64,000 bases of DNA from Ktedonobacteraceae bacterium (GTDB lineage Bacteria > Chloroflexota > Ktedonobacteria > Ktedonobacterales > Ktedonobacteraceae): positions 124,001 to 188,000 of the forward strand of contig DASRBN010000012.1 of assembly GCA_035653615.1 (NCBI GenBank). The letters run 5' to 3'. The translations under genes and the position numbers were made by a program. The notes beneath the pieces are model-generated. The model did not search any database. It saw only the letters and a program-made list of their open reading frames with translations, and was not told the origin of the DNA. Below, in pieces: positions 1 through 64,000 of the stretch; position 1 is the stretch's first letter, and each line of letters begins with the position of its first letter.

Positions 1-284
1 ATACCTGCCGGCATCCAATTGTTGGGCAGATCTATTGGAATCACCAGTCGAGTGACGCCCAGCTGCTGGCAAGCATTCGCAATAGCGCCGGGCAAATTGG
101 CAGCACTGGTGCGCGTGACGACGGCTTTGTAATCAACCAGCCTGTCAATGAAATCTTCGAGGATGGCGGCGCGGTCGCGCTCATCCCGTTCGCGGAAATC
201 GCGCGGCACCGGCGCTGGTTCGGGCGCGTTGGCAAGGGACTGACGAATGCGCGCGAGTATAACATCTCTAGCGGTGTTGCTCAT
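1..284 (-). CDS. lutC: Lactate utilization protein C, N-terminal part (window edge)
   Basis: Only the first 94 or so codons are in the window; the C-terminal part lies beyond base 1. The start ATG ends at 284 and overlaps the lutB stop in an ATGA arrangement (281-284), as expected for translational coupling. The visible part begins MSNTARDVILARIRQSLA and continues into the helical region that precedes the LUD fold. LutC is a soluble subunit of the LutABC L-lactate oxidising complex, which converts L-lactate to pyruvate. The assignment rests mainly on its place after lutA and lutB. A short overlapping reading frame at 41-265 on the same strand is out of frame with it and is not a gene. Confidence 0.85.
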   Translation of the reverse strand, partial: MSNTARDVILARIRQSLANAPEPAPVPRDFRERDERDRAAILEDFIDRLVDYKAVVTRTSAANLPGAIANACQQLGVTRLVIPIDLPNNWMPAG

Positions 285-1699
285 GGCTGATCCTCTTTCT
301 CTCGCGCTCGCCACCAGTCGCGGAAGCTCTGTTTTGGAACAGGCGAGAGATCGCGGGCTGCGGTCCAGCCTGAGAGCATGCCCGGCAAATGGTTGATGAC
401 GCCTTGACGGACGAAGATGCCTTGCCCGCGTCGCGCCAGTCGCTGTGCGCGTTCGTAGCGTTGCTGGCTGGCGAAGATGTACGCTAATTCTCGCATCACC
501 AGCGCCTCTGGATTGAGAGGCGAGGCATGACGTGTCACTTCACCACGCAAGTGCAGCAGCACTTCAGGAATATTGATCTTGACCGGACAGACTTCGTAGC
601 AGGCCCCACAGAGGCTGGAGGCATAGGGTAAGCTTTTCGCCCGCTCGATACCTAGCAACTGCGGCGTGAGTATAGCGCCGATAGGGCCGGGATAGACAGA
701 GCTATAGGCATGCCCGCCCACACGAGCATAGACAGGGCAGATATTGAGGCAGGCGCTGCAACGGATGCAGTGTAAGGCCTGGCGACCTACCTCGTCGGCC
801 AGGACACGCGTGCGACCATTGTCGAGTAATACCAGGTGAAATGCCTGCGGGCCATCGCCAGGCGTTACGCCTGTCCAGAGGCTGGTATAGGGGTTCATGC
901 GCTCACCGGTGGAACTGCGCGGCAGCAATTGCAGGAAGACGGCAAGGTCCTGGAAAGTAGGCAGGATTTTCTCGATACCCATGACCGTAATCAGCGTCTG
1001 GGGCAGCGTGATACACATGCGTCCATTGCCCTCGCTCTCTACGACGCAGATGGTGCCGGTTTCAGCAATGGCGAAGTTGGCGCCGCTGATGGCTACCTGG
1101 GCCGAGAGGAACTGCTCGCGCAGGTAATGACGCGCGGCGGCGGCGAGCTGCTTCGGGTCGTCGGTGAGGTTCTGTCCCTGGGCGATGGTCTGGCGGAAGA
1201 GGTCGCGTATCTCGGCTCTATTCTTATGAATGGCGGGCACCAGGATATGGGAAGATGATTCGCCGGCAAGCTGGATGATGAGTTCGGCCAGGTCGGTCTC
1301 GATAGCACGGATACCTGCCCCTGCCAGCGCCTGGTTGAGATGAATCTCATCGGTCGTGAGGGACTTGACCTTGACGACGCGATCAGCGCCGGTATCCTGG
1401 ACGATCTTCGTAATAACGCGGTTCGCCTCGGACGCGTCGCGTGCCCAATGGACCTGTCCTCCGGCACGCCGGACGGAGGCTTCGAGCTGCAATAAATAGT
1501 CATCCAGGTGGCGCATGACGTGGGCTTTGATAGTCGATCCTGCTACGCGCAAGGCTTCCCAGTCGGGTAGTTCGCTGACAACGGCAGTGCGCTTGTCGCG
1601 GATGGTGGTGGTGGCTTTGCGCAGGTTGCTGCGCAGCTGGCTGTTGGTGAGGGCCTTTTTCGCGGTCTGAGGGAACATGGGCAAGGATTTGGATGGCAT
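281..1699 (-). CDS. lutB: Lactate utilization iron-sulfur protein LutB
   Basis: 472 residues from the ATG at 1699, which overlaps the lutA stop as ATGA. The open frame extends further upstream but only inside lutA, so this start is chosen. A LUD (YkgG/LutB-type) domain fills roughly residues 50-290. It is followed by a ferredoxin-like module with C311, C314, C317, C321 and C364, C367, C371, which should ligate 4Fe-4S clusters. The family passes electrons from L-lactate oxidation in the cytoplasm, together with LutA and LutC. In this operon its substrate is probably the lactate released by rhamnose breakdown. The C-terminus beyond the clusters has the usual helical tail. Confidence 0.93.
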   Translation of the reverse strand: MPSKSLPMFPQTAKKALTNSQLRSNLRKATTTIRDKRTAVVSELPDWEALRVAGSTIKAHVMRHLDDYLLQLEASVRRAGGQVHWARDASEANRVITKIVQDTGADRVVKVKSLTTDEIHLNQALAGAGIRAIETDLAELIIQLAGESSSHILVPAIHKNRAEIRDLFRQTIAQGQNLTDDPKQLAAAARHYLREQFLSAQVAISGANFAIAETGTICVVESEGNGRMCITLPQTLITVMGIEKILPTFQDLAVFLQLLPRSSTGERMNPYTSLWTGVTPGDGPQAFHLVLLDNGRTRVLADEVGRQALHCIRCSACLNICPVYARVGGHAYSSVYPGPIGAILTPQLLGIERAKSLPYASSLCGACYEVCPVKINIPEVLLHLRGEVTRHASPLNPEALVMRELAYIFASQQRYERAQRLARRGQGIFVRQGVINHLPGMLSGWTAARDLSPVPKQSFRDWWRAREKEDQP

Positions 1700-2439
1700 C
1701 ACGCGACCTCGCTTTCGGTGCGCGCCAGGATTTCGGCCAGGTGAACGGTTGCGACTCCGGCGCGCTGGCGATGCAGACCTCCGCCGATGTGCATCAAACA
1801 GGAGGTATCGGCAGCGCACAACACTTCCGCGCCGGTATCCAGCACGCAGCGCATTTTGTCGCTGAGCATCGCCAGGGATGTATCGGCATTCTTGATAGCG
1901 AAGGTGCCGCCAAAGCCACAACATTCGCGCGCGTTGGGCAGTTCTACCAGGTCGATGCCTTTGACGGCTCGCAGGAGTTGTAAGGGCGCATCGCCAACAT
2001 GTAGCACACGCAGGCTGTGGCAGGTTGGATGATAGGTGACGCGGTGCGGATAGTAGGCCCCTACATCGGTGACGCCCAGGCGTTTCACCAGGAACTCCGA
2101 GAGTTCATAGACGCGCGGGATGAGTTGTTCAACGTCTTCGATCAGCGCTTTGTCGCTAGAAATTGCGGCGGCTCTGGGATATAGTTCGCGCACCATACCA
2201 ACGCACGACGCGGAGGGTGCAACAATCACTTCTGCATTGCGAAACACTTCGACGAAGTGCCGTACCAGCGGGATGGATTCGCGCTGGTAGCCGGTATTGA
2301 AGTGCATCTGCCCGCAACACGTCTGCGCTTCTGGGAAGTCCACAGTGAGGCCGAGCCGTTCCAGCAATTGCGTCGTAGCGATGCCGACATGAGGAAAGAG
2401 CGTATCGTTAAAGCATGTGATAAAGAGCGCAACCCTCAT
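1699..2439 (-). CDS. lutA: Lactate utilization protein LutA (two CCG domains)
   Basis: 246 residues, the usual LutA length. Two cysteine-rich CCG domains are visible: C41-C42-G near the N-terminus and C173-C174-G in the second half, as in the GlpC/HdrB-type cysteine-rich domain. Further cysteines C9 and C140 complete the two sets. LutA works with LutB and LutC in cytoplasmic oxidation of L-lactate to pyruvate. It starts 12 bases after the rhaB stop, so lactate oxidation is built into the rhamnose operon. No lactate-responsive regulator gene is seen beside it. Confidence 0.93.
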   Translation of the reverse strand: MRVALFITCFNDTLFPHVGIATTQLLERLGLTVDFPEAQTCCGQMHFNTGYQRESIPLVRHFVEVFRNAEVIVAPSASCVGMVRELYPRAAAISSDKALIEDVEQLIPRVYELSEFLVKRLGVTDVGAYYPHRVTYHPTCHSLRVLHVGDAPLQLLRAVKGIDLVELPNARECCGFGGTFAIKNADTSLAMLSDKMRCVLDTGAEVLCAADTSCLMHIGGGLHRQRAGVATVHLAEILARTESEVA

Positions 2440-2451
2440 CAGCAGTTCCTT

Positions 2452-3939
2452 TCATGAGACGGGCCTGTGAGAGACCAGCGTGGCGAAGCGTTGCGCGGCC
2501 CCGTCCCAGGCCGCACGTTGAGCTGCTCGCGGCGTAAAGACGCGTGTGGGTGCGTTGCGAGCCATGGAACGTACCTCTTGCAGTCCGCTCAGTTCACCCA
2601 GACCGGCCAGTTGCATCAACGCGTTACCCAGCGCTGTCGCCTCATAGGGTCCGGCAATTACCGGCCTGTCGAGCGCGTCTGCCAGCCATTGATTCAGGCG
2701 CGTGTTGCGCGCTCCGCCACCAAGAATATGGACGGTGTTGATCATGGCGCCGGTCAAGCGACCGATCTGGTGAAACACCTCGCAATAGCGCAGCACCAGG
2801 CTCTCCATTATACAACGCGCAAAGGCCGCCGGTGAGGAAAGCGGGGCCTGTTGATGCTCCTGGAGATACCCATTGATTGCGTCCGGCATATCCTGCGGCG
2901 CCAGAAAGCGGGGGTCATCCGGGTCGATCAGAGCAGCAAATGGCGAAACAGCATCCACTTCGGCCAGCAGGGTTTCGTAGTCCGTCACATACCCATTATG
3001 TGCCCAGTGCCGGCGGCATTCCTGCAACAGCCATAGTCCCATCACGTTCTTAAGGAAGCGCGTCGTGCCAAATACGCCACCCTCGTTCGTACAATTGGCG
3101 GCCTGCGCTTCCGGCGTCATGATCGGACGCGCAAGCTCTACTCCCACCAGCGACCATGTGCCGGAACTGATATAACCCCAATCACGCGAGAATCGCGCCG
3201 GAGTGGCCGCAATCGCCGAACCGGTATCGTGTGTCGCCGGGGCAATCACCCTCGCCGCGCCGAGATCTGCACGCAATTCTGGCAACACCTCGCCCAGCGC
3301 GACGCCAGCTTCGATGGCAGGGGGAAAGATGCTTGTGGGGATGGAGAGTTGCTCCAGCAGATCGTTCGTCCAGGTTTTCGCGAGAGGGTCCCAGCATTGC
3401 GTGGTGGAGGCGTTGGTTTGCTCGGTCATAAGCGACCCACACAGCCAGCCATGCAGCAGGTCGGGGATCATCAGCAAGCGATGGGCATGGGCCAATGCTC
3501 CCGGCTGCATGCGTTCGTGGGCGTAGAGCTGGAAGAGCGTGTTAATGGGCAGAAACTGGATACCCGTGCGCCGGTAGAGGACATCGCGAGGAATACGCGC
3601 GAAGACCTGCGCCATCACGCCCTCTGTACGTGAGTCGCGATAATGGAAAGGCAGGCCGAGTAGCAAACCTTGCGCATCCAGCAGACCATAATCAACCGCC
3701 CAGCTATCTACGCCAATACTGTCCAGCCCGCCAGTAACCTGACGTGCCTTGCGCAGTCCTGTGAGGACTTCATCCCAGAGCGCGAGGATATTCCAGAAGC
3801 GATGGCCACGCACCATCACCGGCCGATTGGGGAAACGATGCACCTCCTCCAGGCTTAATTGTCGCCCATCGAAGCGCGCTAGCATCACGCGTCCACTTTC
3901 CGCACCCAGATCGACGGCAGCTATATTGCGTGTGACCAT
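2452..3939 (-). CDS. rhaB: Rhamnulokinase
   Basis: 495 residues of the FGGY sugar kinase family. The N-terminal ATPase lobe starts with AAVDLGAESGRVMLARF, the phosphate-1 motif of rhamnulokinases. The VDSWAVDYGLLD segment and the adenosine-binding GGGARN segment late in the protein also match RhaB. It phosphorylates L-rhamnulose to L-rhamnulose 1-phosphate, the substrate of the aldolase encoded just upstream. Its 243-base separation from rhaEW contains a repeat cluster with a strong hairpin, which could partly terminate or process the mRNA between the two genes. LutA follows after 12 bases. Confidence 0.93.
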   Translation of the reverse strand: MVTRNIAAVDLGAESGRVMLARFDGRQLSLEEVHRFPNRPVMVRGHRFWNILALWDEVLTGLRKARQVTGGLDSIGVDSWAVDYGLLDAQGLLLGLPFHYRDSRTEGVMAQVFARIPRDVLYRRTGIQFLPINTLFQLYAHERMQPGALAHAHRLLMIPDLLHGWLCGSLMTEQTNASTTQCWDPLAKTWTNDLLEQLSIPTSIFPPAIEAGVALGEVLPELRADLGAARVIAPATHDTGSAIAATPARFSRDWGYISSGTWSLVGVELARPIMTPEAQAANCTNEGGVFGTTRFLKNVMGLWLLQECRRHWAHNGYVTDYETLLAEVDAVSPFAALIDPDDPRFLAPQDMPDAINGYLQEHQQAPLSSPAAFARCIMESLVLRYCEVFHQIGRLTGAMINTVHILGGGARNTRLNQWLADALDRPVIAGPYEATALGNALMQLAGLGELSGLQEVRSMARNAPTRVFTPRAAQRAAWDGAAQRFATLVSHRPVS

Positions 3940-4009
3940 ACGCCTTTCCCTCTTTCATCGTTGCCGATGATGAAGTTTTATCATCAAAATCGGTCATCCG
4001 ACTGGTTGA

Positions 4010-4124
4010 GTCATGTCATTCTGAGCCGTTAGTCATGTCATTCTGAGCCGTCAGTCATGTCATTCTGAAGTGGGTCATGTCATTCTGAGCGCAGCGAAGA
4101 ATCTCATGACCCACTTCAGAATGA
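4010..4124. repeat. Tandem TCATTCTGAGC repeats with a 20-bp hairpin
   Basis: Four units beginning GTCATGTCATTCTGA start at 4010, 4032, 4054 and 4074, giving periods of 22, 22 and 20 bases. The last unit runs on into GAGCGCAGCGAAGAATC, the form also found at 11161-11298. The arms 4060-4079 and 4105-4124 form a perfect 20-bp inverted repeat around a 25-base loop. The cluster fills most of the gap between rhaEW and rhaB. It resembles the short dispersed intergenic repeats of many bacterial genomes and may act as an mRNA hairpin within the operon. Confidence 0.85.
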
Positions 4125-4182
4125 TTCGACTCACTCATGCTTACCGGTTTTGATAGTGAAAGTTTATCACCGGTCCCTACGG

Positions 4183-6273
4183 TCAGCGTGGATAGGCAGC
4201 TGCGATGCCGCCATCCACATTGAGGATGTTGCCGGTGCTTTTGATGGATCGTGTGGGGGAAGCGAAGAAGGCCACCGCCTCGGCGATATCCTCCGGCAGG
4301 ATATTGACACCCAGCGTCGTGCGCTTGCGATACACCTCTTCAAGCTGATCGGGAGCTACCCCATATGTCGCGGCCCGCTCCTGTCGCCAGGTGCTATTCC
4401 AGATGCGCGACCCGGCCAGCACCGCATCGGGATTCACTGTATTCACGCGAATGCCGAACTGGCCGCCTTCTTCTGCCAGGCAGCGCGCCAGGTGCGCTTC
4501 GGCAGCTTTGGCAGTCGAATACGCAGCGGCATTCTTTCCGGCCACAAGCGCGTTCTTACTGGCGACAAAGACCAGGTTACCTCCCCGTCCCTGCGCTTGC
4601 ATCAGCCGGAAGCCTTCACGCGCCACCAGGAAATACCCGGTCGCCAGCACGTTCCAGTTCTTGTTCCACTCCGCCAGGCTCGTCCCGGTAACTGGTGCGC
4701 TGGAGGCCAGCCCGGCATTGTTGACAATGATGTCAATACCGCCAAAAGCCAGCGCGGCTTGCTTAAATGCTGCCTGTACGCTGGCTTCGTTGGTCACATC
4801 CATCTTCACCGCTACGGCGCGCCCCGAACCGAAGTGTGAATTGAGGTATGCGGCCAGTTGTTCCGCGCCTGCCAGGTCAATGTCGGTAGCGACGATATGC
4901 GCTCCATCCTGGGCCAGGCGCCAGCAGACCGCGGAACCAATACCTCCTGCCGCCCCGGTCACCAGCGCCACGTGGCGGGCGAATTCGCGCTCCGGTGGGA
5001 CCAGTTTCAGCTTGAATTGTTCCAGGGGCCAGTATTCGACCGCGTAGCTTTCGGCATCATTGAGCGAGATGAAGCCACCACAGGCCTCTGCTCCACGCAT
5101 CACAGCGATAGCCCGGTGGTAGAGCTGGGCAGAGACACCGGCCATCATAGCATCCCTGCCGGTGGTGAACATGCCAACGCCAGGAATCAGGATCACGCGA
5201 GGATGTGGATTGGCGACCGCGTCCCCCGCACGATAGATTGGTGTTGCCGCGTCGGGATCGAGGTTCTGCTGCGCGTTGGCTTGCAGGTAGCGGCGATACT
5301 GCTCCACATAGGCCGCCACTCCAGTACGCAAGACTTCCAGTAGCGCCTCGAGAGGCTGATCGGGCGCCCACTCGACGAGGAGCGGCCAGGGTTTGGTATG
5401 CACCAGGTGATCGGGACAGGCCGCGCCAATCTTCGTCAATCGCGGTGCATCCTGACTGCTGGCGAAGGTAAGCACATCTTCACCATCTTCAAAGCGTAAG
5501 ATCTGGTGTTTCTCGGCGGAAACCAGTCCGCGTAAGACCGGAGCAACCTGCGCCGCGATATCATGCCGTTCTCCGGCTGGAAGTGCAGGAACACGCGGGC
5601 CGCCAAAGACTCGCCTATCAGCACGGGCGATCCGTTCCTCGACGAAGTTCCGTGCCTGGACGATGGTTGCGAGAGTCGAGTTGTAGCATTCCTCATCGCT
5701 TTCGCCCCAGGTGATGAGTCCATGCTTAGCAAGAATGACGAGCTTCGCGTGCGGATTGGCACGCACCGCCAGAGCGACTTCGCGCGCCAGGCCGTAACCG
5801 GGACGGCGATAGGGAATCCAGATCAACGCATCGCCAAAACAGTCTCGTGCGAGTTGTTCGCCGCCCTCCGCACAGGCGAAATAATTCGTTGCATCCGCGT
5901 GTGTATGGTCAACATGCGTAAATGGCAGGAATCCATGCAAGAGCGCCTCGATGGATGGGCGTGGCCTGCCCGGCTCATAGAAGCAATGGGCCAGGTACTC
6001 GACCATCTCCGTATCGCTCATGCGGCCGCGTTCCAATAGAGGAAGCACATCGTCCAGGTACAGCCCGGTAAATGAGGCCTCCGTGACGGTTGCTAAATCC
6101 GAGCCTGAGCCTTTGACCCACAGGACGCGCGTTCGACGCCCCCGGAAGTCGATTTCCTCTGCCTTGGCCGAGGTATTGCCTCCTCCCCAGTTGGCGATAG
6201 AGCGATCAGCTCCCAGCTTGCGCGAACGCGCTACCAGTTGCGCGAGCGTCGTTGCTGTTGAGTTATTTTCCAT
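4183..6273 (-). CDS. rhaEW: Bifunctional rhamnulose-1-phosphate aldolase / lactaldehyde dehydrogenase (SDR)
   Basis: 696 residues, a fusion of two enzymes. Residues 1 to about 400 are a class II aldolase domain with a metal-binding histidine cluster (H120, H123, H125) and H184. From about 430 a short-chain dehydrogenase follows, with the nucleotide motif TGAAGGIG at 439-446 and catalytic S572, Y585 and K589. The aldolase should split L-rhamnulose 1-phosphate into dihydroxyacetone phosphate and L-lactaldehyde. The dehydrogenase should oxidise lactaldehyde to L-lactate with NAD. This fusion is known from Bacillus and Chloroflexi rhamnose operons. The lut genes downstream then take lactate to pyruvate. 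Start ATG at 6273, 18 bases after rhaI. Confidence 0.93.
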   Translation of the reverse strand: MENNSTATTLAQLVARSRKLGADRSIANWGGGNTSAKAEEIDFRGRRTRVLWVKGSGSDLATVTEASFTGLYLDDVLPLLERGRMSDTEMVEYLAHCFYEPGRPRPSIEALLHGFLPFTHVDHTHADATNYFACAEGGEQLARDCFGDALIWIPYRRPGYGLAREVALAVRANPHAKLVILAKHGLITWGESDEECYNSTLATIVQARNFVEERIARADRRVFGGPRVPALPAGERHDIAAQVAPVLRGLVSAEKHQILRFEDGEDVLTFASSQDAPRLTKIGAACPDHLVHTKPWPLLVEWAPDQPLEALLEVLRTGVAAYVEQYRRYLQANAQQNLDPDAATPIYRAGDAVANPHPRVILIPGVGMFTTGRDAMMAGVSAQLYHRAIAVMRGAEACGGFISLNDAESYAVEYWPLEQFKLKLVPPEREFARHVALVTGAAGGIGSAVCWRLAQDGAHIVATDIDLAGAEQLAAYLNSHFGSGRAVAVKMDVTNEASVQAAFKQAALAFGGIDIIVNNAGLASSAPVTGTSLAEWNKNWNVLATGYFLVAREGFRLMQAQGRGGNLVFVASKNALVAGKNAAAYSTAKAAEAHLARCLAEEGGQFGIRVNTVNPDAVLAGSRIWNSTWRQERAATYGVAPDQLEEVYRKRTTLGVNILPEDIAEAVAFFASPTRSIKSTGNILNVDGGIAAAYPR

Positions 6274-6290
6274 CGTAGAGAATCCCCCTT

Positions 6291-7493
6291 CTAAGCCCCT
6301 GGATACCCACTACCCATCGCATGACCAACTCGCTCCCGCGCCACACGTTCGGCGTATCCACTGGCACGAAAATCCGCAATGGGGTCGGGATTGCGTCCTT
6401 GTCGAACTCGGAATTCGGCCAGCAGGGGTCGCACATCTGTTTCGTAAGCTTGCTGGAATACGCGATATCCACCCAGCACATCACCGGCTTCCTGGGCCTC
6501 GCGCAAGGCCACGCGATCCACCAATAGCGCCTTGACATAGGCAGTCTGGATGTTTACGACGCTCTGGATCATGGCCTCGATCTTGGGCTCGATATTGTGC
6601 GATTGATCGATCATATATGCGATGCGACCGGCGTTGGCGTTACCCTCACTCGCCGCGCCGGTGATCTCATTGAAGATGCAGAAGAGTTCGAAAGGATTGT
6701 TCGAACCGGCGATCAGGTCATCATCGGCATAGCGACGGTCGTTGAAGTGGAAGCCGCCCAGCCGTCCCTCATCGAGCAACTGCGCCACGATCTGCGCAAT
6801 ATTGGTTCCTTGCGGGTGGTGGCCGGTATCCACCAGTACCTCTGCCTGCGGACCCAGCTTCTGCGCCATCAGTAGCGAGGTGCCCCAATCCGGCAGGTCG
6901 GTGGAATAAAACGCCGGCTCGAAGAATTTGTACTCAAGCAAGAGGCGCATATCAGCGGGCAAAGCAGCGTAGATGGCCTGTAAGGATTCCAGCAAGCGAT
7001 GGCGGCGGCGACGCAGGTCATCCTGTCCAGGATAGTTAGTGCCGTCAGCCAACCATAAGCTGATAATGTCCGAGCCAACCTCCTGCGCGATCTGGATGCA
7101 CTCGATCACATGCGCGATAGCTCGCTGCCGCACCTGCTTATCGAAATGACACAGGCTGCCGAGGCGATACACGTCATCCTGAAAGAGATTCGGATTGACC
7201 GCGCCAATCCGCAGACCAAGAGTACTCGCATATTCCTTCACCGCCTGCCAGTCATCTTCCTTGTCCCAGGGAATATGGATGGCGACGCTGGGACAGATGC
7301 CGGTAACTCTCTGCACCTCAGCTGCATCATCCAACTTTTCACGCAGCGTTGTGGCCGCTCCAGGCCAGTGAAACACCTTGAAGCGCGTGCCCGAATCACC
7401 ATAACCCCAGGAGGGCGTCTCGATGGTAAATGCCTGAATTTTCTCTAACACAGCTTCGATGTCTCGATTTTGTTTCCCTAAACTGTCATTCAT
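6291..7493 (-). CDS. rhaI: L-rhamnose isomerase (RhaI type)
   Basis: 400 residues. The sequence has TIM-barrel sugar-isomerase features such as LLLEYKFFEP, VDTGHHPQGTN and GGFHFNDRRYADDDL, which carry metal-binding and catalytic acids and histidines. This matches the Pseudomonas stutzeri-type L-rhamnose isomerase rather than the E. coli RhaA type. It interconverts L-rhamnose and L-rhamnulose. I choose the ATG ending at 7493 because AAGGTG lies 8-9 bases upstream; a GTG four codons earlier overlaps that ribosome site. It is the first recognisable gene of the rha-lut operon. No dedicated promoter is evident in the 190 bases between it and the VOC gene upstream. Confidence 0.92.
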   Translation of the reverse strand: MNDSLGKQNRDIEAVLEKIQAFTIETPSWGYGDSGTRFKVFHWPGAATTLREKLDDAAEVQRVTGICPSVAIHIPWDKEDDWQAVKEYASTLGLRIGAVNPNLFQDDVYRLGSLCHFDKQVRQRAIAHVIECIQIAQEVGSDIISLWLADGTNYPGQDDLRRRRHRLLESLQAIYAALPADMRLLLEYKFFEPAFYSTDLPDWGTSLLMAQKLGPQAEVLVDTGHHPQGTNIAQIVAQLLDEGRLGGFHFNDRRYADDDLIAGSNNPFELFCIFNEITGAASEGNANAGRIAYMIDQSHNIEPKIEAMIQSVVNIQTAYVKALLVDRVALREAQEAGDVLGGYRVFQQAYETDVRPLLAEFRVRQGRNPDPIADFRASGYAERVARERVGHAMGSGYPGA

Positions 7494-7684
7494 ATGAAAA
7501 TTCACCTTCGCGCTTCAGTCCAAAGGCCTGCACCCCGCCGAATTACTTCGTGATGCCAGTGAGTTCCAAGAACGCGTGCCAGATGCTTCTCCAGCTTTAA
7601 AGCCGGTGAGCGAAGCAGTGGCCGCGAAGGAGAGACCAGGCAGCATTGGAGGAAAAGAGATGCTAGCGCAATGCTCCGTTTCCC

Positions 7685-8518
7685 TCAGCTTCTCATGAAC
7701 GCTTCTCCCCACCGGTTGAGCGTATCCGGTTCCTTTGGCCAGATGCCGGCCGGTCGCCCTGGCTCAACCAGTTCCAGTTCCGCCGACAGTTCGATGCGAT
7801 TTCCATCAGGATCAAGCACAAAGATGAAGAGGTTGTTTCCGGGCCCGTGCCGTCCAGGTCCCCAGACGAGCTTGACACCCTTCGATGCCAGGTAGTCCGC
7901 CCAATCGCGAATGAGCATCCAGTCGCCGACCTCGTAGGAGTGATGATCGATCCCTTTCTTTGCCGTGCGGAAGATGGCGAACGAGTGGTGTTCCCTGTCC
8001 TCATCCGCTCGCATCCAGCAGGCAGCAACTGCCGTACCATCGAGCATTTTATCAGAGATTGCCAGGCCAACGATATCACTGTAGAAACGTACCAACGGCT
8101 CAGCATTCTCGCTTGCCAGGACCAGGTGTTGCAGCCGTCCTGTAAGAGCGGGCTCCGAACTCCTATGATCCGGCTGTTGCCCTGGAAGACCAAAGACCAG
8201 GCGATTCCCATCAGGGTCGGAGAAGGAAAAGGCGTCTGTTGAAAAGAGTGGACTCGGTGATGGTTCCAGTTGCACTTCCTGTCTCAGGAGCCTGGTGCGT
8301 AACGCCGACAGATCATCTCGGGTTTCGCACCGGTAGGCACCGAATCCCAGTGTATTCGATCTACCTCGTCCAACTAGCAGGCGCCGTTGCGGCCCCTGGC
8401 AAAGCCATAGATCATGATCAATAGCCTCGGTGGTCATGCCCATGATATCCTGATAGAAGGCCACGAGTCTCTCGGGCGCTTCACTTAAGAGTTGAAAGTG
8501 GTCGAGTCGAGCTAGCAT
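7685..8518 (-). CDS. Two-domain VOC protein, extradiol ring-cleavage dioxygenase-like
   Basis: 277 residues made of two vicinal-oxygen-chelate halves, about 1-125 and 130-245. Both halves have the FSDPDGNRL or LDPDGNRIEL signature that places the C-terminal metal ligand, and the second half has the LQHLVLAS start with its histidine. This arrangement fits type I extradiol dioxygenases such as catechol 2,3-dioxygenase-like enzymes, but glyoxalase-like relatives cannot be excluded. A ring-cleavage role is supported by context: the gene starts 21 bases from an operator pair of the kind found at the gentisate dioxygenase and iclR promoters. It therefore appears to belong to the aromatic regulon, not the rhamnose operon it precedes. 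Confidence 0.78.
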   Translation of the reverse strand: MLARLDHFQLLSEAPERLVAFYQDIMGMTTEAIDHDLWLCQGPQRRLLVGRGRSNTLGFGAYRCETRDDLSALRTRLLRQEVQLEPSPSPLFSTDAFSFSDPDGNRLVFGLPGQQPDHRSSEPALTGRLQHLVLASENAEPLVRFYSDIVGLAISDKMLDGTAVAACWMRADEDREHHSFAIFRTAKKGIDHHSYEVGDWMLIRDWADYLASKGVKLVWGPGRHGPGNNLFIFVLDPDGNRIELSAELELVEPGRPAGIWPKEPDTLNRWGEAFMRS

Positions 8519-8538
8519 GTGGCAGTCCTCTGCTATGA

Positions 8539-8608
8539 TTTCCTACATTTCAAGATGTCTATCCTGAATTATAGGAAAATCGTAACACCTGCCGTCTCAT
8601 TGTGTCAA
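8539..8608 (-). promoter_or_regulatory. Promoter with paired IclR-type operators, VOC gene
   Basis: On the minus strand a -35 TTGACA (8603-8608) is followed after 18 bases by -10 TACGAT (8579-8584). Directly after the -10 come two 17-bp operator-like sites: TCCTGAATTATAGGAAA at 8562-8578 and, inverted, TTTCCTACATTTCAAGA at 8539-8555. Centres are 23 bases apart. The same layout occurs at 23890-23957, 27340-27404 and 30043-30112. The assignment to the IclR protein at 30129 is an inference from its own promoter carrying the same sites. Confidence 0.7.
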
Positions 8609-8612
8609 GCAC

Positions 8613-9785
8613 TTATCCCCACACCTGCGCTGCCGTCTCAAGCATGATATCGAGTTTGCGCCACTGGTCGTCCTCGCTCAACAGGTTTCCCGCCATCTCG
8701 GAGGCGAAGCCGCACTGGGGGCTGAGGGCAAGCTGGTCGAGAGGAATGTAGCGAGTGGCCTCCTCTACGCGGCGTTTGAGTTCATCAACCGTCTCCAAAC
8801 GACCCGTCTTCGTCGTAATCAGGCCCAGTACGACTACTTTCCCCTTTGGCACGAAGCGCAGGGGCTCAAAGCCGCCCGCCCGCTCAGTATCGTACTCCAG
8901 GAGAAAACGATGGTGATGAAGACTATTGAAGAGGCGCTCGGCGATAGCGTCATAGGCTCCTTCTCGATGCCAGTAACTCTGGCGGTTGCCCCGGCATAGG
9001 TGAAGCCCGAAAGTGACGCCGGGTATTCCGGCAATGATCTTGTTGTCCGCTTGAATCGAACGCTCCATGTTAGCTATCGGATCTTCGCCGCGAGATCGCA
9101 TTTCGGCGAGAGAGCCTGCATCGACGTAGGCTGTGTAGCCAGGCTCATCGATCTGCACGTATTGACAACCCGCCTGCACCAGTTCGGTGATCATCTGCCG
9201 CTCGATAGCTATAACGTCGGCCAGGAACTCATCAATACCGGCGTAGACCGCCTGCGAATCCTCATAGGCAAAGCGCTGTGAGATACGGTCTGGGCCGATA
9301 AGCGTTATTTTGACAGGGGTCGAAGTGAGGCCTTGAGCGAAACGAAACTCGTCTAAAGGTCGATTGCTTACCAGGCGCAACCGCTGCGTAGTCGGCCTGC
9401 GCGTAGCGGGAAGTGGGTCGCGCCCTCGCTCTTGAGCAGCCGGAAGAGTTCCCGATTGTTCTCCTTCTAAAAGCCCTGGGGAAGCCTGTGCTCTGCTTTT
9501 CCATAGCTCGAAACCGGCAACATCGGCAAAGCTCTCCATGAAATTGTGGCGTCGAAATTCGCCATCGGTGATGATGGGAAGGTGATGCGCCTCCTGGAGC
9601 GCAATCACGTCGCGAATAGCCTCATTCTGAGCAATGATCAGTTCTTCGTCGCCCGCCAGACCCCGACTATGGCGAGCGAACGTTTCTTTCAACTTCGCCG
9701 GTCGCAGCAGGCTCCCGACCTGGTCCGCGCGCAGCAAACGAAGGTCTGCAGGTTCCCGATTTATCGTGGAACTAGAAATAGCCAT
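8613..9785 (-). CDS. MetE-like (cobalamin-independent methionine synthase C-terminal family) protein
   Basis: 390 residues of the single-domain MetE C-terminal barrel family. Candidate zinc ligands are visible: the histidine and cysteine of GLHLCRGN, the glutamate in YDTERAG and the cysteine of LSPQCGFAS. DGEFRRHNFMESF and VQIDEPGYTAY are typical substrate-barrel segments. Full MetE is about twice as long, so this is not a canonical methionine synthase. Short homologues of this type use thiol methyl transfer, or act on other compounds, and are mostly uncharacterised. A low-complexity insert lies around residues 105-140. It follows the M24-family gene after 5 bases and probably shares its transcript. 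Its substrate cannot be told from sequence. Confidence 0.8.
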   Translation of the reverse strand: MAISSSTINREPADLRLLRADQVGSLLRPAKLKETFARHSRGLAGDEELIIAQNEAIRDVIALQEAHHLPIITDGEFRRHNFMESFADVAGFELWKSRAQASPGLLEGEQSGTLPAAQERGRDPLPATRRPTTQRLRLVSNRPLDEFRFAQGLTSTPVKITLIGPDRISQRFAYEDSQAVYAGIDEFLADVIAIERQMITELVQAGCQYVQIDEPGYTAYVDAGSLAEMRSRGEDPIANMERSIQADNKIIAGIPGVTFGLHLCRGNRQSYWHREGAYDAIAERLFNSLHHHRFLLEYDTERAGGFEPLRFVPKGKVVVLGLITTKTGRLETVDELKRRVEEATRYIPLDQLALSPQCGFASEMAGNLLSEDDQWRKLDIMLETAAQVWG

Positions 9786-9790
9786 CTCTT

Positions 9791-11062
9791 TTAGCCGATC
9801 TCAATGAAGTTCCGAGGACGCTTGCCAAGTCGTCGCGCCCCCGAAGGAGTTGCAACAACCGAATCGCCCCAGCACACGGTCCTGGCTCCGCTCTCCGTCG
9901 CGCTGGCCAGCTGACCGCCACCTATGACAGAGCCACCCCAGGAGACCGAGCGCACCCATTCACCTGTCATCACCACGGGTTTGATGACAAAGACGGAATT
10001 TTCTTCGATGCGCCAGTTTCGAATGCGCTCGTCACGCGTGCCAAAGACGGCAATGGGCGCATCGTTACCCAGTCCCCGGCTGTGCATAATCATCCTGCTC
10101 TGATAGGGCGTTCCTTGCGTCGCCTCCTCACCTATGCGCAGGAGTTCACCGATGGGAACACCAGGGCGGAAGCGCTCGTATGCCCGGTCAATGATTTCCT
10201 GCTGGATGCGGTACATATCCGCGTAGTCGGGCGGCACCTTCCCAATAGCCCCCGTGATTGTTACCTGCCCAACATAGCCGCCCCAGTGCGCTTCGGCCTC
10301 GCTGGTGATGATATCCCCCTGTTGCAACCGGCGCTGTGTAGGCATGAAGGCATTGGTAGGTGGTTGTGGAGAGCCTGCTGCCCAGAGAATCATCGTCGGC
10401 AACTCACCGCCATTCTCTACCATATATGCGAGCATACGAGCGTAGACAACGTTCTCCGGTACCCCTGGTCCGGCTTCTCGTATCATCGTCTCGATGGCCC
10501 CCTCCACCAGTTCGACCGCGCGCTCGAGAAAGGCGATTTCCTCTTCGCTCTTGACGAAGCGCGCCTCATCCATCAGGTAGGTTGCGTTGACCAGTTCCGC
10601 GTTGGGGAAAGCATTGCGAATCTTCATGTAGATGCCGTACGGCACGATACCGTCAGGCATGCGTGGAACATCGGCAAGCCCTGCAATGCCTATACGCCCG
10701 CGATCAACAGAGAGTTCTCGCAAGCGCTCGACAATAGCATCACCTTCAGAGAAGAATTTAGCGCGGATGTCCGTGACCCAATCCTGGAAGCCAAGCCAGT
10801 ACTCAGGATAAGGTACGGGACCGGTAAGCGCGGTCACTTCGCCATGCCGGGGAAATACGGCTGCTACCGGCGAGCTATTCACGCCGATGCCTGTGAGATA
10901 ACGGACGTTGGCCTGGAGTCCATCCCTGCCACCCGTATTGGAAGGAGCAACGATAACGTCTATGCCTTCGCGATCCATCAACTGGCGCACCTTGCCCCAG
11001 CGTCGTTCGCGTTCGGCCAGCGAGAAGCGGGGAACATCGAGTTTCGGAACAGTAGCAGCCAT
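9791..11062 (-). CDS. M24 (Xaa-Pro dipeptidase/creatinase) family protein lacking metal ligands
   Basis: 423 residues. An N-terminal creatinase-type domain (about 15-165) precedes the pita-bread domain. Four of the five dimetal ligands of Xaa-Pro peptidases look changed or absent. The first two aspartates are E255 and Q266, the late glutamate is K361, and no clear final ligand is seen. H327 in the HSRGLGNDAP segment is kept. Creatinase is the known M24 member that works without metal, so a metal-independent amidino- or C-N hydrolase is possible, but the substrate is unknown. The start at 11062 has GGAGGAGATATC just upstream. It heads a two-gene unit with the MetE-like gene. Confidence 0.82.
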   Translation of the reverse strand: MAATVPKLDVPRFSLAERERRWGKVRQLMDREGIDVIVAPSNTGGRDGLQANVRYLTGIGVNSSPVAAVFPRHGEVTALTGPVPYPEYWLGFQDWVTDIRAKFFSEGDAIVERLRELSVDRGRIGIAGLADVPRMPDGIVPYGIYMKIRNAFPNAELVNATYLMDEARFVKSEEEIAFLERAVELVEGAIETMIREAGPGVPENVVYARMLAYMVENGGELPTMILWAAGSPQPPTNAFMPTQRRLQQGDIITSEAEAHWGGYVGQVTITGAIGKVPPDYADMYRIQQEIIDRAYERFRPGVPIGELLRIGEEATQGTPYQSRMIMHSRGLGNDAPIAVFGTRDERIRNWRIEENSVFVIKPVVMTGEWVRSVSWGGSVIGGGQLASATESGARTVCWGDSVVATPSGARRLGKRPRNFIEIG

Positions 11063-11160
11063 GATATCTCCTCCATAACAGGTCTCTAAGCATACTCAAT
11101 ACAGGGGATTGTCGAGCGGTACTCTTCCCAAGGGATAGTAAGTTATCGTCGCGCGTCTAC

Positions 11161-11298
11161 GATTCTTCGCTACGCTCAGAATGACACGCTGGAGAGTCAT
11201 ATCATTCTGCGACCGATCTGTGCCAACATATCCTTTTCATCCTTCGCCTCAGAATGACACCCTGGGGTGTCATGTCATTCTGAGCGCAGCGAAGAATC
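11161..11298. repeat. Inverted pair of TCATTCTGAGCGCAGCGAAG repeats
   Basis: A 26-base copy at 11161-11186 and its inverted copy at 11273-11298 differ at one position. Two partial copies lie between them, near 11209 and 11250. The unit is the same as at 4074-4104. Together with the promoter at 11353 it accounts for most of the 386-base gap between the M24 gene and the alcohol dehydrogenase. Such repeats are probably scattered through the genome; whether they are mobile, structural or transcribed cannot be decided here. Confidence 0.85.
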
Positions 11299-11352
11299 CA
11301 ACCACTTTTTAAGAGCATATCCCGCTTGAGCAGCCCTTGTCAAGTATTTTTC

Positions 11353-11381
11353 TTGACGACCGTCATTTAATATGCTATGTT
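11353..11381 (+). promoter_or_regulatory. Sigma-70-type promoter with TGACG-NN-CGTCA operator, dehydrogenase gene
   Basis: A -35 TTGACG (11353-11358) is spaced 17 bases from -10 TATGTT (11376-11381). The 12-bp palindrome TGACGACCGTCA at 11354-11365 overlaps the -35 box, the place expected for a repressor. The promoter of the FAA hydrolase gene at 14061-14089 is nearly the same sequence in the opposite orientation, suggesting one regulator for both outward-flanking units. The regulator gene is not identified. Confidence 0.7.
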
Positions 11382-11448
11382 TTTCCAGGGTTGTAGGGCT
11401 CCTCGCCGTCTTCGTCTACGTGCTGCAATCTCATAAGGGAGAGAAACG

Positions 11449-12564
11449 ATGCAAGATACTATGCGGGCCGCCAGGATTCACCCGGGCGAACACACGTTTC
11501 GTATTGAAGAGGTACCTGTTCCCCAGCTCGAAGATGGCGATGTGCTGGTGCAGGTGAAGGCTACCGGCCTTACGCGAGGCGTGCTCTCCCTCTGGCGCAG
11601 TAGGGGCAGGATGCGAGTGCTTCCTACCATCCTGGGCTACGAGACAGCAGGGGTCGTGGCAAAAATCGGGCCAGGCGTTACCTCGGTTAACGAAGGTGAC
11701 AGGGTTCGCGTTCACCCCGTCCTCTCCTGCCACAACTGTTATTACTGTCGTACAGACCTGGAGCCGATGTGCCCGGCCGTATCCGTAATGGGCGGAGCCG
11801 TGTACAGCGACCAGGCCATGCCGTTGTACCAGAAATATCACAATGGCGGGCTGGCCGAGTACATCAAAGTGCCGGCATGGAACCTCGATCCTCTCCCCGG
11901 CGCGATCTCCTTTGAAGTAGGCGCGCGCATTCATAGCCTCGCGGTCGCATTTCACGCTATCCGCATAGCACAGCTCAACTTTGGTTCAACGCTGGTTGTC
12001 AATGGCGCAACGGGCGGTGTCGGTTCAGCAGCAGTGCTATGCGCGCCACTTTTTGGCGTCACTCGGATTATCGCGATCTCAAGAAAAGCAGAAACGCTGG
12101 CAGTAACTCGCAATCTTGTGCCCGGCCTGGTCGAAACTATTGCCACCGGTGATCTGCTGGAAGATTGGGAAGCCAGGCAACTTTTGACAGAGCATATCCG
12201 CACCCTCAACAACGGGCAGGGTATAGATGGCGTCGTGGATTTCCTGCCGGGAATGCCCAATATAACCGTACAGTCGATATTTGCCATGAGGAAAGGCGGC
12301 AGCGCGATTCTGGCCGGCGGCAACTACGAGGAACTGGTCTTCCCCTATGGGCGCATTATGACGAATGGCTACACGATCAAAGGCTCCAACGGCTATGTGA
12401 GGCGTGATGCGCAAGAATTGATTCGCCTGCTCCAGGCGCGACGACTGGACCCTTCCCCTCTCATCACGCACCGTTTCCCCCTTGAAGAGGTGAATAAAGC
12501 CGCCGAGACGATCTGGGACCGCCGCGGTGATGTGAGGTTCGTCATCATTCACCCGAATGAGTAA
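11449..12564 (+). CDS. Zinc-dependent medium-chain alcohol dehydrogenase family protein
   Basis: 371 residues with a GroES-like N-terminal half and a Rossmann half. The structural zinc site is complete, with four cysteines in CHNCYYCRTDLEPMC (residues about 95-109). The catalytic-zinc region holds HP in VRVHPVLS but lacks the usual early cysteine, which suggests an atypical active site. The nucleotide-binding loop is NGATGGVGSAAV. The family oxidises or reduces alcohols and aldehydes with NAD(P). GGGAGAG lies before the ATG at 11449. The gene converges with the VOC gene at its end, overlapping it by 20 bases. Shared control with the FAA hydrolase gene suggests a role in the same catabolic route. 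Confidence 0.82.
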   Translation: MQDTMRAARIHPGEHTFRIEEVPVPQLEDGDVLVQVKATGLTRGVLSLWRSRGRMRVLPTILGYETAGVVAKIGPGVTSVNEGDRVRVHPVLSCHNCYYCRTDLEPMCPAVSVMGGAVYSDQAMPLYQKYHNGGLAEYIKVPAWNLDPLPGAISFEVGARIHSLAVAFHAIRIAQLNFGSTLVVNGATGGVGSAAVLCAPLFGVTRIIAISRKAETLAVTRNLVPGLVETIATGDLLEDWEARQLLTEHIRTLNNGQGIDGVVDFLPGMPNITVQSIFAMRKGGSAILAGGNYEELVFPYGRIMTNGYTIKGSNGYVRRDAQELIRLLQARRLDPSPLITHRFPLEEVNKAAETIWDRRGDVRFVIIHPNE

Positions 12565-13036
12565 TCGGAATGGCCTTCGAGTTCTGACCCGGCATAGACG
12601 CTACAAGTTGCCGCAGGCTCTCCTCCGTTTGTCCTTCAAGCTCAAGCTGTTCAACATAGGGCGGCTGGTAGTCTTCTCTGCCTGTGGCCCAGTACACTTC
12701 AACGACGTTCCCTTCCGGATCAGCAAAATAGATGGCGAGCGCAAAGCCATGATTCCAGGTGTAGAGTATCTGCAAGCCACGTGCTTTTGCCTCGCGATAA
12801 AACTCGAGTAGTTCCCCGGGCGACTCGACGCGCAAGCCGATATGAGCGGCGCGAGGATTATCTTTGAAAAGTGCCAGGTCATGATTCTCTTCATGTGGGT
12901 TGCTGGCGACAAAAGCGTTGGAACCTGTTTTTGTGCCTCCAACCAGTTCCATACCAAACATTTCCTGGTAGAATTGCGCGAGGGCGGTCGGATTTTTCGC
13001 GGATAGGGCGACGTGAGCAAGGCGAGCTTTAGGCAT
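12545..13036 (-). CDS. Single-domain VOC family protein
   Basis: 163 residues forming one vicinal-oxygen-chelate module. HVALSAKNPTALAQFYQEMFGMEL opens the fold, as in glyoxalase and extradiol dioxygenase relatives (shown here only as its family hallmark). The candidate metal ligands are the histidine of LAHVAL, the histidine of AHIGLRV and the glutamate of DPEGNVVEVYW. The function may be ring cleavage or isomerisation. It lies 18 bases downstream of the FAA hydrolase gene and is probably cotranscribed with it from the promoter at 14061. Its C-terminus overlaps the convergent dehydrogenase gene. Confidence 0.8.
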   Translation of the reverse strand: MPKARLAHVALSAKNPTALAQFYQEMFGMELVGGTKTGSNAFVASNPHEENHDLALFKDNPRAAHIGLRVESPGELLEFYREAKARGLQILYTWNHGFALAIYFADPEGNVVEVYWATGREDYQPPYVEQLELEGQTEESLRQLVASMPGQNSKAIPITHSGE

Positions 13037-13054
13037 GGTGTCTCCTCCATGAAA

Positions 13055-14005
13055 TCAGGATTGCACGGGCGTTTCGAGCCGCCCAAGACCCTCTATCTCA
13101 ATAGCGATCTCATCGCCGGGTCGCAAGGGTTCCTGTGGCCTGCGTGCATACCCTACGCCGGCAGGGGTTCCTGTGGCAATCACATCTCCCGGTTCGAGCG
13201 TCATAATCGAGGCAAGATGTTCAATGATTTCCCGCACCGAAAATACCATGTTAGCAGTGTTCGAATCCTGTTTCACCTGCCCGTTGACCGATAGCGTGAT
13301 GAGCAGGTTCTGCGGGTCTGGCACAAACTCCGCGGGAGTGATAAACGGTCCCATAGGCGCGGAGCCATCGAACGCCTTGCTTAACACCCAATCGATACCG
13401 ACGGGCGCGGGTTTTGTGATCCAATCGCGCACGGACAGGTCATTGAAAACGCTGTAGCCGGCAACGATGTGCAGCGCCTCATCACCTCGAACATTGCGCG
13501 CTCTTTGCCCGATGACTACCGCCAGTTCTGCTTCGTAGTCGGTGAACTCCGCATATTTCGGGAGAGTGAAAGGCTCACCCGAACCAATCAGGGTAGTAGT
13601 TGTGGGCTTCAAGAAGCTATACGGGTAGGCAGGTAATTTCATACCCGCTCCGCCGCTCATTTCCAGGATGTGGTCTTTATAATTGGTACCGATGCAAATC
13701 AGCTTGTGGGGATACAACAGTGGCGCACGCCATGATAGTTGATCGGCTCCGACCTGCGCGGGTAGAGTCCCGGCAAAGCTATCACCGGCTAGCCAGTCTG
13801 CGATGGATGCAAGTTGCCCTTTCCAGAACGGCCACCTCTCCATCACCTCCATGAGCGAAACCGGCGGATTCACCCGTTCCAGGGAAAGTGCTTGTTTCGA
13901 CTGCACTAACTTGAGAAGAGATGACAGATCGAAGAAGGCATCGCGGCAATACAAAATAATGCTTTCGCGACCGGCTACAAGCGCGGTTCCAAGTTGGTAT
14001 TTCAA
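13055..14005 (-). CDS. Fumarylacetoacetate hydrolase (FAH) family protein
   Basis: 316 residues. The C-terminal two-thirds is the FAH fold with metal-binding acids in DYEAELAVVIG and the GYSVFNDLSVRDW segment. VIATGTPAGVGYARRP near the end is the usual substrate-loop signature. Members hydrolyse fumarylpyruvate, acylpyruvates or 2-hydroxyhepta-diene-dioates at the end of aromatic ring-cleavage routes. Here fumarylpyruvate hydrolysis to fumarate and pyruvate, after gentisate cleavage, is a reasonable guess. A second FAH protein is encoded at 25084. The promoter at 14061-14089 lies 56 bases upstream. Confidence 0.88.
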   Translation of the reverse strand: MKYQLGTALVAGRESIILYCRDAFFDLSSLLKLVQSKQALSLERVNPPVSLMEVMERWPFWKGQLASIADWLAGDSFAGTLPAQVGADQLSWRAPLLYPHKLICIGTNYKDHILEMSGGAGMKLPAYPYSFLKPTTTTLIGSGEPFTLPKYAEFTDYEAELAVVIGQRARNVRGDEALHIVAGYSVFNDLSVRDWITKPAPVGIDWVLSKAFDGSAPMGPFITPAEFVPDPQNLLITLSVNGQVKQDSNTANMVFSVREIIEHLASIMTLEPGDVIATGTPAGVGYARRPQEPLRPGDEIAIEIEGLGRLETPVQS

Positions 14006-14060
14006 TACTCATGCCCCTCTTGGTCTTCCAGGCTTACGGGGACGGCTGTCAACACGGGGA

Positions 14061-14089
14061 AATATAGCATATTTTGTGACGACCGTCAA
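14061..14089 (-). promoter_or_regulatory. Promoter with TGACG-NN-CGTCA operator, FAA hydrolase gene
   Basis: Minus strand: -35 TTGACG (14084-14089), 17-base spacer, -10 TATATT (14061-14066). The palindrome TGACGACCGTCA at 14077-14088 overlaps the -35 box. Apart from the orientation of the palindrome centre and a few spacer bases it duplicates the promoter at 11353-11381. Confidence 0.7.
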
Positions 14090-14170
14090 GATAAACTCTT
14101 GCTATTCCTATGATCGATGGCTTATAATCGTTTAAATATAGAAATTCAGTATACAATATCTTCATTTTGT

Positions 14171-14326
14171 TCAAGAAGAAATAAATAAGTTCTGAGCGAA
14201 CCTATGCCAAAGCGAAACATTTGCTGATCGCTGTGCGTGATTACTGGTGGTGACGCCGGTAGCAAAATGTCCCAAAGCCTTGCGAAATTCACGCGGACTC
14301 ACCGGTGCAAACTGAAGTTGTGCCAT
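14171..14326 (-). pseudogene. Flavin reductase fragment (5' end only)
   Basis: From the ATG at 14326, preceded by GGGAG, the frame reads MAQLQFAPVSPREFRKALGH and then FATGVTT. This matches the first 20-25 residues of the flavin reductases at 26516 and 47643, both of which begin with an SPREFR-like segment and HFATGVTVVT. After FATGVTT the similarity ends and a stop follows at codon 52, against the family length of 165-210. It looks like a truncated gene of an HpaC-type reductase, left beside the HpaB-type monooxygenase it may once have served. The intact copy at 25986 could supply reduced flavin instead. Confidence 0.75.
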
Positions 14327-14462
14327 TCTACTCCCTCATTTCGATCAGCATATTCACCCCGGCTTAAGAAGTATTATAACGCTTTGCTGCTATGGATACA
14401 ATCAAAAATAGCCTGTCTTTCCCGCAATGTGAAAATAAGTTCCCGAAAATAAAGAAAAATTG

Positions 14463-14491
14463 TTGCTTTTCACACAGGCATATGGTATCTT
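14463..14491 (+). promoter_or_regulatory. Predicted promoter of the HpaB-type operon
   Basis: TTGCTT at 14463-14468 and TATCTT at 14486-14491 are 17 bases apart, 52 bases before the monooxygenase start. None of the operator palindromes seen elsewhere in the window is present here. The boxes are fair but not perfect matches. Confidence 0.4.
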
Positions 14492-14543
14492 TCTTCTCAG
14501 AAAGCCCTCTCCATGAGAATCGAATCAGAAAGGTGATACGAAC

Positions 14544-16130
14544 ATGGACCAGATCAAAGATACTGCCACGAACGAAGAGAGCAACGAGACGAAGGCGCGG
14601 CCGATGACGGGGGATGAGTATCTGGCAAGCCTGAATGATGGGCGCGAAGTCTGGATTTATGGCGAGCGCGTCGAGAATGTGGTAACGCATCCCGCTTTCC
14701 GCAACACTGCGCGTATGATTGCGCGGTTGTACGACGCGCTCCACGACCCTTCGAAGCGAGACGTGCTTACCACCGGGACAGATACCGGCAACGGGGGCTA
14801 TACCCACAAGTATTTCAAAAGCCCGCGAAGCGCTGATGACCTCGTGGGCGACCGCGACGCCATCGCCGAATGGGCCAGGCTCACCTATGGCTGGCTGGCG
14901 CGCAGCCCCGATTACAAAGCCAGTTTCCTGGCAACGCTGCGGGATAACGCCGAGTTTTACGAGCCCTATCAAGAGAATGCTCGCCGCTGGTACAAAGAGG
15001 GCCAGGAGAAAGTGTTGTACTTCAACCACGCCCTTGTCAATCCGCCGGTAGACCGCAATCGCCCGCCGGACGAGGTCAGCGATGTCTACTTGCACGTTGA
15101 AAAGGAGACGGACGCCGGCATTATCGTCAGTGGGGCCAAGGTTGTCGCTACCGGTTCCGCGCTGACACACTATAACTTTATCGCGCACTATGGCCCTCTA
15201 CCCATCAAGAAGAAGGAATACGCGCTCATCTTCATCGTCCCCATGGGGACGCCAGGAGTGAAGCTGATCTGCCGGCCCTCTTACTCGATGGCCGCAGAAG
15301 TGATGGGCAGCCCCTTTGACTACCCACTTTCAAGCCGGCTGGATGAGAACGACGCGGTATTTATTTTCGACAAGGTGCTTGTACCCTGGGACTGCATCTT
15401 CGTGTATGGAGATGTAGAGAAAACGAACAACTTCTTCCCCACCTCGGGGTTCATCCCACGCACGACCTTTCACGGCTGCGTGCGCTTTGCCGTTAAGCTG
15501 GATTTCCTCGCGGGACTCTTCCTGAAGGCGGTAGAGGCCAGCGGGACAAAGGATTTTCGGGGCGTGCAGGTGCGCGTGGGCGAGGTGCTGGCATGGCGCA
15601 ACCTGTTCTGGGGGATCGCCGAAGCCATGGCACGCAATCCTGTTCCCTGGAAGAATGGCTCGGTCCTGCCCAACACGGAATACGGCCTCGCCTACCGCGT
15701 TTTCGCGACGGTGGCCTATCCGCGTATCCGGGAGATCATCGAGGGGGATGTGGCGAGCAGCCTGATCTACCTCAACTCCAACGCAGTAGATTTCAAGGTG
15801 CCCGAGGTGCGCGCCTACCTGGAGAAGTACGTGCGCGGCTCCAACGGATATAGCGCGGTGGATCGCATCAAGCTCATGAAGTTGCTCTGGGACGCCCTGG
15901 GGAGCGAGTTCGGCGGCAGGCATCACCTCTACGAACTCAACTACGCGGGCAACCACGAGAACATCCGCCTGGAGGTACTGTTCAACGCCCTGTCCAACGG
16001 CGATGCGGAACGCTTCAAAGGATTTGCCGAGCAATGTATGGCCGAGTATGACCTGGATGGCTGGACCGTGCCCGACCTGATTACGCCCGAGGACATCAAT
16101 CTTCATATGGGGAAGTTCAAAGAACCATAA
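14544..16130 (+). CDS. HpaB-family flavin-dependent aromatic monooxygenase (oxygenase component)
   Basis: 528 residues, the usual length of 4-hydroxyphenylacetate 3-monooxygenase oxygenases (group D flavin monooxygenases, acyl-CoA dehydrogenase fold). [20 protein letters not shown] at the N-terminus and [12 protein letters not shown] are family hallmarks. [14 protein letters not shown] and [15 protein letters not shown] form the flavin and substrate region. The enzyme hydroxylates a phenol using reduced flavin supplied by a separate reductase. The neighbouring reductase is broken (14171-14326), so the protein at 25986 is the likely partner. Substrate may be a hydroxybenzoate or hydroxyphenylacetate; this cannot be fixed. 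AAAGGTG precedes the start. A propeller gene and an F420/PPOX gene follow on the same strand. Confidence 0.9.
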
Positions 16131-16142
16131 AGGAGTAGTGCT

Positions 16143-17237
16143 ATGACATGCTTATACGTCGCAATGGACGATGCAGTCGCAGTTGTAGGCCGCCAGAATG
16201 GTCGCTGGCAATTTGTCGAACGCTTGCATGACGTACATCCGCAGTGCCTGGCAGTAGACCCTTTTCAGCCGGATCGTATCTACTGTGGCACTTTTGACAG
16301 GGGACTCTGGTGCAGTGACAATGCCGGGGAGACCTGGCAGCCCATAGGGAAGGGCGACCAGGGGATTCCGCAAGAGAGGGTGATGTCCGTAGCTGTCAGC
16401 CAGGCCGAGCGAGTCGGAACCTATGGTGTGGTCTGGGCGGGAACAGAACCAAGCGCCCTGTACTGCTCAGAAGATGGTGGCAATACCTGGCAGGAACTAC
16501 GCGCCTTGCAGGACATCCCCTCGAAGCCCAACTGGAAATTCCCCCCGCGCCCTAATTCGCACCATGTGCGCTGGATTTCGCCCGACCCCAACGACCCGGA
16601 TCGGTTGTTTGTAGCTATTGAACAGGGCGGCATCATGCGTACGCTCGATAAAGGGAAGACCTGGGACGACCACAATCCCGCTGCGCAAAAAGATGGGCAT
16701 ACGCTGGCAATGCATAAGCTCGCGCCGGGCCGCCTGTACGAGGCCTCGGGTGGTGATAGCGTGAAGTTCCGCATGTTTGTGCGCCTCGCCTGGCCACCAC
16801 TTGAACCCAACGTGATTATGACCGAAGGCGGCTTTGCCGAAACCTACGATGGCGGCAACACCTGGCAAACCGTCATCGACGGCTTGCAGCATCACTACCT
16901 GTGGGGAGTAGCCGTTGATCCGGGAGACCCTGATACCATTGTCACCTCCGCCTCGATTGGCCCATTGCAGGCGCATCGTTCAGGAGCGGTCTCGTTCATC
17001 TACCGCCGCACGGGAGGCAAGCCCTGGCAGATGGTGACCGATGGATTACCTGAGCCAAGGGGTATGAGAGTTTCGGTGCTGGCTGCTAATGAGTCGGAGC
17101 CGGGAGTATTCTACGCGCTCAACAACGAGGGCATTTTCCGCTCAACTGATGCGGGCTTAACCTGGAAAGCGCTGGATGTGGAGTGGCCGCAGCGCTTCCG
17201 CAAGCAACATCCCCAGGGGTTAGCCGTAGTTGAATAA
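16143..17237 (+). CDS. Asp-box (BNR/sortilin-like) beta-propeller protein, paralogue 1
   Basis: 364 residues without a signal peptide or membrane segment. Five Asp-box motifs of the S-x-D-x-G-x-T-W kind are visible: SDNAGETW, SEDGGNTW, LDKGKTW, YDGGNTW and STDAGLTW, spaced as propeller blades. The segment HHVRWISPDPNDPDR is shared with the two paralogues at 18650 and 28803. Such folds occur in sialidases, sortilins, lactonase-like proteins and assembly factors, so no reaction can be given. The gene sits 12 bases after the HpaB-type oxygenase and 14 bases before a PPOX gene. A cytoplasmic, pathway-linked role such as substrate binding, hydrolysis or enzyme scaffolding is an inference from recurrent linkage. 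Confidence 0.85.
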   Translation: MTCLYVAMDDAVAVVGRQNGRWQFVERLHDVHPQCLAVDPFQPDRIYCGTFDRGLWCSDNAGETWQPIGKGDQGIPQERVMSVAVSQAERVGTYGVVWAGTEPSALYCSEDGGNTWQELRALQDIPSKPNWKFPPRPNSHHVRWISPDPNDPDRLFVAIEQGGIMRTLDKGKTWDDHNPAAQKDGHTLAMHKLAPGRLYEASGGDSVKFRMFVRLAWPPLEPNVIMTEGGFAETYDGGNTWQTVIDGLQHHYLWGVAVDPGDPDTIVTSASIGPLQAHRSGAVSFIYRRTGGKPWQMVTDGLPEPRGMRVSVLAANESEPGVFYALNNEGIFRSTDAGLTWKALDVEWPQRFRKQHPQGLAVVE

Positions 17238-17251
17238 GGAGACAAAATGGT

Positions 17252-17668
17252 ATGAGCGAGGAGACAATAGCCTCTCATAAAGGCGATGGTTTACTGTCAT
17301 CACTTGCCGGCCATAAATTTATCCAGCTCACAACCTTCCGTAAGAACGGCGAGCCTGTAGCAACGCCGGTCTGGTTTGTGGCCGAGAACGGCAAGCTCTA
17401 CGTGACAACCAACGGCAACGCAGGAAAAATGAAGCGCATACGCAGCACCGGGCGCGTGCTGCTTGCGCCAAGCGATCCCCGTGGAAAGCCCCTTGGTGAG
17501 CGGGTCGAGGTCCGCGTGCGCGAGGTGCCCCAGGAGCAGCATCGCGACGTTCATGCTCTATTAGCCCGCAAGTATGGCTTCCCCTACCGCGTGTTTGCGT
17601 TCATACACATCTTTATCGGATGGAAGCGCAAGGCAAAACGAACGTACCTTGAGATCGAGCCAGCATGA
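17252..17668 (+). CDS. PPOX-class (F420-dependent-type) oxidoreductase
   Basis: 138 residues of the pyridoxamine-phosphate-oxidase-like split barrel. KFIQLTTFRKNGEPVATPVWFV and the KLYVTTNGNAGKMKRIRSTGRV segment match the PPOX class F420-dependent enzymes common in Actinobacteria and Chloroflexota. These use F420, FMN or haem to reduce small molecules. As the third gene of the HpaB unit it may reduce a ring intermediate, but this is a guess. The gene ends one base from the end of the convergent quinone-oxidoreductase gene. Confidence 0.82.
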   Translation: MSEETIASHKGDGLLSSLAGHKFIQLTTFRKNGEPVATPVWFVAENGKLYVTTNGNAGKMKRIRSTGRVLLAPSDPRGKPLGERVEVRVREVPQEQHRDVHALLARKYGFPYRVFAFIHIFIGWKRKAKRTYLEIEPA

Positions 17669-17669
17669 T

Positions 17670-18650
17670 CTACTCAAAGGTCAACAGCACCTTGCCGAAG
17701 GGCCGGCCCTCCATCAGGTAACGCTGCGCCTCTGCCGCCTGCTCCAGTGGAAACGTGCGGGCGACAAGAGGCTTGACGCGGCCTTCCGTCCAGAAATTGA
17801 AGATGGTACTGAAAGCCTGCTCGCGTATCTCGGGCGGCGTGGTGACGGTGCGATGGCCTATAATGTGAGGCTCCTTGGCCAGGAAGTCGCGGGGAATATT
17901 GAATCGCGCCTCCGAGCCTGCCGAATCACCTATCAGCACGATTATGCCTCCCACCTTGATCGATGCCACCACCTCTCCAAGAATATGCCCACCCAGGCTG
18001 TCTATCGCCAGGTCAACGCCTTGATTGTTGGTCAAGCGTGCCACACCATCACGCAGCCTCTCCTGCGACAGATCGATCACATCCTCGTAGCCAAGTTCGC
18101 GGGCCTTTTTCGCTTTTTCGGAAGACCCAGCTGAGGTGATAACGCGAGATGCGCCCTGAACAAGGGCAAGCTGGATGACGGCATTCCCAACGGAGCCGCC
18201 TACGCCGGGCGATAAGACCACCTGCCCCGGTTGAAAGCCGCCCTTGTATGTGAGAGCGAGTTGAGCCGCCTCGTAACCGGTGCGCAGCGCGGCTGCTTCC
18301 AACTCGCTCTTGCCGTCCGGGATAGGTTGAAGGGCCCGGGGAGCAGTTACTACATACTCCTGCCATGTCCCGCCGCGCGGGAGAAAATAGCCGCTCTTGA
18401 ACATCACGCGCGTGCCTATCGGAATAGGTGACTCCCCTGCCACGACAATGCCCGCGCCTTCGTTCCCCAGGATAATGGGCGGCTTCTTCCCCATGGTCAC
18501 GATGCCCCGGCGCATCACGTCGTCCAGCGGGTTAATGGCCGCGGCAGTCATCTTCACCAACACCTGCCCCAGTTCAAGTTCGGGTATGGGCAACTCGACC
18601 AGTTGCAGCCGATCATAGCCCCCAAAATCTGTCACTTGAATAGCTCTCAT
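17670..18650 (-). CDS. Zinc-free quinone-oxidoreductase-type medium-chain reductase
   Basis: 326 residues. GroES-like N-terminus without the four-cysteine zinc motif, then a Rossmann domain with SPGVGGSVGNAVIQ as the NADPH loop. This fits the QOR/enoyl-reductase branch, which reduces quinones or conjugated double bonds. AGGAG lies before the ATG, whose A is shared with the TGA of the upstream propeller gene (TGATG), so the two are coupled in translation. It is the last gene of the long minus-strand unit that starts with gentisate 1,2-dioxygenase. Confidence 0.83.
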   Translation of the reverse strand: MRAIQVTDFGGYDRLQLVELPIPELELGQVLVKMTAAAINPLDDVMRRGIVTMGKKPPIILGNEGAGIVVAGESPIPIGTRVMFKSGYFLPRGGTWQEYVVTAPRALQPIPDGKSELEAAALRTGYEAAQLALTYKGGFQPGQVVLSPGVGGSVGNAVIQLALVQGASRVITSAGSSEKAKKARELGYEDVIDLSQERLRDGVARLTNNQGVDLAIDSLGGHILGEVVASIKVGGIIVLIGDSAGSEARFNIPRDFLAKEPHIIGHRTVTTPPEIREQAFSTIFNFWTEGRVKPLVARTFPLEQAAEAQRYLMEGRPFGKVLLTFE

Positions 18651-19729
18651 CACGCTTCTCCTATGACAAAACCGAATACACGCTGCCAGCGGAATCGCTC
18701 AGGTATTCGCAGGTCAAGCTGCTGCCACGTCACTCCTGTATCGACCGAGCGATAGATGCCCCTGCCGCTGGCGGCATAGAAGGTACCGGGCCGGTGTTCA
18801 TTGGTTGCCAGCACACATGCTCCCGTCCCCCTTGGTTCCGGCAGTCCCTCAGTAACCATCTGCCAGGGAGTACCGGTCGTGCGACGGTAAAGAAAAGATT
18901 CGGCGAATGCAGGGAAATGGGCCTGATTGGGGCCAATCGCTGCCGAAGCGACTATGGTATCAGGGTCTCCCGGATCAACAGCTAATCCCCACAGGTAGTG
19001 ATGCTGCTCCAACCCTTCTGTTTGTGTCTGCCAGGTAGCTCCACCATCACGCGATTCAGCATAGCCGCCACGTGTGAGCACGGGATACTGGCGGCCCTTT
19101 TCATCCTTGCCAAGAATCAGGCCATCTCCACCGGCTGCCTCGTAGACACGTCCCGGCGCCTTCTTATGCGTTCTCAGTGTGTGACCATCGAACTGCGCAC
19201 CCGGCTTGTGATCTTCCCACGTTTGCCCACCGTCAAGCGTGCGCATGACCCCACCCTGTTCAATGGCGAGAAAAAGGCGTCCCGGCTCCACGGGATCAGG
19301 TTCGATCCAGCGCACATGATGGGTGTACGGACGAGGGGGAAAGCTCCAGATCGGCTTCGAGGGGATATCCTGCAAGGCTCGCAGTTCCTGCCAGCTCTCA
19401 CCGCCATCCTCCGAGCGAAACAAGGCGCTCGGCTCAGTTCCCACCCACAGCAGACCATACTTGCCTACCCGCTCGATAGGGCTGATCGCCACCGACATCA
19501 CCTCTGCATACGGGATACCTTCTCCTGCAGGCTGCCAGGTCTCCCCAAAGTCATCGCTGCGCCACAGTCCTTTGCCAAAGGTGCCGCAATACATGCGACC
19601 GGCTCTATGTGGGTCCTGCGCGATGCAATACGTTGGCAGCCCATCCAGTCGAAGCTCAAGCTGCCAGCGCCCCTTTTGCTCCTGCGCTACCAGGAGTGCA
19701 TCCTCCATAGCGATATATAAGGTTGTCAT
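18650..19729 (-). CDS. Asp-box beta-propeller protein, paralogue 2
   Basis: 359 residues, close to the propeller at 28803 throughout (for example VGTEPSALFRSEDGGESWQE is nearly the same in both). Asp boxes: SDDFGETW, SEDGGESW, LDGGQTW, RDGGATW and VDTGVTW. No secretion signal. It is embedded between the TAXI-type protein and the reductase in the gentisate unit, and its stop overlaps the reductase start. Function unknown; its repeated presence beside ring-modifying enzymes is the only clue. Confidence 0.85.
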   Translation of the reverse strand: MTTLYIAMEDALLVAQEQKGRWQLELRLDGLPTYCIAQDPHRAGRMYCGTFGKGLWRSDDFGETWQPAGEGIPYAEVMSVAISPIERVGKYGLLWVGTEPSALFRSEDGGESWQELRALQDIPSKPIWSFPPRPYTHHVRWIEPDPVEPGRLFLAIEQGGVMRTLDGGQTWEDHKPGAQFDGHTLRTHKKAPGRVYEAAGGDGLILGKDEKGRQYPVLTRGGYAESRDGGATWQTQTEGLEQHHYLWGLAVDPGDPDTIVASAAIGPNQAHFPAFAESFLYRRTTGTPWQMVTEGLPEPRGTGACVLATNEHRPGTFYAASGRGIYRSVDTGVTWQQLDLRIPERFRWQRVFGFVIGEA

Positions 19730-19738
19730 GGCTGTTCC

Positions 19739-20719
19739 TCACAAATATCCATGTTCTCGATAGTACCGCTCCGCACCTGCATGAAGTGGAATCGGCACCG
19801 ACCGGCACATCTCTTCAGGCTGCATAGGATAATGCAGCGCGCTCTGGTTGAGCGGGAGCGAGGTATAGCGGGACTCGAAAGCCTGCCGGTCCTCGACAAT
19901 GATGCTCGCCGCCAGGTACGCCACCTCCTCCGGTACGTCCTCACGTGTCACGATCAGCCACTGGCTGAAGTCCACGCAAGGGATGGGCTGCGTTACTCCC
20001 GGCAGTTCCCCAGGCTCAACATTGGCACGCTCGAATCCATAGTGGTGATACAGGCCCTCCAGGATGAGCCGGTGGATGGGGAAAAGCCGGTACGATTTCT
20101 GCCCAAGCTTCGGCCAGAGCGTGATGGCTTCAAAGAAGAGCGCATCCGCCTCTCCACTCGCGAAGCGCTCCAGTGCGGGAAACGGCGTCTCCGAGCAAAG
20201 CCATTGCCCACCCCATTGCTCAAGGTCTTCCCACATCATGCTGTGCGCATTGAGAATCTTCTCGACGGTGTAGCCGATCATGTTGATGCCATCGTTGATA
20301 CCTGTTGCGATGCGCAGCGGCGGGCGCTTAGCAACCAGTTCAGGCAGTGAACGAACGCCATAGCGCTCAGAGGCCCCGGTGCTGATCGCCAGCAATAATC
20401 GATCGCGGTGCGGAAGGGCCGCAAGTGAGCGTAGTTGTGGATGGGTTTCGGGATACGGCCCCAGGCCCTTGAAGGCCATGAGCGCGTTCACACCTGGCGT
20501 AGTGATGGCGATATCTACTGTGCCATCAAGCACGGCATTCACATTATCGAGCATACCTCGCCCGGTGTAGATGACGAAGGTCGAGTTTTTGGCCGTGCGC
20601 CAGCGCATGCCCGTCGCAATCCAACCACAGGCGCTGGTGAGGTTGTCCATGCCCCAGCCGCCCATAAAGCGCAGGTAAACTTCCAGGTCGCTTTTGCCCC
20701 AGTTCAGTTCGGTACTCAT
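19739..20719 (-). CDS. TAXI/NMT1-like periplasmic-binding-fold protein without signal peptide
   Basis: 326 residues resembling TAXI-type TRAP solute receptors (VIYTGRGMLDNVNAVLDGTVDIAITTPG, quoted in part: the TPG-containing loop near residue 75 is typical). It lacks any hydrophobic signal sequence: the N-terminus is MSTELNWGKSDLEVYLRF, and no TRAP membrane genes are nearby. The ATG at 20719 has AGAGGT upstream; the TTG one codon earlier is less likely. A cytoplasmic role is therefore expected. The neighbouring gene at 20764 encodes another binding-fold protein of a decarboxylase family, so this one could also be an enzyme. That is inference only. Confidence 0.72.
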   Translation of the reverse strand: MSTELNWGKSDLEVYLRFMGGWGMDNLTSACGWIATGMRWRTAKNSTFVIYTGRGMLDNVNAVLDGTVDIAITTPGVNALMAFKGLGPYPETHPQLRSLAALPHRDRLLLAISTGASERYGVRSLPELVAKRPPLRIATGINDGINMIGYTVEKILNAHSMMWEDLEQWGGQWLCSETPFPALERFASGEADALFFEAITLWPKLGQKSYRLFPIHRLILEGLYHHYGFERANVEPGELPGVTQPIPCVDFSQWLIVTREDVPEEVAYLAASIIVEDRQAFESRYTSLPLNQSALHYPMQPEEMCRSVPIPLHAGAERYYREHGYL

Positions 20720-20763
20720 CAATCAGACCTCTTTAGAGGATGGAGTATCAGGATCAAAAAACA

Positions 20764-21753
20764 TCATGTGTCACGTGTGGTCTCGGCGAAGAGGCTTTCA
20801 ATGCCCGGACGCGAATCGAGCTGCCCTTCGTAGTGCAGTTGCTCAATAAGCACCTCGAGCATTGTCCGATTCGCGCTTATGCCGGAAGGATAAGGGTCTG
20901 TACCAAAGATCGCTGCCTGCCGTGCGAAATCCCCGCTGGGAAACAGCAAATAGGCTTCGGCAGCTTGCAGTGCCGACTTATAGGATTGTTGCTTGGCCTC
21001 CTCAAACATATCGTAGAGCGCTCGCGCCAGTTGGGGTTGCCGAGCCAGCAAGCGTCGTTGCACGATCACGGTGTGATTGACCGGTGTCGTGCCGGTCTTG
21101 CGAGCAAATTCCGTAATCAATTGCCGGGCCTGCTCTGAATCTAATAGTTTGCGCACATGCTGCCCTTCGCTCACCGGTGCAACCGAGTAGTCACCAAAAG
21201 CCGCGTCAATTTCACCCCGCTTGAGCATTTCGTTTAACGTCGTGCCAGGTTCCAGTTCGAGCACACGTACCTCACGCCCGGGCGGCGGTTCGTGAAAACC
21301 GATCAGCGTGCTGTGACGCTGAGATGGAGACCGGCCATTGATCCAGGTAATATCTTCCGGGCGGATTCCGTAAAGTTGCCACAGCATGATGCGCATCCAG
21401 ATCGAGGCGGTCATGTTGTAATCCGGGAGGCCAATCCGCTTACCGGCCAGGTCGGCCCAGCTTCGAATGCCGGCATGTTCGTTAACGCAGAGTTCCAGCG
21501 GTAGGAATGCCTTAGAGAGGAAGATAGGGAGAGATGTCCATCCCAGGTGCGTCCATTTCGGCCTGTCGTTGACAACCAGGTAGCCCGACAGCGAGAACTC
21601 GAACACATCAAACGGGTTCTCGCCGAGGTGCCGGAGATTGAGGGCGGCAGGATGCCCAAATTCCCAGTCGAACTCTATGTCCTCCGTCCCAACGCTGCCA
21701 TCAAGCAGCGGCTGAAGGCGTGGGTTGTGCATAAAGGCGGCCTTCAAGCGCAT
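20764..21753 (-). CDS. 4,5-dihydroxyphthalate decarboxylase-like protein
   Basis: 329 residues, periplasmic-binding-protein fold without signal peptide. The segment GKRIGLPDYNMTASIWMRIM, followed by YGIRPEDITWINGR, is characteristic of 4,5-dihydroxyphthalate decarboxylases (Pht5 type). FDVFEFSLSGYLV also matches their N-terminal half. That enzyme removes CO2 from 4,5-dihydroxyphthalate to give protocatechuate in phthalate catabolism. The same family also holds uncharacterised members, so the substrate may differ here, perhaps another hydroxylated aromatic diacid. GGAGAG precedes the start. It lies between an ACMSD-type amidohydrolase gene and the TAXI-type gene. Confidence 0.75.
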   Translation of the reverse strand: MRLKAAFMHNPRLQPLLDGSVGTEDIEFDWEFGHPAALNLRHLGENPFDVFEFSLSGYLVVNDRPKWTHLGWTSLPIFLSKAFLPLELCVNEHAGIRSWADLAGKRIGLPDYNMTASIWMRIMLWQLYGIRPEDITWINGRSPSQRHSTLIGFHEPPPGREVRVLELEPGTTLNEMLKRGEIDAAFGDYSVAPVSEGQHVRKLLDSEQARQLITEFARKTGTTPVNHTVIVQRRLLARQPQLARALYDMFEEAKQQSYKSALQAAEAYLLFPSGDFARQAAIFGTDPYPSGISANRTMLEVLIEQLHYEGQLDSRPGIESLFAETTRDT

Positions 21754-21771
21754 AGGTGTCTCTCTCCAGGA

Positions 21772-22770
21772 TTACAACGAGAGCTTCAGCAATCTGGCGG
21801 CATTGCCTCCCAGGATAGCGCGTTTGTCTTCATCGCTGATCGGCAGCTCCTGCACCAGTCGCTTTGCTTTTGGTAGTAAAGGCAGAAGTGGCGGGGCATC
21901 GCTGCCAAACATTACGTGATCAACTCCTACCGTCTGGATGCCACACATCAGAGCGGGAGCATGATAGCTCACACTATCCATGTAGAGCTTGCGCAGGTAA
22001 TAGCTCGGCGCGTGAGAGATAAGCAGCGGTTCATACGTACCGAGGAAATGCGCAAAGTCGCCCAGTTCATAGGCGTAATCCATACGTCCGATGACTTCGC
22101 AGATGCCGCCGCCCAGGTGAGCGCCCACAAACTTCAAGTCCGGCAACTGCTCGAAGACGCCGCGCACGATCATGCGTGCAATCGCCAGGCATTCATCGAA
22201 TGGTCGCCCTATGCTCGAGGTGAGGCGGTACATGCGCATGCATTCTTCGCCGAAACTCGAGGCCGGCGCGTGAATCATGACGGGCACATCCAGACTGTTG
22301 ATGAGTTCAAAGAATGGGCGGGCGCGGTCCTCATCTGGATATGCCCCCTGGTGGCTGGAATTGATAAAGACCCCGTGCAGGCCATACTCGCGAATGGCCC
22401 GTTCGAGTTCCTTGAGAAACTCGTCCCCGCCACCAGGAATCGAACTGGTGAAGACCACGACACGATCTGCATAGCGCTGCTGCACCCCGGCGGCGTACTC
22501 ATTCCAGCGTTTGATGGCCGAGAGCGCCTGCGAGTCCGACATCGTCTTGAGATAATGGATGGGATTGGTGACGACGCAGAAGTCGATGCCGGCCCGCTCG
22601 TGCGCATCGAGCAGCTTCTCGATGGTGAGCGGGCAGTCACCTCGCCATTCAGGTGCCGCAGCTACCTCCGGTGGGTAGATATGCGCGTGCCAGTCGATGA
22701 CCGGCGAGCGGTTCTCCCCTGAATTGTTCAATTGGCTACGCTGAGCGGGTGAGATTTCGCTTCCTGCCAT
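21772..22770 (-). CDS. ACMSD-type amidohydrolase / aromatic decarboxylase-like
   Basis: 332 residues of the amidohydrolase_2 family. Metal ligands are visible: D26-x-H28-x-H30 (DWHAH), H in MIHAP, H in GAHLGGG and D in MFGSDAPP. Members include aminocarboxymuconate semialdehyde decarboxylase and resorcylate decarboxylases, so non-oxidative decarboxylation or hydrolysis of an aromatic-derived acid is likely. The ATG at 22770 lies inside the gentisate dioxygenase gene (43-base overlap). It is favoured because AGGAG sits 9 bases upstream; a TTG at 22731 that touches the upstream stop lacks such a site. Confidence 0.83.
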   Translation of the reverse strand: MAGSEISPAQRSQLNNSGENRSPVIDWHAHIYPPEVAAAPEWRGDCPLTIEKLLDAHERAGIDFCVVTNPIHYLKTMSDSQALSAIKRWNEYAAGVQQRYADRVVVFTSSIPGGGDEFLKELERAIREYGLHGVFINSSHQGAYPDEDRARPFFELINSLDVPVMIHAPASSFGEECMRMYRLTSSIGRPFDECLAIARMIVRGVFEQLPDLKFVGAHLGGGICEVIGRMDYAYELGDFAHFLGTYEPLLISHAPSYYLRKLYMDSVSYHAPALMCGIQTVGVDHVMFGSDAPPLLPLLPKAKRLVQELPISDEDKRAILGGNAARLLKLSL

Positions 22771-23813
22771 CCGTTATTCTCCTGGTAGGCTTGCTCACGA
22801 TAGAAACCGAACGGCTCCTGCATTGGAAAGTCGCTATACGAGAAGAGCACGACTTCTTCATCGCCTGCGACATGCTCATGCCAGGCCCAGGTCGGAACGA
22901 CGAAGATATCGTTCTGTTCCCAATCATGACGCTGGCCGTTGATTACACTATAGCCGGAGCCGCGCGCAACGCAGTAGACGGTGCTGGTGGTATGACGGTG
23001 CGCCTTCGTATGCGCTCCCGGCTTGAGCAATTGCAGGTAAGCCGCGATGGTGGCAAGGACATGCCCACCCGTTACCGGGTTGACATACTCGACAATCGTG
23101 CCATCATACGGGTCTTGTTCGGTCGCCTGAAGGTTCTTCAAGGCCTCGTAGGTGGGCTGCCACTTGTAGACACACAAAGGCGAGAATGGCGTCGTGGGCC
23201 GGTTCTTGACGGGAAGCACGCTTGCAGTGCCAAAGGTGTTCAGCGACTCGCCCTCTGGTCTTGTCACAGGCTGCGCCTCGTCGATTTCCTCGTAAAAGAT
23301 GGGGCGTAAAGCGTTGACAAATGGAAAGTCGAGGCCATCCAGCCAGACCATCGGTTCGCTTTTGCCCTCGTGCCCGTGATCGTGCCACTTCCAGTTAGGT
23401 GTCAGCACCAGGTCGCCTACCTCCATAAAAATCTTCTCACCCTCTACCACCGTGTAAGCGCCATGCCCGCTGAGCATAAAGCGCAGGGCCGAATAGGAGT
23501 GCCGGTGCGCGGGCGCGATCTCGCCTGGCATTAACATCTGCAGCGATGCCACCAGGGATTGGGTAGCTCCCACGAAGCGCCTGCCCGGGTTCTTGAAGGT
23601 GATCGCCCTCCGCTCGGCGCCCTCGCCCAGTTTGACAACCTCGACCGACTTCCGTAGCAGGGGCAGCAAGTCTTTATAATGCCAGACGTACCCAACCTCG
23701 TCCGGTTTCGGCTCGGTCTGCTGCGACTCCGCCAGCTTCCAGAGAGGGATAACGTTAGCCTGCTCCAATGACTGGTAATACTGTGCAGGATTGACTGCTG
23801 TAACTTCGCTCAT
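22728..23813 (-). CDS. Gentisate 1,2-dioxygenase-like bicupin
   Basis: 361 residues with two cupin domains. The first carries the iron ligands H103 and H105 (APAHRHSYSALRF) and a third histidine in KWHDHGHEG around 144-148. The second cupin has AHTKAHRHTTSTVY and WAWHEHV. Length and domain order fit gentisate 1,2-dioxygenase, which opens gentisate to maleylpyruvate with O2; related salicylate or 1-hydroxy-2-naphthoate dioxygenases are alternatives. It is the first gene of the 23813-17670 unit and follows a promoter with paired operators (23890-23957). A salicylyl-CoA route to gentisate is encoded at 31041 and 35958. Confidence 0.88.
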   Translation of the reverse strand: MSEVTAVNPAQYYQSLEQANVIPLWKLAESQQTEPKPDEVGYVWHYKDLLPLLRKSVEVVKLGEGAERRAITFKNPGRRFVGATQSLVASLQMLMPGEIAPAHRHSYSALRFMLSGHGAYTVVEGEKIFMEVGDLVLTPNWKWHDHGHEGKSEPMVWLDGLDFPFVNALRPIFYEEIDEAQPVTRPEGESLNTFGTASVLPVKNRPTTPFSPLCVYKWQPTYEALKNLQATEQDPYDGTIVEYVNPVTGGHVLATIAAYLQLLKPGAHTKAHRHTTSTVYCVARGSGYSVINGQRHDWEQNDIFVVPTWAWHEHVAGDEEVVLFSYSDFPMQEPFGFYREQAYQENNGWQEAKSHPLSVAN

Positions 23814-23889
23814 AAGAGTGTCCCTTTCTCGAATGCTTCAGAAACGTGGCAGGGCAAGCCCTACCTGCCTATCTTTAAACGCATCACGA

Positions 23890-23957
23890 TCCTGTAATAC
23901 GGGAGCATCATCTTGAAATACAGGAAAAGCGTATCACCGCTATGCTCTTCCTGTCAA
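23890..23957 (-). promoter_or_regulatory. Promoter with paired IclR-type operators, gentisate dioxygenase unit
   Basis: Minus strand: -35 TTGACA (23952-23957), 18-base spacer, -10 TACGCT (23928-23933). The operator TCTTGAAATACAGGAAA at 23911-23927 touches the -10 box, and a second copy TCCTGTAATACGGGAGC lies at 23890-23906, exactly 21 bases further downstream. Same layout as at 8539-8608, 27340-27404 and 30043-30112. Confidence 0.75.
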
Positions 23958-23972
23958 GCGCGAACGCATCCT

Positions 23973-25067
23973 TTAGCTTACGGCAGGAGCGCTTGCAGCC
24001 TCCCGCGTAGATGCCTTGAAATGCGGCATCACATGTTTTGCGAAAAGTTCGATTGTGCGCATAGCCTCGGCTTCCGAGATATTGCCAAAGGTGACCTGCA
24101 TCGAAGGTTCCATCTCACCGAAGAGGCCGCGCAAGTAGTTGATGTGCTCCACCACATCATCGGGCGTCCCTACAAAGGCCGTACGATTGTCGAGATTCGT
24201 CTTCCAGGTCTGTGAGGAGATGGCGGAGACGAGTTTGTCGTAGCCGGGATAACTGAGCGAAGAGGTATTCTTCCAGCCGCTGACAGCCTCGGTAAAGACT
24301 TCGAGGTAGGTGGTCATGGGACGTTTGTAGCCCTCGATGGCCTCTTCGCGCGTCTCGGCTATATAGCAGTGGAAGGACATCTGAACCTGCTCTTTACCCG
24401 GTTCATGCCCCGATTCGCGCCATGCCTGTCGGTAGGCCTTCACGAAGTTGCTGGTGCGCTCAAGGCCACCCGCGTAGGGCACGATCATCAGGTTGTAGCC
24501 CTGCCGACCGGGCCAGGTGAACGACTCTTCCGAGGATATCGCCGCTATCCAGATCGGCGGATGAGGCTTCTGGTAGGGGCGCGGCATGGAATGTACGTCG
24601 CGAAGATGATGGAAGCGCCCATCAAAGGTCACACGATCTTCCGTCCATAGACGCTTGATGACCTCAATGCCCTCCTCGAAGCGAGCGCGGCTCTCATCCA
24701 TAGGTATATGGAACGCTTCGAACTCATCGGGGATGAAGGCACGTCCGAATCCAACATCCAATCGACCCTGGCTAATGTTGTCCAGCATCGCCAGCTCACC
24801 TGCTAGCTTGATAGAATTGTTGAACGCGGGGATCACCGCTCCTGTGATGGGACGCATATGCTTCGTGCGGGCCGCGATAGCCGCCAGCAGAATGCCTGGA
24901 TTGGTAGAGTAGCCTCCATATTCGTGAAAATAGTGCTCGACGGTCTTGACCGAGTCAAAGCCTAGCGCATCGGCTCGTTCGCAGATACGCAGCGTCTGGG
25001 CAAAGTAATCCGCCGCCGATAGTTCGCTTGAGCGAAAGGCGGGAAAAAAGTTGAGGCCAAACTTCAT
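23973..25067 (-). CDS. LLM-class flavin-dependent monooxygenase
   Basis: 364 residues of the bacterial-luciferase-like fold. Family signs are the MKFGLNFFPAF start, the DSVKTVEHYFHEYGGYSTNPG region and the GRLDVGFGRAFIPDEF loop, as in alkanal or nitrilotriacetate-type monooxygenases. These use FMNH2 from a separate reductase, or F420, to oxygenate their substrate. The gene lies two genes downstream of an HpaC-type reductase on the same strand, a likely partner. Substrate not deducible. Confidence 0.86.
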   Translation of the reverse strand: MKFGLNFFPAFRSSELSAADYFAQTLRICERADALGFDSVKTVEHYFHEYGGYSTNPGILLAAIAARTKHMRPITGAVIPAFNNSIKLAGELAMLDNISQGRLDVGFGRAFIPDEFEAFHIPMDESRARFEEGIEVIKRLWTEDRVTFDGRFHHLRDVHSMPRPYQKPHPPIWIAAISSEESFTWPGRQGYNLMIVPYAGGLERTSNFVKAYRQAWRESGHEPGKEQVQMSFHCYIAETREEAIEGYKRPMTTYLEVFTEAVSGWKNTSSLSYPGYDKLVSAISSQTWKTNLDNRTAFVGTPDDVVEHINYLRGLFGEMEPSMQVTFGNISEAEAMRTIELFAKHVMPHFKASTREAASAPAVS

Positions 25068-25083
25068 AAAAGATATCTCCTTT

Positions 25084-25926
25084 CTATCTCACATAGATAT
25101 CCATCCGGCCTATTTTCTCGATCTCAAAGGTCATCCTATCCCCGGCAGCAATCTTCCCTACACCGGGTGGCGCACCGGTGCTGATGACATCGCCAGGATT
25201 GAGCGTCATGATCCTGGAAATATAGGCAATCATCTGCGGTATCTTGACCTGCATTTCTCTCGTGTTCACATCCTGGCGTGGTTCATTTTGAGCATTCAGC
25301 CACAGCCGGATACGCAGGTCGTGCGGGTTTCCTACTTCGTCGGCGGTCACCAGCCAGGGGCCGATAGGCGTAAAGCCATCGTAGGATTTGCGAGTAGAGC
25401 GATCACCCTGACCCCGTACTGTTATGTCAAGTACTCCGGTATAGCCCAGGACGTGTTCCAACGCCCGCTCTTCAGGAATGTTTTTTCCGCCCTTGCCGAT
25501 GATGAAACCTAGTTCTGATTCGTGATGGATTTCGGCATCACCAACATCCGGCAGTTCAATCGCATCGCCCGGACCAATAATCGAGCTGGGAGCTTTGAGA
25601 AAAACTCCAAATTCCAGCATCCAGGCCTCATAGGGGCCCCTTGCGGTCATCTCACCTACATGAGCGGCGTAGTTAGCGGCCGCGGCCACAATCTTCTGAG
25701 GCCAGAGCACCGGAGCATTGAGCTTGACTTGAGAGAGCGCTACTTCCTGGCCTCTTGCAGCCTCGGCCTCGATGCGTGGCCGCATCTCATCAAAGTCGTG
25801 GCACAGGCGCAACCACCAGTTGGGCGCGTAACCATTATCCCAGTGCGGTAGCGCCGCCGTCACGTCGATCATCTGTTCGCCTTTGAGAACCCCCAGGCGA
25901 TTGCCATTAAAGAGCGCTAATTTCAC
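25084..25926 (-). CDS. Fumarylacetoacetate hydrolase family protein
   Basis: 280 residues from a GTG at 25926, chosen because AGGAGA lies 6 bases upstream and because VKLALFNGNRLGVL is the normal family N-terminus; an ATG seven codons earlier overlaps this ribosome site. Metal-binding acids lie in HHESELGFIIGKG, and ISTGAPPGVGKI near the end forms the substrate loop. Probable hydrolysis of an acylpyruvate such as fumarylpyruvate, or hydration/decarboxylation of a ring-cleavage product. It differs clearly from the FAH protein at 13055, so the two may act on different intermediates. Confidence 0.88.
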   Translation of the reverse strand: MKLALFNGNRLGVLKGEQMIDVTAALPHWDNGYAPNWWLRLCHDFDEMRPRIEAEAARGQEVALSQVKLNAPVLWPQKIVAAAANYAAHVGEMTARGPYEAWMLEFGVFLKAPSSIIGPGDAIELPDVGDAEIHHESELGFIIGKGGKNIPEERALEHVLGYTGVLDITVRGQGDRSTRKSYDGFTPIGPWLVTADEVGNPHDLRIRLWLNAQNEPRQDVNTREMQVKIPQMIAYISRIMTLNPGDVISTGAPPGVGKIAAGDRMTFEIEKIGRMDIYVR

Positions 25927-25985
25927 CGCATCTCTCCTCGTGTACATGGAAGCAAATGGTAAAACTCAACCCTACAATGTACATC

Positions 25986-26516
25986 TCAATTGCTCTTGCT
26001 CAAGCACGGCTCGGAATTGGTTGAGCAGTAGCGCGAGCGGAAATACAGCAGCGGCTGCGACTCCTGCCCATCCGCACCCGTTATATCGTTATAGTGCATG
26101 TCGATGACCTCGCCCAGAAAGAGCGTATGATCACCACCCTCGTACTGTGCCACTACCCGGCACTCCAGGTATGCCATCGCCTCGTCAAAAAGTGGAACGC
26201 CCGTCTCGCCCGTGTGCAGCTTGATATCGGCAAAGTTTTTCCCTTCGCCCGTATCCTTGCGAGCAAAACGCTCCGAAAGGTACTGCTGTTGCGCCGTAAG
26301 GATGTTCACGCCGAAAGTATGGCTCTGAATGAGGATCGGATACGTTTGCGAAACGTTATCAATGCTGATCAGCACCAATGTGGGATTTAGCGAGACCGAG
26401 CAAAAAGCACTGACAGTCAGGCCATAGAACCTGCCCTCAAGTACGGTTGTCACGACAGTGACACCGGTAGCAAAATGAGCCATGGTACGGCGAAATTCGG
26501 CAGGAGTGACAGGCAT
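25986..26516 (-). CDS. Flavin reductase (HpaC-like)
   Basis: 176 residues of the flavin reductase domain family: FRRTMAHFATGVTVVTT, VSAFCSVSLNPTLVLISID and the late HTLFLGEVIDMHY segment. Such proteins reduce free FMN or FAD with NAD(P)H and feed two-component monooxygenases. Candidate partners in the window are the LLM protein at 23973 and the HpaB-type oxygenase at 14544. It is the second gene of the unit starting at 27300. A paralogue is at 47014 and a truncated one at 14171. Confidence 0.9.
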   Translation of the reverse strand: MPVTPAEFRRTMAHFATGVTVVTTVLEGRFYGLTVSAFCSVSLNPTLVLISIDNVSQTYPILIQSHTFGVNILTAQQQYLSERFARKDTGEGKNFADIKLHTGETGVPLFDEAMAYLECRVVAQYEGGDHTLFLGEVIDMHYNDITGADGQESQPLLYFRSRYCSTNSEPCLSKSN

Positions 26517-26547
26517 TGCTACCTCCAGGCGCTGAGCAAAGGATGCC

Positions 26548-27300
26548 TTATAAAGGCCCTATGCGACGGCAATAATAGTTCCACGTGTTCTGTATGGCTT
26601 CAGGATGATACATCTTTCGCTTCGCCAGGCATTCCTCGTCGCCGGTATAGCGCAGGTGCTGGCTCGATGCCAAAGCCAGGAGCTGAAGTTGGCTCGCCCG
26701 CTCCAAATTGAGCGCTGCAATCACAGCCAGCTCGATAGTCTCAGCGGCAACCACGATGCCGTGATTGACGAGGTAGCACGCTAGCGCATTCCCCAGCGTA
26801 GCCGCAACGGCCTCACCAAGCTGTCGTGTGACAATCAGGTTAGAAGTCATGGTGAAGCGCGGCACGTCCGGAGGAGTAAACATGCAGCCCTCATGCGAGA
26901 TCGCCCGCAATGGCTGCTCAGTCGCGGCAAAGGCGATAGAGTAGGGTGGGTGCGTATGAATGACACACCGGATTTCAGGACGAGCGCGAAAAATCTCCGT
27001 ATGAATCGGGTATTCCAGGTGACGAGGGAATTTACCTTCAAGCACCTGGCCGTCAAGGTCCATGCGGATAAGCATTTCGGGGGTGATTTCATCCAGTCCC
27101 ATCCCTGCCGGTTTCATCCAGAAATTTTCGGCTCCAGGCAAACGATGGGTCACGTGCCCATAAATCGCATCATTCTGTCCGTTAGCAGCCAGAATGCGAC
27201 AGGCATAGGCAAGCTCGCTACGCAGCTCCATGCTTTCCCCTGAAAATAATGCCATAGATACCTCTCCGGTCTCGTCCTTCACATCTTTTGCCGAGTACAT
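26548..27300 (-). CDS. Class II aldolase/adducin family protein
   Basis: 250 residues from the ATG at 27300, which has AAGGGG just upstream; the open frame continues upstream only through the operator region. NGQNDAIYGHVTHRLPG holds the early aldolase loop, and the zinc-binding pair is in CVIHTHPPYSIAF with a further histidine in LVNHGIVVAA. Members act as fuculose-phosphate-type aldolases or as decarboxylases of hydroxylated aromatic or keto acids. Here an aldol cleavage or decarboxylation of a catabolic intermediate is expected. First gene of the minus-strand unit under the promoter at 27376-27404. Confidence 0.82.
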   Translation of the reverse strand: MYSAKDVKDETGEVSMALFSGESMELRSELAYACRILAANGQNDAIYGHVTHRLPGAENFWMKPAGMGLDEITPEMLIRMDLDGQVLEGKFPRHLEYPIHTEIFRARPEIRCVIHTHPPYSIAFAATEQPLRAISHEGCMFTPPDVPRFTMTSNLIVTRQLGEAVAATLGNALACYLVNHGIVVAAETIELAVIAALNLERASQLQLLALASSQHLRYTGDEECLAKRKMYHPEAIQNTWNYYCRRIGPL

Positions 27301-27317
27301 ACTTCCCCTTTCAGAAA

Positions 27318-27404
27318 CCTGTACTTTCTGAACATTATGTCTTATAATATGAGACGGATATCTTGATTTATAGGAAACATAGCATCTAGCAGAGCATTTG
27401 TCAA
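27318..27404 (-). promoter_or_regulatory. Promoter with IclR-type operators between divergent units
   Basis: Minus strand: -35 TTGACA (27399-27404), 17-base spacer, -10 TATGTT (27376-27381). The operator TCTTGATTTATAGGAAA at 27361-27377 overlaps the -10 by two bases; a weaker copy TCTTATAATATGAGACG follows at 27340-27356, 21 bases away. A third, poor match begins at 27318. The region separates the aldolase unit (minus) from the MFS unit (plus), so one set of sites may control both. No convincing plus-strand -35/-10 pair was found. Confidence 0.7.
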
Positions 27405-27446
27405 GATATTGGCAAAGCCGCAATCACCAAGAAGGGAGATCCAAGA

Positions 27447-28763
27447 ATGGCAGAATCTTCACTTCCCGGCGACGCTCGTATTCCAGCCGACCTTTCGGCA
27501 TCCGATGTTCGTGCGACTGATCTTCCCGAAGCCTTGCAGGCTCCAACTCGGAGAGTCGGTGCGGGCTTCCAGGTTCTCTTCCTGCTGGCGAATATCGTTA
27601 CCTGGCTTGCTAAGTTCCCTTTCACACAAATCGTGCTACCCCTGCAAATCCTGGCATTTGATCCCGGCAATAAAGTGGCCGACCTGGCTATCATCACCGG
27701 TGTCGGATCATTCTTCGGCCTCGTTGTTAACCCTATCGCAGGGGCTTTAAGCGATCGTACCACCAGAGCGTGGGGCCGCAGGCGACCCTGGCTCATCGCA
27801 GGTGGATTGCTTTCCGCGGTGGTCCTTGTACTGCTTGCCTATGCGCCCGGCGTGATTGGCCTGCTCATCGAATGGATCGTCTACCAGATCGTTGTCAACG
27901 CGGTACTGGCGGCCCTGCTCGCGACCATTCCCGACCAGGTGCCACGCAGCCAGCGCGGGACCGTCTCAGCCTATACCGGCCTCTCCTACCCGCTTGGACT
28001 GATCCTGGGCACGCTATTGGTAACGCGCGTGCTGAAATCGGCGATTGCTCCTTCGTACTACGTAATTGCCGCTATTTTCCTGGTAGTCATAGTGGCCTTT
28101 GCCTTGATATTGCCCGACAAGCAACTGGCAAGGGGAATCATGCCATCATTTCATCTGGGTAGGTTCCTCGCCAGCTTCTGGATCAGCCCCAGGCGCTATC
28201 CCGATTTTGCCTGGGCCTGGATCACCCGCTTCCTGCTGATTATGAGTTCGGCTGTCGTCACCGTCTACTTGCTCTACTACCTGCAAGATGTGCTACATTT
28301 CAGCACCGGCCTTGCTGCCCAGCGTGCAACCACCTTCAACAGCATCTACGGCGTCATACTCATTGTCTTCGCCTTCCTCAGCGGCTTCGTCTCAGACAGA
28401 ATCCAGCGCCGCAAAATCTTTGTGATGAGCGCAGGCATCATTGTCGCTGTATCGATGCTCATCCTCGCCTTCGTTACCTCTTGGGCCGGGGTGCTCGTGG
28501 CTGCCGCCATCTTTGGACTTGGCTATGGCGTCTATATCGCCGTCGATATCGCGCTTATCACCGAAGTGCTCCCTTCGGCCGGCGACCGTGGCAAAGATAT
28601 GGGCGTCTTCAATATTGCCAACTCGCTGCCACAGGTGATCGTTCCAATCATAGCCGTCATCACCGTCAGCTCTTTCCACAATTACAGTGTACTCTTTGTC
28701 GTCGTAGCGATTGCCGCCGTCCTGAGCGGCGTATTGATCGCCCCAATCAAGGGAGTTCGTTAA
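27447..28763 (+). CDS. MFS transporter, probable aromatic acid uptake
   Basis: 438 residues with about 12 hydrophobic helices. SDRTTRAWGRRRPWLIAGG after the second helix is the loop 2-3 signature (D-R-x3-G-R-R) of the major facilitator superfamily, close to sugar/cation symporter-like and hexuronate-like carriers. VSDRIQRRKIFVM repeats the motif after helix 8. The N-terminus is about 45 residues of polar sequence. GGGAG precedes the ATG. Its place opposite the IclR-type operators and before a propeller gene suggests import of the aromatic substrate; the direction of transport and the substrate are inferred. Confidence 0.85.
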   Translation: MAESSLPGDARIPADLSASDVRATDLPEALQAPTRRVGAGFQVLFLLANIVTWLAKFPFTQIVLPLQILAFDPGNKVADLAIITGVGSFFGLVVNPIAGALSDRTTRAWGRRRPWLIAGGLLSAVVLVLLAYAPGVIGLLIEWIVYQIVVNAVLAALLATIPDQVPRSQRGTVSAYTGLSYPLGLILGTLLVTRVLKSAIAPSYYVIAAIFLVVIVAFALILPDKQLARGIMPSFHLGRFLASFWISPRRYPDFAWAWITRFLLIMSSAVVTVYLLYYLQDVLHFSTGLAAQRATTFNSIYGVILIVFAFLSGFVSDRIQRRKIFVMSAGIIVAVSMLILAFVTSWAGVLVAAAIFGLGYGVYIAVDIALITEVLPSAGDRGKDMGVFNIANSLPQVIVPIIAVITVSSFHNYSVLFVVVAIAAVLSGVLIAPIKGVR

Positions 28764-28802
28764 GTATATACAACCCGGTATACCCTGAAAGGAGAAAGTC
28801 GT

Positions 28803-29873
28803 ATGACACGATTGTATATAGCCATGCAGAATTCACTGGCGATAGTGATCGGCCACAACGGGAGCTGGAAAACAGAGGTAAAACTCGACGGCATGCCAGT
28901 TTATGATGTAGCTGTAGACCCGTTGAATTCCGATCGCGTCTATGTGGCTACTATGGGGAACGGAGTTTTGCGCAGCGATGACGCGGGTGAAACCTGGCAT
29001 CCCGTCGGCCAGGGCATTACGCACGATGTGGTGATGTCAATCGCCGTCAGCCCTATCGAGCGCATTGGCAAATACGCCGTGGTCTGGGCAGGAACCGAGC
29101 CGAGCGCCCTGTTCCGCTCAGAGGATGGTGGTGAAAGCTGGCAGGAGAGACCGGCGCTGCTCGATCTTCCGTCGAAGCCAACGTGGAGCTACCCACCCAA
29201 ACCCGATACACACCACGTGCGCTGGATTCAACCGGACAGCCATGATCCGGGTCTCATCTTTGTTGCCATCGAACAGGGCGGCATCATGCGCAGCCTGGAT
29301 GGTGGCCTGACCTGGGAAGACCGCAAACCGGGAGCGCAGCGCGACGGTCATACGCTGAGAACGCATAAGCTGGCTCCCGGGCGTGTCTATGAGGCGGCGG
29401 GGGGAGAAGACCCGCAGTTCGTGACCGAAGAGTTGGGAAGGTACGTTGTCATGTCGCGAGGCGGCTATGCCGAGACACGCGATGGCGGGGCAACCTGGGA
29501 AACCATTACAGATGGGCTTGACCGACACTATCTCTTTGGCCTGGCCGTTGACCCCGGCGACCCCGACATCATTGTCGCTTCAGTGACACGGGGACCCGAG
29601 CAGGCCCATAGGCCACCAACATCCGAATCGTTCATCTATCGTCGCGCTCATGGTAAACCGTGGGAGCTGGTTAGCGAGGGCCTGCCCGCTGCAAGAGGAA
29701 CGCTGGTGTACTCCCTGGCTTCCAACGAAGACGAGCCCGGCATATTCTATGCCGCGACCAACAAGGGCGTCTTCCGCTCGGCAGATGCTGGCAAGACCTG
29801 GAGGCAACTTGATGTGGGCTGGCCTGAGCGCTATCGCATGGCTCATGCGCGTGGCATGCAGGTCATCTCTTAA
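28803..29873 (+). CDS. Asp-box beta-propeller protein, paralogue 3
   Basis: 356 residues, no signal peptide. Asp boxes: SDDAGETW, SEDGGESW, LDGGLTW, RDGGATW and ADAGKTW. The HHVRWIQPDSHDPG segment and FVAIEQGGIMRSLDGG are shared with the two other propellers in the window. It follows the MFS gene by 39 bases with AAAGGAGAAAG in front of its ATG. A hairpin at 30014-30033 (GGGCGGA/TCCGCCC) lies downstream of the gene but has no T-tract. Function unknown. Confidence 0.85.
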   Translation: MTRLYIAMQNSLAIVIGHNGSWKTEVKLDGMPVYDVAVDPLNSDRVYVATMGNGVLRSDDAGETWHPVGQGITHDVVMSIAVSPIERIGKYAVVWAGTEPSALFRSEDGGESWQERPALLDLPSKPTWSYPPKPDTHHVRWIQPDSHDPGLIFVAIEQGGIMRSLDGGLTWEDRKPGAQRDGHTLRTHKLAPGRVYEAAGGEDPQFVTEELGRYVVMSRGGYAETRDGGATWETITDGLDRHYLFGLAVDPGDPDIIVASVTRGPEQAHRPPTSESFIYRRAHGKPWELVSEGLPAARGTLVYSLASNEDEPGIFYAATNKGVFRSADAGKTWRQLDVGWPERYRMAHARGMQVIS

Positions 29874-30042
29874 GTCGGAGTGTAACCATGCCAACAACGC
29901 AACAGGAAGAAATGGCGACCGCGGGATGATGCCATGCAGCACTTCTGCCATGTCGCGTTCGGTTTTGGCTCGCCGAATCCTTTCTGTTATCGATATCAGC
30001 CTTATTCTAATGAGGGCGGACCTGCCTCCGCCCCATCCATTC

Positions 30043-30112
30043 TTGACACATATATGGCCGGGTGATACCATAATTCCAAAATTACAGGATACGTATCCTG
30101 AATAGCAGGAAT
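30043..30112 (+). promoter_or_regulatory. iclR promoter with paired operators (autoregulation)
   Basis: -35 TTGACA (30043-30048), 17-base spacer, -10 TACCAT (30066-30071). Directly after it come TTCCAAAATTACAGGAT (30074-30090, inverted orientation) and TCCTGAATAGCAGGAAT (30096-30112), centres 22 bases apart. The join between them, CAGGATACGTATCCTG at 30085-30100, is itself a perfect 16-bp palindrome. Placement between the -10 and the gene argues for repression. The iclR start is 17 bases further on. Confidence 0.78.
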
Positions 30113-30128
30113 CTTATAGATAAGTACC

Positions 30129-30932
30129 ATGAAACAAGATCTAACCCGCACTCCAGAAACCACTGCATCGCAGGGACGTAACGCCACTGCTGATCGCGCC
30201 ATTGACGTATTATTGCTCTTCAACGAGCAGCAGCCAGTACTGACAGCAGAAGACATCTCCGAGCAACTGGGTATGCCACGCAGCACAACCTATCGCTACC
30301 TGCAAAGCCTGCGCTCGTATGGATTAGTCGAGGAAAACGATAGCAGCGGTGGATTTCGCCTGGGACTGGCGGTATTCCGCCTCGCCCGCGCCGCTCGCCA
30401 GGGCATGGGCCTCTCCGAGGTCGCGCTTCCCATTATGCACGAACTGGCTGCTCAGACAGGCGAGACAGCGCTGCTGACCCGGCGCACGAATTCGCACGTT
30501 GTCTGTATAGAACGCGTTGAAAGCCAGCAGCGGGTGCGCCTCTCTTACGAGCGAGGGCAGGTGCTGCCGCTGCACGCCGGAGCATCGGCGAAGGTGCTGC
30601 TCGCATATCTCGACCCGGAAGAAATCGAGGCCATTCTCAGCAACGGCCCATTTCCCCGCTATACCGAGCACACCATGACCGATCCCGACACCCTCCGCAG
30701 GCAACTCGAGGTCATTCGCAGCAGAGGATACGCGATGAGCGAGGGAGAGGTTGATGATGGCGTGCGGGGCGTGGCTGCTCCCATCTTTGATACACATAAG
30801 CGCGTCGTGGCCGGTTTGAGCGTGGCAGGACCAGCGTTTCGTATCAATGATGATGTTTTGCCCGGCGTTATTCAGGCCGTGCAGGAGGCCGCCAATCGCA
30901 TCAGCAGTCGCATACGCGAACTCGATCTGTAA
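30129..30932 (+). CDS. IclR-family transcriptional regulator
   Basis: 267 residues. A winged helix at about 20-80 (ADRAIDVLLLFNEQQPVLTA, then EQLGMPRSTTYRYLQSL as the recognition helix) is followed by the IclR effector domain (LPIMHELAAQTGETALLTRR and ASAKVLLAYL). IclR proteins bind short palindromes and sense small acids, often aromatic ones. The operators at 30074-30112 in front of it, repeated at three other catabolic promoters, make it the probable local repressor. It is followed after 108 bases by the salicylate-type ligase, likely on the same transcript. Confidence 0.92.
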   Translation: MKQDLTRTPETTASQGRNATADRAIDVLLLFNEQQPVLTAEDISEQLGMPRSTTYRYLQSLRSYGLVEENDSSGGFRLGLAVFRLARAARQGMGLSEVALPIMHELAAQTGETALLTRRTNSHVVCIERVESQQRVRLSYERGQVLPLHAGASAKVLLAYLDPEEIEAILSNGPFPRYTEHTMTDPDTLRRQLEVIRSRGYAMSEGEVDDGVRGVAAPIFDTHKRVVAGLSVAGPAFRINDDVLPGVIQAVQEAANRISSRIRELDL

Positions 30933-31040
30933 TGTACGCGGACCGCTTTCTGGAGCACTTCAAGAGTTCTTCAAGCAGGCCAGGGCTATACGCGCCGGGA
31001 CCGCAAACAAACAGGAGATACTTCTAGAGGAGGCACATGC

Positions 31041-32699
31041 ATGATGAAAACGCTCGAAGGTTTTGCACCCTATCCTCCAGAATTTATCGCTCGCTATCGA
31101 GAAGCAGGCTACTGGGAAGACCGCTCAATGGCCGATTTCTTCGCGGAGGTCTGCCAGCGCTTCGCACCTCGCATTGTGCTGGTAGCGGGGGATGAACGCA
31201 TCACGTATGGTGAGCTGGATGCCCGGGCAGAGCGACTCGCGTTGCACTTGCTCAAGCTGGGTTTGCGCCCCGGTGACCGTTTCGTCTTGCAGCTCCCGAA
31301 TGTGCCGGAATTCGTCTATTTCTACCTTGCGCTCCAAAAAGCCGGCATCATGCCTGTAATGGCCCTGCCGCCTCATCGCTATACGGAGATCAGTCACTTC
31401 GTCAAGCTGAGTGAAGCGGTTGGATACGCTCTCCCCGAACGCTTAGGCAACTTCGAATTCGCTGCTATGGCCGAAAGAATTCGAAGTGAGAATCCGCACC
31501 TGCGCTGGGTATTTGTCCTGGGCGATACCATCTTTCCCGAATCGATCTCCATCCGGCATCTTCTGCAAACTGAGAGCGGGCTTCCTAAAGAGCGACTGGC
31601 CCACATCGAGATTGATCCCCTGCTTCCCGCCCTGTTCCTGCTCTCAGGCGGTACGACAGGCGTACCCAAGCTCATCCCGCGCACGCACAACGACTACATT
31701 TACAACTCGAAGGCGGCGGCCGCTATCAACGATATTCATCCAGATGATGCGCTGCTGCTTGTCTTGCCCATGGCCCACAATTTCCCGCTGGCATGTCCCG
31801 GCATGCAGGGCTTCCTGATGCATGGCGCTCGCTGTGTCCTCAGCACTTCGACCCAGGCCCAGGATGTGTTCTCGCTGATTGAGCGCGAAAAAATTACCCA
31901 TCTCGAACTGGTTCCCACGCTACTCATCCGTCTGCTGAACGATCCTTTGCTCAAGGAGTACGACCTGTCGTCTGTCCGCATCGTCAATACAGGGGGTCAG
32001 AAGCTCCAGCCCGAGGTAAAGCGGCGTACAGAAGCGCTCATTCCTTCCTGCAAGGTGCAAGAAGTATTCGGTATGGCCGAGGGGCTGCTCAACTACGTAC
32101 GGCTTGATGACCCGGATGAACTCCGCTACGAGACCGTGGGCCGGCCGGTCTCTCCCGGCGATGAACTGCGGCTGATCGACGACGAGGGCAACGAGGTGCC
32201 TGAGGGGGCAACCGGAGAACTGCTTGTCCGGGGTCCGTATACCCTGCGTGGCTATTTCCGTGCCCCCGAACACAACGCAAAAGCGTTCACTCCCGATGGT
32301 TTCTACAAGACGGGAGACCTGCTCAGGCGTCACCCATCGGGCAACTACATCGTCGAAGGTCGCAAGAAAGACTTGATCAACCGGGGCGGTGAAAAGATCA
32401 GCGCGGAAGAAATTGAGAACCTCATGCTCGCTCATCCCGCTATTCTAAATGCGGCATGCGTACCCATGCCAGATCCGATGTTAGGAGAGCGCGTGTGCGC
32501 CTTCGTGATCCTGCGCCCAGGAATGACCCTCATGCTTGAGGAGTTGACAGGCTTCCTCCTCGCTAAAGGTATCGCGAAATTCAAGCTTCCTGAGCGCCTT
32601 GAAGTTGTGGACGATTTCCCCATGTCGAAGTTCGGCAAGGTGGCGAAAAACGTGCTCACACAGCAAGTGACTGAGAAACTTGCGCAAGCTCAGGTATGA
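31041..32699 (+). CDS. Aryl-acid adenylating ligase (EntE/salicylate-AMP ligase type)
   Basis: 552 residues of the ANL superfamily, closest in pattern to EntE, DhbE and salicylate-activating enzymes. The ATP loop is LSGGTTGVPK (201-210); RKKDLINRGGEKIS and the C-terminal SKFGKVAKNV lysine motif are present. The aryl pocket reads H246-N247-F248-P-L-A-C252-P-G and A346-E-G-L-L350. As I recall from work on DhbE and salicylate-activating relatives, Cys and Leu at these two places, instead of Ser and Val, go with salicylate rather than 2,3-dihydroxybenzoate. It should therefore make salicylyl-AMP or salicylyl-CoA. No siderophore genes are near, which favours catabolism. GAGGAGG precedes the start. 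Confidence 0.85.
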   Translation: MMKTLEGFAPYPPEFIARYREAGYWEDRSMADFFAEVCQRFAPRIVLVAGDERITYGELDARAERLALHLLKLGLRPGDRFVLQLPNVPEFVYFYLALQKAGIMPVMALPPHRYTEISHFVKLSEAVGYALPERLGNFEFAAMAERIRSENPHLRWVFVLGDTIFPESISIRHLLQTESGLPKERLAHIEIDPLLPALFLLSGGTTGVPKLIPRTHNDYIYNSKAAAAINDIHPDDALLLVLPMAHNFPLACPGMQGFLMHGARCVLSTSTQAQDVFSLIEREKITHLELVPTLLIRLLNDPLLKEYDLSSVRIVNTGGQKLQPEVKRRTEALIPSCKVQEVFGMAEGLLNYVRLDDPDELRYETVGRPVSPGDELRLIDDEGNEVPEGATGELLVRGPYTLRGYFRAPEHNAKAFTPDGFYKTGDLLRRHPSGNYIVEGRKKDLINRGGEKISAEEIENLMLAHPAILNAACVPMPDPMLGERVCAFVILRPGMTLMLEELTGFLLAKGIAKFKLPERLEVVDDFPMSKFGKVAKNVLTQQVTEKLAQAQV

Positions 32700-32724
32700 G
32701 TGGCCTGGCCATCAGGCCACTTTT
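32700..32724 (+). terminator. Rho-independent terminator or attenuator after the ligase gene
   Basis: An 8-bp stem GTGGCCTG/CAGGCCAC (32700-32707 with 32713-32720) around a 5-base loop is followed by TTTT. It overlaps the end of the ligase stop codon. The short T-run suggests partial termination before the SDR gene. Confidence 0.6.
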
Positions 32725-32750
32725 AAATGGTGCATAACTGGAGGAAGACG

Positions 32751-33521
32751 ATGATCGATCTCTCTGGCAAGGTTGCGCTCGTACCAGGCGGCAGTGGTGG
32801 CATTGGAAGCGCAGTCTCACGCGTTCTCTCCGAATGTGGAGCAGATATTATCGTTGGGTATCGCTCAAACAAGGAACAAGCAGAACAAATTGTCGAGGAA
32901 GCCCGCCGACTTGGAAGACGGGCTCGTGCTGATGAGATCGATGCCACAAGCTTGAGCAACGTACAGCGCTGGATCGATGCGACACTCAACCAGTACGGGA
33001 AAATCGATATCCTGGCCAACTGCGTCGGCTGGCATGGACAATTTCGACTTCTGAAAGACCAGCCACCAGAAGAGTGGAGGCGCATCATCGATATCGAGCT
33101 GATGTCATGCATCTATTTCGCTCACTCTCTCCTGCATGCCATGCTTGCCAGATCATCTGGACGCATCATCACGATAAGCTCAGATTCCGCTAAAGCAGGT
33201 GAGACGGGGGCTGCTATCAGTTCTGCCGCACGAGGTGGCGTCAATGCCTTCTCCAAGGCGCTGGCTCGGGAGGTAGCGGCCAATGGTATTACCGTCAACA
33301 CCGTTTGTCCTGGGCCTGTGCAAACTCCTGCTCTTCAGGAGATGCAGGAGGCCGAAGGCGTGGGAGCTAAGATCGTTGCTGCTCTTATCCGGCATATTCC
33401 TATGAAACGTGTTGCAGACCCACGCGAAATCGCCAATGTTGTTGCCTTTCTCGCCTCTGACGAAGCAAGCTTTATCACAGGTCAAGCAATTAGCGTCAGT
33501 GGAGGCCTCACAATGTCTTGA
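32751..33521 (+). CDS. Short-chain dehydrogenase/reductase
   Basis: 256 residues from the ATG at 32751, which has GGAGG upstream; an earlier ATG at 32727 lacks one. The nucleotide loop is PGGSGGIGSAV. The NAG motif is replaced by NCVG, the catalytic serine lies in TISSDS, and the usual YxxxK tyrosine position reads SSAARGGVNAFSK. The tyrosine is therefore absent while the helix lysine is retained in GVNAFSK, so activity may be altered. SITGQ-type end FITGQAISVSGG is present. Together with the following amidohydrolase and ligase it forms a second unit, after the terminator. Confidence 0.78.
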   Translation: MIDLSGKVALVPGGSGGIGSAVSRVLSECGADIIVGYRSNKEQAEQIVEEARRLGRRARADEIDATSLSNVQRWIDATLNQYGKIDILANCVGWHGQFRLLKDQPPEEWRRIIDIELMSCIYFAHSLLHAMLARSSGRIITISSDSAKAGETGAAISSAARGGVNAFSKALAREVAANGITVNTVCPGPVQTPALQEMQEAEGVGAKIVAALIRHIPMKRVADPREIANVVAFLASDEASFITGQAISVSGGLTMS

Positions 33522-33535
33522 CGAGGAGAACGATT

Positions 33536-34378
33536 ATGCGGGCTATCGATATACACTGTCATCCTATGACAAAGGAGTGGTTCAAGGCATTCGGCACGTT
33601 TACACCTGCGCTTGAAAACATGTTTCATGTGAGCCTGCGTGAGAAAACCGAAGCTGAGATGGCTGAGGATTTCCGTCGTGCCAACGTGCTGGCAATGATG
33701 ATTGCATGGGATTCCGAGACCGCAACAGGCGCGGGTATCATCTCCAATGATTGGGTTGCCAGCCTTACACAAAAGTTCCCGGATGTATTCTTGCCCGGCT
33801 GGGCAGTCATCGATCCATGGAAAGGCGATGCGGCGCTCCAGGAACTCGAGCGCGCACTGACGCAACTTGGACTCAAAGGAGCCAAGTTCCAACCACCGGT
33901 CCAGGCCTTTTTCCCTAACGACCAACGCTTTTATCCGATCTGGGACCTCTTACAGTCACTTGGTGCCCCAACGCTCATTCATACTGGCACGACGGGACTG
34001 GGCGCCGGTATGCCAGGGGGTGCAGGCATTCATCTGAAATACGCTCAACCTCTAGCAATTGATGATGTGGCGGCGGACTTCCCCAACCTGACTATTATCG
34101 GCGCCCATCCATCATGGCCCTGGGTCGAGGAGATGATCGCCGTCCTCGTTCACAAAGCCAACGTCTATATGGATATCTCCGGGTGGCGACCAAAATATAT
34201 CCCCGAAAGCCTCAAGCGCGAGATCAACGGCCGGCTGCAAGACAAAGTGCTGTTCGGCTCTGATTACCCATCTTTAGACCCGGGCCGCTGCCTTGATGAG
34301 TTAGAGCAGCAGGGTTACAAACCAGAGATAATCGAAAAAATCTTTTACAAGAACGCACAACGTGTGCTCAAACTGTAA
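33536..34378 (+). CDS. Amidohydrolase_2 family protein (decarboxylase/hydrolase-like)
   Basis: 280 residues from the ATG at 33536 with GAGGAG 8 bases upstream; a TTG at 33518 overlapping the previous stop is less likely. Metal ligands: D5-x-H7-x-H9 (DIHCH), H in LIHTG, H in GAHPSW and D in LFGSDYP. It belongs to the same broad family as the protein at 21772 but is shorter and clearly divergent. Non-oxidative decarboxylation or hydrolysis of an aromatic acid or ring-fission product is the likely reaction type. It follows the SDR gene by 14 bases. Confidence 0.82.
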   Translation: MRAIDIHCHPMTKEWFKAFGTFTPALENMFHVSLREKTEAEMAEDFRRANVLAMMIAWDSETATGAGIISNDWVASLTQKFPDVFLPGWAVIDPWKGDAALQELERALTQLGLKGAKFQPPVQAFFPNDQRFYPIWDLLQSLGAPTLIHTGTTGLGAGMPGGAGIHLKYAQPLAIDDVAADFPNLTIIGAHPSWPWVEEMIAVLVHKANVYMDISGWRPKYIPESLKREINGRLQDKVLFGSDYPSLDPGRCLDELEQQGYKPEIIEKIFYKNAQRVLKL

Positions 34379-34476
34379 GCAGTTGACAAGCCAGAGATCC
34401 GAGGAGTTACACTTCCACGACAGGCCTGGCACGATGGATGAGCAAATGAGCCAGACCCCACAAAGGAGCAAGGTGA

Positions 34477-35934
34477 ATGCATATGAACGAGCCTCCAACA
34501 ACTAAACTTCCTCTCTATGCTAAAGCTATCGATTGGGACACTTTCTTCAGCGATTACCCTGTACCGGACGTCTTTGCTGAAACTGTCTACCGGTGGCCAA
34601 GGGAAAGGATACTCGACCTTCAGAATCAGCGATTTATAAAACTCGTTGAGGATAGCTGGAAGAATCCCTTCTATCGAAGACGCTGGGAAGCCGCCGGTTT
34701 GAAGCCGGGTGATGTGCGCGACTTGAGCGATATCACAAAGCTCCCCACCTTCAATTCAGACGACATTAAAGATAATCAGCACGACTACCCACCTTTTGGT
34801 GACATCCAGGGCGTAACCCTGGCAAATCTAACATCCACTCCATTGAAGGTCCAGACGAGCGGGGGAACAACCGGCAAGCCCCGCCCTACACTCTTCGGAC
34901 CAATTGAATGGGAAATGAATGCCCTTACCAGCGCACGTGGCCTCTACATTCAAGGCGCCCGTCCAGGAGATGTTCTCCAGATTCCCACGACTCCCTCGCT
35001 CGCTAACCTTGGTTGGGCCTATTATAAAGCAGCACACGATTACCTTGGCATACTTCCGCTAACGACTGGCAGTGGACTTGTGACTCCTAGCCGCCGACAA
35101 ATTGAGATAGCCTTCGACTGGCATACTACCATCTGGACATGCTTCCCTGAATATTTGACCCAGCTCGCCAAAGTCTGCCATGATGAGTTTAATCGCGATA
35201 TCCGCGAACTCGGCACAAAATTCATTGCCACATTCCTTGGCCCTGATGTAGAAGAGACATTGCGGCAGAAGCTCGAAACATTATGGGGATGTCCAGTCTA
35301 CGATCAATACGGCACACATGAGATTGGCCTTGGAGCTTTTGAATGCCAGGAACAACAGGGACTGCATCTTATGGAAGATTGCGCGTATTTCGAGGTGGTC
35401 GATATTGAGACTGGAGACCCCCTACCTCCAGGGGAAATCGGTAATCTCGTAGTAACCCTCCTCTTCCGCAGGATTCCACCAATCATCCGTTTCAATGTTC
35501 GTGACCTTGGGCGCATCATCTCCGAGAGTACTTGTGGCTGTGGGAGCAGCTTCCGCCGCATGGATCATTTCCTCGGGCGCAGCGACGACATGGTCAAAAT
35601 CCGTGGGGTCAATATTTACCCCATGGCCTGTTTACCGGCCGTCCAGAGTGACGCCCGGACAACAGGCGAATGGATCTGTATTGCGGACCGGACCGAAACA
35701 GAGGGCGTTATCCGAGACGAGATGACCGTACTCATAGAGACACGTCGTGACGCAGGAGATCTCACCGGTTTAACTGAGCAGCTCGAACGTAGATTGCATA
35801 ATGATCTTGGTCTAAAGGTCAAAGTAGAACTCGTCGATGAGGGCGGTTTAGCCGAGGCGGCCAATCTCGGACGCGAAGGCAAACCAAAACGGTTGCTTGA
35901 CCGCCGGTATGCACCTAAAGCTGAGAGGCAGTGA
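34477..35934 (+). CDS. Phenylacetate-CoA ligase-like (PaaK-type) acid-CoA ligase
   Basis: 485 residues. The ATP-binding loop is QTSGGTTGKPRPTLF, the adenine motif YDQYGTHEIG, and GRSDDMVKIRGVNIYP sits at the hinge to the C-terminal domain, all as in the PaaK family. It should activate an aryl or arylacetic acid to its CoA thioester with ATP. PaaK proteins are usually about 430 residues; this one is longer at the N-terminus. AAGGAG lies 8-9 bases before the ATG. It may provide a second activation step or accept another ring acid besides salicylate. It ends 24 bases from the convergent hydroxylase gene. Confidence 0.83.
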   Translation: MHMNEPPTTKLPLYAKAIDWDTFFSDYPVPDVFAETVYRWPRERILDLQNQRFIKLVEDSWKNPFYRRRWEAAGLKPGDVRDLSDITKLPTFNSDDIKDNQHDYPPFGDIQGVTLANLTSTPLKVQTSGGTTGKPRPTLFGPIEWEMNALTSARGLYIQGARPGDVLQIPTTPSLANLGWAYYKAAHDYLGILPLTTGSGLVTPSRRQIEIAFDWHTTIWTCFPEYLTQLAKVCHDEFNRDIRELGTKFIATFLGPDVEETLRQKLETLWGCPVYDQYGTHEIGLGAFECQEQQGLHLMEDCAYFEVVDIETGDPLPPGEIGNLVVTLLFRRIPPIIRFNVRDLGRIISESTCGCGSSFRRMDHFLGRSDDMVKIRGVNIYPMACLPAVQSDARTTGEWICIADRTETEGVIRDEMTVLIETRRDAGDLTGLTEQLERRLHNDLGLKVKVELVDEGGLAEAANLGREGKPKRLLDRRYAPKAERQ

Positions 35935-35957
35935 GTATCCTAAATACGCTCTGGTAT

Positions 35958-37091
35958 TTACCTCTTAGCAGCCAGGTAAGCTTCATAACGCGCCATAAAA
36001 CGCGGGGACTTCTGCCGCAGAGCCTCTTGATCGATGCGCCCACTTCGCGTCACATAGCTATACGTAAGAGCCAATGGGTCGAGGTCCATTTTCTCGTGAA
36101 AGGTCTCGTACCACGTATAGCTTTGTTGCGCGATGCTCAGTAACTTACCCGCCCCTGGCCTGCGTGCCTGCTCAAATGCCTGCAATGCCGCCGGAACATC
36201 CCCGGTTGCTGTGAACGCATTGTAGAGCGCAATCGCATCCTCGAGCGCCATGCGTGTCCCGGAGCCAATCGAGAAATGTACGGTTCGCAGGGCATCTCCC
36301 AGTAACACCACGTTTCGATAGTTCCAGTAGCGATTCGATACCACTCGAAAATTGAGCCAGACAGACTTATTCAAAAGAAGAGCATGCCCCCCCAGATCAT
36401 CCTGAAAGATGTCCTCACAATAAGCGCGGCTCTCGGCCTCAGACATTTGCTCAAAGCCGGCTCGTCTCCACGTCCCGGCATCACACTCCACAATGAAGGT
36501 GCTGGTCGAATCACTATAGGGATAACAGTGAGCAACAAAGGCACCACCCCGGTAGGAGCGGAAGATCAACGACAGGGTATCAAAGAGTTGGTGCGTACCG
36601 TACCAGATATATTTGTTTGATAAGAGGCTTGTTGAGGGCTGGAAATGCTCGGCGTAATGCTGCCTGACGACACTGTTGACCCCATCAGCCCCAACCAGCA
36701 GATCATAGTCTGCGAATTCCGAGGCATCCGTGACTCGAGTCTCAAACTGCATTTCGACCCCATAACGCCGGCAGTGCTCCTGGAGAATACGTAACAAGGC
36801 AAGCCGTGCGATGCCAGAATATCCACTGCCATCAATGCGCACCTTTTCGCCCCGATGCACAATCGTCTGGTCATTCCACGTCTTCAACACTGCCTCAATA
36901 TCAGTGTAAGATTCTGGATCACTATTTTTGAGAAACGACAGCGCCCGTTCCGAGAAGACCACCCCCCAGCCATAGGTGGCACCGGCGGGATTCTGCTCCA
37001 CCACCTGAATCTGATGCGCAGGGTTGTGTTTCTTCATCAGCAGCGCAAAATACAAGCCCGCAGGTCCCCCACCGATGATGCCGATTCTCAT
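35958..37091 (-). CDS. Salicylyl-CoA 5-hydroxylase-like FAD monooxygenase
   Basis: 377 residues of the group A flavoprotein hydroxylases. FAD motifs: GGGPAG at 7-12, GADGVNS at 134-140 and GDALRT at 265-270. HFSIGSGT at 272-279 and FALLMKK/NPAGATYGWGVVFS near the N-terminus are hallmarks of salicylyl-CoA 5-hydroxylase and anthraniloyl-CoA monooxygenase. Those known enzymes carry a C-terminal old-yellow-enzyme domain of about 380 residues; it is absent here, so only the hydroxylase module is encoded. The expected product is gentisyl-CoA, which after thioester hydrolysis feeds the dioxygenase at 22728. It lies opposite the ligase units and needs its own promoter, which I could not define. Confidence 0.83.
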   Translation of the reverse strand: MRIGIIGGGPAGLYFALLMKKHNPAHQIQVVEQNPAGATYGWGVVFSERALSFLKNSDPESYTDIEAVLKTWNDQTIVHRGEKVRIDGSGYSGIARLALLRILQEHCRRYGVEMQFETRVTDASEFADYDLLVGADGVNSVVRQHYAEHFQPSTSLLSNKYIWYGTHQLFDTLSLIFRSYRGGAFVAHCYPYSDSTSTFIVECDAGTWRRAGFEQMSEAESRAYCEDIFQDDLGGHALLLNKSVWLNFRVVSNRYWNYRNVVLLGDALRTVHFSIGSGTRMALEDAIALYNAFTATGDVPAALQAFEQARRPGAGKLLSIAQQSYTWYETFHEKMDLDPLALTYSYVTRSGRIDQEALRQKSPRFMARYEAYLAAKR

Positions 37092-37350
37092 GCATTCTTC
37101 CTTCTATCAAAGCAAGCCAGGTTCATTGCTTCCAACATCTGCTATCCTGGTCTATATTGTACCTCAAAACGATTACTCGCTAAGAGAGGCATACCCGAAG
37201 GAAGGATGTAGAGTAAGGGTAAAGTCCTGGAAAACGATAGACGCCGCTGGGACAGGTGACCTCATGATAATAACAGAACTGTGCGAAGACGGTCTGGATA
37301 GCGTTCCTACAGAGTACGAGCCGCTGAGATGCCCATCGCTATGTTCAATT

Positions 37351-38139
37351 TCACCGAATCGTTTCCTGCATATAGGCTGCGAAATCGTTCAAGGCGGCAT
37401 GGCCAACAGGCCGTTCCATTCGCTCGCCTCGATAGAGAGCGAGGGCCTGGTGGATGAGCGGATGATACTGTTCAGGCAAATGGGCGAGTCCCCAGACCCC
37501 TCCTGCATCTTTGGAACGGATGGTGCCATCAGACAGGTAAGCAGAGGTGCGACAGGCGTTCAATACAAAAGAGATGGGGTCGTTGAGCGGATCACTCGAT
37601 GCGGCCTGCATGGCTTTCACGAGCGCATCTCCAAAAGCGCGTTCTGGTAGGGTGGGGAAGGCCTCCGCGATAGGTTTCCCGTACAGACAGATGCCATGCC
37701 GATGAAGCACCGCGAGAGAGAGTGTGAGATGAGGGTTGCGCAGGATGCGCTCATTCCAGTGTTTCCAGGTACCATTGTGCAGGGCCTGTTGATCGTCCTC
37801 ACGCCATGTTTCACTATAGTGAAGATCATAGGGCAGGGGATGATGGAAAGGGAAGATATCTTGCTCAACCAGGAAAGGGACGTCGAGCGGGCATGGCATC
37901 TTCGAGATGCGCAGAAGGAGTTCTATACTCCTGCGCTTCGTCTCCACATCCATCCTCTGGCGGGTCACCACGATCACATCGATATCGCTGCGGGTTGGAT
38001 TGAAACCGCCCAGTGCCAGCGAGCCGTGGAGATAGATGCCGAGGAGATTCTGCTCCAGCACGCGTTGAAGCTCCGTTTGCAAGGTATTGACTTCAGCTTT
38101 TATAACTTTTGAACAGGTTGTCCAGTTGTATTGTCCCAT
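37351..38139 (-). CDS. Aminoglycoside-adenylyltransferase-like nucleotidyltransferase
   Basis: 262 residues from the ATG at 38139 with AAGGAG upstream. The nucleotidyltransferase loop LHGSLALGGFNPTRSDIDVI (about 35-54) contains the G-S and D-x-D catalytic set, followed by a helical C-terminal domain as in AadA-type spectinomycin/streptomycin adenylyltransferases. VRP-type resistance function is possible, but many such proteins have no known drug substrate. The start lies inside the small gene at 38093, overlapping by 47 bases. The tail ends with AALNDFAAYMQETIR. Confidence 0.8.
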   Translation of the reverse strand: MGQYNWTTCSKVIKAEVNTLQTELQRVLEQNLLGIYLHGSLALGGFNPTRSDIDVIVVTRQRMDVETKRRSIELLLRISKMPCPLDVPFLVEQDIFPFHHPLPYDLHYSETWREDDQQALHNGTWKHWNERILRNPHLTLSLAVLHRHGICLYGKPIAEAFPTLPERAFGDALVKAMQAASSDPLNDPISFVLNACRTSAYLSDGTIRSKDAGGVWGLAHLPEQYHPLIHQALALYRGERMERPVGHAALNDFAAYMQETIR

Positions 38140-38386
38140 GCTGTAACACTCCTTCTCTCCTGCTTCCCTCTCGCTCAAGCATAGTTTCTTCAGCTTCTGG
38201 AGTGACAAGCTCGATGGAGGCATCCTCATCGGTGCGAGCTGAGAAGAGTCTCGTCTCATTGGTGCCATCCATGAGCACATAGACAACTCCCCCGTCAGTG
38301 GCATTCACTCGCCCGGTTTCTCCTGTGCGCTTGATGCGCAGATGATCGCCTTCCTGAAAATAGGTTCCTTCTGCATTGGTTTCCAT
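38093..38386 (-). CDS. Small hypothetical protein, SH3/KOW-like
   Basis: 97 residues from the ATG at 38386. An upstream TTG overlapping the preceding stop is possible. The first half, FQEGDHLRIKRTGETGRV followed by GGVVYVLMDG and a glutamate-rich tail, looks like a small beta-barrel with an acidic end. No family recognised. It lies in a chain of three tiny genes (38746-38093) ending in the nucleotidyltransferase, all on one strand. Confidence 0.6.
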   Translation of the reverse strand: METNAEGTYFQEGDHLRIKRTGETGRVNATDGGVVYVLMDGTNETRLFSARTDEDASIELVTPEAEETMLEREGSRREGVLQHGTIQLDNLFKSYKS

Positions 38387-38403
38387 AGCTCTGTCTGCCT
38401 TTC

Positions 38404-38631
38404 TCAAAGAACGTGCGGTTCCCGCCGACCCAGGTGTTCGTCAAGCTTCTTTTGCTTCTTGTTCACGCTATCGGCATACATGTAAGCGTCATGGCGAACG
38501 GAGAACGACCGGACGATGCGGTCATCGGGTCCCGATTCTCCGTCAGCAGACGTGCGCTCACGGATCAAAAAAATCTGCTCCGTCAGACGCTGGACGTAGT
38601 AGCGGTCTTTCATTTCCTTAGACACGATCAT
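38404..38631 (-). CDS. Small hypothetical protein
   Basis: 75 residues, charged and soluble (MKDRYYVQRLTEQIFLIRER at residues 7-26). Starts at the ATG at 38631, inside the end of the small membrane protein gene (14-base overlap). It resembles no family I know. The overlapping starts and stops along this strand support real translation of the group. Confidence 0.55.
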   Translation of the reverse strand: MIVSKEMKDRYYVQRLTEQIFLIRERTSADGESGPDDRIVRSFSVRHDAYMYADSVNKKQKKLDEHLGRREPHVL

Positions 38632-38746
38632 GGTATTGATTCTGCCTCTTTTCCTCGGCTCGATTCCTGGAGTTACGAAACACCGTCAGGCTAAAAGCGG
38701 ACGCGAAGAACGCGAGGGCGAGGAACAGGAATATGAGTGGTGGCAT
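38618..38746 (-). CDS. Small single-pass membrane protein
   Basis: 42 residues: MPPLIFLFLALAFFASAFSL is one hydrophobic helix, then a basic, polar tail ending QNQYHDRV. AAGGA lies 8 bases before the ATG at 38746. Topology is probably N-out, C-in given the positive tail. It overlaps the next gene by 14 bases. Being the first gene after the promoter at 38915-38943, it is probably expressed. Function unknown. Confidence 0.55.
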   Translation of the reverse strand: MPPLIFLFLALAFFASAFSLTVFRNSRNRAEEKRQNQYHDRV

Positions 38747-38914
38747 AGTGCATTCCTTTCTGCCGTATCCCTGCTCTTCCTGAAATCATGCTCCCGGGTG
38801 GGGAGAGGTGAATGCGAAGACGTGTGAGCCGTCGCGCCCCCGTAAAGTGGAGGTGCTTTGAATGTCGTTTCATACGAGGGACATGCTTCACGGGAAGAAG
38901 TAGGATACGAGCTA

Positions 38915-38943
38915 AGTATACACTATTTTTTACAACAATGCAA
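38915..38943 (-). promoter_or_regulatory. Promoter of the small-gene cluster
   Basis: Minus strand: TTGCAT (38938-38943) and TATACT (38915-38920) are 17 bases apart. The transcript would begin near 38908 and leave a 5' leader of about 160 bases before the small membrane protein. The rest of the 363-base gap (38747-39109) is AT-rich and shows no other gene. Confidence 0.55.
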
Positions 38944-39109
38944 CATTTATTTAACTATTTAAGTTTCATAGAATGGACCCCCATTAGTCCCAGAAATGAA
39001 GGTCCTTTCCGGTAGGAGAGGAGATTGTAAAAACCTCCCTCAATGTTACTGTGTCAGAATGCCTGGCTCTTTCTCAGCGTTTCTGCACAGCACACTTTCA
39101 GACCATTCT

Positions 39110-40015
39110 TTAGACACCAGAGGATACTTCATCTCTTGCTGTAGATGTGCTTGCCATCACTGCCTTCTCCTTGTAGCCAACAACACGCCGCGCTCGTAAG
39201 ATGGGTGGGATACGATACACGTCCTGTGCAAGGCCGAGTCGTTCGAGCGTCCAGATAAGGTAGCCGGACAAATCAAACTGCCACCAGTGCAGACCATGAA
39301 AGGCGGAGCGAGGGAACGCATGATGATTGTTATGCCACCCTTCACCAAAACCGAGCAGCCCGACAATCCATTCGTTGTGGCTCTGATCGTTGGTCTCGAA
39401 CTCGCGCTTACCAAAGGTATGACAGACTGAATTGACGCTCCAGGTCACGTGATGGGTAAGGAAGATGCGCACCAACCCACCCCACAATAGCCCCGACCAT
39501 CCACCAATGGCAAACGGGATCAGCAGGGAGAGGAATGACCAGAGCAAGAAGGTACGACTAACGAAAACCACCATTCCATCGCGTGTCAGATGGCGGCAGT
39601 ACACAGTGGGATCAGCCATGCCACTGAAGAGCCAGCCGATATGCGCATGAAAGAAGCCCTCCACGGGACTATGCGGATCACCGGGGCGGTCGGCCTGCGC
39701 ATGATGTTTGATGTGGGTCGCTGTCCAGTCCAGTGCCGGTCCCTCAATGGACATGGAGCCAAGCACCAGCAAGAGAAACTTGACCACAGGATGAGGCCGA
39801 AAGCTGCGGTGGGTCAGCATGCGGTGAAAACCGACGGTCACCCCTAAGCCCACCAGGATGTACATGATTGCCAACAACACGAGATCGGACCAGTGGACCG
39901 CTCGCTCCCAGAGCAATGTTATCGCCAGAAGAGTTGCAAGCAAGGGGACTATAACAACTACGAGGACAATCAATTTATTGAAGAAGGAATTGGGTCGCAT
40001 TAAGCCTCCGCTCAT
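39110..40015 (-). CDS. Acyl-CoA/fatty acid delta-9-type desaturase
   Basis: 301 residues, or 296 if the second ATG at 40000 is used (GGAGG lies 4 bases before it). Three histidine boxes of membrane di-iron desaturases are visible: HRMLTH, HIKHH and HNNHH. Four hydrophobic helices flank them. The enzyme introduces a double bond in acyl chains at the membrane with O2 and electrons from a ferredoxin- or cytochrome-type donor. The TetR gene starts 230 bases away in the opposite direction, a common arrangement for lipid-responsive control, though no shared operator was found. Confidence 0.92.
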   Translation of the reverse strand: MSGGLMRPNSFFNKLIVLVVVIVPLLATLLAITLLWERAVHWSDLVLLAIMYILVGLGVTVGFHRMLTHRSFRPHPVVKFLLLVLGSMSIEGPALDWTATHIKHHAQADRPGDPHSPVEGFFHAHIGWLFSGMADPTVYCRHLTRDGMVVFVSRTFLLWSFLSLLIPFAIGGWSGLLWGGLVRIFLTHHVTWSVNSVCHTFGKREFETNDQSHNEWIVGLLGFGEGWHNNHHAFPRSAFHGLHWWQFDLSGYLIWTLERLGLAQDVYRIPPILRARRVVGYKEKAVMASTSTARDEVSSGV

Positions 40016-40139
40016 TTAAGCTCCATCGCTAAAGTGGAACATAAGTTTAGAGCTATTTGCAAGAGCTTTTGTTTCACGGCGTTTCTAATGATCGCATATC
40101 CTTGCGAGCGCCATGCCAATACTGATTCCAGGAGCTCTA

Positions 40140-40167
40140 TGCTATAATGGGAATGCCCTCTATAGGG
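40140..40167 (+). promoter_or_regulatory. Extended -10 promoter and palindrome before the TetR gene
   Basis: TGCTATAAT at 40140-40148 is an extended -10 element without a good -35 box. Six bases later GCCCT-CTAT-AGGGC (40154-40167) forms a 5-bp palindrome that could be an operator or a leader hairpin. The TTG start of the TetR gene follows at 40246. Confidence 0.45.
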
Positions 40168-40245
40168 CGACCACAGAAATACCTGTGTGATTTCCCAGGG
40201 AAGAGATAAGAGTATCTCATTCATCGAGCTTGAGGGAGACCGAAC

Positions 40246-40920
40246 TTGTCACTACAACGCGAAACGGTAGCACATGCCGCACTGCATTTATTGGATGAGG
40301 TTGGGTTAGATGGTTTGACCATGCGTCGCCTTGCCGCGTACCTGGATATTCAGAACCCATCGTTGTACTGGCACTTTACGAACAAGCAAGAACTACTCAA
40401 CTATATGGCCGAGTTGATGATCGCCGATGCCTTTGCCGAACTCCGACATCCAGGGCCTGAGCAGGACTGGGCCGATTGGCTGGCAGCTTTTGCCCGCCGG
40501 TTTCGCAGGACGATGCTTGCTCATCGCGATGGGGCGCGAGTCCTGGCGGAAGCGGACGTGTCTATCAGCAATTTTTTTGAAGGCCTGGAATTGGCACTGG
40601 ATGTGCTTCAGAATGCTGGCTTCGACGGGAACACGGCTGCCGCTGGAGTGATAACGGTCATTCACTTTATCCTGGGCAATGTCTTTGAAGCACAGGCTGA
40701 TCCCTCTTCTCTCTGGGATGGAGTGGATGAGAAAAGTCCTCGCCCCCTGAGGCTGCCTATCGATAGAGAACGTTTTCCCAGGATTGCTGCCTTTTTTCAC
40801 AGCACTGATGTTCTCTCGCCTGCAGAGGCGGACGAATGGTTTGAAGCCGGATTGTCCTTAATACTGGAGGGCCTGCGTGCCCATCTCGCAAAAGAGCGCC
40901 CAAACGGCACAAGCAGATAG
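40246..40920 (+). CDS. TetR-family transcriptional regulator (TetR_C-type)
   Basis: 224 residues from a TTG start with GGGAG 8 bases upstream. The helix-turn-helix lies at about 20-50 (LDGLTMRRLAAYLDIQNPSLYWHF), quoted in part as MRRLAAYLDIQNPSLYWHF. The ligand domain resembles that of tetracycline-repressor-type proteins (HRDGARVLAEAD). It precedes the monooxygenase unit at 41317, whose promoter carries CTAGC-NNN-GCTAG sites, and is the only TetR gene here. I propose that it reads those sites, including the ones at 47739-47788. Its own promoter lacks them. Confidence 0.88.
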   Translation: MSLQRETVAHAALHLLDEVGLDGLTMRRLAAYLDIQNPSLYWHFTNKQELLNYMAELMIADAFAELRHPGPEQDWADWLAAFARRFRRTMLAHRDGARVLAEADVSISNFFEGLELALDVLQNAGFDGNTAAAGVITVIHFILGNVFEAQADPSSLWDGVDEKSPRPLRLPIDRERFPRIAAFFHSTDVLSPAEADEWFEAGLSLILEGLRAHLAKERPNGTSR

Positions 40921-40928
40921 AATACCTG

Positions 40929-40954
40929 CAGGGTGTTCCTTCGTGGACGCCCTG
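40929..40954 (+). terminator. Hairpin after the TetR gene
   Basis: CAGGGTGTTC (40929-40938) pairs with GGACGCCCTG (40945-40954) as a 10-bp stem with two G-U pairs. There is no clear T-tract. The right arm and loop resemble the hairpin at 44475-44497, suggesting the same terminator-like repeat. Confidence 0.5.
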
Positions 40955-41066
40955 GTTGAGGCTGTCTCGTAACAAGGGTGCTCCCTCTGCCCCACATTGC
41001 CCTCCACGAACTTCGACATTTTGAAAGCCCATATCGATACAGCAGTGCGTTTGTTAAAGCTGCCTC

Positions 41067-41123
41067 TTGACAATCTTGCATTGCTAGGTTACACTTGGTT
41101 CCAGGCACACCTAGCAATGCTAG
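41067..41123 (+). promoter_or_regulatory. Promoter with CTAGC-NNN-GCTAG operators, monooxygenase unit
   Basis: TTGACA (41067-41072) and TACACT (41090-41095) are 17 bases apart. The spacer holds CTTGCATTGCTAG (41075-41087, one mismatch to the palindrome), and CTAGCAATGCTAG lies at 41111-41123 downstream of the -10. The two form a 12-bp inverted repeat around the start site. The same operator sits at the same place in the promoter spacers at 47739-47788. A long leader of about 190 bases precedes the first gene. Confidence 0.75.
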
Positions 41124-41316
41124 CCGAAAGGACTTTCAGCTTTCAGCCACCTCGGCAGGGAGAAGGTGATATGGGCGCTGAGCCGCCGGGGTTGAGCGAG
41201 CGGCAGGTGGCGGAGATGATCTGCCGCGAGTTGGGAATCCACGGTGTGTCGGTGAGCCACAGGTAGTCACTTTAGCATGAACTGCGCGACAGTATTTCCA
41301 TCACCATGGAGGACAC

Positions 41317-42555
41317 ATGACCACTACATCGAATCACACGGAGACCGGGAGCGTCTCCCCAGCAGCAGAGGGCCAGAACGTCACAGCAGCCATTGCGGAC
41401 ATCGTCCGGCGGTCGGAGAAAGCGCGCGAAGAGCTCACCAAGATCGCTCCCGCACTGGACATCAATGAGGACCCGAAAGCCGGCATACAGATCGCCTGGC
41501 AGGCAGAGATCCACCGGTTGAGCCTTCCCGTCGAGTATGGTGGACTCAGCGACGGCTCGTTTACCTTCGCCCTCGAACCGCTGATGGAATGCTTAATCAA
41601 CATCTGCGCAGGCGAGAGCAGCGTCGGGCAAATGATTCTCACGCAGGCATTGCACATCCGCATTCTGTTTCCCAACTCTGGGCTGTCAAAAGGCGCTCTG
41701 AAACAGGTCGCTGCCAGCTTCATGGAAGGCGATACCAGGCTTGTCGGCTCGGCTGCACAACCTGGCATCAAGGAGCCGGTCACCGCGACGCCCGTCGAAG
41801 GTGGTATCGTCATCAACGGTGTGAAGCAATTCAACACCCAGAGTGAGGGACGAGGCTGGGCGGAAGTCGCCTGTGTCCTGATCCTGGAGGATGGTACGAA
41901 GAAGCCGATGGCGGCGCTCGTCCCGCTCGACGCCCCCGGTGTCATCCAGCATCACGACTGGGACAACATGGGACAGCGGGGGACGGGCAGCCAGACCATC
42001 ACCTACAAGAACGTCTTCGTCCCCGACGGCTGGCACCATCAGTTGGACCTGGCGGCGCTGGGACCCGTACTGGGAATCGGCATGCTCTACCACGCCGTAC
42101 TGATCCAGGGCATCGGGGAGGGCGCCTACGACGCCATGCTGGACTACGCGCGCACTCTCAACCGTCCGAGTGTGAGCGCGTTTACGTCCGCCAGGGACGA
42201 TGTGTTCATGCAACGGCTGATAGGCGTCAACCGTGGCAATCTGTGGGCTGCGCGCGCACTCCTTCTGGAAACTGCCCGAAAGGCTGAGCATGCCACCCCG
42301 GAGACGGACATGATGCAACTCTCAGCTCGAGCGATGGCCGCGAAGGCCGCGTCGGTGCGCGCTGCCTTGCAGGTCTGCGACCAGATGTTCGACGTGTGTG
42401 GGTCACGCGCGACGGCAAACAAGTACCATCTTGACCGGTTCTGGCGAAACGCTCGCACGTTCGCCTGCCACGATTCCACAGATGCGAAGGACGCCATTGT
42501 TGGCGCCATCGAACTCACGGGTCAGATGCCGATGACATTGCTTCCGCGCCTCTAG
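41317..42555 (+). CDS. DszC/SfnB-like flavin-dependent monooxygenase (acyl-CoA dehydrogenase fold)
   Basis: 412 residues. Acyl-CoA-dehydrogenase-type N-terminal and middle domains (LPVEYGGLSDGSF, VIQHHDWDNMGQRGTGSQTI) and a C-terminal helical domain with the DszC-like ending FDVCGSRATANKYHLDRFWRNARTF. The R-F-W-R-N-A-R-T segment is typical of FMN-dependent sulfur- or nitrogen-acting monooxygenases rather than true dehydrogenases. It would use FMNH2, for instance from the reductase at 47014, to oxygenate a sulfide, sulfone or amine-like substrate. A paralogue is at 45791. The long leader separates it from the operator-containing promoter. Confidence 0.85.
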   Translation: MTTTSNHTETGSVSPAAEGQNVTAAIADIVRRSEKAREELTKIAPALDINEDPKAGIQIAWQAEIHRLSLPVEYGGLSDGSFTFALEPLMECLINICAGESSVGQMILTQALHIRILFPNSGLSKGALKQVAASFMEGDTRLVGSAAQPGIKEPVTATPVEGGIVINGVKQFNTQSEGRGWAEVACVLILEDGTKKPMAALVPLDAPGVIQHHDWDNMGQRGTGSQTITYKNVFVPDGWHHQLDLAALGPVLGIGMLYHAVLIQGIGEGAYDAMLDYARTLNRPSVSAFTSARDDVFMQRLIGVNRGNLWAARALLLETARKAEHATPETDMMQLSARAMAAKAASVRAALQVCDQMFDVCGSRATANKYHLDRFWRNARTFACHDSTDAKDAIVGAIELTGQMPMTLLPRL

Positions 42556-42687
42556 CGGCGCGAGGGTGTGGCGTCGCGGGCGACCTGCCTCAACTGCCAC
42601 AGGTATTTCGCCCGCGACGCACATCCTGAACCGGCAGTTGCGTGCCACCCATGGGCCATCTTTTGTACGCGCACGAGGAGGAGATCA

Positions 42688-44451
42688 ATGCAGATTATGA
42701 TCGAGCGCGACGTCATGGTGACGATGCGCGATGGCGTTCGCCTGGCGACCGACATCTACCGACCAGCCACGGCTGAGCCTGTCCCGGCCCTGGTCGTACG
42801 GCTTCCCTATGGGAAGGCTATAGCTGGCATGCTTGCGGACGGGCGCAACCTGCCATCGATCCTGGCGTTGGCGGAGGCTGGCTATGCTGTGGTCTGGCAG
42901 GACTCACGTGGGAGCGGCAATTCGGAAGGACAGTTCACAGCCCTGCAAGACGAGACGCGGGATGGCGAGGACCTCTTGCAGTGGTTGGCGAATCAACCCT
43001 GGTGCAACGGCAAGTTCGGCACCTATGGCCGCTCTTACCTTGGCTTCACCCAGTGGTCGCTGGCGGCAGGCAAGGTCGATGGCAGGTTGCTGGCAATGAT
43101 TCCGTCGTACACCAGCGCCGACCATTATGCCGGCGCCTTTCACCACGAGGGCGGGTTGCTCGCATTGAACTGCGCGATTGCCTGGTCGCTCAACATGGCT
43201 ATGATGCTGGCGGCTCGGCCAGGCGCACGCGAGAACGGCTCCCCGCCAGATGTGCGGGCGCTCCAGCAAGCGGCAGCCGAAGGAATTCGCTACTACCGGC
43301 GGCTGCCGCTTGCTGACCGACCGGAGTTGCGGGCGACCGCGCCCTGGTACGCCACCTGGTTCGATCACCCCGATCGCGATGCGTACTGGCGCGAGATCAG
43401 CCCATCAGAGCGTTACGACTTAATGACGACGCCGTCGCTCAACGTCGGCGGCTGGTTTGACATCTTCATCAATCAGACGCTGACATCGTACATGGCCCTC
43501 CGAAAACGCGGCGCGAGTGAAGCGGCACGCTCCGGGCAGCGCCTCCTGATCGGGCCGTGGAGCCACGGAGTGCTGACCGGCGTGTTTCCCGAGATGCACT
43601 TCGGTCCTCTCGGCGACATGATGACACAGGATATTACCGGCAGGCACCTCAAGTTCTACGATCGGTGGATCAACGGAAACGCGCGGGCGCTCGATGACAC
43701 CAAACCCGTCCGCATCTTCATCATGGGCATCAACCAGTGGCGCGACGAAACTGACTGGCCGCTGCCGGATACTGCATGGACCGACTACTACTTGAGCGGC
43801 TCCGGGCGCGCTAACAGTATGCATGGTGACGGCGTCCTATCGACACAGGCTCCCTCTAGCAATGCTGTCGATGCATACCTCTATGACCCACGACGTCCGG
43901 TGCCGACGCTCGGTGGTCACCTCTACGGCGGACTGCCCATGGTGAGCGACACATCGCTGGCGGCAGGTCCCGCGGACCAGCGGCCCAACGAAGCGCGGGA
44001 CGACGTGCTGTGCTATACGACGGACACACTCAATCGACCCGTCGAGGTCACCGGACCAATCACCCTTGTCCTGCATGTCTCGTCGTCCGCGAAGGACACG
44101 GACTTCATTGCGAAGCTCATCGACGTGCATCCTGACGGGCGGGCCATGTTTGTCACGGAAGGCGCGCTACGCGGGCGCTACCGTCTATCAACATCGCACC
44201 CGCATCTTCTCATCCCCGGGGAGATCTACGAGCTGCGGTTCGAGCTGTGGGGGACATCAAACGTCTTCCTGTCCGGCCACCGCCTCCGCCTCGAGATCAC
44301 CAGTAGCAACTTTCCACGCTTCGACCGCAACACCAACACGGGAGGAGATATTGGAAGCGAGACCGAAGACGACTTCGTGCTCACTCTCAACCGCGTCTAC
44401 CACGGGCCGGATTACCCGTCGCGTCTGATCCTGCCGATCATTGACCGTTGA
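42688..44451 (+). CDS. CocE/NonD family hydrolase
   Basis: 587 residues from the ATG at 42688 with GGAGGAG upstream. An X-Pro dipeptidyl-peptidase-type alpha/beta hydrolase domain has the nucleophile S116 in GTYGRSYLGF, an aspartate in GGWFDIF and a histidine in GPWSHG. The C-terminal part is the jelly-roll domain of CocE (IDRPVEV... not quoted further; LTLVLH and GHRLRLEITSSNFPRFDRN are visible). The family cleaves esters such as cocaine, and also amides. It follows the monooxygenase gene by 132 bases and probably acts on an ester in the same route. Confidence 0.86.
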   Translation: MQIMIERDVMVTMRDGVRLATDIYRPATAEPVPALVVRLPYGKAIAGMLADGRNLPSILALAEAGYAVVWQDSRGSGNSEGQFTALQDETRDGEDLLQWLANQPWCNGKFGTYGRSYLGFTQWSLAAGKVDGRLLAMIPSYTSADHYAGAFHHEGGLLALNCAIAWSLNMAMMLAARPGARENGSPPDVRALQQAAAEGIRYYRRLPLADRPELRATAPWYATWFDHPDRDAYWREISPSERYDLMTTPSLNVGGWFDIFINQTLTSYMALRKRGASEAARSGQRLLIGPWSHGVLTGVFPEMHFGPLGDMMTQDITGRHLKFYDRWINGNARALDDTKPVRIFIMGINQWRDETDWPLPDTAWTDYYLSGSGRANSMHGDGVLSTQAPSSNAVDAYLYDPRRPVPTLGGHLYGGLPMVSDTSLAAGPADQRPNEARDDVLCYTTDTLNRPVEVTGPITLVLHVSSSAKDTDFIAKLIDVHPDGRAMFVTEGALRGRYRLSTSHPHLLIPGEIYELRFELWGTSNVFLSGHRLRLEITSSNFPRFDRNTNTGGDIGSETEDDFVLTLNRVYHGPDYPSRLILPIIDR

Positions 44452-44474
44452 CTGTGGTCTGGCTTGTTCAGGAA

Positions 44475-44497
44475 AGGGCGTCCTTCGCGGACGCCCT
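44475..44497. terminator. Bidirectional terminator hairpin
   Basis: A perfect 9-bp stem AGGGCGTCC/GGACGCCCT with loop TTCGC lies between the convergent CocE (ends 44451) and MFS (ends 44538) genes. Plus-strand sequence after it is GATTCTT, minus-strand TTTCC, so the T-tracts are weak, but the position fits a shared terminator. Confidence 0.65.
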
Positions 44498-44537
44498 GAT
44501 TCTTCAGATGGTGCCTGGTGAATGGAAAACGGCTCGC

Positions 44538-45791
44538 TCAGGGCAGCTCCCTCATGGGCACTGCTTCCTCGCGTGTCAATGGCTTCATGCGCGCGAGCAG
44601 AAGCGTACAAATCAGCGCGAGGAGGCAGAGAGCGGCAATACCATACAGGCCAACATCGAATGAACCCGTTGCATCCTTCAATGCCCCAAGAGTATAAGTA
44701 AACGTCAATGCACCCAGGTTGGCGAAGAAGTTCCCAAATCCGCTCGCGAGTCCTGCAACCTCTGGCCCCAACATCTCAATCGGCACGTTGAAGAGCGGTC
44801 CGAAGTACAGCTGGACAAAGACCCCGTTGAGCGCGCACACAAACAGGAGGAACACGAGGTTCTCGACACGTACCAGCAGGACGGTCGTGAGCGCGAGCAT
44901 GGCCAGGGCGGTCCCGATGATCAGCAGGGGATTGCGCAGGCGGTCCGAGAGATAGCCGCCAAGGAAATTCGAGGGGACCGTCAGTGCTGCCCCCAACGCC
45001 ACCACCAGACCGGCGACCTGAAGGGAATATCCCTTTTCGACGACCACAAACGTGGGCAGCCAGAATTGCAACCCCAGTGCGACCGCAAGGCGCACATACT
45101 GAATCGAGCCGATCAACCACATGGCACGATACCTGAAGAGCGACAGCAGGTCGCGCAGTGGCCGTGGTTTTCCAGTAACAGTGCCGGCGCCCTGGTATCC
45201 AAAACGCCAGTAGAGCAATGTGACGAGAAGCCCGGTCAGGGAGAACAGGACAAACAGGAGCCGCCAGCCTAAGGGACCAACAAGGTAAGGACCAAAAATA
45301 TTGAGCAAGACATTCGAAGAGGAGCCACCGGCAACGTAGAGTCCCATCGCCATCGCACGCCGGTTCGGCGGGAAAAGCGCGTTGATCAGCAGTAACCCTG
45401 GAGCGAACATCAAGGCACGAAAGAAGCCGGAGATGGCCTGATTGAGCACCAGGAGCCAGTAGACATGCAGCAGCGCGAAGCTCAATGATAGCACGCTTGA
45501 GCCGATGAGTCCCATCAGGAACAACCGCCTGGCACCAAAGCGGTCGGCCAGATAGCCAGCCGGAATCTGCATGAGCGCATAGGTCAGGGTCGAGGCTGCC
45601 GCCAGGGTGCCGCCTTGCGTGAAGTCGAGGCCGACATTCTGACGGATCAGGGGGAGAAACAGCGAGATGCCGCCCGTCGCGAGTATCTGCTGGCTCTGAC
45701 ACAGCACAAGCAGAAGAACGGTCAACGCGATGATCTGCTTCCCTGGTTTGCGTTCGGTACCAGGAAGCGTAAGCTCGTCTGATTTAGCCAT
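44538..45791 (-). CDS. MFS transporter
   Basis: 417 residues with about 12 membrane helices. The loop after helix 2, GYLADRFGARRLFLMG, is the MFS signature, and GGYLSDRLRNPLLIIG repeats it in the second half. QILATGGISLFLPLIRQNVG at the first helix resembles anion:cation symporter-like and cyanate-like carriers. The start ATG overlaps the stop of the monooxygenase gene at 45791 (ATGA). It probably imports the substrate of the divergent catabolic units; substrate unknown. Confidence 0.86.
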   Translation of the reverse strand: MAKSDELTLPGTERKPGKQIIALTVLLLVLCQSQQILATGGISLFLPLIRQNVGLDFTQGGTLAAASTLTYALMQIPAGYLADRFGARRLFLMGLIGSSVLSLSFALLHVYWLLVLNQAISGFFRALMFAPGLLLINALFPPNRRAMAMGLYVAGGSSSNVLLNIFGPYLVGPLGWRLLFVLFSLTGLLVTLLYWRFGYQGAGTVTGKPRPLRDLLSLFRYRAMWLIGSIQYVRLAVALGLQFWLPTFVVVEKGYSLQVAGLVVALGAALTVPSNFLGGYLSDRLRNPLLIIGTALAMLALTTVLLVRVENLVFLLFVCALNGVFVQLYFGPLFNVPIEMLGPEVAGLASGFGNFFANLGALTFTYTLGALKDATGSFDVGLYGIAALCLLALICTLLLARMKPLTREEAVPMRELP

Positions 45792-46987
45792 CAGATGCGC
45801 ACCTGATAGGGATTGAGCGCAGGAATCGTCCCGGTCAACTCATACGTACCCACCATGAGCAGCTTGAGGTCGGTCGCGTCATGTACTGAGAAGGTGCGCG
45901 CATTGCGCCAGAAGCGATCAAGCCGGTAGGTATTGGAGGTACTGCGAGCACCAGTGAGTTCATGCATGCCGCCAGTCGTCGTGAGCGCAGCATCCACACT
46001 TGCGACCTTGGAACGCATCGCATGAGCCAGCAGTCCGCTGATGTCCTGGCCCGCTTCAAACGTTTCGACCAGGTGAGCCACTTCGCGTTGGAGGGCATGG
46101 GCCGCAGCCAGCTTCGTCGAGAATTCACCCACATGCAGTCGCATGAGCGGGTCTTCGGCAGCCCCCCTCACGCCTGGAAGAATGGTGCGATTGACCGTGC
46201 GCACGTAATCGAGCATGGCGTCAAAGCCTCCCATGCCAATGCCCAGTTCCAGCGCTCCATGCAGGAGAAAGACAGCCGGGATTAGCAGTGGGTCGAGGTC
46301 AGCCCGGTGGTAATGCCAGCCATCAGGCACAAACACATCCTCATACGTGATGCTCTGGCTGACGGTCGCACGCTGGCCCATATTATCCCAATCATGATGC
46401 AGCTTGACGCCGGGGGCATTGAGAGGGACGAGGGCGTGATGCATCCCCTCTACTCCTTCCAGGATCAGTCCAACACTGGCATAGCGCGCTCCCCCACTGC
46501 CGGTGTTGAACGTTTTGGTGCCGTTGACTACAATCCCACCGGGAACTTTGCGAGCTATGACCCGACCGCTGGTTCCGGTCTCGGCATTTGAGGCAACGAA
46601 GCGGGCGTCCTCTTCTAAAACTTCGTGAGCGAGTTGCCTGAGCGTCGACTCAGGGAGGTCCGCATGAGAAGCGAAGAGTTCCCGCAGAACCACCGTTTGC
46701 ACGGTATAGATCATACCGGTGCTGCCTTCCCCGGCAGAGAGCTGGGTGATTGTTTCCGCGACCGCTCCGAAGCCAAATGGGAACGTGCCGTTGCTCAGGC
46801 CACCATATGCCTGGGGAATATGGATGCGGTATATTCCTGCTTCTGCGATCTGGCGCAGGTTTTCGCCAGGATCTTCTCCCTCTGCATCAACCTGGGCCGA
46901 GGTCTGAGCAAAGACTTTCCGCAGCTCCTCCGAGCGGCGAATCAACTCCTGGAGTTCATCGGTCACAGTCGTGTCGCTGATCGACAT
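45791..46987 (-). CDS. DszC/SfnB-like flavin-dependent monooxygenase, second copy
   Basis: 398 residues, paralogous to the protein at 41317 over its whole length (LHHDWDNMGQRATVSQSITY and RFWRNARTFSVHDATD, each shared in pattern). It lies between the flavin reductase gene (27 bases upstream) and the MFS gene in an operon read from the minus-strand promoter at 47768-47796. FMNH2 would come from that reductase. The two copies under one type of operator may act on successive or alternative substrates. Confidence 0.86.
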   Translation of the reverse strand: MSISDTTVTDELQELIRRSEELRKVFAQTSAQVDAEGEDPGENLRQIAEAGIYRIHIPQAYGGLSNGTFPFGFGAVAETITQLSAGEGSTGMIYTVQTVVLRELFASHADLPESTLRQLAHEVLEEDARFVASNAETGTSGRVIARKVPGGIVVNGTKTFNTGSGGARYASVGLILEGVEGMHHALVPLNAPGVKLHHDWDNMGQRATVSQSITYEDVFVPDGWHYHRADLDPLLIPAVFLLHGALELGIGMGGFDAMLDYVRTVNRTILPGVRGAAEDPLMRLHVGEFSTKLAAAHALQREVAHLVETFEAGQDISGLLAHAMRSKVASVDAALTTTGGMHELTGARSTSNTYRLDRFWRNARTFSVHDATDLKLLMVGTYELTGTIPALNPYQVRI

Positions 46988-47013
46988 CGCTCTGTCTCCT
47001 TTTCTGACAAGGG

Positions 47014-47643
47014 TTATTCAAATGAAAAGACAAACGGCAGTGGAAATATCTCTATAAGACGGTTGGCAGGGATCTCTTCTCCTTTTCCTTCCTCTTTTTG
47101 CACAGCAGCAGGTTGTACGGTTGAAACTGGTAGCTTGCTCGCTGCCCGCTCCTGCGGATTCACCCAGAAGGTCGAGCGATAGTAGAGCAGCGGCTCATAC
47201 GATAGAGAATCGTCGCGGAAAGCCACGCTCACGACTTCACCGAGCATCAGCGCGTGATCGCCACCGGGGTACTCGTGTGCCACGCGGCACTCAATGCAGG
47301 CCAGCGCTTCAGCAAAAAGTGGCACTCCGGTCGTCTCACCAATGCGGATGGCAATGTCATCGAACCTTTTACTCGACAGGTCCTTGCTGGCGAAGCGCAG
47401 GGCAAGAGGTTCCTGCTCCTGTGTGAGCACATTGACGGCAAAGACACCGCTCCGGCGAATCGATGCGTAGGTCTGTGACCGCAGATCCAGGCTGACGAGG
47501 ATCAAGGGCGGATTGAGCGAAACGGAACTGAAGGCATTGACCGTCAGGCCAAAGTAGGTGTGATCGAGGGCAGTAGTGACGATCGTCACCCCTGTTGCGA
47601 AACGAGCCATGGTTGTACGAAAGTCAGATGGGGTAAAAGACAT
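47014..47643 (-). CDS. Flavin reductase, two-component monooxygenase partner
   Basis: 209 residues. FRTTMARFATGVTIVTT and NAFSSVSLNPPLILVSLDL match the flavin reductase domain, and the HALMLGEVVSVAF segment closes it at about residue 160. A C-terminal extension of about 45 residues, rich in lysine and glutamate, is not part of the usual fold. It supplies reduced FMN to the monooxygenases at 45791, 41317 and perhaps 47958. First gene of the minus-strand unit from the palindromic promoter. Confidence 0.9.
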   Translation of the reverse strand: MSFTPSDFRTTMARFATGVTIVTTALDHTYFGLTVNAFSSVSLNPPLILVSLDLRSQTYASIRRSGVFAVNVLTQEQEPLALRFASKDLSSKRFDDIAIRIGETTGVPLFAEALACIECRVAHEYPGGDHALMLGEVVSVAFRDDSLSYEPLLYYRSTFWVNPQERAASKLPVSTVQPAAVQKEEGKGEEIPANRLIEIFPLPFVFSFE

Positions 47644-47729
47644 AGACTGCTACCTCCAGTCAGGTCATCGAGCCGGACTGCTCTCTACGGGTTACTCTAC
47701 GTATGAACGACGACATCAAGTCTCAACTC

Positions 47730-47797
47730 CTTGACAAACTAGCAAAGCTAGGTTATTATTAAGAACAAGGATAACCTAGCTTTGCTAGTTTGTCAAG
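47730..47797. promoter_or_regulatory. Face-to-face divergent promoters inside a 27-bp perfect inverted repeat
   Basis: Arms 47730-47756 and 47771-47797 are perfect inverted copies around a 14-base centre. Each arm carries a promoter. Plus: TTGACA (47731-47736), 17 bases, TATTAT (47754-47759), reading to the LLM gene. Minus: TTGACA (47791-47796), 17 bases, TATCCT (47768-47773), reading to the flavin reductase gene. Each spacer contains the operator CTAGCAAAGCTAG (47739-47751; 47776-47788 inverted). A repressor bound there would shut both promoters. Matches the sites at 41075-41123. Confidence 0.85.
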
Positions 47798-47957
47798 AGG
47801 GTACAGGAACAGCGGACCTACTGCTCTGCCAGGCACAGAGGCTCTACAATGCAGGAACATGCAGCACGAGCGGTTTCCTCTCCATCGTGAGAGTGATATG
47901 CCGCATGGGCGCATCGTCAATGATTGAGCGCTCAGTGCAACAAGCAAGGAGAAACAC

Positions 47958-49022
47958 ATGATCGAGACCTGGGGCTTTTATTTCCTCCCACCGCAAAGGT
48001 ATGTGCCATTGACCGAGCTTACACCAGATGACATTCAGGGTGCGTATGACCGCTACGTCGATCTCTGGGTGAATTGCGAGCGCTGGGGTTTCGACGGCCT
48101 GGCCTGGCCCGAACACCACTTCGGCATGATCATGTCACCCTCACCGCACCTGTTCGTCGCAACGGTCGCGGCACGAACCCAGCGACTCCGGTTCACGACG
48201 CTGGGAAGTGTGCTGTCGATACACGACGGCAGGCGGTATGCCGAGGAGTGTGGCATGCTCAACTACCTCACGCACGGTCGCTTTGAGCCTGGGGTTTCGC
48301 CAGGTGCTGGCCCAATCGAGGCCGTTATGGCCGGTATTCCAGAGGAGCAGGTTCGCCCGCGCTACTACAGCGCCGTCGAGGTGCTCGCAAAGGCTCTCGC
48401 GCAGCCGCTCGTCACGCATCATGACACCTTCTACAACCTTGAGCAGGTTCCGATCGTCCCTCGCCCGTGCCTGCATCCAGGACAATCGGTGTGGGTGACG
48501 GTGACGTCGCAGAATTCGGCGGCCTGGTGTGCTGAACGCGGCTACAAGATGTGTACCGCGTGGTCGCCCACACCGGTTGCTGCTGCCCTCGCCGCCAGTT
48601 ACCACGAGGCGGCTGAGGCGGCAGGCACGTCTAGCAGTCCCTTGATGCTGGGCCTGCGGCGCAGGGTCTTCGTGGCAGACTCCGACGCAGAGGCCCAGGA
48701 GAAGTACGAAGCATCACTCGACCTGATCCGCGCCACGATGGCACCAGCAGGCTCGAACGGCGAGGGTGCGGCGGGATTCGAGATGGCCGACCCGAACATT
48801 CTGCGCATGATGATGCACCCGGACGACTTTGCCATTGGCTCGCCCCAAACCGTGGCCGAAAAGTTGATTGAGCAGTGCCGCGCTGGTGGCTACGGCGTTG
48901 TTATGGCCTTCGCCGATTTCGCGCTATTCCCTCACGAGGACCTTGTCCGCTCTCATGAGCTAATTGGCACCCGTGTTGCACCCATCCTGCGCGCCGCAGA
49001 GGTTGGCTCGGCAGCCGTCTAA
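47958..49022 (+). CDS. LLM-class flavin-dependent monooxygenase
   Basis: 354 residues of the luciferase-like fold. The start, IETWGFYFLPPQRYVPL, and FDGLAWPEHHFGMIMSPSPH with the histidine pair are typical of LLM enzymes, as is RFEPGVSPGAGPIEAVMAG in the loop that binds FMN phosphate. It needs reduced flavin, most simply from the divergently encoded reductase at 47014. It differs from the LLM protein at 23973. First gene of the plus-strand unit, followed by an alpha/beta hydrolase and an acyl-CoA synthetase. Confidence 0.86.
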   Translation: MIETWGFYFLPPQRYVPLTELTPDDIQGAYDRYVDLWVNCERWGFDGLAWPEHHFGMIMSPSPHLFVATVAARTQRLRFTTLGSVLSIHDGRRYAEECGMLNYLTHGRFEPGVSPGAGPIEAVMAGIPEEQVRPRYYSAVEVLAKALAQPLVTHHDTFYNLEQVPIVPRPCLHPGQSVWVTVTSQNSAAWCAERGYKMCTAWSPTPVAAALAASYHEAAEAAGTSSSPLMLGLRRRVFVADSDAEAQEKYEASLDLIRATMAPAGSNGEGAAGFEMADPNILRMMMHPDDFAIGSPQTVAEKLIEQCRAGGYGVVMAFADFALFPHEDLVRSHELIGTRVAPILRAAEVGSAAV

Positions 49023-49065
49023 TAAAGCTCGCCGCATTTCGAGCATGTACAACAAAGGAGGATGT

Positions 49066-49965
49066 ATGAGCATTCAATTTGACGCTGTGTACGGGACGCG
49101 CAAAGACCGCGAGATGCACCTCGATATCTACCAGCCATCAAGCTCCATCAATCACCGTACCGCCGTTCTCATCCTTCACGGTGGGGGATGGGCAGCCGGT
49201 GACAGAAAGTTGATGCAGTCTCGCTGCGAAGCCCTTGCCAGTCGCGGGTTTACCACCCTGGCCGTCGAGTACCGCTTTCTGGGCGAGATCCCGTGGCCAG
49301 GTCAGCTCCATGATGTCAAAACCGCCATTCGCTGGACCCGCACACATGCCAGCGAACTCGACATCGATCCAAATAAGCTCGTACTGCAAGGCCACAGTGC
49401 TGGCGCTCACCTCTCCCTGATGGCCGCGGGCACCTTTGGCAAGCCAGATTTCGATCCAGATTTTGCTTCTGCACCTCCAGCCGGTCCGATCTCCGCCGTC
49501 GTCGCCTATTACCCACCAACGCGTCTCACTGCTGACCGGGCAATGCCCGACATCAGTGCCGGGCCTCCAGACCCGGAGGCGTTTCGGGCGATTCGAGGTG
49601 CCGATGGTTCGATCCCCGCGGCGATGCTCTTAGGGCCAGCGGGGACCGCTGAAGAGGCCGCGTCGGCAAGCCCCATCAATTATGTCACGGGGGTGTTTCC
49701 TCCCACGATTATCCTCCACGGTACCGCTGATATGCTAGTTGCGCACGCTGGCTCTCTCAGCTTCTTCGAGAAGCTCCAGGCGGCGCAGGTGCCCTCCGAA
49801 CTGCACCTCTTCTCAGGGGTCAACCACGAATTCGATATCACGCCGAGTTTGACCGAGGTCAGCACGACAGTTGTCGCGTCTTTCCTCAACCGATACGTCG
49901 TGGACCCAGGGGGATTCGCAGAGGAGGTTGCACGGACTAATCCGCTGGCTGCTATGACGGCCTAA
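49066..49965 (+). CDS. Alpha/beta hydrolase (BD-FAE/HSL-type esterase)
   Basis: 299 residues from the ATG at 49066, with GGAGG upstream; the frame stays open further back only inside the preceding gene. HGGGWAAGD holds the oxyanion hole of HSL-type esterases, GHSAGAHLSL the nucleophile S111, and the late acid and histidine are in LHGTADMLV and GVNHEFD. It should hydrolyse a carboxylic ester or lactone, possibly the Baeyer-Villiger-type product of the LLM monooxygenase. That coupling is an inference from gene order. Confidence 0.86.
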   Translation: MSIQFDAVYGTRKDREMHLDIYQPSSSINHRTAVLILHGGGWAAGDRKLMQSRCEALASRGFTTLAVEYRFLGEIPWPGQLHDVKTAIRWTRTHASELDIDPNKLVLQGHSAGAHLSLMAAGTFGKPDFDPDFASAPPAGPISAVVAYYPPTRLTADRAMPDISAGPPDPEAFRAIRGADGSIPAAMLLGPAGTAEEAASASPINYVTGVFPPTIILHGTADMLVAHAGSLSFFEKLQAAQVPSELHLFSGVNHEFDITPSLTEVSTTVVASFLNRYVVDPGGFAEEVARTNPLAAMTA

Positions 49966-50110
49966 GATTGCTTGTTTCACCCCCACACGCTGACGTACGG
50001 TTCTGCAAGTGAGTGGGGAGGGGCGACGATTGAGTGGGATCATACTCCTTTTCTGGTCCTTCTCGATATCTTCGTCTCGTTCAATTGAAGTGTGCAAAGG
50101 AGCGCTCAAG

Positions 50111-51790
50111 ATGACACAAACGCCAACGCCAAACATGACGGATTACGAGGCGGAACGGCAGCATTTCCACCTGGATGTTCCCGCAGAATTCAACTTTGCT
50201 ATCGATGTGATCGGTAAATGGGCCAGTGACCCCGACAAGCTCGCCATGCTCTGGGTGGGCCAGAACGGGGAGGAGCGGCGCATTTCCTTCGCCCAGTTTG
50301 CCGAACGTTCCAGCCGCGCCGCTAACGCCTTCGTCACGCTAGACATGCAAAAAGGCGATCGCGTGCTGGTGATGTTGCCGCGTATTCCCGAATGGTGGGA
50401 AGCCGTGCTGGGTCTGATGAAGATGGGAGCCATCCCCATTCCCTGTACCACGCTGCTGACGCCCAAAGACATCCAGTTCCGCGCCGAGATCGCCGAAGCT
50501 GTCGCCATCATCACCGATCACGAGGGTGCGGCCAAATTCGACCAGGTGCGTACCGACTGTCCCACCGTCAAGTACGCCATCCTGGCCGACGAGGCCAATG
50601 CTGGCACAGCAGGCCACGAAGGCTGGATCGATTTCCAACAGATCCTCAGTGAGGCTTCGCCCGAGTACAGGGGCCCCAAGACACGCAGCGATGATGCCTG
50701 CCTGGTCTACTTCACCTCCGGCACGGTGGGCTATCCCAAGATGGTGCTGCACACGCAGGCCAGCTATCCCATCGGCCACACCATTACCGGCAAATACTGG
50801 CTCGACTTGCACGAGAACGATCTTGTCTGGAATTTATCTGAAATGGGATGGGCAAAGGCTGCGTGGAGCAATCTTTTTGGCCCCTGGATTCAGGGCGCGG
50901 CCATATTCATCCAGGATGCTCGCGGCAAATTTGACCCCATCGAGACCCTGGAGATGCTCAACAAATACCCGATCAGCACGCTCTGCGCCCCGCCCACTGC
51001 TTACCGCATGATGGTGCTCGACGAACCGATGGCCTATATGAAAGCCCATCCTCCAAAAGCACTGCGCCACTGCGTGGGAGCGGGCGAACCGCTCAACCCG
51101 GAGGTCATCAAGGTCTGGGAAGAGGCGACGGACATGACCATTCGCGATGGCTACGGGCAGACCGAGACCGTGCTGCTGTGCGCCAACTTCCCGCCCATCC
51201 CCGTCAAACCCGGCTCGATGGGCAAACCCTCTCCCGGTTTCGAGGTCAGCGTCATCGATCACGATGGCAGCGAACTGCCGCCCAACAAAGAGGGGGATAT
51301 TGCAGTGCGCGTGAAGCCGAACCGCCCGACGTGGATGTTCAAAGAGTACTGGCGCAATCCTGAAGCCACCAACGCCTGCATTCGCGGCGACTGGTACATC
51401 ACCGGCGATCGCGCCTACAAGGACGAGGACTGCTACTTCTGGTTCGTGGGACGCGCCGACGATGTCATCATCAGCGCCGGCTACCGCATTGGCCCCTTCG
51501 AGGTCGAAAGCGCGCTCAAAGAACATCCCGCGGTCGCCGAGTCCGCTGTCGTTGCCAGCCCCGACGAGATGCGTGGCGAGATCGTCAAAGCCTTCGTCAT
51601 CCTGGCTCCCGGCTACACCGCCTCGCCCGAGCTGGCAAGCGAACTGCAAGAGCATGTGAAGCGCGTCACCGCCCCCTACAAGTATCCACGCGAGATCGAG
51701 TTTGTGGACAGTCTGCCCAAGACGATCTCCGGCAAGATCCGTAGAGTAGAACTGCGCGAGCGCGAACGCGCCCGCAAGGCTGAAAAATAA
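50111..51790 (+). CDS. Medium-chain/aryl acyl-CoA synthetase (ANL superfamily)
   Basis: 559 residues from the ATG at 50111 (AAGGAG 9 bases upstream). ANL motifs: VYFTSGTVGYPKMVLH, DGYGQTETVLLC, YITGDRAYKDEDCYFWFVGR and the C-terminal lysine motif PKTISGKIRRVELR. The layout is that of acetyl-CoA-synthetase-like medium-chain enzymes (ACSM), which activate medium-chain or ring carboxylates. It would activate the acid set free by the hydrolase upstream for beta-oxidation-like breakdown. Last gene of the unit and last gene before the tRNA fragment. Confidence 0.87.
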   Translation: MTQTPTPNMTDYEAERQHFHLDVPAEFNFAIDVIGKWASDPDKLAMLWVGQNGEERRISFAQFAERSSRAANAFVTLDMQKGDRVLVMLPRIPEWWEAVLGLMKMGAIPIPCTTLLTPKDIQFRAEIAEAVAIITDHEGAAKFDQVRTDCPTVKYAILADEANAGTAGHEGWIDFQQILSEASPEYRGPKTRSDDACLVYFTSGTVGYPKMVLHTQASYPIGHTITGKYWLDLHENDLVWNLSEMGWAKAAWSNLFGPWIQGAAIFIQDARGKFDPIETLEMLNKYPISTLCAPPTAYRMMVLDEPMAYMKAHPPKALRHCVGAGEPLNPEVIKVWEEATDMTIRDGYGQTETVLLCANFPPIPVKPGSMGKPSPGFEVSVIDHDGSELPPNKEGDIAVRVKPNRPTWMFKEYWRNPEATNACIRGDWYITGDRAYKDEDCYFWFVGRADDVIISAGYRIGPFEVESALKEHPAVAESAVVASPDEMRGEIVKAFVILAPGYTASPELASELQEHVKRVTAPYKYPREIEFVDSLPKTISGKIRRVELRERERARKAEK

Positions 51791-51854
51791 GAGCATGGTT
51801 CACCCTTGCGGACCGGGCGAAGACAACATGGTCACACAAGAAGACTGCCAGCAT

Positions 51855-52011
51855 AAATAGGGGACTTCACGAGAAATCGTACCCGTGCGACGACCAGGAA
51901 CACTCCTTTCCTGTTGCCCGAAACGCACAAAAAGCAACGGCGAACGATATTCGGGACCCGTTATGTACGGAGAAAATAGGGGATTTACCCGACCGGGGGT
52001 ACGATTTCTCG
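51855..52011. repeat. Inverted and direct repeat in the gap before the tRNA fragment
   Basis: CGAGAAATCGTACCC at 51870-51884 recurs inverted as GGGTACGATTTCTCG at 51997-52011. Beside each lies a copy of AAATAGGGGA (51855-51864 and 51974-51983) in direct orientation. No gene is seen in 51791-52158. The pairing could make a long stem or mark the ends of a small inserted segment. Confidence 0.6.
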
Positions 52012-52158
52012 CGACATAATGCGCACCCCAAAATGAGGCAGGATGTCGCTGTACACCTTTTGACACAACATAAAACCGCTTGCTTGCTGGCTCTCACGCC
52101 GCTCGCTTGCCACGAAGCGGCCTGTGGTGAGCCAGTAAAGAGACGGTTCATCGAAGAG

Positions 52159-52205
52159 AGCGGGAGACGGGACTCGAACCCGCGACAGCCTGCTTGGAAG
52201 GCAGG
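52159..52205 (-). tRNA. tRNA-Gly(TCC) 3' fragment, likely attachment-site remnant
   Basis: On the minus strand the sequence contains an anticodon stem CCTGC/GCAGG (52201-52205 with 52189-52193), the loop CTTCCAA with anticodon TCC, a T-arm GCGGG-TTCGAGT-CCCGT and the acceptor 3' strand CTCCCGC plus discriminator T, ending at 52159. The 5' third is missing: the 26 bases upstream have neither GCGGGAG for the acceptor nor a D-arm. CCA is not encoded. Such a 3' half is what an integrated element leaves at its far end when it recombines into a tRNA gene. The intact copy would lie to the right, outside the window. Confidence 0.75.
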
Positions 52206-52613
52206 GTGTTACGGCTTCGCCGCCAGCTTCCTATAAAATGGCTCTGGGAGAGCGATCATACGGTTTCGCTGTGACCCACGCTCATCTGTGGCAGATGGTC
52301 ATGGATCAGATGTACTGGAAAGAGTATACGCGTCACCTTCTCGAAAGGCAAGAGAGGCAGATGGTCAACCACCCAGGAACGAGGTGCTGCCCTTCGCTCT
52401 TATGCTCATTAACAGCCTTTGGAACATTTTCAAATTCCCGCTGATTAGCAACGAAATCGTCCCTGCAAAACTTAAAAACGAAAGTCCTCAAAACCTTCTT
52501 CCTCTTGGCAAAGCTGCATTGAACGGAGAACCGCACCACCTCTCCTGAGGAGAGTTCTGCCTTCACACGTGCGACAATATCCGGAGCAGAGAAATGATGA
52601 GGGACATAGCTAA
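52206..52613. other. Gap without a convincing gene
   Basis: A 68-codon plus-strand frame at 52238-52444 (AVTHAHLWQMVMDQMYWKEY near its start) and a 77-codon minus-strand frame at 52333-52566 overlap each other. Neither has a good ribosome site, and I recognise neither. CTCTCC-TGA-GGAGAG at 52540-52554 forms a 6-bp hairpin. The stretch probably holds gene remnants. Confidence 0.4.
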
Positions 52614-53486
52614 GATGACCAGAAAAACAGGCAACATCCTCCGCAGGAGGAGCCGAGGCTTCGGCAGGTTCGCTATATTGTCACCACCGCCCCGCAGACC
52701 GGCGATCCAGTTGATGGTTACTACGCCGCCTTCCGAGATGGCTATTTCTTTTGTACTGGGAAAGGGGCCAGTAGGGAAGAGGCTCTTGCCGACCTGCTCC
52801 CCAAACTCGAGGCGTATCTTTTGAGGGAATGGCAAGAGAGCAAACGCAAGCTCCTTCCCACCCCGCTCTCTTCCGAGGAAGAGGTGAACACCGTGGTCAT
52901 CTCCATCCCTGATCTTTTTGGAGAGAGATACGCCCTACCCGACGAGCAGCGGCACAAACGACTGCAAGAGCGGCCACGGGTCGCCATCTACATCCAGAAG
53001 GTACCCGATCGACTGCCAGAAAGTATCAAACGGCACTATGCCTCCCGACTGAGTGAATGCCGAACATATGCAACAGAGCAGGGGTGGCAGGTTGTTGCCA
53101 TCTACGATGAGGCCGAGCACCCAGAGAAGACACCCCTCCTCGAGGATATCCGGGCGGGACGAGTGGATCTCGTGCTGGTTCATTCGCTCCATGATCTCAG
53201 CCATGAGAAGCGCGAGGTACTCACACTCTACGCGGAGATGCGGGCTACAGGTGTCCATCTTCACGAGCACAGGGCAGGCGACTTCGAGTCCATCTTGCAA
53301 GAAGATGAGCGCTTCACCCATTTTCTCTACCAGCTTGAACCCGCATGGATTGATTACCTATACAGCAGCAGGGCACCTCGGCAAGGAGAATCACTCCCTC
53401 TCAGCCACACCACCACAAGAACAGGAGCATCCCATGAGCTATATCGAGCAGAGAAATGCGCGCCTGGCTCTCTCCCGCGAACTTAA
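52614..53486 (+). CDS. Resolvase-fold protein without catalytic serine, with HicB-like N-terminus
   Basis: The frame is open from 52614 with no ATG until deep inside; a TTG at 52821 is the only common start and would cut off the first part. From 52671 it reads RYIVTTAPQTGDPVDGYYAA followed by FRDGYFFCTGKGASREEALADLL, a HicB-antitoxin-like or related small domain. After a linker, residues from about 52971 on (RPRVAIYIQKVPDRL, then QGWQVVAIYDEAEHPEKTPLLEDIRAGRVDLVLVHSLHDLS in several steps) follow the serine-recombinase N-terminal fold. The catalytic serine motif RVS is replaced by IQKVP. The 5' end may be damaged or use a rare start. Confidence 0.5.
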   Translation, partial: DDQKNRQHPPQEEPRLRQVRYIVTTAPQTGDPVDGYYAAFRDGYFFCTGKGASREEALADLLPKLEAYLLREWQESKRKLLPTPLSSEEEVNTVVISIPDLFGERYALPDEQRHKRLQERPRVAIYIQKVPDRLPESIKRHYASRLSECRTYATEQGWQVVAIYDEAEHPEKTPLLEDIRAGRVDLVLVHSLHDLSHEKREVLTLYAEMRATGVHLHEHRAGDFESILQEDERFTHFLYQLEPAWIDYLYSSRAPRQGESLPLSHTTTRTGASHELYRAEKCAPGSLPRT

Positions 53487-53928
53487 GCATGACATCGAGA
53501 CCGCCGTCTATCTTCATGCTACTACAGAAACCGAACTTGCCGAGCGGGAAGCCCGCTGTATGGCGCTGGCAAAGCAACAGGGATTGAAGGTCTTGACCAT
53601 CTGCCAGGATCTGATCACCTCTGAGGAAAAGGACTACCGTCGCGCGCTCGCACGCCTCTATCTTCCCCCGATCCCGTTTGACATCATCGTCGTAGACGAT
53701 CTCACCCAATTTGCCGAGACGCAAGAGCAGGTGGATGAGATTATTGAACGATTCTACGAGCAGCATTGCTATGTCCTTCCTGTCGGAGCGTCCTCCCATC
53801 TCAAACCACTCCAGTTTGGTCAAGATGGCATCCTCTGCCGAGGCTACTCTCACCGGTCGCGTTCCTGCCTCCAGGATGTGCGATTGAGCCCGATTCGCTT
53901 CTTCTCGCGTAAAGGCGCGCCGTTTTGA
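53434..53928 (+). CDS. Second resolvase-fold protein, C-terminus fused to antisense sequence
   Basis: 164 residues from the ATG at 53434 with AGGAG upstream, overlapping the previous gene by 53 bases. IETAVYLHATTETELAEREA and FDIIVVDDLTQFAETQEQVD again follow the serine-recombinase N-terminal fold, and again the catalytic serine is missing. After CYVLPV (about 53784) the frame runs antisense through the end of a nucleotidyltransferase gene on the other strand. The last 45 or so residues are therefore probably not original, which marks a recombination junction. Function unknown. Confidence 0.5.
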   Translation: MSYIEQRNARLALSRELKHDIETAVYLHATTETELAEREARCMALAKQQGLKVLTICQDLITSEEKDYRRALARLYLPPIPFDIIVVDDLTQFAETQEQVDEIIERFYEQHCYVLPVGASSHLKPLQFGQDGILCRGYSHRSRSCLQDVRLSPIRFFSRKGAPF

Positions 53929-54226
53929 GGGGCATAAGATCTATCTTGAGCATTGTGCTCAGATGGATTACACTGTAGGGCAAGTCCCAGCGAACTGCGT
54001 CTTGCCAGGCCTGCTCATCGACATAATAGTCGCGCTGGAGGCGTTGCACCAGCAAACGCACCTGGCTTGATCCAATAGCAACAATCACGTCCACATCCTG
54101 GGTGCGTCGCACCAGACCATGCAGAGAACTGGAAACTGAGCCGCCGATGTAGTAGGTGATACCAAGCCGCTCGAACGCTTCGATGAGCGGAGTTAGCGCT
54201 TCCATGACCTCGTGATACAGCGACAT
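53779..54226 (-). pseudogene. Nucleotidyltransferase, frameshifted and 3'-truncated
   Basis: From the ATG at 54226 the frame reads MSLYHEVMEALTPLIEAFER, then YYIGGSVSSSLHGLVRRTQDVDVIV and KIDLMP, the nucleotidyltransferase-like core also present in the intact protein at 54345. Near 53925 the natural continuation (KRRAFTREEANRAQ, then RVASAEDAILTKLEWFEMGG) is in another frame, so one base was lost or gained next to the CCCC run. The gene then stops matching at GGRSDR, 53779, where the intact paralogue continues with its ILGMLKVQG segment. It is broken twice. Confidence 0.75.
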
Positions 54227-54344
54227 CAGCGACCTCTTCCTTCGTGTCTTCTTTTGCTTGCTGATATTACGCTTAGACGGTAGAGGATCGACAGATTGAA
54301 GCAGTTTCCCACGCGCGCACGCAGGGTTCGCAGGTGCGTGATAC

Positions 54345-55211
54345 TCAGGCTTCTTCCAGCCCGGCATCGGCCAGCGCCTGGTGCCAGGTCTCTCTCACGT
54401 CGAGCTTGTCGGCCCATTCTGCCAGGAGCGCCAGATCGAGATCTGGACCTTGCACTTTCAGCATGCCCAGGATGTCGTTCCACTCAGCATCATCCTGCAT
54501 GCCATCGGTACGCGAACGCGCGTCTCGCCGATAGTGCTGGACTTTGAACAGGATCATTTCGGTTGCCGAGGCAAGATGGATGGGAGGATAGCGTTCGTCA
54601 AGGGTAGAGCATGCGATGAGTTGGCGCATGAGGGTATCGAATGCCTCGTGTTTCGAGAGAACGACATCGACCTTCATCAGCGAGTCCAGGTGGATTAAAG
54701 GAAACAAGCCACATGTTCGCGCAGCCTCTCGAGCCTCACTTTCATTGAAGAGGTAGTGGTGCCTGAGTACGGAGAACAACAAAGGAAGCACCTGTTCGTC
54801 CAGGTCGACAACCAGATCGATATCCTGCGCCAACTGCTGCATGCCATATAACGAGCTGGCAATCGAGCCTCCCAGGTAGTATGGCAGATGCAGATCTTCG
54901 AGGGCATGCCGAGCAGGGAGCATGACTGCGAGCAGATCAACCGGCTGCAGGTGCCAGTCCTCGCGCCTCTCAAGGGCCACCTGCACCAGCTTCGCCAGGC
55001 CGGGTCCATAGGAGCAGGAGAGAACATGTACGGCGGCTTGTTGTTCGCTGGCCCCGCGGTGGCGCTCCTGCCAGGTATGGATAGTTGCCCAGATTCCACT
55101 TTGGGTCAAGGATTGCACGAGCCTGAACCGTTTGCCCATGGGGGAGTTGCGGATCAACTCAATCATGATCCGCTCGGCCTCGGGATGGGTATCGACAGAC
55201 TGCGTTCTCAT
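54345..55211 (-). CDS. Nucleotidyltransferase-like protein (AbiEii/DUF6036-type)
   Basis: 288 residues with GAGGAG before the ATG at 55211. Residues 1 to about 100 are an extra helical domain. Then YYLGGSIASSLYGMQQLAQD with IDLVVDLDE gives the G-S and D-x-D nucleotidyltransferase motif, LIHLDSLMKVDVVL and ASATEMILFKVQHYR follow, and the C-terminus carries ILGMLKVQGPDLDLALLAEW. The fold is used by type IV toxins and by uncharacterised proteins. The partial paralogue next to it (53779-54226) suggests local duplication. No obvious antitoxin partner is adjacent. Confidence 0.7.
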   Translation of the reverse strand: MRTQSVDTHPEAERIMIELIRNSPMGKRFRLVQSLTQSGIWATIHTWQERHRGASEQQAAVHVLSCSYGPGLAKLVQVALERREDWHLQPVDLLAVMLPARHALEDLHLPYYLGGSIASSLYGMQQLAQDIDLVVDLDEQVLPLLFSVLRHHYLFNESEAREAARTCGLFPLIHLDSLMKVDVVLSKHEAFDTLMRQLIACSTLDERYPPIHLASATEMILFKVQHYRRDARSRTDGMQDDAEWNDILGMLKVQGPDLDLALLAEWADKLDVRETWHQALADAGLEEA

Positions 55212-55466
55212 CTCTTGCTCCTCTTATGCATAGTGTACGAGCATTGCTCGAGCTCGTCAAGGGAGAAGACTAGAAACCCAGGGAGATTTACAAGTTCGCA
55301 GGTTGAGCGGACTTCCATTCGTTTGGTTCTCGCTTTTGTGCTCAGTTTCACGACTTTTAAATGGCCCTGGGATGTCTATCTCTGATAGTGGCCCTTTCCG
55401 GCTAGTCCATCCCTGGATTTTTTCGTATCGAGCTTGTCACCATAGTCGTGCAAGCTATTGTACTGC

Positions 55467-56600
55467 TCACAATGCGTTAAAACCGAGATCTCGCCACAGC
55501 ATTTCGAGTTGCGATCGTTCCCAATCAGCGTATGTTTGCGGGTCGTTTAAGAAGCGCTCCCATGCTTCATTTAGTAAGGAAGGGATATTCCCACCGGTAG
55601 AGTTAGAGGCATTAAAGCTCCGCAGGCTCAGCATCCGACACACTTCGATAGTACGCTGTGCCAAAGCTTCAATCAAGGTCTGTGGATAGCACACCTCATA
55701 GTCGGGAGGCAGCGTCTCTCCACAAGCGGCGAGGTAGTTGTCCCAGAGTGTTTGGATACGATCGACTGCCTCTAACGCCCCGATTTGCTCCAGCACAGCA
55801 ATGATACCCCGGAATCGAGCCTCATCCGCTGGATGTTCCGCTATGTCACTCAGGCCCGGGTAATAGACCGTCCGACTATTGCCAGTACAGAGCCGCAGGT
55901 GTTGCCATCCGAAGGCTGGACCGACAAGGTACGTAGCGATCATATCCGCAACGAACTCCAAGACCCAGGCGTCTTTCCACTGCATCAGGAGCACCTCGTA
56001 CAGCGGCCGGTACTGGAGCGGACGCTGCCCCGTATCTACGCGCCGCTGTTCCTCCAGAATGTAGTGTTCGAGTATGTGAAGAAAATCTTCGAGGAACAAG
56101 GCTTTGTATGCTAATAGCAAGATATGGCCCAGTTCGTGACAGAGGTCCGGCTGGCTCAACAACAGTATCCCTTCGATACCCGGTGTACAGACGAGATTGA
56201 ATTCCGCCACCGTCCAGTAATACTGGTGGGAAAAGGTCGCTACCAATGGGGCCGACAGAGGCCATCCGATCTGCTCCGTCAACCGCTGGCAAAACCTGGT
56301 AATCCGCCGGTCCGGCTCTGCATAGCGCTCGACGAAGAGAAACGGGAACGATTCGATCACCCTGACACGCTCATTCAAGCGCTTGTACAACTGGAGGTGA
56401 TTCGACAGCAGCAGAGGGCTGCTCAGGCTGGGATCAGCCAGCAGCTGTGCCACCCTGCGTCGTATGCGTTCTGCCTCCTGGTAGGTGCTCATGGCATACG
56501 AGCGAACTTCCTGGTCTACGGGGATTGTTGCCAGACGATCTCGCAAGGTAGAGCAGCGCCGCTCTAAATCCTGCAGGAGTCCATGTAAAAACCGTTCCAC
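55467..56600 (-). CDS. HELGH zinc-metallopeptidase-like protein of the Argonaute operon
   Basis: 377 residues. The zinc motif H155-E156-L-G-H159 is followed 56 residues later by E215 in WVLEFVADM, which fits a gluzincin-type third ligand. D219, the VGPAFGW segment and HPADEAR (from 256) look like conserved shell residues. The first 110 residues are helical and charged. It is soluble, with no signal peptide. Cytoplasmic HExxH proteins beside XRE repressors (ImmA/IrrE type) cleave the repressor when a system must be switched on; that role here is inferred. Last gene of the five-gene unit, 21 bases after the small helical gene. Confidence 0.72.
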   Translation of the reverse strand: MERFLHGLLQDLERRCSTLRDRLATIPVDQEVRSYAMSTYQEAERIRRRVAQLLADPSLSSPLLLSNHLQLYKRLNERVRVIESFPFLFVERYAEPDRRITRFCQRLTEQIGWPLSAPLVATFSHQYYWTVAEFNLVCTPGIEGILLLSQPDLCHELGHILLLAYKALFLEDFLHILEHYILEEQRRVDTGQRPLQYRPLYEVLLMQWKDAWVLEFVADMIATYLVGPAFGWQHLRLCTGNSRTVYYPGLSDIAEHPADEARFRGIIAVLEQIGALEAVDRIQTLWDNYLAACGETLPPDYEVCYPQTLIEALAQRTIEVCRMLSLRSFNASNSTGGNIPSLLNEAWERFLNDPQTYADWERSQLEMLWRDLGFNAL

Positions 56601-56621
56601 GCTACGCGCTCCTCCAATTCC

Positions 56622-57062
56622 TTACAGACGCATCAGCCGACGGAAGACACTTGATGCTTCTGCATCCGCCAGCATCGCGAGATGATCGAGAAGAGCAAGG
56701 TCCTCGTTGCTCAGTTGCAACGGTTCAGAATGTAACTGGGCAGCTACACGCGAGAGGTCATCCAGATAGTAGGCAAGGTCTCCACGCCGCTCGGTTCGTA
56801 GCCGGACAATCAGGGCTCCCGGTATCTGGACCGTCGTTATATCCTTTACATGGCGCGCTCTGGAAGCACTCAGCAAGTTGACAAGAGTAGTCAATATCTC
56901 TGCTAGAGTACGCACGCTGTCGTTCAGTTGTTCAGCATCGATCGTTTCTCCCCAAGGTAGGTTATACCGGACTTTCTTGAGTATGATGAGTGCATTGCTA
57001 ATACGCTGCGAGAGGTCAGAAGCGGTTTTATATTCATGCGAAAGGACGCTCATATCGCTCAT
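56622..57062 (-). CDS. Small helical protein of the Argonaute operon
   Basis: 146 residues, or 143 from a second ATG. Predominantly helical by eye: ASDLSQRISNALIILKKVRY and DSVRTLAEILTTLVNLLSA are amphipathic helices, and the C-terminal LSNEDLALLDHLAMLADAEA is another. No cysteines, no signal, no catalytic motif. It lies between the Argonaute gene (21 bases) and the metallopeptidase gene (21 bases). It could be an adaptor or an inhibitor; I recognise no family. Confidence 0.65.
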   Translation of the reverse strand: MSDMSVLSHEYKTASDLSQRISNALIILKKVRYNLPWGETIDAEQLNDSVRTLAEILTTLVNLLSASRARHVKDITTVQIPGALIVRLRTERRGDLAYYLDDLSRVAAQLHSEPLQLSNEDLALLDHLAMLADAEASSVFRRLMRL

Positions 57063-57083
57063 AGCCTTTCGCCTCCCTCCTTC

Positions 57084-59528
57084 TCATGTGTTGTTCATGG
57101 GACGACTGACGGCCACCCCTAAAGTGTCAGACATGAACGCATCTTCTTCTAGAGAATCAAGTGCCTCGGCAAGCTCTGTTTCGTATAAGACCCCCTCGTC
57201 CTCTACCTGACTGGCAATGGGCTCCAGGAAGTCATCGGCCAGCTTCACGGTCAGGGGGAGTCGGGCGCACTTATCGGGCGCTGTAAAGGCTAGCTGCGAT
57301 AAGGCGAAGATATCCTCCAGCACCCAGGCAACATTGAGATCCCCCTCGGCAATAAACGCAGCCAGGGGTTTGGCAGTACCCGGAAAGCGGAACGGCCACC
57401 CTGTCGTGCAGACGACTCCCTCCGTGCGACCAAGGATATAGTAGCTCCCGACGGGACAGTTCTGCGCTCTTTGCAGGGACTCTCCCTCCACAAGGCGCAG
57501 CCGGTCGGCAGTCGTTTTGCGAATATCCACCGCCCCTACAAGGACTTCACGCGGAAGGACACCTTTGCTCTTCAGTTCCTGCACCGCTCTGTGCAGACCT
57601 TGTAATTCAGAGGGAAAGGTGCGCCCATCACGATGAATGACGATGCTTCGTGGCCGGAGTTGCAAGTCTGCAAGGTCCTCGGAGAGGTGCTTGAGCAAAG
57701 TCTCCCGCATCAGGGGCATCGTCAACCGCTCCTTCTGTTTGCATGGACAGTTGCGAAAATAGATGTGCCGACCGTGATTATAGACAAAGGTGAAACCGGC
57801 CATGCCGTTCAGGACATCGATGCCGATGTACACCTCGTAATGAAGGGGAGCAGCCAGAGACCAGATCCACTTGCGATTCACTACCATCATCCCAAAAGCG
57901 CAGTTCTGCACATAACTCGCAAGTTTGTGCGCTCGGTCCCGTCCCGGACTGTAGATGGACATACGCGCATCCCACTCATAGTAGCTGCGAATTTTGTTGG
58001 CCATCGCGCATTGGAACTGCAGATCTGGCCAGAGCTCCCGTTTCATATAATTATGCAGGTCTCGTTTGGCGCGCTCAGGAAGGACTAATAATGCATAGCC
58101 GTGATCAATGCGGCTGCTGGAAATCGCGCTCTTGATGGCCTGGACTTGGGCGTACAGCGAATTCGCCTTGCCGTCATCGTAGAGAACGCGCTGTACCGCA
58201 TAGCCTGGCTTGTGAGCGATCGCCTGCATCGCGCTTTGAAACCGCTTCATAAAGTCGTCGTTGATAGAGCGATGCAGGCTCTGCGGAAGAAAAAGATACT
58301 GCACATCGAACGGGGTGGTATCCAGCGGCCCCGCCTGTGGATCGAGGACGAGTTGCAGCCGCCGCTGGCCAAGCTGGGGTAGAGGTACCACGTCGGTAGC
58401 TTGAGCCGTGACCCCTCTCTCTACAGCCAGTACGCGGTCTTTGCCGAATCGCTGCGCGGGGACTGGAAAGAAGCGGCGTTCGATTTCCAACGGCTGCTCC
58501 GTTATCTGAATCCTGTGGGAGCCGAGCCCCGCGTGTTGAAAATGGCGCGCGACGATTTCGGCGATGCGCCCGAAACGCGCCGCTGGCTCCAGGATGGAAA
58601 GGCGGTGCAGATAGGCCGTTTCCTCGTCGGCCGTTGAGAGGAGCAGCTTGCAGAGGGCTAAAGCACCGTAGCGCTCCTTTTCGTTCCCTGGGTAGTGATA
58701 AATGATCGCCGGGCTATCGGGGCCAAGATCACGTACCCACGCCGGAGGGTTCATTCGCCATTGCTCTTTGGTGTACGCGAAAACGTTGTGGGCCTGTGTC
58801 TCGCCTTCAGCGAAAAACTGTTGCTCAGCAATGGTTCTGCCTGTGAGACCCCAGAGTTGGACAGGATACCACTGGTGACCGAAGTGATAGAGGCAGTGCC
58901 TACGGAGATATCTGTTCGGATCGTTCTCATCCCATCGCTCTGGCAGCCAGTAGCGGTCCACATAGCGGGAGGTCGTGTCCACCGCCAGGAAGAGGCGGCC
59001 ATTCTCCATCACGATCACGTTCCAGGTGAAACCGGGATAGATGTCAACACGATCCCTCGAGTTGTCTCGATTCAGCGCCTGCTTGTAATAGTAGGCACGG
59101 CCACTGCCCCAGAGATCCTGGGAACGCTGCAATGGAGAACTCAACGCGAAGTGGAGAAACGCGATAGCAATCTGCGCCGTATCCGCATCGAGGCGGGCAA
59201 AATCGAGGATATGGCTTTCCTTGCGCGGGGCCAGAGTGACGACATGGGGCATGAGCTGCCGCTGTAACTGCGGAAGCGTGGCATCGGCCGGGATGGCCAG
59301 GAAATGAGCAGACCCGTCCCGCACTAAAGCGACTGGCTGCCGCAGTTCATAACGAACCGCCTTGAGGAGCTGGTTGATGTTCTTCTCATAGTGGTCACCG
59401 GGCGGCAGGTTCTGTACCTCGAGCAGCCGGTAAGCAACTTCCAACTCGCGTCGGTTGGTCACCTCAAAGAGGTTTGCCCAGCGATGTCTCCCGCGTCCTG
59501 TGCCGCGATACTGTGTATTCGTCACCAT
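57084..59528 (-). CDS. Long prokaryotic Argonaute (PIWI protein)
   Basis: 814 residues. About 1-190 form N and L1 (YPGFTWNVIVMENGRLFLAV near 164), a PAZ/L2-like region follows, MID is about 400-560 and PIWI about 565-780. Candidate MID 5'-end-binding residues are Y494, K496, Q506 and K512. PIWI catalytic residues look complete: D571 in YIGIDVL, D634 in IHRDGR and D765 or D766 in VKLADD, with E609 (or E600) as the glutamate finger. LPLTVKLAD and the GTAKPLA loop are typical. Argonautes use a small guide nucleic acid to cut target DNA or RNA, mostly against plasmids and phages. It overlaps the nuclease gene upstream by 7 bases, so the two are coupled. Confidence 0.87.
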   Translation of the reverse strand: MVTNTQYRGTGRGRHRWANLFEVTNRRELEVAYRLLEVQNLPPGDHYEKNINQLLKAVRYELRQPVALVRDGSAHFLAIPADATLPQLQRQLMPHVVTLAPRKESHILDFARLDADTAQIAIAFLHFALSSPLQRSQDLWGSGRAYYYKQALNRDNSRDRVDIYPGFTWNVIVMENGRLFLAVDTTSRYVDRYWLPERWDENDPNRYLRRHCLYHFGHQWYPVQLWGLTGRTIAEQQFFAEGETQAHNVFAYTKEQWRMNPPAWVRDLGPDSPAIIYHYPGNEKERYGALALCKLLLSTADEETAYLHRLSILEPAARFGRIAEIVARHFQHAGLGSHRIQITEQPLEIERRFFPVPAQRFGKDRVLAVERGVTAQATDVVPLPQLGQRRLQLVLDPQAGPLDTTPFDVQYLFLPQSLHRSINDDFMKRFQSAMQAIAHKPGYAVQRVLYDDGKANSLYAQVQAIKSAISSSRIDHGYALLVLPERAKRDLHNYMKRELWPDLQFQCAMANKIRSYYEWDARMSIYSPGRDRAHKLASYVQNCAFGMMVVNRKWIWSLAAPLHYEVYIGIDVLNGMAGFTFVYNHGRHIYFRNCPCKQKERLTMPLMRETLLKHLSEDLADLQLRPRSIVIHRDGRTFPSELQGLHRAVQELKSKGVLPREVLVGAVDIRKTTADRLRLVEGESLQRAQNCPVGSYYILGRTEGVVCTTGWPFRFPGTAKPLAAFIAEGDLNVAWVLEDIFALSQLAFTAPDKCARLPLTVKLADDFLEPIASQVEDEGVLYETELAEALDSLEEDAFMSDTLGVAVSRPMNNT

Positions 59529-60484
59529 AGCCTCTCCTGGATCACCTCTGCTTCACTGGGACACCCCGTGTCCGCGAGTTGCTGCACGCACAGGGAACCG
59601 AAGTTACAGTGAAAGCAGGTGCCTGGCCGCTCGGCTACCTCGAACTCGCTCAAGTCCAGGTCCTCGAATCTGCCAGTGCCAATGAGTGTTTCCCGTTCTA
59701 CCAAGCTTCTGTAAATGAAGTCTTCCGCCTCTTCGAGATGCTGGCTGCTCACCGGATGCACGCGTATCTGGTTCTTGAGCAGATTCGCCTCGAGGAGTTG
59801 AACTGATTCCGCCCTTACCCAGGGCCAGCGGCCGCAGCGCGCCACGGCCAGGGCATACACGAGGAGTTGGCGCGAATAATCGCTCGTTTCGCTTTCGGCG
59901 ATCTTCCAGTCCACCACGGTGAGCCGACGATTCCTCTCGACATATACCAGATCCGGCGTTGCCGTCACGCTCTCCCCATTCAAGGCAAAACCGAGCGTCT
60001 GCTCCGCGACATGACCAGAGCCTGCATAGAGACGAGCGAGAAATTCGCGCTGTCCTGCGAGGTGCTCAAAACATCGGGTTATAGTGGTAGAAACCTGCTC
60101 CATGCTGGTCGGTGAAATTGCTAGCCCATATTCATGCTCGAAGAGCGCACAGTACTCGTTCGCAGCTGCTTGCTTTGTCTGGCCAGGCTCGCGGTATCGC
60201 TTCGCAGCTGAGAAAGCAAGCTGCCTTCGGGCAAGGGCCTGAGCCGCAACCGCGAGAGCTGTTGGATCGAAGGGGCGCTTCGCACGCAGATCGGCAAGAA
60301 AGTTGGTAGCCAGTATCCGATGCACAAGACTGCCCTGCCATGCCGAGAGGTGTTGAAGCTGCTTAAGGACGTAGGCTTCAGACCGGAGCGGATCATGGGC
60401 CTTATGGGAGGCGATGACGTACCCAAAGGCGTAGGCCCGCTGGCATCGCCGCATCACGGTGTGCCCTGAGTATGACCATCTCAT
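59522..60484 (-). CDS. Cas4/RecB-like PD-(D/E)XK nuclease with Fe-S cysteines
   Basis: 320 residues. Nuclease motifs: H55 in GSLVH, D178 in TPDLVY, D192-x-K194 in VVDWKI, then Q206 and Y210 (QLLVY, the QxxxY helix of RecB/Cas4 nucleases). Four cysteines, C14 near the N-terminus and C290, C293, C299 near the C-terminus, are placed as in Cas4 and AddB, where they hold a 4Fe-4S cluster. It would trim or degrade DNA ends, for example to make guides for, or finish cuts by, the Argonaute whose gene overlaps its end. Similar nucleases have been noted beside prokaryotic Argonautes. The ribosome site is weak (AAGGA, 15 bases before ATG). Confidence 0.86.
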   Translation of the reverse strand: MRWSYSGHTVMRRCQRAYAFGYVIASHKAHDPLRSEAYVLKQLQHLSAWQGSLVHRILATNFLADLRAKRPFDPTALAVAAQALARRQLAFSAAKRYREPGQTKQAAANEYCALFEHEYGLAISPTSMEQVSTTITRCFEHLAGQREFLARLYAGSGHVAEQTLGFALNGESVTATPDLVYVERNRRLTVVDWKIAESETSDYSRQLLVYALAVARCGRWPWVRAESVQLLEANLLKNQIRVHPVSSQHLEEAEDFIYRSLVERETLIGTGRFEDLDLSEFEVAERPGTCFHCNFGSLCVQQLADTGCPSEAEVIQERLW

Positions 60485-60562
60485 AGGTTAACTTTCCTTG
60501 CCTCTTCTGCCATAAGTCATTCTCCCTCTTGTTCGGTCCAACATCTTTTACCGGTCATCAGG

Positions 60563-60910
60563 TTACTCTTCATCTTCGGCCTGCCTATCGAGATAGGCCA
60601 AGAGATCACGCCAGCCTTCGGGGCTCTTAATCGTTTCGGTAGCGCGTCGGAAGAAGCGCATCGCATCCTTGTCCCGCGCGATAGCCTCCAACACCGGCGG
60701 CACCTTGTTGGCAAGCTCCATCAACTCCAGTTCATCGACCTCTAGAATCCGCGCCAGGTCCTGAAGAGTCTTGATGGAGGGTGTATGCTCAAGACGATTA
60801 TTCTCGATCTTGGAGAGATAGCTGAAATCGACGCCAGCCTGCTCAGCGAGTTGACGTTGTGTGAGGTGGTGCTGGCGTCGCAACTCCTTAATATATTCTC
60901 CCAGTGTCAT
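60563..60910 (-). CDS. XRE-family repressor of the Argonaute operon
   Basis: 115 residues from the ATG at 60910 (AGGGG upstream). The frame is open further back only through the promoter. A helix-turn-helix of the XRE type covers about 4-62: LTQRQLAEQAGVDFSYLSKI followed by ENNRLEHTPSIKTLQDLA. The C-terminal half is helical and acidic. The 19-bp palindrome over its own -35 box makes autorepression likely. Because the nuclease gene starts 78 bases downstream with no separate promoter seen, it probably controls the whole operon. Confidence 0.9.
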   Translation of the reverse strand: MTLGEYIKELRRQHHLTQRQLAEQAGVDFSYLSKIENNRLEHTPSIKTLQDLARILEVDELELMELANKVPPVLEAIARDKDAMRFFRRATETIKSPEGWRDLLAYLDRQAEDEE

Positions 60911-60935
60911 AGCGCACCCCTTTCTCCTATCCACA

Positions 60936-60981
60936 AGTATACCAAAATGTTGACTTGAAGTCAACATCAACTTCGTTGATT
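60936..60981 (-). promoter_or_regulatory. Promoter and palindromic operator of the Argonaute operon
   Basis: Minus strand: -35 TTGACT (60959-60964), 17-base spacer, -10 TATACT (60936-60941), 26 bases before the XRE start. TGTTGACTTGAAGTCAACA at 60948-60966 is a perfect palindrome about one centre base and covers the -35 and part of the spacer. Just upstream ATCAAC-TTC-GTTGAT (60966-60980) is a second, shorter palindrome with a similar half-site. A bound XRE dimer would block RNA polymerase. Confidence 0.82.
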
Positions 60982-61034
60982 CTGCGGATAAGCTTTTTTC
61001 ACCGAAAGACATGCTCAGTCAATCTTCTCAGAAC

Positions 61035-61200
61035 CTCATTTTCGTCCAAATTAATGACACGAAATGAGATGGCCTGAGAGCCAGGAGAAATGGTTGAGCT
61101 ACGACAATACCCGTTGTTGTCGAGCTAATGCTGCCCACCCTCTCAAGGCTGTACAGAACTCGCTTCTCACTTTTTTTACGCTATTTTGGACGAAAATTAG
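61035..61200. repeat. MITE-like element with inverted ends
   Basis: CTCATTTTCGTCCAAATTA at 61035-61053 and the inverted copy at 61182-61200 (reading CTAATTTTCGTCCAAAATA on the minus strand) match at 17 of 19 positions. They enclose about 128 bases without a gene. Size and ends resemble a miniature inverted-repeat element. No clear target-site duplication was seen. Confidence 0.5.
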
Positions 61201-61718
61201 GCAGAAAGATGGGTTGAGATGCTCGAAACGACACAGGAACGATGGGACGCTTCATGTGAATGAGTTGGCGGCCAGGTGCTAAATCTATGTTTAACAAGAT
61301 TCACGAGAATTGCGCTGGTTGGCTGCCATACGTCCCCTTTTTATGCCCCTGTCATCTCCACTTCGTCTTTAAGATTGATGAAAGGAGCATCAGGTCTCAG
61401 GCGATAGCATCCTCTTTTTTGCCGAATCTCTCAGTGTTTGAAACGATGTCTGACAGCCGAGTCCACCTTGTCAGACAACACGGCGATTTCCCCGGCGATG
61501 TCTAACATCTTGCTGCGGCGAGCAGGGGCGTGCATTGACGAACACGCACGTCCTCTGTGAAAGAGGAAAAATCGTCCTTAAGACTATCTTCACTCAGGCG
61601 TGAGAAAATAGAACACAGAAAAAATTTGCCATGTTTGCTCTCGATTCCCACAGCCAATGCGGTTATGCTTGTCTCATCTGTAAACGCTCTCATAAGAGAG
61701 GAAAAGGAGGGAGAAGAG
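61201..61718. other. Gap without a recognised feature
   Basis: No convincing gene, RNA or repeat was found between the MITE-like element and the hypothetical gene at 61719. Short frames lack ribosome sites. TTGACG at 61537-61542 might be a -35 box but has no good -10. Confidence 0.4.
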
Positions 61719-62792
61719 ATGGAGCCCTATGTGAACTCTCCGCAGTTTACTGCCCGTCCAGTTCAACCCTGGTATGCAAAGCAGGAGATGGTAGAGGCCG
61801 CCAGGGCCTATGGCTATGAGGCAACCGAGGCGCTTTTGGACGATTGGATCAAGAAAGGGTTGATGGGGCACGCTGAACGAGCCGGACTTGGGCGCGGGCG
61901 CGGCTCTGTTGCCTGGTGGTCCGCTTCACAATTTACGCTGTTTGTAGAATGTCTCAAAGCGCGACAGCTTGGAAATCTCCGGATTGGCCAATTGTGCGCG
62001 TTTCCGGTATGGAGATGGGTCTACTTGAGAGAGCTAGGAGGGGTGAAGCTTCCTCAAGTCAAGCGTGCTATGGAGACCTGGGTTGCTTCCGTCAAGAGCA
62101 CAATCACTGAGCGTGAGCGCAAAGAGGTGCGCAAAGGAATGAAGAAGCTGCAGGGGCGCGGCGCTTCTGGAAAACTGGCCTTAATTCAGGAACTCACCGC
62201 CATCGGGTCCTTTCAGAAGGACCCAGATCCAGACCTGCTCCGCTACCTGCTCGAGCCCGTGGTGACCGACTCTCCTCTCCAGGTCACTCTGGAGAACGGA
62301 GAAACACGCTCATCCGACATCGAAATGCTTGCGACGCTCTACCCTCTGCGCATGAGGGCCTTCCGGCAGTATGAGCAAAAGATCGCTGGTCTACCCGATA
62401 CCGTGTGGGAGTGGGCGCGGACCTTCCTACTCTTCCTGCAGTACCAGGGGCAGCGGGCGCAGCCGGTACTCGCGCGCAGCCGACGGTTGGCCGAACGCTA
62501 TCACCGCCTTACCATCTATGATGTCCTCTGGGGCTGCTGCTATGACCTGCTCACACCCCTCTCACTGGCAGCCCTGGAAGCGGTCCCAGATCAGTCCAGC
62601 CGCGATCCCCTGCCGTTTCTTTCCTACCGGGCGTGGCAGGCAGGGGAAGCGACCGCGCGAGTCACCACGACCCTGGTTCCATCTCAACTCCTGCTGCCCG
62701 GTGGGGACCCGCTCATCTATCTGCGCAATGAGGTGGGCATTGCCTACCAGGAACACCTCTATAGCTTTACGCTTAATCTGCCGTTTCTCTGA
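61719..62792 (+). CDS. Hypothetical protein with MerR-like N-terminal DNA-binding domain
   Basis: 357 residues from the ATG at 61719 with AAGGAGGGAG upstream; the frame runs further back without a ribosome site. Residues about 15-80 (YAKQEMVEAARAYGYEATEA, then LDDWIKKGLMGHAERAGLGRGRGSVAWW) look like a MerR-type winged helix: a helix-turn-helix followed by a wing with G-R-G-S. The remainder is helical, with basic and tryptophan-rich stretches, and resembles nothing I know. It may be a regulator of an accessory element. It precedes the glycosyltransferase gene on the same strand. Confidence 0.65.
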   Translation: MEPYVNSPQFTARPVQPWYAKQEMVEAARAYGYEATEALLDDWIKKGLMGHAERAGLGRGRGSVAWWSASQFTLFVECLKARQLGNLRIGQLCAFPVWRWVYLRELGGVKLPQVKRAMETWVASVKSTITERERKEVRKGMKKLQGRGASGKLALIQELTAIGSFQKDPDPDLLRYLLEPVVTDSPLQVTLENGETRSSDIEMLATLYPLRMRAFRQYEQKIAGLPDTVWEWARTFLLFLQYQGQRAQPVLARSRRLAERYHRLTIYDVLWGCCYDLLTPLSLAALEAVPDQSSRDPLPFLSYRAWQAGEATARVTTTLVPSQLLLPGGDPLIYLRNEVGIAYQEHLYSFTLNLPFL

Positions 62793-62924
62793 ATCGCCCG
62801 TTCGCCGGACGGTCTTCCAGCAGAGCAGGCGGAGATGCGAGGCTTCGACGAGGCCAGCAAGCTGTGGTGGGAATGGGCGTGGTGCTCGACGCGCAAGAGA
62901 AGCAAGCATATTGGGAGAAATGGG

Positions 62925-63857
62925 ATGACATTTGTAAGCTCTTACACGATCAGGCCCGTGCAGGTAGGTTCCGGACAGGCTCCCTGCCGCCTGGACCTTT
63001 CGGACCTCTCACTGGTAGTGCCTGTCTACAACAACCGACATGGGGTCCAGCGGCTATTGGTGGCGTGTCTGGATATGTTTTCGCCAGGTCGCTGCCCCCG
63101 AGAGATTATTATCGTTGATAATCTCTCCACTCCCCCGCTCACCGTTCCCCGGTTCGCCTCCTGGGGCCTTCCGCTGCAGGTACTCTCGTGCCGTCGGCCA
63201 GGTACTGCTGCGGCGCGCAACCTTGGCGCCCGGACCGCGACAGGCGAGTGGGTGCTCTTTCTGGATAGCGACTGTCTGCCGACGCCCAACCTGATTGAGG
63301 GCTACCAACGCGCCATCAACGGCGCAGTTGCCTATGCTGGGGTAGTGCGTGCGGCACATGGTGATCCGCTGTCACGGTACTATGACACCCAGGGGATCTT
63401 CTCTCCTCCGCCTGTGCGGCACCAGGGAAGAGAGCATCCGGCATACCTGATTACCGCCAATGCGCTCGTATGGCGGCAGGCCCTTGCTCGGGTGGGCGGC
63501 TTCGACGAGCGGTTTCCTAACGCCGGAGGAGAGGACGTTGATCTCGGTCTGCGCCTGTGGCGTATCGGGCCGCTAGCCTATGCGCCACAGGCGCAGGTGC
63601 TCCATGCTACCGAGCCTCGTCTGGGTGCCTTTATACGCCGGTTCGTCCGCTATGGACGCGCGAATCGCTTGCTCAGCGTCCGCTATCAAGTCGATCTAAC
63701 GCCGCAGCGGTTTGTCCCGCAGCGGGATACCGCGCTGAATCATGTGCTGGCTGACCTGCAGTTCGCCGCGCTGTGGTGGGGATACGTAACGACAAGACCT
63801 GGGAGATCCTGGTCAGTCCCTTCACTGGAAATCCCATGGCGCCTTGACCTTGAATAA
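62925..63857 (+). CDS. Family 2 glycosyltransferase (GT-A fold)
   Basis: 310 residues from the ATG at 62925 (GGGAGAA upstream). LSLVVPVYNNRHGVQRLLVA opens the GT-A fold, RPGTAAARNLGARTATGEWV is the nucleotide-sugar helix and LFLDSDC carries the metal-binding D-S-D. GGFDERFPNAGGEDVDLGLR provides the acceptor-side acids (ED). It transfers a sugar from a nucleotide donor, probably to a cell-surface glycan, in the cytoplasm; there are no membrane helices. No other surface-polysaccharide genes are visible in the window. Confidence 0.85.
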   Translation: MTFVSSYTIRPVQVGSGQAPCRLDLSDLSLVVPVYNNRHGVQRLLVACLDMFSPGRCPREIIIVDNLSTPPLTVPRFASWGLPLQVLSCRRPGTAAARNLGARTATGEWVLFLDSDCLPTPNLIEGYQRAINGAVAYAGVVRAAHGDPLSRYYDTQGIFSPPPVRHQGREHPAYLITANALVWRQALARVGGFDERFPNAGGEDVDLGLRLWRIGPLAYAPQAQVLHATEPRLGAFIRRFVRYGRANRLLSVRYQVDLTPQRFVPQRDTALNHVLADLQFAALWWGYVTTRPGRSWSVPSLEIPWRLDLE

Positions 63858-64000
63858 GAGGCTGACATTAGAACGGTTCTGCGCCGACCAGCCTCACTTC
63901 ACACGTCTTTTGATCCAGCGACCAATTGCGGGGAACATCGAATCGGCGTGGAAACAGAGCGAAAGGAAAGACACGCTCAGCCCAGCTATCCACACTGTGC
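63850..64000 (+). CDS. Possible partial ORF at the window end
   Basis: From a TTG at 63850, overlapping the glycosyltransferase stop, a frame stays open to base 64000 and reads RFCADQPHFTRLLIQRPIAG and onward. It looks protein-like but has no clear ribosome site. The rest lies outside the window, and no family can be given. Confidence 0.3.
   Translation, partial: MNKRLTLERFCADQPHFTRLLIQRPIAGNIESAWKQSERKDTLSPAIHTV

Follow-up and report, generated by a model that had tools for sequence, protein, structure and literature searches.

The closest described systems to the locus analysed here are the operons of D-R (DNA-guide, RNA-target) prokaryotic Argonautes (pAgos), a class published in 2022, of which PliAgo, RslAgo, PnyAgo and HpeAgo use DNA guides to cut RNA (PMC9360449). 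In the main text of that work the D-R pAgos are split into two groups, one around PliAgo with an RHSY pocket in the MID domain and a helix-turn-helix (HTH) regulator, the other around PnyAgo with an HKQK pocket and a sigma70 factor; a PD-(D/E)XK nuclease is encoded together with either regulator, and gene composition is uniform within each group (PMC9360449). We found no phage or plasmid challenge experiments on members of this class in the literature surveyed. Two further kinds of system bear on the comparison. Craspase has a protease that is switched on by recognition of RNA and then cuts a sigma-factor inhibitor (PMC10028731). A zinc peptidase and an XRE repressor are joined in one regulatory unit in PprI-DdrO, where PprI bound to single-stranded DNA (ssDNA) cleaves DdrO (PMC10904395), and in CapP-CapH, where CapH is degraded by CapP (PMC12255303).

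The window, which is the whole 64-kb stretch of DNA analysed, contains by open reading frame (ORF) reading a minus-strand run of five genes at 55467-60910, encoding an XRE-family repressor, a nuclease, a long pAgo, a small helical protein and a protein with an HELGH (HExxH) motif (Table 1). A preliminary description of this DNA had reported five closely spaced genes on one strand, and this layout was confirmed, with an overlap of exactly 7 bases between nuclease and pAgo genes and gaps of 78, 21 and 21 bases elsewhere. As that class is characterized in the main text of the 2022 report, this is a D-R pAgo operon (PMC9360449). The earlier suggestion that the composition is not that of a described system holds only in part, as a nuclease and an HTH or sigma regulator were reported with D-R pAgos in 2022, whereas the two downstream genes are not named in the main text of that report and may be drawn in its figures or supplements (PMC9360449). 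The operon class itself is known, and the new element is the helical and zinc-peptidase-like proteins that constantly accompany the D-R pAgo. No description of the peptidase was found in the open-licence papers searched.

Table 1. Features of the pAgo operon, in coordinates of the window.
Feature	Position	Strand	Basis
Promoter TTGACT-17-TATACT with 21-bp palindrome ATGTTGACTTcAAGTCAACAT (60947-60967) over the -35 box	60936..60967	-	Sequence scan
XRE-family repressor, 115 aa	60563..60910	-	Pfam HTH_3, E 2.3e-16
Cas4-like PD-(D/E)XK nuclease; D178, D192/K194, Q206, Fe-S-type C14/C290/C293/C299	59522..60484	-	Pfam PDDEXK_1, E 5.9e-13; PADLOC Aga_Cas4-like_Nuc, E 4.6e-66; conservation
Long pAgo, 814 aa; DEDD D571/E600/D634/D765; PnyAgo-type MID H492/K496/Q506	57084..59528	-	PADLOC pAgo_II, E 6.4e-158; alignments
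Small helical protein, 146 aa; candidate peptidase partner or inhibitor	56622..57062	-	AlphaFold five-helix bundle, pLDDT 91.9; relatives directly upstream of the HExxH gene
HExxH...E zinc-peptidase-like protein, 377 aa; helical bundle 1-93 and gluzincin-like domain	55467..56600	-	H155/E156/H159/E215 invariant, D219 nearly so; AlphaFold model

The Piwi model of Pfam matches the pAgo only weakly (E 0.012). Its closest solved chains are 9wmd/8xih (E ~1e-97), which carry the depositor name 'Piwi domain-containing protein', and the solved PliAgo chains 7r8f-7r8k match with E ~1e-75 (PMC9360449). Alignment places the PliAgo tetrad D563/E592/D626/D762 on D571/E600/D634/D765 of the window protein, so that its D/E/D/D residues match the tetrad of a solved Argonaute, and all four are invariant in 37 relatives. 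On the same alignment D571 and D634 of the preliminary description stand and D765 is preferred over D766, whereas its candidate glutamate, E609, is ruled out because PliAgo E592 aligns with E600. One relative is the pAgo operon on plasmid pRUNSL03 of Runella slithyformis (L005), the source organism of RslAgo. Judged from orthology to the published homologues, the window pAgo probably slices RNA with DNA guides.

Within LHNYMKRELWPDLQFQC, the MID residues H492/K496/Q506 are column-matched to sigma-type relatives at the H, K and Q of the HKQK-type pocket, and the window pAgo reads HxxxK...Q in the columns that hold the RHSY pocket of the PliAgo group. The nuclease gene lies directly upstream of the pAgo gene, as in the D-R class, and its Cas4-like PD-(D/E)XK assignment, with QxxxY (Q206) and four Fe-S-type cysteines as proposed earlier, was borne out: PADLOC matches the protein, the QxxxY motif is present, and the four cysteines are invariant across 34 relatives. 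The window thus shares the DEDD tetrad, the HxxxK...Q pocket and the adjoining nuclease with the PnyAgo/HpeAgo group; unlike that group as presented in the main text, it has an XRE gene in place of a sigma70 factor (PMC9360449). The class II Argonaute system of PADLOC, with Aga_Cas4-like_Nuc, matches both proteins with high scores, whereas no PADLOC model matches the helical or the HExxH protein.

The upstream regulator varies among the relatives. Most PnyAgo-type relatives have an ECF-type sigma factor and a second protein, and a few loci have neither regulator, with no XRE or sigma gene seen upstream in a cyanobacterial locus (L002) and an Anaerolineae locus (L015). In the protein adjoining the sigma factor, hhalign picks out an XRE-like HTH stretch (E 1.2e-4, probability 55%), a resemblance that is no more than suggestive. 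In the pAgo tree the window protein is placed with cyanobacterial relatives beside the sigma clade (support 96/95), the pairing with the cyanobacteria being weak (83/45); both the sigma clade (100/100) and the 24-row PliAgo-type clade exclude it. The window is unusual in combining a PnyAgo-type MID domain with an XRE gene, so that MID type and regulator do not always go together as published, and the rule that a PnyAgo-type pAgo comes with a sigma factor is broken by this locus.

The operon has a sole strong promoter (minus strand, 60964-60936), whose -35 box is covered by a perfect palindrome with 10-bp arms, the best short palindrome of the window. The whole region is not enriched in promoters relative to shuffles, and the argument therefore depends on the palindrome; its 21 bp occur once in the 6.59-Mb genome when up to 3 mismatches are allowed. 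Its position over the -35 box supports autoregulation by the XRE protein, in agreement with the single autoregulatory promoter anticipated earlier. The promoter falls between two possible XRE starts, which sets the start at 60910; the alternative at 61012, upstream of the promoter, was rejected. With an XRE gene and a predicted operator palindrome at the promoter, a dedicated, autoregulated repressor, also part of the preliminary description, is likely.

In 21/21 other XRE-type loci tested, the region before the XRE gene contains conserved putative operator dyads of 16 bp, GCTTG-N6-TAGC or a near variant, at 17-80 bp upstream of the XRE start in L005, L025, L022, L039, L026, L017, L003 and others from several phyla. 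They are often double, with copies 32 bp apart in Bacteroidota and 19-20 bp apart in Chloroflexota/Acidobacteriota. The pattern was derived from these same 21 loci; L073, which was left out of the derivation, has two copies 32 bp apart. The window operator is a palindrome unlike this dyad, and the window XRE is only 25-31% identical to the other XREs. The PliAgo/RslAgo group, as far as the main text of the 2022 report describes it, resembles the window in having an HTH regulator, a nuclease and a pAgo, and its surveyed loci all carry the same two downstream genes; it differs in its RHSY MID pocket and its GCTTG-N6-TAGC operators (PMC9360449).

The neighbours of the pAgo gene are conserved across the relatives surveyed, and the preliminary description, which named their non-conservation as its refutation, stands in this respect. 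When 72,556 plasmids were searched by tblastn with the pAgo and with the HELGH protein, both queries matched the same five plasmids, with the order nuclease, pAgo, small protein, HELGH protein in 5/5; the pAgo query also picked up a single partial match, of 29%, in Halobacterium. From 84,980 species genomes scanned, 34 relatives were recovered, one of which repeats a Rhizobium plasmid, and the short matches L041 and L042 were set aside. Profiles run against all loci detected the small and HELGH genes in 37/37 assessable cases; the nuclease gene was likewise there wherever the contig end did not truncate the locus. The four-gene core thus occurs in every assessable relative, in Bacteroidota, Cyanobacteriota, Chloroflexota, Acidobacteriota, Pseudomonadota and Dojkabacteria, and its genes nearly always follow the same order. 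The four proteins have correlated distance matrices (r 0.90-0.97), with 0/999 permutations as high; related loci inflate such correlations. A DNA-level search of plasmids gave no match, and neither the pAgo in viral contigs nor the HExxH protein in phage records was found. The constant company of helical protein and peptidase beside the pAgo suggests a coupling between guided recognition of RNA and the cutting of proteins.

Some observations concern the surroundings of these loci. Multiubiquitin and ThiF genes adjoin three Bacteroidota loci (L004:3065-5478, L005:12244-14423 and L076:4791-6432, the last read by eye), with DUF6527 in L004 and L005, and this neighbourhood is possibly a shared defence island. 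In the window itself, two adjacent plus-strand ORFs at 52821-53928 give weak matches to the resolvase N-terminal domain (PF00239, E 4e-8 and 4e-4) and are possibly degraded recombinase remnants. Two adjacent minus-strand ORFs at 53801-55211 have similar GGSxxSSLxG...DxD stretches, like diverged nucleotidyltransferases, with no Pfam match.

The two downstream proteins belong to no family that could be recognized convincingly in Pfam, NCBIfam, PADLOC or PHROG. In 37 HExxH sequences, 22-32% identical to that of the window, H155, E156, H159, W208 and E215 are invariant, and D219 is nearly so, being Asn in two Anaerolineae members; HExxH followed by a downstream Glu gives the gluzincin-like pattern HExxH...ExxxD. 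The AlphaFold model (pLDDT 94.5) consists of an N-terminal helical bundle and a mixed domain. It gave no significant Foldseek match, and its M48-type structural matches (ZMPSTE24, Z 8.1 over 202 residues; Ste24p, 7.4; BepA, 7.3) have middling Z and large rmsd. Structural matches come mostly from the helical bundle, with bundles over residues 1-93 filling the VIA list. Pfam detected neither M48 nor ImmA/IrrE in any of the 37 members, and no ImmA/IrrE was found in Pfam or NCBIfam for the window protein. Peptidase activity of the HExxH protein is very likely, given the conservation of these residues. A reading of the protein as a structural scaffold, its site being vestigial and the operon acting purely by RNA slicing and guide-making, would be allowed by its largely helical build, and metallopeptidase pseudoenzymes exist. 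As the four active-site residues do not vary among the 37 relatives, which span several phyla, and can still be read in the pAgo-free pairs L052, L053, L056 and L076, we regard this reading as highly improbable.

The helical protein is modelled as a five-helix bundle with no significant Foldseek match (best E 0.056, a designed protein), and PDB profile searches returned only coiled-coil or designed proteins. Homology of the helical protein to a stretch of the HExxH protein was also considered; the comparison gave no support.

Searches from the HELGH side, run in five phyla, revealed further operons with all genes (L073-L075, L077 and L078) and divergent ones (L079 and L095, the small gene of L095 being assigned by position only). 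In L094 the order is XRE, small, HELGH, nuclease, pAgo. In L076 it is sigma factor, hypothetical protein, 136-aa protein, small, HELGH, with no nuclease-pAgo pair, and in L051-L053 the small-HELGH pair stands beside unrelated genes without a class pAgo. A pAgo of this class was not found in 14 genomes with such pairs, including L076 and L051-L053, in a search that had no built-in positive control. The small and HELGH genes are a separable cassette. That they can be parted from the nuclease and pAgo genes fits a recognition arm and a proteolytic arm. Pairs that stand beside other genes in genomes lacking a class pAgo could equally be read as a toxin-antitoxin-like or abortive-infection passenger, independent of guided recognition; a mere passenger should sometimes be lost, whereas the pair is always found with the class pAgo, in nearly fixed order and with strongly correlated trees, and we consider this explanation rather improbable.

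The contexts of the separate pairs and of more distant homologues are diverse. In L076:6577-9834 the sigma factor, an HTH-like protein and the small and HExxH genes accompany a 136-aa protein with a GIY...YVG-like motif, which replaces the nuclease-pAgo pair; its reading as a GIY-YIG nuclease was dropped, as the motif likeness was seen by eye only and Pfam gives no support. In L051, L052 and L053, which belong to the phylum of the window, the pair adjoins large uncharacterized proteins, with response-regulator-like and ATPase-like proteins on the opposite strand. Distant HExxH paralogues of roughly 420-550 aa occur in tandem in L057:1198-4057, L082 and L097, and one of those in L057 is without the second histidine (HEFAY). 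In L096:4525-14017 and L098:6178-12214, distant HExxH homologues lie in a quite different context, beside strings of acidic-repeat proteins.

We propose that the operon combines an RNA-slicing pAgo and a peptidase arm in two cassettes under one autoregulated repressor promoter, a model that we consider evenly poised between right and wrong. The first cassette, nuclease and pAgo, would be the recognition arm. Its Cas4-like nuclease probably has the task of making short DNA guides out of invader DNA, or of trimming them, and 5'-phosphorylated DNA guides, as in the published homologues, would let the pAgo find and slice RNA. The second cassette, helical protein and HExxH zinc peptidase, would be the proteolytic arm. 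Its helical partner probably keeps the peptidase inactive, and target engagement by the first cassette probably releases it to act on a presumed protein substrate. The XRE protein on the -35 palindrome would keep the operon low until it is induced, and a role of the locus in defence is inferred.

A serious, though less probable, competitor is that the HExxH protein is a regulatory protease. On sensing ssDNA or a comparable signal, it would cleave the XRE protein, or in sigma loci the HTH-like protein paired with the sigma factor, and so derepress the operon, comparable to PprI-DdrO and CapP-CapH. A metallopeptidase and an XRE repressor indeed share the window operon; the capH model of PADLOC matches the window XRE (E 2.7e-11), as generic HTH models do too, and the XRE-like HTH stretch in the second protein of sigma loci makes a common HTH substrate possible. 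Unlike the peptidases of those two systems, that of the window has no ImmA/IrrE match, nor does any of the 37 members by Pfam; it comes with a helical bundle and a partner, and we know of no counterpart of the conserved helical partner in CapP-CapH. The peptidase is moreover kept in L002 and L015, whose upstream regions show neither an XRE nor a sigma gene, and pairs occur away from any XRE (L052 and L053). Retention in such loci and in pAgo-free pairs favours a role beyond XRE cleavage. We prefer a peptidase acting downstream of the pAgo to one acting on the regulator, a preference of probability rather than one forced by the sequence.

A more specific and rather doubtful version is that the operon is an Argonaute counterpart of Craspase, in which DNA-guided recognition of invader RNA by the pAgo would switch on the HExxH peptidase through the helical adaptor, and the peptidase would cut a host protein or a regulator. 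For sigma-type relatives this would mean release of the ECF-type sigma factor from the HTH-like protein paired with it. The likeness to Craspase/CASP of type III-E CRISPR (PMC10028731) is one of analogy, not homology: an RNA-targeting guided nuclease is encoded with a protease, and some relatives have an ECF-type sigma factor with a candidate inhibitor. The two differ in that no shared family is known, Cas7-11 with crRNA stands against a DNA-guided Argonaute and a CHAT cysteine protease against an HExxH zinc site, and RNA-activated proteolysis is a prediction on the side of the window system.

D-R pAgos are studied as programmable RNA cutters, and the peptidase cassette provides a direct handle on their biological role, while the conserved operators offer a readout of when the operons switch on. 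The cassette would also show whether, outside CRISPR, proteolysis is tied to the guided recognition of RNA. If the counterpart of Craspase proposed here is true, guided, RNA-triggered proteolysis would have arisen independently in CRISPR and Argonaute systems.
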